A DNA stretch of 20,976 nt from a virus, in IMG/VR virus record IMGVR_UViG_3300046321_000525, positions 1-20,976 of that record. The stretch is one strand, 5' to 3'. Position 1 is the first letter of the stretch. Each line of letters opens with the position of its first letter. The position numbers and the translations under genes were made by a program. Under the pieces are notes generated by a model. The model was given only the letters and a program-made list of their open reading frames with translations. It had not been told where the DNA came from and ran no database searches. Below, one piece after another: positions 1 through 20,976 of the stretch.

Positions 1-2
1 GT

Positions 3-593
3 TACATATTTCAAAAAATAGCAAGAAACCAGGCTGTTTCTAATTGGACATCAGCCGCTACTTCTAAAGAATCAAGAGATTGGCACCGTAAGGCTGCGTC
101 TGAAATTAAAAAAGTTTCGGCGGCAAAGATCATGTCTGACAAAGATAGATTAACCAATAGAATGAATATGAATTCTATTGGTAGAATGTTTTTGTTTTTT
201 TATGATCCTAAAACAAAAGACGAACTTCCCTTTTATGACACATTTCCTTTGATATTTCCTATAGAAATGTATAAAGACGGTTTTTTAGGTATAAATTTAC
301 ATTATCTTCCTCATATTTTAAGAGCGAGACTTATGAATGCATTGTATGATACTTTAAATAACAAAAATATGAATGATACAACAAAATTAAAAGTTAGTTA
401 TAGAATTTTAAAAGGTTCTTCGAGATTTAAATTGTTTACACCTTGCATAAAAAGATATCTTTTTTCCCATGTAAGATCAAGATATTTTTATGTCAAACCT
501 GAAGAATGGGATATGGCGTTGATGCTACCTTTAGAGAGATTTAACAAAGCAACAAGGCAAAAAGTTTTTGCAGATTCGGTAAAGAAAATTTAA
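3..593 (+). CDS. Conserved T4-like phage protein of the tail gene cluster (5'-partial)
   Basis: The reading frame is open from the left edge (first whole codon at position 3) to a TAA at 591-593, so the ATG at 132 is probably internal and the true start lies outside the window. About 196 residues are visible. The part from about residue 65 onward (FYDTFPLIFPIEMYKDGF, then GINLHYLPHILRARLMNAL) resembles, from memory, a conserved uncharacterised protein of T4-like phages found among virion and baseplate genes; I cannot assign a T4 gene number. No signal peptide or membrane segment is evident. The stop shares one base with the next ATG (TAATG), so translation is probably coupled to the following tail gene. 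Function is inferred only from position: a structural or assembly role in the virion. Confidence 0.75.
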   Translation, partial: YIFQKIARNQAVSNWTSAATSKESRDWHRKAASEIKKVSAAKIMSDKDRLTNRMNMNSIGRMFLFFYDPKTKDELPFYDTFPLIFPIEMYKDGFLGINLHYLPHILRARLMNALYDTLNNKNMNDTTKLKVSYRILKGSSRFKLFTPCIKRYLFSHVRSRYFYVKPEEWDMALMLPLERFNKATRQKVFADSVKKI

Positions 594-1348
594 TGGCATC
601 AGGTTTTAACATATCAACTTTTGCCTCATCCGTTCATAAAAATGGTATTATGAGGCCATCTAAATTTTTGGTAAGAATACCATATCCACGCGGAATGGTT
701 GAACATGTTTCTCTTAAAGAAACAGCAAGGTATTTAGAATTATGGTGCGATAGTAGCAACATTCCTAGCATTGCTCTGGCTACTAACGATATTCACAGAT
801 ATGGTTATGGAAATTTAGAAAAAAAGCCGTATCTTGCATTGAATAATGACATTAATATGACATTTATATCCGATGGAAACGCCACTATTTGGACATTCTT
901 TCAACAATGGATAAGAATGATTATCAATTATGATATGAGAAATGGCATCCAAGGCGAATCAAGAAATAACGGAGTTCTTGCTGACCAAAAACCTTTTGAA
1001 CTTGCGTACAAAAATGAATACGTTTCTGATATAGAATTGATTGTGTTTAATGATCAGACAAACAAACCTTCATTGGAAATTGTGTTGAGAGAAGCATATC
1101 CTATTTTCGTAGGAGATATGCCACTAAATTGGGCAGATACCAGTTCAATTATGAGAGTTCCTGTTTCATTCACTGTTTACGATTGGTATCATAAAACACA
1201 AGAATTTAATAATAAAATAGGTTCTGATAATAAAACCTTTGAAGAGAGATTAAAAGAGCTATCAAATGGTTTGATTGATATTAAACCACAACCCCAACCT
1301 AGTAACCCGGTAGAAAACACACCTGGTGTAGAAATATATAATCAATGA
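593..1348 (+). CDS. Tail-tube-fold protein, probable tail tube or baseplate-tube junction protein (gp19/gp48/gp54-like)
   Basis: 251 residues. The N-terminal half carries MRPSKFLVRIPYPRG, then ELWCDSSNIPSIAL and GYGNLEKKPYLALNNDINMT, a layout I associate with tail-tube-fold proteins of T4-like phages. The middle (FFQQWIRMIINYDMRNG) and the segment AYPIFVGDMPLNWADTSSI fit the same family. Such proteins form or cap the inner tube of a contractile tail. The last roughly 40 residues are Pro- and Asn-rich and look disordered. The start is fixed by the TAATG overlap with the upstream stop. The next gene begins about 20 nt downstream, so this is one plus-strand tail operon. Which tube component it is (tube, initiator or cap) cannot be decided by eye. 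The length is closer to a tube or initiator protein than to T4 gp54. Confidence 0.65.
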   Translation: MASGFNISTFASSVHKNGIMRPSKFLVRIPYPRGMVEHVSLKETARYLELWCDSSNIPSIALATNDIHRYGYGNLEKKPYLALNNDINMTFISDGNATIWTFFQQWIRMIINYDMRNGIQGESRNNGVLADQKPFELAYKNEYVSDIELIVFNDQTNKPSLEIVLREAYPIFVGDMPLNWADTSSIMRVPVSFTVYDWYHKTQEFNNKIGSDNKTFEERLKELSNGLIDIKPQPQPSNPVENTPGVEIYNQ

Positions 1349-1367
1349 TTTATTGGAGCATTTAAAT

Positions 1368-2069
1368 ATGGCGTTACCTAAAATAGAACATCCCACATTC
1401 ACTTTTGAAATTCCTTCAACCAAAAAGAAAGTGAAAATTAGACCTATGCTGGTCAAAGAGGAAAAAATTCTTCTTATGGCGAAGGAAGGTGAAGATGTAA
1501 ATGAAATATTAAACGCAGTAAAACAAGTAGTTAATAATTGTATACTCGAAGAAAATTTCAATGTAGAAAAATTAGCAATATTTGATATTGAATATTTGTT
1601 TATAAAACTAAGATCTGTATCGGTTAATAATAAAACTAAAATAATCATAAAAGATGCAGAGGAAATTATTGAAGAAGAAATTGATCTTGATAAAGTTATT
1701 GTAAAATTTGATGACACAGCTAAAAATCAAATTGAAATAGAAAAAGATTTAATTTTGGTTTTAAAATATCCAGAATCTTCTTTGTTTTCTAATAAAGAAT
1801 TATTAGAAAAAGAAACGTGGAATTATGAAGATTTGACTCTTAATTGTATTGAGAAAATTTATCATAAAGACGAGGTATATACTGTTGAAAATGAAAGCAA
1901 AGAAGATTTACATGAATTTTTAGATAATATACCATTAACCCCCTTTAATCAAATAAAGGAATTTTTTGATAGATTACCTACAGTGTATTATAAAGTCGAA
2001 TATAAAAATAAAGAGGGTATAGAACGTTCTGTTGAACTTACAGCGTTAAACGATTTTTTTACGCTTTAA
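1368..2069 (+). CDS. 26: T4 gp26-like baseplate/tail assembly protein (short, unshifted product)
   Basis: 233 residues from the ATG at 1368, chosen because GGAG lies 8 nt upstream; an in-frame TTG at 1353 is a less likely start. The sequence begins MALPKIEHPTFTFEIPSTKK, followed by KIRPMLVKEEKILLMAKEG, the typical opening of the T4 gp26 baseplate family (T4_baseplate). The remainder is a mixed helical protein ending DRLPTVYYKVEY...LTALNDFFTL. In T4, gp26 takes part in assembly of the baseplate hub. The gene ends six bases after a run of seven T, and the -1 frame is open from there for another 59 codons (see the frameshift product). That matches the short/long tail-assembly-chaperone arrangement that precedes tape-measure genes in many tailed phages. 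The family call is fairly secure; the precise role is inferred. Confidence 0.8.
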   Translation: MALPKIEHPTFTFEIPSTKKKVKIRPMLVKEEKILLMAKEGEDVNEILNAVKQVVNNCILEENFNVEKLAIFDIEYLFIKLRSVSVNNKTKIIIKDAEEIIEEEIDLDKVIVKFDDTAKNQIEIEKDLILVLKYPESSLFSNKELLEKETWNYEDLTLNCIEKIYHKDEVYTVENESKEDLHEFLDNIPLTPFNQIKEFFDRLPTVYYKVEYKNKEGIERSVELTALNDFFTL

Positions 2070-2239
2070 CGTCTCATAACAGTTTAAGTAACTACTACGA
2101 GACCAATTTCTCTTTAATGCAACATCATAATTACTCATTGTCCGACATAGAAAATATGATTCCATTCGAAAGAGACATATATATAGAAATGTTAAATGCT
2201 CACCTTTCTAAATTAGAAGAAGAAAAGAAAAATGGCTGA
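1368..2239 (+). CDS. Predicted -1 frameshift fusion product of the gp26-like gene
   Basis: Reading frame 0 from 1368 to the T run at 2054-2060, then frame -1 from codon TAC (2060-2062) to a TGA at 2237-2239, gives a predicted protein of about 290 residues. The extension has 59 residues. It includes YALTSHNSLSNYYETNFSL and then SDIENMIPFERDIYIEML, ending in a charged helix LSKLEEEKKNG. The extension has protein-like composition, no internal stop, and ends 8 nt inside the next gene, so it is unlikely to be chance. The alternative is a separate 40-residue gene starting at the ATG at 2117, but no Shine-Dalgarno sequence precedes that ATG. The short and long products would together act as tail-assembly chaperones, by analogy with lambda gpG/gpGT. 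Confidence 0.65.
2054..2060 (+). promoter_or_regulatory. Programmed -1 ribosomal frameshift site (T TTT TTT)
   Basis: In the gp26-like frame the codons read gaT TTT TTT ACG CTT TAA. The seven T form an X XXY YYZ-type slippery heptamer, with the frame-0 stop only two codons downstream. Both tRNAs would re-pair perfectly after a one-base backward slip, and the -1 frame is then open for 59 codons. I did not identify a convincing downstream stem-loop or pseudoknot by eye. Confidence 0.65.
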
Positions 2240-4712
2240 TAAAGAAAAAAAAGAAGGTTTTTTTAAAAGAAATGCGAAATTTTCTGATGATGCTTATACA
2301 TCATCAGAAATGGGCTTCGGAAAAAGAGCTCTCGGAATGTTTATGAGTGAACTTGAATCAAAAACTTTAGGAAGAATTACCGGAGGTAATCTTATATCCA
2401 CACATTTAAGATCAAAGAACTCAACACCCACAAAAGAAACATCACAAGAAAAAGATATTAAAGCCATTGAAATTCGAGGAGGAGATATCACAAAAAATAT
2501 CTCAAATATGAATAGACAAGTCGTTAGTGGTTTAAATATCATCAACAAATCTTTCAATAGGAACAGCAATGCCATCAGTTCAAAAATAAGAGAAACTAAT
2601 TTAGTTTTATCTTCAATGAAAGGTTTGCAAGAAGACACAAACATATCGTTAAGAGAGATTTATGACCTTCTAAACAAACAGAGCTATTCTACAACACAAC
2701 CTTCTATTATGGGTGGAATGTCCCCCATATCTAATAAACAAAACAAAAATGGCATTCTAGAAAACATTGTGGGTAATCTATTAGGTAATATAGGAGCAGG
2801 AGTTGCAGGGGGAGCTGCAGGGGTTGGTTTATTAACTGCAGGAAAAGGCTTGGCATCAAAGGTGTGGGGTGGTGCTAAAAATTTAGCAAAAAGGGCAGGT
2901 CCTATAGGGGCAGTGTTAGGTGCCTATGGTTTGGACAAACAAACAGGAATTATATCTAATGCAACCGAAAAAATGACTGGAGGTGTGTTAAACATGAATG
3001 ACACACCTTTTGAAACATGGAAAAAACTGAATAAAAAATTTGAATCAAAAGATAAATTAAATTCTTATGACAAAGGTTTATATAATAATAAAACTGATTC
3101 TTATGGCAAAGGAATTTATTCTAATGATTCAAATTTATATGATAAAGGTATATATGGTAAAAATTTCCAATCAAAAGATAAATTAACATTTGAAAATTGG
3201 GTTCGGGAACAAAAACCATCAAATAATGTTTCAGATCAAAAAATCAAAGCTAAAGAACTCATCTTTGACGCTGATAAAATTATATTCAAAGGAATGATGC
3301 CGGGAGATAAAATATTAGGAGGAAACAATATAAACGCCGGCCAGAATGATTATTCGGGTGTCAATCCTATGGGTGATACTTCTGGTTATACAACTCCTGA
3401 AGTTTATCCAGAAGAATCTGCAACTTCGAGACAATCTAATGATGCAAGAACTATGGGTGAAGCTGCAATTCAAGCTCAAGAAAATGCATCAAAAATAAGA
3501 CCTTCAATGCCTAATAATGAAGGTATATTGCCTCAATCATTCCTTAAACATATAGATAAAAATGAAGGTGGAGGAAATTATGACACTTTGTTCGGTCACG
3601 CGCAAAACAAAGGTAAATTCAAAGGAACGAAAGTTTCTGAAATGACAATTGGGGAGGCACTTAACTTCTCCAACCCAAAAGGTGAGTATGGTCAATCAGT
3701 AAAGAGCCAAATAGGAAGGGTAGCTACTCCTATGGGTCGTTTTCAAATTGTGGGAAAAACATTAAAGAGTTCAGTAAATGAATTAGGGTTAAACACAAAT
3801 GACAAATTTGATAAAACAAACCAAGAAAAAATTGCATTGCATTTAGCTAAAAATAGAATAAACTCAGCAGGATCTATGCAAGAAAAAATCGCAGGGCTGA
3901 GAAAAGAGTGGGAAGGTTTCAAAAATGTATCAGATCAAGATCTTGCAACAATAGTTAAAGATCTTGAATCACAAAAAACAGAACCAAAAGCATTAAAAGG
4001 ACCTGATAACAACCGAGTTTCAGGTGCTGCTAAAGTTAAAGAAAGATATGGGAAAAGAAGACCTAACAAACCAGATCAAAGTATGATTTCCCTCGCGGGG
4101 GCAGCTGGAGGGGCGGCGGGTATGAAAGAAATTACATTGACTTCAGGGCAAGGTAATTGGATATCACCTAGAGGAAGAGCTAAGGGGCAAAAATCAACAA
4201 TGCATTCAACAGGATTTGCAGTCGATGCTGACGGGTTTACCTCTAAAGAACAAAGATTGAAGTATATAGAAGAGTCAGCCGCCGGAGGTGCTAATGGCAT
4301 AGGCGTGTATAACGATGGTTCTATACATTCTGATAAGAGAAAAAAACCTTCTGTTTGGTCTTGGGGCGGTGATATTACACAAAAAGAAGCAGCAGCTGCT
4401 GCGGCTAGAGGAAGAGCAAGAAGAGGTCAAATACAAAAAAATACAAATAATTCTGCAAAGATAAATGAAAAACCTTTCATCGCCCCCCCCAACCATCCGT
4501 TAATGAAAAGACCTAATATAACAAAAGGAGCAGAGCTGAATCAACGTTCATTGAAAAGCACAGTGAATCGATCTCCTTCTCCTGTTGTGCAAAATATTGT
4601 AAACAACAATAAAAAAACAGAGAGCACAGGATCATCCCAAATAGATTCGAGAAATCCTATGCCCGCTTTGGATGAATTATTTCTCAAAATGCTTGAGAAA
4701 AAGGGAATTTAA
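2232..4712 (+). CDS. Large virion protein with lysozyme-like and M15-like cell-wall hydrolase domains; candidate tape measure or hub-associated protein
   Basis: 826 residues. Residues 1-170 are polar and helical. About 175-235 is a Gly/Ala-rich hydrophobic stretch (NIGAGVAGGAAGVGLLTAG), which could insert into a membrane. Residues 278-312 hold short YDKGLY/YGKGIY repeats. From about 435 there is a lysozyme- or transglycosylase-like region: FLKHIDKNEGGGNYDTLFGH with Glu445 as candidate catalytic acid, then TPMGRFQIVGKTL. From about 630 there is an M15-type peptidase-like domain: STMHSTGFAVDAD (His658, Asp665 as metal ligands), then GIGVYNDGSIHSDKR with His699. Cutting glycan and peptide bonds would suit a protein that opens the cell wall during DNA injection. 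Its place directly after a frameshifted chaperone-like gene is where tape-measure genes sit in many phages; that role is inferred. A run of seven C at 4484-4490 lies in the coding sequence. It converges on the gp32 gene with overlapping stops. Confidence 0.7.
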   Translation: MADKEKKEGFFKRNAKFSDDAYTSSEMGFGKRALGMFMSELESKTLGRITGGNLISTHLRSKNSTPTKETSQEKDIKAIEIRGGDITKNISNMNRQVVSGLNIINKSFNRNSNAISSKIRETNLVLSSMKGLQEDTNISLREIYDLLNKQSYSTTQPSIMGGMSPISNKQNKNGILENIVGNLLGNIGAGVAGGAAGVGLLTAGKGLASKVWGGAKNLAKRAGPIGAVLGAYGLDKQTGIISNATEKMTGGVLNMNDTPFETWKKLNKKFESKDKLNSYDKGLYNNKTDSYGKGIYSNDSNLYDKGIYGKNFQSKDKLTFENWVREQKPSNNVSDQKIKAKELIFDADKIIFKGMMPGDKILGGNNINAGQNDYSGVNPMGDTSGYTTPEVYPEESATSRQSNDARTMGEAAIQAQENASKIRPSMPNNEGILPQSFLKHIDKNEGGGNYDTLFGHAQNKGKFKGTKVSEMTIGEALNFSNPKGEYGQSVKSQIGRVATPMGRFQIVGKTLKSSVNELGLNTNDKFDKTNQEKIALHLAKNRINSAGSMQEKIAGLRKEWEGFKNVSDQDLATIVKDLESQKTEPKALKGPDNNRVSGAAKVKERYGKRRPNKPDQSMISLAGAAGGAAGMKEITLTSGQGNWISPRGRAKGQKSTMHSTGFAVDADGFTSKEQRLKYIEESAAGGANGIGVYNDGSIHSDKRKKPSVWSWGGDITQKEAAAAAARGRARRGQIQKNTNNSAKINEKPFIAPPNHPLMKRPNITKGAELNQRSLKSTVNRSPSPVVQNIVNNNKKTESTGSSQIDSRNPMPALDELFLKMLEKKGI

Positions 4713-5620
4713 TCTTCTAGATCCTTTAGAAAGTTTGCAAGTTCATCATCGTCATTAGACGCAGGTGTTTCTTTCTTACTTTCTTTTGCTTCAGTTGTTT
4801 TATCATCCCATGGCGGAGTGTCCTTCACATCTTCAGCTTTCTTAGTTGCCTTAGTCGCCGTTGTTGATAAAACTCGCTCAAGCTTTGTTTTCAATTCATC
4901 ATATGTTTTAAAGTTTTTAGCATCATGAAATTCCTTCAACTTATATTGTTGAACCCAAATTTTTTCAATAGCTTCGTCTTCTTGAGCTAAAGGTGCTGGA
5001 TCAGAAAATTCTGACTTGTCATAGTTTCTGTAACCATCAACTTGGCGAATCTTCAACTTAAAATCAGCACCTTTCCAAAAATCAAAAGGATTAACCGCTT
5101 CTTCATCTTCAAATTCAGGATGCATCGATGCTTTGATCTTGTCAAATATCTTTTTACCGTATTGATATAAGAAAACTTTACCTTCATTTTCAGGTGCTGA
5201 AGAGTCTTTAATTACTAGAATATTTGAGATGTATGAGAGTCGGCGCTTTTGCTTTCTCGCTTGATCTCTTGCGGGAGATTTTTCATCTGTTGTGGAATTC
5301 CACAACACCGAATTGTATTCAGAAACAGGATCTGGATTACCGGCACCTAATGTTGTTCTTGAATTTTCAATATACCATAACCCTGTTGGCCCTTGAAATC
5401 CATGAGTGAACATTTGAATCCAAGGAACATCTTCACCGTCAACAGCGGCCAAGAATCTAATAACTGCCATTCCGTTACCTGCTTTATCAACAGTAGGTTT
5501 CCAGAAACGTTTGTCTTCGTCAGAATTTCCTTGGGGATTATTTATTTTTTCCAATTCCTTTGAAATATTATCCAAAAGGGCTTGGCTATTTTTCTTTAAA
5601 GCTGAAAAGCTAGTATTCAT
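4709..5620 (-). CDS. 32: Single-stranded DNA-binding protein, T4 gp32 homologue
   Basis: 303 residues, close to T4 gp32 (301). The core matches gp32: GLWYIENS, then RRLSYISNILVIKDSSAPEN, EGKVFLYQYGKKIFDKI and FWKGADFKLKIRQVDGYRNY. The basic N-terminus (MNTSFSALKKNSQALLDNIS) fits the cooperativity (B) domain. The acidic C-terminus (DDDELANFLKDLED) fits the tail that recruits replication proteins. The protein coats ssDNA in replication, recombination and repair. There is no cysteine anywhere: the positions of the three zinc-binding cysteines of T4 gp32 read Ser, Asp and Ser, while His73 remains, so zinc binding is probably lost. CGGAG lies 8 nt before the ATG. The 74-nt AT-rich leader separates it from gp59, as in T4, where gp32 has its own promoters; a TTGAAC with a loose AT-rich -10 is present, but I could not fix a promoter. 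Confidence 0.95.
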   Translation of the reverse strand: MNTSFSALKKNSQALLDNISKELEKINNPQGNSDEDKRFWKPTVDKAGNGMAVIRFLAAVDGEDVPWIQMFTHGFQGPTGLWYIENSRTTLGAGNPDPVSEYNSVLWNSTTDEKSPARDQARKQKRRLSYISNILVIKDSSAPENEGKVFLYQYGKKIFDKIKASMHPEFEDEEAVNPFDFWKGADFKLKIRQVDGYRNYDKSEFSDPAPLAQEDEAIEKIWVQQYKLKEFHDAKNFKTYDELKTKLERVLSTTATKATKKAEDVKDTPPWDDKTTEAKESKKETPASNDDDELANFLKDLED

Positions 5621-5694
5621 TTATGTACTCCGTATATGTTTTTGTATGTTTTATATTGTTTATAACATAATATAGAGTTTGATTTTTGTTCAAA

Positions 5695-6282
5695 CTATTC
5701 ACAGGTATTTATCATAATCTGATACTTAATTATCTCAAGAGCTTTTGATTTATCATAGTTCATAAAGGGTAAATATTTTCTGATTTTTAATTCAAAATCC
5801 CCCCACACAAAATGACCACCAAATTTAACTGAATATCTATCCATTAGATTCAGTTCGCTCAATAGAATTATTGTAGATTCTAAAGACAAATGTTTACCTA
5901 AACATAAATTTATAATGTTAGGTAAGTTATTATTTTCTATTTTTAATTCTTTTTTCAGATTAAGATTAATTATATCATCTTTGAAATGATATAACAAGGC
6001 ATTATTTCTTTTTGCCCAATTTTTATATATTTTTTCACTCTCTTCATCATACACAAGAGATCCTATCCAAATCTTTTCTTTAATCAACATATTAGATATT
6101 AGAAACCCTTTAGGGTCTATATGTTTAGAAAGTTTTAGAAAAAAAATCTTATCTTTTCTTGTGTTAAAGGATTTCAAGGAAAGACCTTTTGTCTTTCCTT
6201 GATATTTAAAGAAATCATATTTTGCAGAGGAAAAATGAAATTTCAACGCCATGAATAATTGATATGATTCAAATGCTGTCAT
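5695..6282 (-). CDS. 59: Replicative helicase loader, T4 gp59 homologue
   Basis: 195 residues (T4 gp59 has 217). N-terminal region YDFFKYQGKT...NTRKDKIFFLKLSKHI, then FLISNMLIKEKIWIGSLV, corresponds to the T4 segments YDVIKYNW, RRDKYFFQKLSEKY and LIFISNLVANQDAWIG. A C-terminal all-helical half follows, with DRYSVKFGGHFVWGDFELKI. gp59 loads the gp41 helicase onto gp32-coated forked DNA. Gene order 33-59-32 is as in T4. The ATG at 6282 shares one base with the gp33 stop (TAATG), so translation is coupled. The protein is somewhat shorter than in T4 but has no obvious missing domain. Confidence 0.9.
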   Translation of the reverse strand: MTAFESYQLFMALKFHFSSAKYDFFKYQGKTKGLSLKSFNTRKDKIFFLKLSKHIDPKGFLISNMLIKEKIWIGSLVYDEESEKIYKNWAKRNNALLYHFKDDIINLNLKKELKIENNNLPNIINLCLGKHLSLESTIILLSELNLMDRYSVKFGGHFVWGDFELKIRKYLPFMNYDKSKALEIIKYQIMINTCE

Positions 6283-6506
6283 TATATTGGTAATCTAGAA
6301 ATTTTCTTTAGAAAATTTAAATCTTCTGCTTCTTCTTCAATCTTTGCTTTAAGTGCAATTGATTTTTTAATAAGAATTCCTATGTTTTCTATTTCATAAT
6401 TCTTTTTTTCACACCAAAGAATTACAGCTTCAATATAGGTTAGGTTATTATTAACTACATATTCTTCGATTTCTTTAAAGAAATCGGGAGGTGTTTGTAA
6501 AGCCAT
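6282..6506 (-). CDS. 33: Late-transcription co-activator, T4 gp33 homologue
   Basis: 74 residues, against 112 in T4. The segment FFKEIEEYVVNNNLTYIEAV followed by ILWCEKKNYEIENIGILIKK aligns by eye with T4 gp33 (MVEEFGMSYLEATTAFLEEN and onward). In T4, gp33 binds the RNA polymerase beta-subunit flap and links the polymerase to the sliding clamp at late promoters. The C-terminal extension that carries the T4 clamp-binding tail is short here (NFLKKISRLPI). Whether a clamp-binding motif persists is uncertain. The start is set by a TAATG overlap with the upstream small gene. Its position immediately before gp59, as in T4, strongly supports the call despite its small size. Confidence 0.8.
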   Translation of the reverse strand: MALQTPPDFFKEIEEYVVNNNLTYIEAVILWCEKKNYEIENIGILIKKSIALKAKIEEEAEDLNFLKKISRLPI

Positions 6507-6724
6507 TATAATGTTTTAATAAAAAATGATTGTTTCGGAGTTACAGAGAAGTTATAATCCATAACTTCTTTTGTGTCTCTATATGACTTAATGTTGATTT
6601 CTTTAACATTATCAGGAACTACATATTTGAAGGAGTTTCCCGCTGCTGCAGGAAGAGAAGCGGCTGATGCCAATCCTCCGATTAAAAATGCAGGCATTTT
6701 TTTAAATAAATTTCTTCTATTCAT
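6506..6724 (-). CDS. Small exported protein with twin-arginine signal peptide
   Basis: 72 residues from the ATG at 6724, which overlaps the upstream stop (TGATG); an in-frame ATG three codons upstream at 6733 is less likely because AAGGA would sit only 2 nt from it. The first 29 residues form a signal peptide: MNRRNLFKKMPAFLIGGLAS with the RRNLFK twin-arginine motif, a hydrophobic core and an AxA-type cleavage site near LPAAAG. The mature part is about 43 residues, with no cysteine, ending in QSFFIKTL. I recognise no family. It sits inside the gp33-gp59 operon, where an exported protein is unexpected. It could alter the host envelope or be an anti-superinfection or lysis-timing factor, but that is speculation. 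Confidence 0.7.
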   Translation of the reverse strand: MNRRNLFKKMPAFLIGGLASAASLPAAAGNSFKYVVPDNVKEINIKSYRDTKEVMDYNFSVTPKQSFFIKTL

Positions 6725-7371
6725 CAATCCCATAGTCCTTCATAATATTTTCCAAACAATATAAATCCGTTAGTTTTTCTTTTTTGATATGCATCAAAAC
6801 CAACTCTATCAAAAACATAAGTTGATTCAGGCTTTTTTTTCATTTCAAAATATTTACCATCATCTATAGGTTCAAAATCATACAACAATTCACCTGTATG
6901 AAATTTATCTTCATACGAATCATTACATTTTACCTCAAAGGCCCATATCATTTCATTCAAAACATAATCCCAACGAGCATGAAGTTTTTCTTCTTTTTTT
7001 TCTGCATTATCAATGTCGTTATCTCGCAGTTCTTCAGGTACATCACTTTCTTCTACATAAGGAGAACCTTGTTTCTGCGTTTTTAACTTCTTTAACACAG
7101 GAAGAATGATCATAGCCAAGGTATGATCAGCACCCCATACGTCATAATTATCTATTTGGATTTCAACTTCTTGTTTTCTATATTGACACCAATTAAAAAA
7201 ATCTACTACTTTGATTTTTTTAAAAAAATCAAACACAGCTTCACCTGTAGTTGTAAGATGATATTGTTTTATTTTATTATATTTTTCGACTTCACCCAAA
7301 AAAGGCAATCTTGCTAAAATATCATATACTATATTTCTATATAAAGGCGGTGGTCCTATAAAAACTTTCAT
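6724..7371 (-). CDS. Conserved phage protein of unknown function
   Basis: 215 residues. It contains VDFFNWCQYRKQEVEIQIDN, then YDVWGADHTLAMIILPVLKK, GSPYVEESDVPEELR, WDYVLNEMIWAFE and a C-terminus RKTNGFILFGKYYEGLWD. From memory this pattern belongs to a conserved uncharacterised family widespread in T4-like phages; the C-terminal YYEGLWD and DHTLAxIILP segments are the most characteristic. No catalytic motif is evident. It is the first gene of the gp33-gp59 operon and lies just downstream of the tmRNA gene, so it may depend on read-through from the tmRNA promoter. GGAG lies about 8 nt before the ATG. Confidence 0.75.
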   Translation of the reverse strand: MKVFIGPPPLYRNIVYDILARLPFLGEVEKYNKIKQYHLTTTGEAVFDFFKKIKVVDFFNWCQYRKQEVEIQIDNYDVWGADHTLAMIILPVLKKLKTQKQGSPYVEESDVPEELRDNDIDNAEKKEEKLHARWDYVLNEMIWAFEVKCNDSYEDKFHTGELLYDFEPIDDGKYFEMKKKPESTYVFDRVGFDAYQKRKTNGFILFGKYYEGLWD

Positions 7372-7394
7372 ATCAATTCTCCAAATGAAAATAA

Positions 7395-7421
7395 CGGTTT
7401 ATTCTGTTTCCAAGAAAACCG
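7395..7421 (-). terminator. Terminator-like hairpin after the tmRNA
   Basis: On the minus strand CGGTTT (7421-7416) pairs with AAACCG (7400-7395), with TCT/AGA continuing the stem with small bulges. It is followed by TTATTTTC. The T tract is interrupted, so termination may be partial, which would let the tmRNA promoter also feed the downstream operon. It could alternatively be a processing element at the 3' end of the tmRNA coding piece. Confidence 0.5.
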
Positions 7422-7424
7422 CCA

Positions 7425-7705
7425 AAACTCATGTTGGATTAAGCAGCTAGTGCCAATCCACGAGGAGCAAAATTATCGTTTGCTGTTATGTTTTTGCGCT
7501 TTACATAGTCGCCTATGATAATCTCCAGTTGCCTATTGTACACAGGTCGATTCTATTTCATCCCCATCAGCAACACAACAGAACCTTATCCGTTCTCTTC
7601 AGACTCAGGCGTTAACATCACGGACCTGATTGTTGTGTTGTTGGTGGAGATGCGGGAGAACTGCCCTCCCGGTCCCAAATGGTTTTCAGTTTCCTTCAAC
7701 GATTA
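7425..7705 (-). ncRNA. ssrA: Circularly permuted (two-piece) tmRNA, tag ANDNFAPRGLALAA
   Basis: Read on the minus strand, the acceptor piece comes first: T-arm CGGGAG-GGCAGTT-CTCCCG (7671-7653), then CATCTCC (7652-7646) and ACCA (7645-7642). The coding piece follows: GGGGATG (7565-7559) pairs with CATCTCC to give a 7-bp acceptor stem with G-U at the third pair, the alanine identity pair of tmRNA. After AATCGACC come a CATAG-GCGA-CTATG hairpin (7517-7504) and CATAACA, then the tag frame from GCA at 7483 to TAA at 7439: ANDNFAPRGLALAA, ending in the LAA proteolysis signal. GGATT/AATCC (7459-7455/7440-7436) closes a hairpin at the tag end. Between the pieces, a 10-bp inverted repeat (7640-7631/7580-7571) extends the acceptor stem, as expected of a precursor that is cut out. 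Acceptor-before-coding order is that of alphaproteobacterial tmRNA. The product would rescue stalled ribosomes. The mature ends are estimated. Confidence 0.92.
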
Positions 7706-7710
7706 TGAGT

Positions 7711-7741
7711 TATTTATATGATATTAATTATTTTTTGTCAA
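7711..7741 (-). promoter_or_regulatory. Consensus sigma70-type promoter of the tmRNA gene, with embedded T4-late-type box
   Basis: TTGACA (7741-7736), a 17-nt spacer, then TATAAA (7718-7713). The -10 region reads TATAAATA, which is also the T4 late promoter consensus, so the gene might be read early by host polymerase and late through gp33/gp55. The predicted start is near 7705, just upstream of the tmRNA acceptor piece. The TGA stop of the preceding gene lies inside the -35 box. Confidence 0.8.
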
Positions 7742-8007
7742 GTAATTTTATGCTTCAACAATTCAGGAATTTCCTGACCTTGCTCTGTTAACAATCTAAC
7801 TGCTTCTAAACGATACAATTCTTGACATTCTTTAAACCCGATAACATATCCTTGCTGAATTAAAGATTCTGCTTTATCTTTCAATATTGCTTGACAATTC
7901 ACCTCTATGAGAGAATAACATTGAAGGTATCCTCGACGAAACATCCAAATTGCAAACATTCCAAATATGATCCAAACGATGATAATCATCCAAATTTCTA
8001 AAAACAT
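7738..8007 (-). CDS. Small membrane-anchored protein of unknown function
   Basis: 89 residues from the ATG at 8007, which shares a base with the upstream stop (TAATG); an alternative in-frame ATG at 8025 would overlap the upstream gene by 19 nt. Residues 1-24 (MFLEIWMIIIVWIIFGMFAI) form one N-terminal transmembrane segment, followed by WMFRRGY, whose arginines suggest a cytoplasmic C-terminal part. The soluble part is helical (QAILKDKAESLIQQGYVIGF), with two cysteines. I do not recognise a family. Its stop codon lies in the -35 box of the tmRNA promoter. Confidence 0.65.
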   Translation of the reverse strand: MFLEIWMIIIVWIIFGMFAIWMFRRGYLQCYSLIEVNCQAILKDKAESLIQQGYVIGFKECQELYRLEAVRLLTEQGQEIPELLKHKIT

Positions 8008-8531
8008 TAATATCCACAACTCCATTCATCGATTGTAGTTTTTTCTTTAGTAATTTTAACTTTCACATCAACGCCGTACATATTTTCAAGAGTATCATTA
8101 GGAATAAAATTAATAAGTGTTGAGATAGCTACAATTCTTTCTTCTATCTCAACAACCCTTTCTTCGCCATACTTTTCTACTAACCCATCATATTCTTGGA
8201 TTTTGTCATTATAATATGTATCTTCAAATCTGTTTTTATAAACATAGCTGCCTGGTTTAGAGAAGGGATTTTGACCATCATATGAATCTTCGTCTTTGTA
8301 ATTATTTTTATCTATATCAGTAAAAAAACTTATTTCTGTCAAAGTAAAAGAACAAGCGTCCCCATCATTGAAACCTGGAATATATTGACACCACGAGATC
8401 ATATATATTTCAGGAACTTCTTTGAGAAAGTTTGTCAAAGATTCTTCTAAAATCTTTCTGGATTTTTCATTTAATTCTTTTTGAAGCTGTTCAATTTCTT
8501 TTTTGGCATTTTCAATATCTTGTAAATTCAT
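8007..8531 (-). CDS. Conserved phage/bacterial protein with N-terminal coiled coil, unknown function
   Basis: 174 residues. Residues 1-35 are a charged coiled coil (IENAKKEIEQLQKELNEKSR). The core contains MISWCQYIPGFNDGDACSFT followed by LTEISFFTD, a W-QY-P-FNDGD-C pattern I have seen in uncharacterised phage and bacterial proteins without known function. The C-terminal helix (IEERIVAISTLINFIPNDTL) ends in a short beta-rich tail. AAGGAG lies 7 nt before the ATG, so this gene has a strong ribosome binding site of its own. It precedes the small membrane protein with a TAATG junction. Confidence 0.7.
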   Translation of the reverse strand: MNLQDIENAKKEIEQLQKELNEKSRKILEESLTNFLKEVPEIYMISWCQYIPGFNDGDACSFTLTEISFFTDIDKNNYKDEDSYDGQNPFSKPGSYVYKNRFEDTYYNDKIQEYDGLVEKYGEERVVEIEERIVAISTLINFIPNDTLENMYGVDVKVKITKEKTTIDEWSCGY

Positions 8532-8541
8532 AATAATCTCC

Positions 8542-8934
8542 TTAATCTATAATTATTTCTTCTAAAGATATACTTCCGGGAAAAGTAGTTTTTGTTCTAT
8601 TAATAAATTTTCCTTGTCCCTTCGCAAGCATCCAATCCTGCAATGGAAGATTACACAACCATTGTTCAATTGTAGGAATTGAACCAAGGTCTTCCATTAC
8701 ATGGTCCTCTCCAATATCTCTAACTGAGATTGCCTTGCCGTCAGAATTGACAATAGTTTGACCAAATACTTTCTCGACTAGAAAAATACCAAAAGAAGAG
8801 TGAAGAATTGCCCGATGCCTAACATCAGCAAAAGCAGATTTTGTGGAATCAAAAAAATCATGGATGGGCATGTAATCTTCAATTACTCCTCCATATCTTT
8901 TTACTGAATTTTTTGCATGAATGTAAGGTTTCAT
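8542..8934 (-). CDS. DUF6915-like conserved phage protein
   Basis: 130 residues. The N-terminal two thirds (KPYIHAKNSVKRYGGVIEDY, MPIHDFFDSTKSAFADVRHR, AILHSSFGIFLVEKVFGQTI, then VRDIGEDHVMEDLGSIPT) match from memory a widespread short phage/bacterial family (DUF6915). It has several conserved histidines (HDF, RHR, LH, DHV), which could be metal ligands. The biochemical function is unknown to me. The C-terminal 25 residues look lineage-specific. The ATG shares a base with the stop of the kinase gene (TAATG), so the two are translated together in the RNA-repair run. Confidence 0.75.
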   Translation of the reverse strand: MKPYIHAKNSVKRYGGVIEDYMPIHDFFDSTKSAFADVRHRAILHSSFGIFLVEKVFGQTIVNSDGKAISVRDIGEDHVMEDLGSIPTIEQWLCNLPLQDWMLAKGQGKFINRTKTTFPGSISLEEIIID

Positions 8935-9395
8935 TATGTGTAAATCCTTATAATTTTAGAGAAACCTTCATCTAATGTTGGTTCTTCAAGTTTCATATTT
9001 GAAAGAACATATTCAGGAATTGTTTTTCCTGGACGATTAGAAAGACGTTTTTTATGATCGTCTTTGTCGCCACATTCAACTACATAACAAATTACATCAT
9101 AACCCTTTAACAAAGAAAGCTTAGATTTCCTAGAATTTTTTGCAAGGTTTGTCTGATCCCAAATGAAAGGATATTTGTTTTCAATGAAAAATTTAACATC
9201 ATCTTTCATTGCTTTTGTTGATATGTCTATTACAGATTTGAATACGGAATCATAGGTGCTGTTTAAATAAGAGGCAATTTTTTCAATTTTATCATCAGTA
9301 GATGCGAGCCACATTCCTGGCTCAAGATGATCTCTCCTAAATGTTGTTTTGCCTGATCCAGGCAATCCAACCAAAAAATAACAAACGGGTTTCAT
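8934..9395 (-). CDS. Stand-alone polynucleotide 5'-kinase (T4 PseT N-domain-like)
   Basis: 153 residues from the ATG at 9395, which overlaps the upstream stop as ATGA; the in-frame ATG at 9422 would overlap the upstream gene by 31 nt. The P-loop is GLPGSGKTT (residues 10-18), as in the kinase half of T4 Pnk. ASTDDKIEKI (Asp34/Asp35) occupies the position of the T4 general-base Asp35. WDQTNLAKNSRK resembles the T4 SDTNLNPERR lid region. The reaction would be phosphorylation of 5'-OH RNA or DNA ends. T4 fuses this to a 3'-phosphatase; here the phosphatase is a separate gene at 11225-11692. The arginine corresponding to T4 Arg38 is not obvious, so substrate range may differ. Confidence 0.8.
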   Translation of the reverse strand: MKPVCYFLVGLPGSGKTTFRRDHLEPGMWLASTDDKIEKIASYLNSTYDSVFKSVIDISTKAMKDDVKFFIENKYPFIWDQTNLAKNSRKSKLSLLKGYDVICYVVECGDKDDHKKRLSNRPGKTIPEYVLSNMKLEEPTLDEGFSKIIRIYT

Positions 9396-9871
9396 ATTAT
9401 AAACCTTTCTTTCAAATTCCACATGTTGAGGGCTTTTTTATACTCTCTATACGTAATTCCTAAATCAAAACTAACTAATATTAATCTTTGATCATCAATA
9501 AAATTTGCATCATCAAAACAAATCCAATCACTTTCTCCGTTTTCTTCCATCCATGTATTAATTGAGGTTAACCTACTTGGATGAATTCTGTCATTTGGAA
9601 ATTCAGTTTTACCATTACTTTGATTGTATCCAAACAAATATTCTTTCAACAAACCGTGTTGAACTAACCCTTCATGAACAGAGGGGTTAGTTCTATTGTT
9701 GTGATATGTGTTGGTAACAATTTTTGCACCGCTCATTTCACACAAACTATTAAGACAAGCAATTGCAATATTGCTTGCGTATGAAAAATTTAAAGAACAA
9801 TTAATATCAATAAAATACATGGGTGTTGGAATAACAGGGCCATCAATGTCCAAAAATATAATTTTCTGCAT
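9392..9871 (-). CDS. HAD-family protein of the RNA-repair type (HAD_SAK_2-like)
   Basis: 159 residues. It opens MQKIIFLDIDGPV, with the HAD nucleophile pair Asp8 and Asp10. Motif II is near IVTNTYHN, and a C-terminal WICFDDANFIDDQRLILVSF then GITYREYKKAL resembles the HAD domains named for 'Swiss Army Knife' RNA-repair proteins. It would be a phosphatase acting on a phosphorylated nucleic-acid end or nucleotide. Its place between RNA ligase and polynucleotide kinase supports an RNA-end-healing role. The gene starts with a TAATG overlap and ends with an ATGA overlap. The exact substrate cannot be read from the sequence. Confidence 0.75.
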   Translation of the reverse strand: MQKIIFLDIDGPVIPTPMYFIDINCSLNFSYASNIAIACLNSLCEMSGAKIVTNTYHNNRTNPSVHEGLVQHGLLKEYLFGYNQSNGKTEFPNDRIHPSRLTSINTWMEENGESDWICFDDANFIDDQRLILVSFDLGITYREYKKALNMWNLKERFII

Positions 9872-10038
9872 TATTTTTGTATTTCCTTTATTGCTGCAAT
9901 CGCTTCACATTCAAATTGCTCTCCCATTAAACAATCCTCAGGTGATTTACTTTCACATATTAAACATTTATCAGAACTAGAAACTTTCGCTGAAAAACAT
10001 ATTGCCTTTGCAACTCTATTAATCTTTCTTTGATTCAT
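9871..10038 (-). CDS. Small cysteine-containing protein (55 residues)
   Basis: This short gene fills the gap between RNA ligase and the HAD gene. It begins at the ATG at 10038, inside the last 20 nt of the ligase gene, with a modest GTGAG 5 nt upstream, and ends with TAA at 9873-9871 sharing a base with the HAD start. The sequence begins MNQRKINRVAKAICFSAKVS. It has a CLICESKSPEDC segment, a possible zinc-binding knuckle, with a helical C-terminus (EAIAAIKEIQK). The tight junctions at both ends are the main evidence that it is expressed. Function unknown. Confidence 0.6.
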   Translation of the reverse strand: MNQRKINRVAKAICFSAKVSSSDKCLICESKSPEDCLMGEQFECEAIAAIKEIQK

Positions 10039-11215
10039 TATATCTCACATTATCAAAAAACAATGATTTTACTTCATTAAAATTTTTATTGTTAGCACAT
10101 TTTTTAATAATGTTCTCAATAATATAATTATTAATATCTTGTCTGGTAAATGTTTCATCCCAATATTTAAAAATAATAGAGGAAAATTTTGATATGTTGT
10201 TTTTCTTATCAGTAAAATTTTTTGATAATGCAAAGTCTTTTTTTGAAGAATGAGCAATAATCATTTTATTAATCAAAACATATATTAAATCAGCAGATAA
10301 TAAAATACTATCAATCAAATCTGAAGAATAATTTAGAACTTTTTTTCGATCTTGTTCTGGCAAAACTGGCAAAAGGTCATCTAATTGTTTTTCTAAAATT
10401 AAAGACACGACATCTTTTTCGGAATCAAGCATTGATTTGACTTTGTGTATTTGCAAATACCAATCACATTTGATTTTATACATTTCACCTGAATCAAATT
10501 TTACAACAATACCTTCAACGTCTTCCATTGTTCTAATTTTATTAACAATGGATTGCATGGTGATATCTTCAAAATAATATACTCCAACCAAAGGTATGTC
10601 ATAATATTCAGAATCTTGAACCAAAGTATCATATGATATATAATTTCCGCATGTGTTACCACGAATAGCAACAAGAATTAACTGATCTTCACCATAATCC
10701 AAAACAATGCGATTTTTTGATGAACACCATTCAAATATTGGTGTGTAATTAGCTTTAATCCATTCTCGACAAAATTCGTAGTAACCTGGATTGTTATCAA
10801 AGAATGTTTGAGCCTGTTGGGCAACATCAGTTGCTCCCATTTTTGTCATGAGAACAATTCTTTCTTTTTCGGTACACATATCAAATCCACAGGCAGACAC
10901 CATCGACCCATCAATTTTATTCATAATAAAATGGGGTTGTGAAAAATCGATTGCATCAATCGAGCAATCTTGACGTTCATTTATATTAAAAAATTTATGA
11001 TATCTGCGATTTATCAATTTTCCTGTTATAGAATCAAAAATCAAACCCCTGCATTCCCTTAAAAAAGGAAGAGATGGATGGTTTGATGGAAAGGTATCAT
11101 TTCCCAAAACAACATAGTTAATAACAGTGTAATCACCCTTGTTAACCACAACAAATTCATCCCTTCCTTCGATGTGAGGGAGAATGTCTTCAATACATTT
11201 TATAGATGGGAACAT
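10019..11215 (-). CDS. rnlA: RNA ligase 1 (T4 RnlA homologue)
   Basis: 398 residues (T4 Rnl1: 374). The sequence RECRGLIFD lies upstream of motif I IMNKIDGSMVS, where Lys100 is the predicted AMP-accepting lysine (T4 Lys99). Motif III-like PIFEWCSSKNRIVLDY follows, then ISYDT, motif IV-like VEGIVVKFDSGE and motif V MYKIKCDWYLQIHKVKS, corresponding to T4 FKIKSDWYVSLHSTKS. The C-terminal 110 residues are helical, as in the T4 Rnl1 C-domain that favours tRNA, though diverged. The enzyme seals 5'-phosphate and 3'-OH RNA ends; in T4 it repairs tRNA cut by host anticodon nucleases. AAGGA lies 6 nt before the ATG. The neighbouring kinase and phosphatases supply the matching end-healing steps. Confidence 0.93.
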   Translation of the reverse strand: MFPSIKCIEDILPHIEGRDEFVVVNKGDYTVINYVVLGNDTFPSNHPSLPFLRECRGLIFDSITGKLINRRYHKFFNINERQDCSIDAIDFSQPHFIMNKIDGSMVSACGFDMCTEKERIVLMTKMGATDVAQQAQTFFDNNPGYYEFCREWIKANYTPIFEWCSSKNRIVLDYGEDQLILVAIRGNTCGNYISYDTLVQDSEYYDIPLVGVYYFEDITMQSIVNKIRTMEDVEGIVVKFDSGEMYKIKCDWYLQIHKVKSMLDSEKDVVSLILEKQLDDLLPVLPEQDRKKVLNYSSDLIDSILLSADLIYVLINKMIIAHSSKKDFALSKNFTDKKNNISKFSSIIFKYWDETFTRQDINNYIIENIIKKCANNKNFNEVKSLFFDNVRYNESKKD

Positions 11216-11224
11216 GATTAATCC

Positions 11225-11692
11225 TTATTTGTTTGGTGCCACTTGCAATACACGAATGCCTTGATCTCTGATAGCGTCTACAACACCTTGCCTATCATCA
11301 AACCACAGGTCAGGTCTACCATGTTCTCGAATAATATCATTCAACAAATCAACTTTTGTAATATAATCTGGACGTGAATCGTTTTTCTTGCGCATGTATA
11401 AAATGCCTTGAAATATTTCTGATGCTGGTATATCTTCATTATAATCTTGCATGTCCAGATGCTGCATTAACCAGTCTTCTGTCTGTTTTCGGTGAGTATC
11501 GGTTCTGCCCGTGCAATATATAACATCATTGTAAATTCTGAGACTGTCATGTAAATCCACCATTTCTTCTATTGGTGTGTCTAGAACCATTTCGTCAAAA
11601 AACTTCATCCAATTTTTTGGTTTATTTTTAATGTGATGTAATCTATGCTCACAATTAGCTAATGTACCATCAATATCAAATACAACAATCAT
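11225..11692 (-). CDS. Stand-alone polynucleotide 3'-phosphatase (T4 PseT C-domain-like HAD enzyme)
   Basis: 155 residues. It begins MIVVFDIDGTLANCEHR, with the HAD nucleophile Asp6 and general acid Asp8. Motif II is IYCTGRTDTHRKQTEDWL, parallel to T4 VVSGRESG. The C-terminal DLWFDDRQGVVDAIRDQGIR followed by VLQVA closely parallels T4 Pnk [20 protein letters not shown] and WQVA. It would remove 3'-phosphate or 2',3'-cyclic phosphate from RNA ends before ligation. In T4 this activity is the C-terminal half of PseT; here the kinase half is encoded 2 kb away. It is translationally coupled upstream (TAATG) and lies 9 nt from the ligase gene. Confidence 0.85.
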   Translation of the reverse strand: MIVVFDIDGTLANCEHRLHHIKNKPKNWMKFFDEMVLDTPIEEMVDLHDSLRIYNDVIYCTGRTDTHRKQTEDWLMQHLDMQDYNEDIPASEIFQGILYMRKKNDSRPDYITKVDLLNDIIREHGRPDLWFDDRQGVVDAIRDQGIRVLQVAPNK

Positions 11693-11904
11693 TATAATAC
11701 CTCTTCAAATTGAACTGAATTCCAGGTTAAATTATTCTCTTCAACCCAAATATCAGTATTCCAACCGTGAATTTCCCAATCACTTACAGTAAAGATCTGA
11801 TCAACAAAATTCGACGCTTGCTTTTTTTCTGGTTCATATCCGGCGTTAGGAAATGATAATTTAATCTTCATCCCAACTCTCAATTTATTAATATCTACAG
11901 ACAT
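11692..11904 (-). CDS. Small protein of unknown function
   Basis: 70 residues, beginning MSVDINKLRVGMKIKLSF. It has an alternating beta-like pattern with FTVSDWEIHGWNTDIWVEEN and a tryptophan-rich C-terminal half. It may be a small beta-barrel, and the opening resembles KOW/SH3-like 'VGMKIKL' strands, but no family is recognised. GAGG lies 6 nt before the ATG. The upstream stop is one base away and the downstream start overlaps (TAATG), so it is firmly part of the repair-gene run. Confidence 0.65.
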   Translation of the reverse strand: MSVDINKLRVGMKIKLSFPNAGYEPEKKQASNFVDQIFTVSDWEIHGWNTDIWVEENNLTWNSVQFEEVL

Positions 11905-11905
11905 A

Positions 11906-12571
11906 TTATACCTCTAAAATTAATGGTTCGTAATTTTTAAACCAAGGGTTTTCATCAGGATAACCTCTCGGATGGCATATCACTCGAGTATCACCTATCA
12001 TATAATCACTTTTATTATGCATATGTCCATGAATAATTAATTTAGGAGGTTTTTTCATGTCCAATATTATATTACTCAATTCTGTGGCAAAAAACATATT
12101 GCAATCATCACCAATGAACCGAGGTGCTATTGATTTATATGAAGGTGAATGATGCATAATTAAAACGTCTGCATCAGATTCGAATAACCATTTTTTATGT
12201 GCTTTATGAACTTTTTGATATGATTCAAGCGTCATTTTTCTTATATAAGAATTGTCTGCAAGATTTCTGGTATAATGCAACCAATCACCGTTATCTGTCA
12301 TTTCAGTCCACAAAGTCGCGCCACGGATTTTCACATCATCAACTACAACTTCTTTTACATGTGTTTCAGCTTGATCCCAATCAATAGTTTGTCTACCGTA
12401 ATAATCATGATTTCCATAAATGTAAAAAAGATTAGGGTGCAAAGAAAGAAAATAATCACGGGTCATATGTCCCCCGATGTCCCCTGCATGTGCATAAAAA
12501 ACATCTTCTTGTTCTTCATAATCCCAGTTAGCATGTTCTAAGTGTGTGTCGCTTATAATTCCGAGTTTCAT
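11906..12571 (-). CDS. Calcineurin-like metallophosphoesterase
   Basis: 221 residues with all the family motifs in order: SDTHLE (Asp8, His10), GDIGG (Asp31), GNHDYY (Asn54, His55, Asp56), LIMHHSPSYKS near residue 140 and LIIHGHMHNKSD near 183. These residues hold a two-metal centre that hydrolyses phosphomono- or diesters. The substrate is not determined by the motifs: nucleotides, 2',3'-cyclic phosphates or RNA ends are possible. The location directly upstream of the phosphatase-ligase genes makes an RNA or nucleotide role reasonable but unproven. The start overlaps the upstream gene's stop by 4 nt. Confidence 0.88.
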   Translation of the reverse strand: MKLGIISDTHLEHANWDYEEQEDVFYAHAGDIGGHMTRDYFLSLHPNLFYIYGNHDYYGRQTIDWDQAETHVKEVVVDDVKIRGATLWTEMTDNGDWLHYTRNLADNSYIRKMTLESYQKVHKAHKKWLFESDADVLIMHHSPSYKSIAPRFIGDDCNMFFATELSNIILDMKKPPKLIIHGHMHNKSDYMIGDTRVICHPRGYPDENPWFKNYEPLILEV

Positions 12572-12867
12572 TTAACCTTTTTCTTAAATTTGTGAAATTT
12601 TTCACTAATGTGTATATAATCTTTATTAAACATATCGCTTATAATGTCAAACAAAAGATTTTGCTGACTGTATTTTACATTGATCATATGTTTAAATATT
12701 TGTTCCATTGAAGGTGATTCAGGTAATGTTTTCTCTACCGATTTGAGCCAAGAAATATCTTCCTTCGAAGTCGTCTTTCTTTCTCTATATTTTTTAAAAA
12801 CTTCTATCTTTGTCGATAATATAGTTTTTTGTGTAGTACTCAAAGCAAGCCTCGCAGTCACATTCAT
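12568..12867 (-). CDS. Helical basic protein of unknown function
   Basis: Up to 99 residues if it starts at the ATG at 12867; that start has no clear Shine-Dalgarno sequence and overlaps the cysteine-rich gene by 74 nt. No ATG lies between 12867 and a position deep in the gene, so a later TTG start is possible. The frame is supported by the 4-nt ATGA overlap with the phosphoesterase start. The sequence is Lys-rich and helical (TKIEVFKKYRERKTTSKEDI, IFKHMINVKYSQQN, KFHKFKKKVK). No family is recognised. Confidence 0.55.
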   Translation of the reverse strand: MNVTARLALSTTQKTILSTKIEVFKKYRERKTTSKEDISWLKSVEKTLPESPSMEQIFKHMINVKYSQQNLLFDIISDMFNKDYIHISEKFHKFKKKVK

Positions 12868-12991
12868 AAGTCGGGCATTCGCAACAATTGACGCAGTTAT
12901 TTAAGCCGTGGCAATTGTTGTCACAGATGGGATAAAGAGTGCCCATACAAACAGGACACTTCTCATATTTTCCTTTAAGAGGCGTGGGCAT
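12794..12991 (-). CDS. Cysteine-rich zinc-ribbon-like small protein
   Basis: 65 residues with 11 cysteines: KCPVCMGTLYPICDNNCHGL, then NNCVNCCECPTYECDCEACF. The opening CPVC and the later CxxC/CxC clusters suggest one or two zinc sites. It could bind nucleic acid or protein; no family is assigned. It starts 17 nt inside the end of the DUF932 gene, with only a weak GGA ahead, and its 3' end overlaps the next gene by 74 nt. The regular cysteine pattern is the main reason to accept it. Confidence 0.6.
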   Translation of the reverse strand: MPTPLKGKYEKCPVCMGTLYPICDNNCHGLNNCVNCCECPTYECDCEACFEYYTKNYIIDKDRSF

Positions 12992-13931
12992 ATTCCAATG
13001 CTTTGTTGACTGCGCTCAACTTTTTCTTGCGATTTTCACCATACCAAGAAGAAGTCATCCGAGTGTCATCCGAGTGTCCGAGCACATGGTCTGTAGCGTA
13101 TGTCACAGCATTCAATGCCTGCCACCAAGTTCCCTCGCCAAATTCAGCACCTGGTTGTTTGAGTAACAGATCATGAACAATAGAAGCCGGGCGAGACATG
13201 TCATTCTTGGTTTCTTCATTTCTAGACTTCTTACCTAATACAGGAAAGATATCCTTAAAATATTGAACCACATCTGTTTCCTTATAAAACTTCGATGAAA
13301 GAAACGTTGCAGCCTCACGATATTCGGACAATCGATTTTGAGCAAGACCGAGAGCAGTCTTTGCCATTTCGGGATCAAATGCTTTGCGGTGATTAATCTT
13401 AACTGACATTTCTGTCTTTTCTTTCAAAGACAAGGTCAATGTGTTGTTACAAACAACACGAATTGGAGTGAATCGAATATCAATTGATTTACCATATTCA
13501 TGGGGATTTGAAAACAACAGATAAGATTCAACAACGTCTTTGCCTTTAAACAAAGAGAATGAAGAGTTAACCTTCGCCAATGCCCAAACCATGTTGCCAC
13601 CCTTTAATGAACCGGCGGTATTCATATCCATATCACCGGCCATAACAAACTCATTGAAAAAATTAAAGGCATCAATGTTTTGGACAGGATTCCAATCTTC
13701 TGAAATTTGAGTCAAAATCTTGTTATCTTTAGAACGAACAAGCGCAGAGCGTCCTGTAGGAATGTAATTTGCATTGTCTTTAATATAAGTAGGAACTTTA
13801 TCAACAGTCCAATCAAGACCTGCCTTTTCCAACATTTGTTGTGGAGTTAAATCTCCTAATACAGGAACTCCCAAACCATGCCAAGGAACTTCATTTTTAT
13901 TGTATGCCATTGTTTCTACAAGATGTGCCAT
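12975..13931 (-). CDS. DUF932 family phage/plasmid-like protein
   Basis: 318 residues. It starts MAHLVETMAYNKNEVPWHGL, then LTPQQMLEKAGLDW; the W-GLG and L-P-ML-AGLDW features open the DUF932 (phage/plasmid-like protein) family. Further family-like segments are FNFFNEFV, TAGSLKGGNMVWALAKV, FTPIRVVCNNTLTLSL and the C-terminal TWWQALNAVTYATDHVLGHS. DUF932 proteins are common in phages and plasmids; their biochemical function is not settled. GGAG lies 8 nt before the ATG, and a TTGACA promoter lies directly upstream. It is more GC-rich than its neighbours, perhaps because it is highly expressed. Confidence 0.9.
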   Translation of the reverse strand: MAHLVETMAYNKNEVPWHGLGVPVLGDLTPQQMLEKAGLDWTVDKVPTYIKDNANYIPTGRSALVRSKDNKILTQISEDWNPVQNIDAFNFFNEFVMAGDMDMNTAGSLKGGNMVWALAKVNSSFSLFKGKDVVESYLLFSNPHEYGKSIDIRFTPIRVVCNNTLTLSLKEKTEMSVKINHRKAFDPEMAKTALGLAQNRLSEYREAATFLSSKFYKETDVVQYFKDIFPVLGKKSRNEETKNDMSRPASIVHDLLLKQPGAEFGEGTWWQALNAVTYATDHVLGHSDDTRMTSSWYGENRKKKLSAVNKALEYAHAS

Positions 13932-13963
13932 TTCACTTTCTCCATTATTAATTCAATAAAAAT

Positions 13964-13992
13964 ACATTACATTATTATCAAAACAATGTCAA
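13964..13992 (-). promoter_or_regulatory. sigma70-type promoter of the DUF932 gene
   Basis: TTGACA (13992-13987), 17-nt spacer, TAATGT (13969-13964), about 30 nt ahead of the DUF932 start. The TGA stop of the preceding 57-residue gene is embedded in the -35 box. Confidence 0.65.
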
Positions 13993-14162
13993 GCTGCTCT
14001 TTTAATAATTTCATCAAAAGAATCGACAACTACCAATTTTTCCCCTGAATTCTTGCGAGAGTTCACAAATGCAAAACATTCTTGCATATTAGAAGATTTA
14101 TAGAAAACTTGCTGAAATACCAAATTTGCTGCTTGTTCTTTTTTTATAACTCGATAAATCAT
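13989..14162 (-). CDS. Small protein of unknown function (57 residues)
   Basis: This gene is strongly supported by AAAGGAG 7 nt before the ATG at 14162. The product begins MIYRVIKKEQAANLVFQQVF, continues YKSSNMQECFAFVNSRKNSG and ends in KLVVVDSFDEIIKRAA. It looks like a small alpha/beta protein; no family is recognised. It has its own promoter just upstream (TTGACA at 14215-14210) and ends inside the next promoter, so it forms a one-gene unit between the synthetase-like and DUF932 genes. Confidence 0.75.
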   Translation of the reverse strand: MIYRVIKKEQAANLVFQQVFYKSSNMQECFAFVNSRKNSGEKLVVVDSFDEIIKRAA

Positions 14163-14186
14163 TAGACAACTCCTTTATTTAATCAT

Positions 14187-14215
14187 GTTTTAACAAAATG
14201 ATATGATGTTGTCAA
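14187..14215 (-). promoter_or_regulatory. sigma70-type promoter of the 57-residue protein gene
   Basis: TTGACA (14215-14210), 17-nt spacer, TAAAAC (14192-14187). The -10 box is weak, but the -35 is exact and the position is right. The TGA stop of the synthetase-like gene lies inside the -35 box. Confidence 0.5.
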
Positions 14216-14907
14216 CTCATAGATAATACTACAACACGATCCAAACCAATTGCGATTTCACACACTTTGGTGTCATTTTCGGAATCAAAATCATTTCTAA
14301 TAGAGCAGGAAGCAATTTCCTTCCATTGGTTATTATCTAACAACACCTCTATATCCAACGTTGAGTCTGAATATGAAGGAATTCTATCACTAATAACAAC
14401 TCTATGTGTTCGGTTTGTAAATCTGGAGATTTCTTTACTAATATTTTCCACCAAAACTTTACGATAATCAGCTTTAGTTGAACCTGAATATATGCATTGA
14501 AATTCTAACTGATAAAATTCGTTGTATCTTAATTTTGCAGCAGTTGCACCATCTCCCAATTCTCTTCTAAAAGATTTTCCGCTCTGCCATACACACAAAG
14601 GAAGTTTTTTATTTAAAGATTTGGCATATTCATAACTTGATGCTGTTGTTTCAGCTCGAAGGCACAAAAATGAATTTGAGATTTCATGATTGGTGACAAA
14701 AACATCTTTATCATTATATTCTTTTGAAACATAATGAGAAGGAGTTAATAGAGGGCCCTCAACACGATAAAATTCCCATGCATTATTCAAATTTTTCAGT
14801 GTCTGTTTTAACACCAAAACAATTCTTTTTTGAAACATTTCCCGAAATTCAATTTCTTCTTCATTCCAAAAAGGGAGTTGACCTATATTTGAATATAAAG
14901 GTTTCAC
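14212..14907 (-). CDS. Class II aminoacyl-tRNA-synthetase-like catalytic core, GlyRS-like
   Basis: 231 residues. It contains FLCLRAETTASSYEYAKSLN, parallel to the GlyRS LRPETAQG region, then LPLCVWQSGKSFRRELGDG as motif 2 (FRRE), RYNEFYQLEFQCIYS (parallel to RxREFxQxE), WKEIASCSIRNDFD, and motif 3 EIAIGLDRVVVL at the C-terminus. These motifs bind ATP and the amino acid in class II synthetases. The protein ends just after motif 3, so it lacks the C-terminal anticodon-binding domain of a full GlyRS. It may be a free-standing activating enzyme, a truncated synthetase, or a synthetase paralogue acting on another substrate. The start overlaps the HD gene as ATGA. Family assignment is by motif recall only. 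Confidence 0.75.
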   Translation of the reverse strand: MKPLYSNIGQLPFWNEEEIEFREMFQKRIVLVLKQTLKNLNNAWEFYRVEGPLLTPSHYVSKEYNDKDVFVTNHEISNSFLCLRAETTASSYEYAKSLNKKLPLCVWQSGKSFRRELGDGATAAKLRYNEFYQLEFQCIYSGSTKADYRKVLVENISKEISRFTNRTHRVVISDRIPSYSDSTLDIEVLLDNNQWKEIASCSIRNDFDSENDTKVCEIAIGLDRVVVLSMS

Positions 14908-15425
14908 GTCAAACTCCTAAACGTTTCCAAAAATAATGATTTTGCAGCAACAGGGGGTAAACATTGAATTTTTACACCCAGACGAGGATAGGGTGAATTC
15001 ACAATATTATAATCCATTAATTGTTCCATTTCATCTATTAAAATTCCTGTGTCTAATGCTTTTACTTCTTCGGGTTCCTCGAGAGAAAGTCCAAATTTTT
15101 CACATACACAATCCATTAATTTTCTTTCATAATCTTTATAATTTGTAAGAAAAGGTTTGATGGGTCGAGGTATGTCAACAAGATAGGCCTCAGTTGCATC
15201 ATGCAACAAAGACCACAATTTATTTTTAGGTGAAGAGTGATCTGATATTATTACACTATGTTCAGATACACTAAAAAAAGTACTTGCATGACCACCGTAT
15301 CTACATAAATTAGATAAAGCATGTGCTATATCTTCAATGTCTATTTCTTCTGGACGAGGGTCTAGAGGATAAAACTTTTTTCTTGTGTGGGTGATTAAAA
15401 AATCACCAAATCTTTCTTTATTCAT
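14904..15425 (-). CDS. HD-domain phosphohydrolase (YfbR-like 5'-nucleotidase type)
   Basis: 173 residues. The signature runs LCRYGGHASTFFSVSEHSVI (His46, His56), LWSLLHDATEAYLVDIPRP (His75-Asp76, then Asp84) and ERKLMDCVCEKFGL. This is the layout of phage HD hydrolases related to the 5'-deoxynucleotidase YfbR. The likely reaction is dephosphorylation of (deoxy)nucleoside monophosphates with a divalent metal, affecting nucleotide pools during infection. There is no Shine-Dalgarno sequence before the ATG; the gene overlaps the SLOG gene by 8 nt and the synthetase-like gene by 4 nt, so translation is probably coupled. Confidence 0.85.
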   Translation of the reverse strand: MNKERFGDFLITHTRKKFYPLDPRPEEIDIEDIAHALSNLCRYGGHASTFFSVSEHSVIISDHSSPKNKLWSLLHDATEAYLVDIPRPIKPFLTNYKDYERKLMDCVCEKFGLSLEEPEEVKALDTGILIDEMEQLMDYNIVNSPYPRLGVKIQCLPPVAAKSLFLETFRSLT

Positions 15426-15774
15426 TAAATATAAACGTCTTTATGCCTTTCTTTTTAGAAATTTCTATCATATGTTTAGTTCCTGTTCCCCCCGGAAATG
15501 CTAAAACAATATCAGGATTTCCTTCATCAAGCATCGTGATATTGCGTAATATTCCTGCCTTTTTGCCCAATTTCAAATCAGCATTATATGTCACACAAGA
15601 AACATTTCTTTTCTGTGCCCAAGATTTAGCAATGAAATCTGCTCCTTTGGCCCCACCTTGTATTATTTGTAAGTCAGGAAAGCGTATATGACATATATCT
15701 AATACATTTTCAACTCTTTTGACATTATCATAATTTCTTCCTCCTGTAACCAAAACGCGAATATTATGTGACAT
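15418..15774 (-). CDS. SLOG/Rossmann-like protein of the DUF2493 (YspA) type
   Basis: 118 residues from the ATG at 15774, which gives the family-typical start MSHNIRVLVTGGRNYDN. ATG 15798 is in frame but lies only about 7 nt from the predicted transcript start, and the longer reading back to 15840 crosses the promoter. The motifs IIQGGAKGADFIAKSWAQ and VLAFPGGTGTKHMIE are characteristic of nucleotide-binding SLOG proteins. These bind or process nucleotides or nucleotide-derived signals; the substrate here is unknown. It heads a three-gene unit with the HD protein and the synthetase-like protein. Confidence 0.85.
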   Translation of the reverse strand: MSHNIRVLVTGGRNYDNVKRVENVLDICHIRFPDLQIIQGGAKGADFIAKSWAQKRNVSCVTYNADLKLGKKAGILRNITMLDEGNPDIVLAFPGGTGTKHMIEISKKKGIKTFIFNE

Positions 15775-15811
15775 ATATACAACACTTGTTATGTTCATTG
15801 AAAAGAAAACA

Positions 15812-15840
15812 AAAATACGACGAATACCACTGAATGTCAA
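15812..15840 (-). promoter_or_regulatory. sigma70-type promoter of the SLOG-HD-synthetase-like unit
   Basis: TTGACA (15840-15835), 17-nt spacer, TATTTT (15817-15812). The predicted start is near 15805, giving a leader of about 30 nt before the ATG at 15774. It is divergent from a plus-strand promoter whose -35 box begins 13 nt away. Confidence 0.6.
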
Positions 15841-15852
15841 GCATTATTCTTC

Positions 15853-15881
15853 TTGACATAAGAAACTATGGTGATTACAAT
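15853..15881 (+). promoter_or_regulatory. Plus-strand sigma70-type promoter with no plus-strand gene downstream
   Basis: TTGACA (15853-15858), 17-nt spacer, TACAAT (15876-15881). A transcript from about 15888 would run antisense to the minus-strand accessory genes from 16012 upward; I see no plus-strand gene for several kilobases. It could make a small or antisense RNA. Confidence 0.5.
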
Positions 15882-15893
15882 ACTGTGTAGTCG

Positions 15894-15924
15894 AAAAAAT
15901 GGTATCGTGCTTCGCACTTGATCC
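15894..15924 (-). terminator. Rho-independent terminator of the small-gene unit
   Basis: On the minus strand GGATC-AA-GTGC-GAA-GCAC-GAT-A-CC (15924-15901) folds into a bulged 9-bp hairpin with a three-base loop, followed by ATTTTTT (15900-15894). It lies about 90 nt after the stop of the gene at 16012-16242. The 171 nt from 15841 to 16011 otherwise hold only the promoters and a TTTCTG-rich stretch. Confidence 0.6.
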
Positions 15925-16011
15925 AGATTAAAACAGAAAAAATCAGAAATTGTTTCAGGAACAGAAATTCAGAGTTTATCAGTAATGAATAGTCTTGTGT
16001 AAATTCTTGTA

Positions 16012-16242
16012 TTAACCCAAATAAACAAATGTTGTTCCTTGTGAAATGATTTTCATATTATAAAAATCTCTTAAATAAGTGATAATTGAATATTCTGTTT
16101 TATATCTTGCCTTTGTTCTTACATAAAAACCATCATTAATCAAACTATCATAAACTTTACGTGTTAATGTATTTTCGGATGGTATTTGGTTTAAAGTTTT
16201 TCTTTTCAATTTCATATCAGTTACACTTAATTGTCTATGCAT
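16012..16242 (-). CDS. Small basic protein of unknown function, possibly DNA-binding
   Basis: 76 residues from the ATG at 16242; a GTG directly before it (16245) is an alternative. GGAG lies 9 nt upstream of the ATG. The sequence begins MHRQLSVTDMKLKRKTLNQI and has TRKVYDSLINDGFYVRTKA and YSIITYLRDFYNMKII. The helical, Lys/Arg-rich composition with a short beta-like end could be a winged-helix-type fold, but no family is recognised. It is the last gene before the terminator at 15894-15924. Confidence 0.6.
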   Translation of the reverse strand: MHRQLSVTDMKLKRKTLNQIPSENTLTRKVYDSLINDGFYVRTKARYKTEYSIITYLRDFYNMKIISQGTTFVYLG

Positions 16243-16268
16243 CACTTAATTCTCCATTAAAGATTAAA

Positions 16269-16454
16269 TTAAAAAGAAAACTTATATAAAACTTCTTTTG
16301 GAAGAATCATTACAAACATCAATAAAATGCCGATCATGACAGGAATAATTTTAATAATTACAAAGGCTGTCCGATTGTTAACATCAACACATGATCCTAA
16401 AATCCACAAATAAAAACCTGAGAAAAAAATCAACCATTGAAGAATCATATACAT
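16269..16454 (-). CDS. Small membrane protein with two predicted transmembrane helices
   Basis: 61 residues: MYMILQWLIFFSGFYLWILG, then a short polar loop CVDVNNRT, then AFVIIKIIPVMIGILLMFVM. It has two membrane-spanning segments and almost no soluble part. AAGGA is 3 nt from the first ATG and 9 nt from the third codon (ATG at 16448), so the second start is equally likely. Small proteins of this kind often act on the envelope, but no function can be read from the sequence. Confidence 0.6.
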   Translation of the reverse strand: MYMILQWLIFFSGFYLWILGSCVDVNNRTAFVIIKIIPVMIGILLMFVMILPKEVLYKFSF

Positions 16455-16518
16455 ATTTCCTTTTTGTTAAAATAATATTAGGTAAACTTATGAATTGTTA
16501 CAAGAATTAAATAATGCA

Positions 16519-16734
16519 TTATTTAATTCTCCATTGAAACCCAAATTTAGCAAATTCGGAATAAAAAAAGATTACAAGCAATCCAAAAGGTCCTGCTAAA
16601 GCTATCATTACACTCATTAAAATATCACTTATTCTATCTTCAACTGCAAGAGTAGGCCAATTTCTTTGATAATATGCATAAGATATGCCATATGCAAGAA
16701 TTCCGTTATATACCCAAAAAATACTTGAAATCAT
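16519..16734 (-). CDS. Small membrane protein of unknown function
   Basis: 71 residues from the ATG at 16734, which overlaps the stop of the preceding 52-residue gene as ATGA. The frame continues upstream to 16764, but that part lies within the preceding gene. Two membrane segments are visible: IFWVYNGILAYGISYAYY and ILMSVMIALAGPFGLLVIFF. A short polar link RNWPTLAVEDRISD lies between them, and the tail SEFAKFGFQWRIK is basic. No family recognised. Confidence 0.65.
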   Translation of the reverse strand: MISSIFWVYNGILAYGISYAYYQRNWPTLAVEDRISDILMSVMIALAGPFGLLVIFFYSEFAKFGFQWRIK

Positions 16735-16889
16735 TTTTTGTTCTTCTCTGTTGTGCAAAACCACAATGCTTCCGAATGGTTATTGAAAGTTGACGTTGAA
16801 TATGTTCCGTTTTCTTTAAACACATTACCGCGATAAACAAGCCGACCTGTGACGGAATCTGTATAAAATGTAACATCTGTTCTGATCAT
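16731..16889 (-). CDS. Small protein of unknown function (52 residues)
   Basis: The start at 16889 overlaps the stop of the upstream gene (ATGA), and the TGA at 16733-16731 overlaps the next start in the same way, so this short frame is locked into the operon on both sides. The product begins MIRTDVTFYTDSVTGRLVYR and has a beta-strand-like pattern, then STFNNHSEALWFCTTEKNKK. No family recognised. Confidence 0.65.
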   Translation of the reverse strand: MIRTDVTFYTDSVTGRLVYRGNVFKENGTYSTSTFNNHSEALWFCTTEKNKK

Positions 16890-17158
16890 TTTCTGTACCT
16901 CAAATTCATTTCTTGAATTTCATCAAATAATTCTCTTGCTTCTTTTTCAGAAATTTTACTACCACCACCTTTGATTCGTTCTATCATTGCATCAACATCA
17001 TAGCCGCGGTCTGCCCGCAACTCAGGAGCAACCCCTCGATATGCTGCACAATCACCTACATTTTCATTAATTGAAAGGATGGTGTAGATGCATACAGGAA
17101 TTTGGTCCGCAAAACCAAGACCAAAACTAGGCAAAAATGTTTTATGAGTAACAAGCAT
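16886..17158 (-). CDS. Conserved-looking small phage protein, unknown function
   Basis: 90 residues. AAGGAG lies 7 nt before the ATG. The N-terminal part reads LPSFGLGFADQIPVCIYTIL, then SINENVGDCAAYRGVAPELR. The C-terminal part is a charged helix (SKISEKEARELFDEIQEMNL followed by RYRK). The VGDCAAYRG segment has the look of a conserved motif, but I cannot name the family. It heads a coupled three-gene unit with the two genes below it and has a TTGACA promoter just upstream. Confidence 0.65.
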   Translation of the reverse strand: MLVTHKTFLPSFGLGFADQIPVCIYTILSINENVGDCAAYRGVAPELRADRGYDVDAMIERIKGGGSKISEKEARELFDEIQEMNLRYRK

Positions 17159-17181
17159 AACAAATCTCCTTATAGATTATA

Positions 17182-17208
17182 ATTATCATAAAATCTAAAT
17201 GTTGTCAA
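17182..17208 (-). promoter_or_regulatory. sigma70-type promoter for the 17158-16519 unit
   Basis: TTGACA (17208-17203) is followed on the minus strand by TAATTA at a 17-nt spacing and TATAAT at 21 nt, then AAGGAG and the ATG at 17158. The -35 is exact; the functional -10 is ambiguous. Confidence 0.5.
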
Positions 17209-17267
17209 CCTTTTCTTTTAATAATTCTTCTGTAGCTGTTATATGTTCAATTATGTCTTTAAATGAA

Positions 17268-17572
17268 TTATGAATTATACATAACAAGTTCAGCGATTAT
17301 AGCTTTTAAATAATCTTTTCCCTTTTTTGTTAAATTCATTTTGTTAATATCATATTTGCTGGAATTATATACTAATCCGTGTTCCAACAAGATTTTCCTT
17401 GCTGTTGACCCATTATGAAATTTAACATAAGTATTCATTACCGCTTCCTTCACTACTTCTCGATTAGAAATTTTTCCGAAGTTAGCATTAGCGTGTACAA
17501 AGTTTATTTCTTCATCAGTTATAATGTCTGCAGGAAGTAATTTTTTCTTGGCATTCCAACTTCACGTCGCAT
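17268..17572 (-). CDS. Small conserved phage protein interrupted by an apparent -1 frameshift at an A6 run
   Basis: The gene starts at the ATG at 17572, with GAGGA 8 nt upstream, 4 nt after the preceding stop. It reads MRREVGMPRKN before a frame-0 stop at 17521-17519. Just before that stop, the codons agA AAA AAT (17546-17540) form an A AAA AAT slippery heptamer. A one-base backward slip continues as LLPADIITDEEINFVHANAN, then FGKISNREVVKEAVMNTYVK and a winged-helix-like end (HGLVYNSSKY...LTKKGKDYLKAI) to 17268, about 101 residues. The INFVHANANFG...NREVV part resembles a known type of short phage protein, and no ATG, GTG or TTG lies upstream of it in that frame. Explanations: programmed frameshifting, a homopolymer sequencing error (seven A would restore the frame), or a recent mutation. 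If only internal starts are used, the ATG at 17438 gives 56 residues. Confidence 0.6.
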
Positions 17573-17576
17573 GTTG

Positions 17577-17939
17577 TTATTCCTCGATAATCATATAATT
17601 TTCAGGATTTGTTTTCAATTGTTGAATAACAGGTTCAAATGAATCGTGAGTATCATTTAATGACGCAAGAGACATGTTATCATCAAATTTGTGGTTTCCT
17701 GCACATCCAAACATATTAAATTTTGTTTTTAAATCGTAAGATAAAATTGAAAATGAACCATCATATCCAAAAGATCGAGGACTTATAAGCATTTCAATTT
17801 CTGTAGGAACTTTTTCAATCTCACACAAAACACCGAGGCAACAATATTCATCATTACTGCTTCGTAAAAAATTTGAACCTTTCTTATATTTGCCTGATTC
17901 TAATGCTTCAATCCAATGATTTAATGTTTCACGTTTCAT
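17577..17939 (-). CDS. Conserved phage protein (W..AL.SGKY...CCLGVLC type)
   Basis: 120 residues. It begins MKRETLNHWIEALESGKYKK and has SNDEYCCLGVLCEIEKV; the pattern W-x2-AL-SGKY followed by YCCLGVLC is, from memory, typical of a family of short phage proteins with no settled function. The C-terminal part includes SLASLNDTHDSFEPVIQQLK, and L-LND...F-IA-I endings are common in that family. The paired cysteines may bind metal. The gene starts with an ATGA overlap of the BTLCP gene stop. Confidence 0.75.
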   Translation of the reverse strand: MKRETLNHWIEALESGKYKKGSNFLRSSNDEYCCLGVLCEIEKVPTEIEMLISPRSFGYDGSFSILSYDLKTKFNMFGCAGNHKFDDNMSLASLNDTHDSFEPVIQQLKTNPENYMIIEE

Positions 17940-18526
17940 GTTTTTAAACCTTTCAAAATTTCGTTATATTTTTCTTGGGAAATCATAGGCTCCCATTTTC
18001 GGATGTGTTGATCCGATAAGCGTTTAATAAAAATATAATTTGATTCCTCGATTGCCCATATTTCATCTGTCAAAGAATCGAGAATAAACATTCCTTCTGT
18101 TGAATCGATAAGAAGCACCGTATGAAGTTCATTTTTTTCTTTGTTATATACTACTGTAAGAGGTAGTCGATTTTTGGGTAATCCTGCTTCAACTAAAAGA
18201 TTTCTTTTTGCAAGAGCAATATCTTCACAATCCCCTTTATTTTGGAAGGGAAAAGTCCAAAATTCCTCAACACCGAAAAGTTCTTTGTCTGAAATTTGTT
18301 CTATTAATGCATTCACATCGTTGTTAATTTCGTATATTGCTGAATGAGTATTTTGTTCAAGAACAATAGGGTCGGCGAGAGTATCATAATTCAAACATTC
18401 CCGTTTGTTATCATCACAAAATTGGATATAACCCACCGGAGGAAATATCACATTATTATATTCTTCACCTTTAACGATTGCAGGTGAAAATAAAAAACAT
18501 GTTGCGAGAAGAATAGGTTTAAGCAT
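17936..18526 (-). CDS. Bacterial transglutaminase-like cysteine proteinase (BTLCP family), exported
   Basis: 196 residues. The first 20 (MLKPILLATCFLFSPAIVKG) are a signal peptide. The catalytic region is FPFQNKGDCEDIALAKRNLL, with Cys100 as nucleophile, LHTVLLIDS with His135, and MFILDSLTDEIWAIE with Asp150. This Cys-His-Asp set and the GDCEDxALAKR box mark the BTLCP family, common in alphaproteobacteria. Known relatives (LapG) act on periplasmic parts of outer-surface adhesins. In a phage, an exported copy might change the host envelope or surface adhesion; that is inference. Gene ends are tightly packed, overlapping the upstream membrane gene by 8 nt and the downstream gene by 4 nt. Confidence 0.85.
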   Translation of the reverse strand: MLKPILLATCFLFSPAIVKGEEYNNVIFPPVGYIQFCDDNKRECLNYDTLADPIVLEQNTHSAIYEINNDVNALIEQISDKELFGVEEFWTFPFQNKGDCEDIALAKRNLLVEAGLPKNRLPLTVVYNKEKNELHTVLLIDSTEGMFILDSLTDEIWAIEESNYIFIKRLSDQHIRKWEPMISQEKYNEILKGLKT

Positions 18527-18632
18527 AATAAAATCCCAATAAAATTAATAACAACAGAGCAGATACAATGGCCATTATTTTTGAAAAATATTCAAGCTTT
18601 AAGTGAAAACGTGAAGAGTTTCTAAACATCAT
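18519..18632 (-). CDS. Single-span membrane peptide (37 residues)
   Basis: The ATG at 18632 lies 5 nt after AAGGA; an ATG three bases later (18629) is equivalent. The product begins MMFRNSSRFHLKLEYFSKIM and continues as one hydrophobic helix (AIVSALLLLILLGFYYA). The longer in-frame reading back to 18722 lies within the charged gene and is not needed. The gene overlaps the end of the charged gene by 11 nt and the start of the BTLCP gene by 8 nt. It may partner the exported proteinase; that is a guess from position. Confidence 0.55.
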   Translation of the reverse strand: MMFRNSSRFHLKLEYFSKIMAIVSALLLLILLGFYYA

Positions 18633-18750
18633 CTTCATCCTTATACTCTCGTTTACCACCTCGATGAGGTTTGTTGCGCTTCTTATCTTCTTTGCGAAAA
18701 TCGAAGTCGTCTTCATCATCAAAACGCTTCTTATTCGTTTGCATACCCAT
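18622..18750 (-). CDS. Small highly charged protein (42 residues)
   Basis: AAAGGA lies 7 nt before the ATG at 18750, and a consensus promoter lies 34 nt upstream. The product begins MGMQTNKKRFDDEDDFDFRK and is almost entirely Lys, Arg, Asp and Glu (RKEDKKRNKPHRGGKREY), so it is likely disordered and might bind nucleic acid or a host protein. It is the first gene of the leftward unit that contains the BTLCP gene. No family recognised. Confidence 0.65.
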   Translation of the reverse strand: MGMQTNKKRFDDEDDFDFRKEDKKRNKPHRGGKREYKDEDDV

Positions 18751-18783
18751 GATCTGTTCCTTTCATGTTTTGATCATTTTTAA

Positions 18784-18812
18784 TTTATATGATAAAAATA
18801 CCATATTGTCAA
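18784..18812 (-). promoter_or_regulatory. Strong sigma70-type promoter for the leftward accessory unit
   Basis: TTGACA (18812-18807), 17-nt spacer, TATAAA (18789-18784), the best match in the window together with the tmRNA promoter. It drives the charged-protein/membrane-peptide/BTLCP genes and is divergent from the plus-strand promoter at 18867-18894. The AT-rich stretch between them (18813-18866) holds no other element I can support. Confidence 0.75.
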
Positions 18813-18866
18813 CCATTCGCAAAGTTATTTATTTTCTTATTATTTGAACAATAGATTAAATTCTTC

Positions 18867-18894
18867 TTGACAATAATATCCCTTCTATTATAAA
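18867..18894 (+). promoter_or_regulatory. Strong sigma70-type promoter for the rightward accessory block
   Basis: TTGACA (18867-18872), 16-nt spacer, TATAAA (18889-18894). The transcript would begin near 18901 and first meet ATG AAG GAA CTT AGA TAA at 18924-18941, a possible five-residue leader peptide (MKELR) whose stop overlaps the next ATG as TAATG. Confidence 0.65.
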
Positions 18895-18941
18895 CATTAA
18901 ATTAATGACACTAAAAGATAAGTGATGAAGGAACTTAGATA

Positions 18942-19172
18942 ATGACCAAATGGAAAGACATATCGATAGCGCCGAAAGACGGAAGTTGGATAATCGTCCC
19001 TAATGAATCTGTGGCAATGAAGTGGTTAAATTTGGAAGCAACAGATGAGTTTGAAGGATGCAGTTTGTGGATATGGGCTGACGAAACTTGTTGCGATATT
19101 GATCCTAACCCTCCACAACCAAGAGTATTCATGCTTTGGCCCACTTTCTCCGATACAATAGAAAATGAATGA
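18942..19172 (+). CDS. DUF551-like small phage protein
   Basis: 76 residues beginning MTKWKDISIAPKDGSWIIVP. The W-x-IxxAPKDG opening and the C-terminal LWPTF (compare the HW-P endings) resemble the DUF551 type of short phage/prophage proteins with unknown function. The start follows a possible MKELR leader whose stop overlaps it (TAATG); CTTAG is a poor ribosome site, so coupling to the leader is likely. It ends with an ATGA overlap. Confidence 0.7.
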   Translation: MTKWKDISIAPKDGSWIIVPNESVAMKWLNLEATDEFEGCSLWIWADETCCDIDPNPPQPRVFMLWPTFSDTIENE

Positions 19173-19402
19173 TGAAAGTCGCGCTGCAAGCAAACGATGA
19201 AATGGTTTTGGGGTATTCTGACGGATTTGATTTTGGCACACCGGAACCATCCGCCAATCGAACGGATAGCTATCGGCACGGATTTGCGAACGGTCGTGCT
19301 GACAGAACGAGGAAACCAAGGGCTACCTATGAGTGGTTAATTAAAGAGGCTGATCGATGCATACTTTTGGACGCCCACTATACAATAGAGGGAGATAAGT
19401 GA
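19169..19402 (+). CDS. Small phage protein of unknown function
   Basis: 77 residues. The start overlaps the previous stop as ATGATG, so 19169 and 19172 are both possible. The segment LGYSDGFDF and YRHGFANGRADRTRKP form two copies of a Y-x2-GF-type motif seen in many small phage proteins. The C-terminus ends HYTIEGDK, encoded by a 25-bp segment repeated at the end of the next gene. Clearly more GC-rich than the genes left of 18800. No function assigned. Confidence 0.65.
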   Translation: MMKVALQANDEMVLGYSDGFDFGTPEPSANRTDSYRHGFANGRADRTRKPRATYEWLIKEADRCILLDAHYTIEGDK

Positions 19403-19404
19403 TG
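19380..19404 (+). repeat. 25-bp direct repeat, copy 1 (gene-junction cassette)
   Basis: Identical to 19571-19595. Each copy encodes TIEGDK, contains the ribosome binding site GAGGGAG and ends with the TGATG stop/start junction. A 15-nt part (agataagtgatgaag) also occurs at 18916-18930. Confidence 0.9.
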
Positions 19405-19593
19405 AAGCCGAAAAATCAACTATCTGTGGTTTGTGGTTTTTGTCTCAATGAATCTCACAATCTTCCAAATATTAAATTTTTTGTTGAAAAACAAAATGTG
19501 ATTTGCGCGGCTTGTATTGCCCACGCGGTAAATATTATGGCTGGTACTGCAGAAAAATTGCATTCATCCCATACAATAGAGGGAGATAAGTGA
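19402..19593 (+). CDS. ClpX-type zinc-finger small protein
   Basis: 63 residues from the ATG at 19402, 7 nt after GAGGGAG (TGATG overlap with the previous stop). Residues 9-40 read VVCGFCLNESHNLPNIKFFV, then EKQNVICAACIAHAVNIM. The CxxC...CxxC spacing with a V-I-C-x2-C-I helix is that of the ClpX N-terminal zinc-binding domain. In ClpX that domain dimerises and binds adaptors such as SspB. A free-standing copy could compete with the host ClpX domain or redirect substrate delivery, notable because this phage also carries a tmRNA whose tag is of the ClpX-recognised type. The interaction is inference; the zinc-finger pattern is visible. Confidence 0.7.
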   Translation: MKPKNQLSVVCGFCLNESHNLPNIKFFVEKQNVICAACIAHAVNIMAGTAEKLHSSHTIEGDK

Positions 19594-19595
19594 TG
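19571..19595 (+). repeat. 25-bp direct repeat, copy 2 (gene-junction cassette)
   Basis: Second identical copy of 19380-19404, again spanning the end of one gene, its TIEGDK coding tail, the GAGGGAG site and the ATG of the next gene. Confidence 0.9.
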
Positions 19596-19814
19596 CAAGA
19601 CATAGGATTTGCAGTTCTTGGCTTAGTGTTGATTGATTACACAAATTGGAGAGGAGAACGCCTCAAACGGCTTATTTCACCGATGAATTTAACGTGGGGT
19701 GAAAGCAAATATCACAAAGGCATTCAATGGATTTTACTTGCGATGGACTGCGAAGATCGAAAAACTAAAGAGTTTGCAATGAAAGACATTCATTCCTGGG
19801 AACCGCAAAAATAA
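19593..19814 (+). CDS. WYL-like small phage protein
   Basis: 73 residues from the ATG at 19593 (TGATG junction; GAGGGAG 7 nt upstream; the GTG at 19590 is less likely). The segment LIDYTNWRGERLKRLISPMN followed by KYHKGIQWILLAMDCEDRK and KEFAMKDIHSW has the I-Y-xG-x-R-x-IxP ... W-LxAxD ... R-F-x-I spacing of WYL domains, which bind nucleic acids or nucleotides as regulatory modules. It lacks a helix-turn-helix, so it would be a domain on its own. Assignment is by pattern only. Confidence 0.65.
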   Translation: MQDIGFAVLGLVLIDYTNWRGERLKRLISPMNLTWGESKYHKGIQWILLAMDCEDRKTKEFAMKDIHSWEPQK

Positions 19815-19819
19815 ACACC

Positions 19820-20008
19820 ATGACCAAAATATTTCTCAAAATTAAAACCCTTTCAAACGTGGCAAAGATTGTAGTTTTTTCGAACGTCATTCTAATGTTT
19901 TTTGGCGTTAGTGATGTGATCGACGGAGGGACAGATATTTCTGTACTTATAATGGTCTTTATATATTTAATTTTAAACATAATTGCAGCAGTGGAGACTC
20001 GGCTATGA
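19820..20008 (+). CDS. Small membrane protein with two hydrophobic segments
   Basis: 62 residues: KIVVFSNVILMFFGVSDVI near the N-terminus and ISVLIMVFIYLILNIIAAVE at the C-terminus, separated by a short DGGTD loop. No ribosome binding site is obvious before the ATG at 19820, which lies five bases after the previous stop. The stop overlaps the next start as ATGA, which supports the frame. Function unknown. Confidence 0.55.
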   Translation: MTKIFLKIKTLSNVAKIVVFSNVILMFFGVSDVIDGGTDISVLIMVFIYLILNIIAAVETRL

Positions 20009-20202
20009 TCAAACAAACACACAGAGAGCTACTGGAAGAGGCCGTTGCAACGTTCAAAGAAATATCGATGCCAGGTCGAGGTCTTGAATTTAATTTTTCC
20101 GAAAAAGAACGGGCAGACTATTGGGCAGAAAGATGTATTCGATTCCAAGGCAAAGCCCGCACCACACTCGCCCGCATTCAAGATGCACTTAAGGAGGGAT
20201 GA
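20005..20202 (+). CDS. Small helical protein of unknown function
   Basis: 65 residues starting MIKQTHRELLEEAVATFKEI. It is charged and helical, with ERADYWAERCIRFQGKARTT and LARIQDAL. The start overlaps the previous stop (ATGA). Similar short helical proteins are common in early phage regions; I cannot name the family. Its last codons contain GGAGGG, which forms the ribosome binding site of the next gene. Confidence 0.6.
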   Translation: MIKQTHRELLEEAVATFKEISMPGRGLEFNFSEKERADYWAERCIRFQGKARTTLARIQDALKEG

Positions 20203-20205
20203 CAT

Positions 20206-20577
20206 ATGAGTGAATTAGTGAAACGACTGCGAATTGCAGAAAAAGCGCGATTGATTAGAGGCTTGCACTCTAATCAAGAAATCTCACATGGTTGCTACAC
20301 TGACGCCTCAAATAAAATTGAAGCCGATGCAGCCCGCATCCTCGAACTTGAGGGATTATTAAAACGCCAGCACGATATTATAGGGGCTCAATCAAATACT
20401 GTAGGTGAGCTTGAAGATGAAGTAGAGCGATTGCGGGAAGCTTTGCAGCCATTTTCTACTTGGTGGGATGAAGACACCCCAGAATACGTCGTTATGGATT
20501 TTAACGCTGTGACCAAGTGCCATAAAATAACCAACGGCGACTTACGCAACGCCGCAAAAATTATGGAGCAATCATAA
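20206..20577 (+). CDS. Phage accessory protein with coiled-coil segment
   Basis: 123 residues starting MSELVKRLRIAEKARLIRGL. Residues 38-80 are a coiled coil (EADAARILELEGLLKRQHDI, then VGELEDEVERLREAL). The C-terminal part (FSTWWDEDTPEYVVMDF) is acidic and aromatic. The layout (short N-terminal helix, A-RI-ELE coiled coil, short globular end) is common in prophage proteins of unknown role. GGAGG lies 9 nt before the ATG, and the stop overlaps the next start as TAATG. Confidence 0.65.
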   Translation: MSELVKRLRIAEKARLIRGLHSNQEISHGCYTDASNKIEADAARILELEGLLKRQHDIIGAQSNTVGELEDEVERLREALQPFSTWWDEDTPEYVVMDFNAVTKCHKITNGDLRNAAKIMEQS

Positions 20578-20976
20578 TGCAGGATTTTGATAACGCTATG
20601 AAAGTCGTTGGTGACGCGCTTCTCATAGCAAAAGACAGCAGCATCGATGTTAAATCTTTGATTGTCATTGAAGCATTTAAATCCCTTGGCTGGATTGCAT
20701 CGTCAGAGCGTGAGTCTATACGGGCGGCGGCACTGCAGGAGGCAGCGGATAAATGCCTCACAAGATCGTTTCTATCAGACTGGCCGAGGGATTTATCTAC
20801 CTTGGAAGATTGTCATGACGTCATCAAATCCCTCACCGCCATGCCACCTGAATATGTGGTTGTGAAGATGGATAGCGACCCAGTTCAAAACGAATTAATT
20901 GAGCGCCGTATTGAGGCGGAAAGCAAGATGATAGCTGAGTGGTTGGTCGCCCAAAGTGAGGTTGTGCCTCAATCCC
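20577..20976 (+). CDS. Phage accessory protein, 3'-partial at the right edge
   Basis: Starts at the ATG at 20577 (TAATG junction) and stays open to the end of the window, 133 complete codons. It begins MQDFDNAMKVVGDALLIAKD and has ESIRAAALQEAADKCLTRSF, a helix of the kind found in short phage proteins that carry an 'AAALeEAA' segment. SLTAMPPEYVVVKMDSDPV and RIEAESKMIAEWLVAQSEVV follow. GC-rich like the rest of this block. The frame was open past the usual short-ORF size with no stop. Function unknown. Confidence 0.65.
   Translation, partial: MQDFDNAMKVVGDALLIAKDSSIDVKSLIVIEAFKSLGWIASSERESIRAAALQEAADKCLTRSFLSDWPRDLSTLEDCHDVIKSLTAMPPEYVVVKMDSDPVQNELIERRIEAESKMIAEWLVAQSEVVPQS

Follow-up and report, generated by a model that had tools for sequence, protein, structure and literature searches.

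The window analysed here, a 20,976-nt stretch comprising positions 1-20,976 of IMG/VR virus record IMGVR_UViG_3300046321_000525, encodes a DNA end protector, tail tube and baseplate hub proteins, gp32, gp59 and gp33 homologues and a T4-type RNA ligase, and judged by these proteins the contig is a fragment of a T4-like phage. Nucleotide comparison with phage records yielded nothing informative. A circularly permuted tmRNA gene occupies 7705-7393 on the minus strand, within a 366-nt intergenic gap (7372-7737), and lies upstream of the following genes:

6724-7371, minus strand: PHROG 11543 gene, the next gene downstream of the tmRNA
6282-6506, minus strand: gp33-like late-transcription coactivator (Pfam Trans_coact), conserved as a neighbour downstream of the tmRNA
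5695-6282, minus strand: gp59-like helicase loader
4709-5620, minus strand: gp32-like single-stranded DNA-binding protein

Between the PHROG 11543 gene and gp33 lies a 75-aa ORF (6506-6733, minus strand) with no family match, the start of which (MNRRNLFKK...) resembles a secretion signal. A search for the PHROG 11543 neighbour returned one viral contig only, L002, which is near-identical to the window (2 mismatches over 4,102 nt) and carries an identical tmRNA gene. Several other genes on the minus strand were recorded in passing. A set of RNA-repair genes encodes a kinase-like AAA_33 protein (8934-9422), an RNA ligase 1 that is closest to that of Caulobacter phage Cr30 at 38% (10019-11215) and a HAD protein resembling the 3'-phosphatase part of polynucleotide kinase (11225-11692), such that kinase and phosphatase are separate genes; no link of the ligase and kinase to the two-piece tmRNA is claimed from proximity alone. 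A class II aminoacyl-tRNA synthetase core encoded on its own (14212-14907) has 46% identity to Brevundimonas and Caulobacter jumbo phage proteins, its best NCBIfam match being a glycine--tRNA ligase far below the cut-off, and a bacterial transglutaminase-like cysteine proteinase (Peptidase_C93; 17936-18526) has an apparent signal peptide.

Identity, structure and tag of the permuted tmRNA

The gene was matched over its full length by Rfam model RF04321 (tmRNA_permuted; 7705-7439, 101.6 bits, cut-off 47, E = 4e-19) and by RF01849 (alpha_tmRNA; 7745-7393, 83.2 bits, cut-off 50, E = 1.6e-21). As both curated cut-offs are exceeded, its identity as a circularly permuted tmRNA of the alphaproteobacterial type is confirmed at the sequence level. 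The earlier note on this DNA had read a complete tmRNA of this type in a T4-like phage from the letters and had suggested the alpha-tmRNA covariance search that supplied the second match. ARAGORN called no tmRNA in the window at its default threshold; with the threshold lowered (-ps50) it reported a permuted one whose tag and domains agree with those given below. The parts of the gene are as follows:

7642-7706, minus strand: acceptor (tRNA-like) piece, presumed to begin at 7706, with the P2 5' strand, GGAC, T-arm, CATCTCC, discriminator A and encoded CCA
7653-7671, minus strand: T-arm, its 6-bp stem (CGGGAG/CTCCCG) closing a 7-nt loop (GGCAGTT)
7566-7641, minus strand: 76-nt linker, closed in the predicted fold by a helix of 10 bp that continues the acceptor stem
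7393-7565, minus strand: coding piece, with the acceptor 5' strand GGGGATG, D-like region GAAATAGAATCGAC, tag frame and 3' hairpin
7439-7483, minus strand: tag frame ANDNFAPRGLALAA and stop codon TAA
7393-7423, minus strand: 3'-terminal hairpin GGAAACAGAA, placed by the RF01849 alignment and matching the alpha_tmRNA 3' end

In the direction of the gene, the acceptor piece thus ends at 7642 and is followed by the 76-nt linker, predicted by analogy with known two-piece tmRNAs to be removed, and by the coding piece from 7565. The landmarks previously given for the CATCTCC-ACCA end (7642), the GGGGATG start (7565) and the tag frame (7483-7439) were exact, as was the placing of the gene in the 366-nt gap; the minus strand had been left implicit, and the 3' end is corrected from 7425 to nearer 7393 because the alpha-type hairpin at 7423-7393 belongs to the gene. 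All seven acceptor-stem pairs form, ACCA is encoded, and the third pair is the G-U alanine identity pair (G3-U70) that had been described earlier, which is also present in 117/117 viral loci among the matches listed. Cofolding of the two pieces gave acceptor pair probabilities of 0.98-0.99 and an energy moderately below that of shuffled sequence (z -2.3).

Relatives were collected by scanning IMG/VR for GGGGNNGAAATAGRATCGAC, which returned at least 120 stretches, with upstream CCA ends located at nearly all of them. Covariation was assessed against shuffles in 43 distinct T4-like loci among the matches listed, with the site chosen without use of pairing. Acceptor pairs 5 and 6 and T pairs 1-3 were paired far above the shuffles by compensatory change, in agreement with what the earlier note had expected of homologues; T pair 1, for example, was paired in 42 of the 43 loci with four pair types (shuffles: mean 16.9, maximum 25). 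In acceptor pairs 1-4 and 7 the scan pattern fixes the 5' letter, and covariation there says little.

The tag ANDNFAPRGLALAA is, from its sequence, a conventional degradation tag, ending in LALAA with a ClpXP-type signal. All 37 T4-like phage tags recovered among the matches listed end in AA, 35 of them in LAA, with a variable middle, although the tag search demanded an AA-type ending, such that the 37/37 count is not independent and leans toward AA. The strict tag pattern fits 37 of 54 relatives among the matches listed, and a tag is visible in some others. A tag of the phage's own choosing, as had been suggested, is not borne out by these endings, and a tag of new purpose was likewise rejected, the tags ending as ordinary degrons with the degradation signal conserved. 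The exact tag had no match, as a back-translated pattern with TAA stops in contigs of at least 3 kb, in 84,980 GTDB bacterial and archaeal species genomes, which precluded naming a host from the tag. The acceptor stem GGGGATG was found in four scattered alphaproteobacteria, too few to name a host.

In place of the usual 5-bp T stem with a 7-nt loop, the window has a 6-bp stem with a 7-nt loop. Among the matches listed, the 5-bp stem is present in 112/117 viral loci and the 6-bp stem is a minority variant found also in L018, L069 and L078. It is not treated as excluding membership of the class, since both curated Rfam models match over the full length, and a sequencing slip is an unlikely origin given that in L002 both strands of the stem carry the identical paired insertion. 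The variant is the probable reason that ARAGORN at default settings does not call the gene. Some phage copies can thus escape default tmRNA finders, and the published count of 53 two-piece structures in 18,146 surveyed phage genomes (PMC9004378) may be low. With the extra pair the acceptor/T helix would be 13 bp instead of 12, which could weaken the fit to EF-Tu or the ribosome.

This altered geometry would also suit a decoy that inhibits host trans-translation by titrating SmpB, for which a precedent exists in the tag-less tmRNA of mycobacteriophage DS6A, a proposed SmpB-titrating inhibitor (PMC4131195, PMC11915505). However, most relatives retain the tag frame, resume region and LAA end, for which a decoy would have no use, and the G3-U70 pair is kept throughout the listed loci; this explanation is considered very improbable. 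A replacement role, in which defence by the host or takeover by the phage would destroy or titrate the host tmRNA while the copy of the phage escaped by virtue of its divergent T-arm, is less strained and still unlikely. The T-arm of the window is indeed unlike that of most relatives in its stem and its GGCAGTT loop, and T4-kind RNA-repair enzymes (RNA ligase 1, the 3'-phosphatase-like HAD protein and the kinase) are encoded in the window, but most phage relatives have an ordinary 5-bp T-arm, and the T-arm is therefore no general route of escape.

Neighbourhood and descent

In all 58 sampled IMG/VR loci with a detectable gp33, the tmRNA precedes gp33 on the same strand, and in 50 it lies within 1.6 kb of it (among the matches listed, a count that takes in the window and its near-duplicate L002). 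Of 20 contigs that lacked a gp33 close to the tmRNA, 3 contained gp23 and 1 contained gp33, and consequently not all tmRNA-bearing contigs are claimed to be T4-like. A tree of 148 tmRNAs, of which 116 were viral and 32 bacterial, grouped the window with L020 and L009 at support values of 0.84 and 0.82, within a viral clade of 13 members (support 0.93). As the window nests among viral tmRNAs, the gene appears to have a phage history, and a fresh capture from a host was ruled out by the same nesting.

Among isolates, ssrA is annotated upstream of gp33 in the Melnitz and Mosig genomes, and Rhizobium phage RHph_I1_18 matches the permuted model. Matches to permuted tmRNA that carry no annotation in the records were also seen in HTVC008M (KC465899 145161-145370), Ruegeria phage DSS3P8 (KT870145 9093-9391) and Caulobacter phage CcrBL9 (MH588546 149054-149359). 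Two contigs of Acetobacter pomorum genome G015 (C163 and C100) gave two strong permuted tmRNA matches, one of which could be prophage-borne. The model had no match in phiM12, phiN3, Atu_ph07, Cr30 or RL38J1, and as phiM12, phiN3, Cr30 and RL38J1 are T4-like phages of alphaproteobacteria, the tmRNA is, on this distribution, dispensable.

This patchy distribution among isolates, together with the failure of default ARAGORN to call the gene, could be taken to indicate a degenerate passenger of host origin with no function. Such a reading is already largely refuted by the compensatory stem changes in relatives, and is further opposed by the conserved synteny with gp33, the nesting among viral tmRNAs and the conservation of the promoter described below, leaving it with next to no credibility.

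An apparent hybrid early and late promoter

Two promoter elements were found upstream of the acceptor piece:

7736-7741, minus strand: TTGACA, a sigma-70-type -35 box that overlaps the stop codon of ORF 7738-8025, which lies upstream
7711-7718, minus strand: TATAAATA, a late -10 box of the T4 type, separated from the -35 box by 17 nt, with a 5/6 fit to the sigma-70 -10 box

T4 late promoters are not known to have a -35 box. Here a perfect TTGACA stands 17 nt before TATAAATA, and for this reason the element is termed a hybrid and not simply a late promoter. The latter sequence, which is the T4 late promoter consensus (PMC5587285), has its sole copy in the window at this site. The site is unlisted by a general promoter scan, which demands T at the last -10 position, and a dedicated scan with controls was used.

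Across 52 distinct T4-like viral tmRNA loci among the matches listed, TATAAATA is present upstream of the acceptor piece in 32 and the full TT[GT]AC[AT]-17-TATAAATA arrangement in 27, ending 65-73 nt from the CCA end in the latter. The 27 spacers are all different, with a mean identity of 40%, and shared descent of the flanking sequence therefore does not explain the motif. The hybrid promoter was found in 0/10,800 shuffles and at 0/32 alphaproteobacterial tmRNA genes; its exact form is absent at about half of the sampled loci and from Mosig. The Melnitz genome contains 25 TATAAATA sites, of which that at the tmRNA alone is preceded by a perfect TTGACA at 17 nt, a second having a 5/6 -35 box, and in the 164-kb contig G002 a perfect box is present at 2/21 sites, one of them at the tmRNA. 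Away from the tmRNA, the hybrid early/late pattern was noted at Melnitz MZ577097 12156 and at G002 7697 (minus strand).

For Melnitz ssrA only an early promoter has been given (PMC9004378), and no description of this combination of promoter elements was found in the literature covered, which included few subscription papers. It is somewhat more probable than not that T4-like phages of alphaproteobacteria and their relatives have a purpose-built hybrid promoter at the tmRNA that is usable by both the sigma-70 polymerase of the host and the late polymerase of the phage, providing rescue throughout infection. The recurrence of the promoter yields a testable prediction of timing for the role of phage tmRNA, and Melnitz, which has the promoter, is cultured.

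Proposed role and relation to known systems

The preferred explanation, to which a probability of about 0.75 is assigned, is that this is a functional, phage-owned permuted ssrA gene with an early and late promoter, serving ribosome rescue with a conventional tag. It builds on the observed gene, its conserved structure, tag, position and promoter motif. As for the timing of transcription, the host polymerase would transcribe the gene early from the sigma-70 -35 box, and the gp55/gp33-modified polymerase would do so again late from the T4-type -10 box, gp33 itself being encoded shortly downstream. In processing, the linker would be excised, and pairing in the acceptor stem and P2 would hold the two pieces together. 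Charging would be by host alanyl-tRNA synthetase by way of the G3-U70 pair, and host SmpB would bring the tmRNA to ribosomes stalled on broken mRNAs, where the stalled protein would receive the LALAA tag and then be degraded by host proteases. The benefit may be that rescue capacity is kept high during the destruction of host mRNA and the synthesis of phage protein. Supplementing the host tmRNA appears favoured over replacing it, since all the tested identity elements are kept and the gene is apparently designed to be expressed in both phases.

Whether the permuted form had been described in a T4-like phage was left open in the earlier note, and the possible novelty does not hold, as two-piece alpha-type ssrA was published in 2022 in the Methylophilales (OM43) phage Melnitz and likewise in Pelagibacter phage Mosig (PMC9004378). 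That study found 53 two-piece structures among tmRNA-bearing phage genomes, 50 of them from marine or aquatic samples, and a 2025 study, in which RF04321 was built, listed 79 unique phage tmRNAs (PMC11915505). Permuted phage tmRNA has thus been known as a kind since 2022, and the window gene is a further example. It shares with Melnitz (MZ577097) and Mosig (MT647606) a permuted alpha-type tmRNA in a T4-like myophage, upstream of gp33 in the gp33-gp59-gp32 region, and shares with Melnitz the hybrid TTGACA-17-TATAAATA promoter, which Mosig does not have. The window differs from both in its own tmRNA sequence, its 6-bp T stem, and the PHROG 11543 gene and small ORF between tmRNA and gp33. With the alphaproteobacterial two-piece tmRNA (RF01849, merged RF04321) it has in common the piece order, acceptor stem, G3-U70, GGAC and T-arm, ANDN tag start and 3' hairpin, whereas the phage location, 6-bp T stem and phage promoter set it apart, as does the exact tag, which is absent from the 84,980 GTDB species genomes under the back-translated TAA-stop pattern. 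The tmRNAs of Bxz1, Wildcat and phage G resemble the window gene in being phage-encoded, but they are of the standard one-piece form and are not known to be permuted. Mycobacteriophages Bxz1 and Wildcat and Bacillus phage G are among the tmRNA-bearing phages already reported (PMC4131195). The gene is a divergent addition to a class of phage tmRNA that is widespread in viral contigs.
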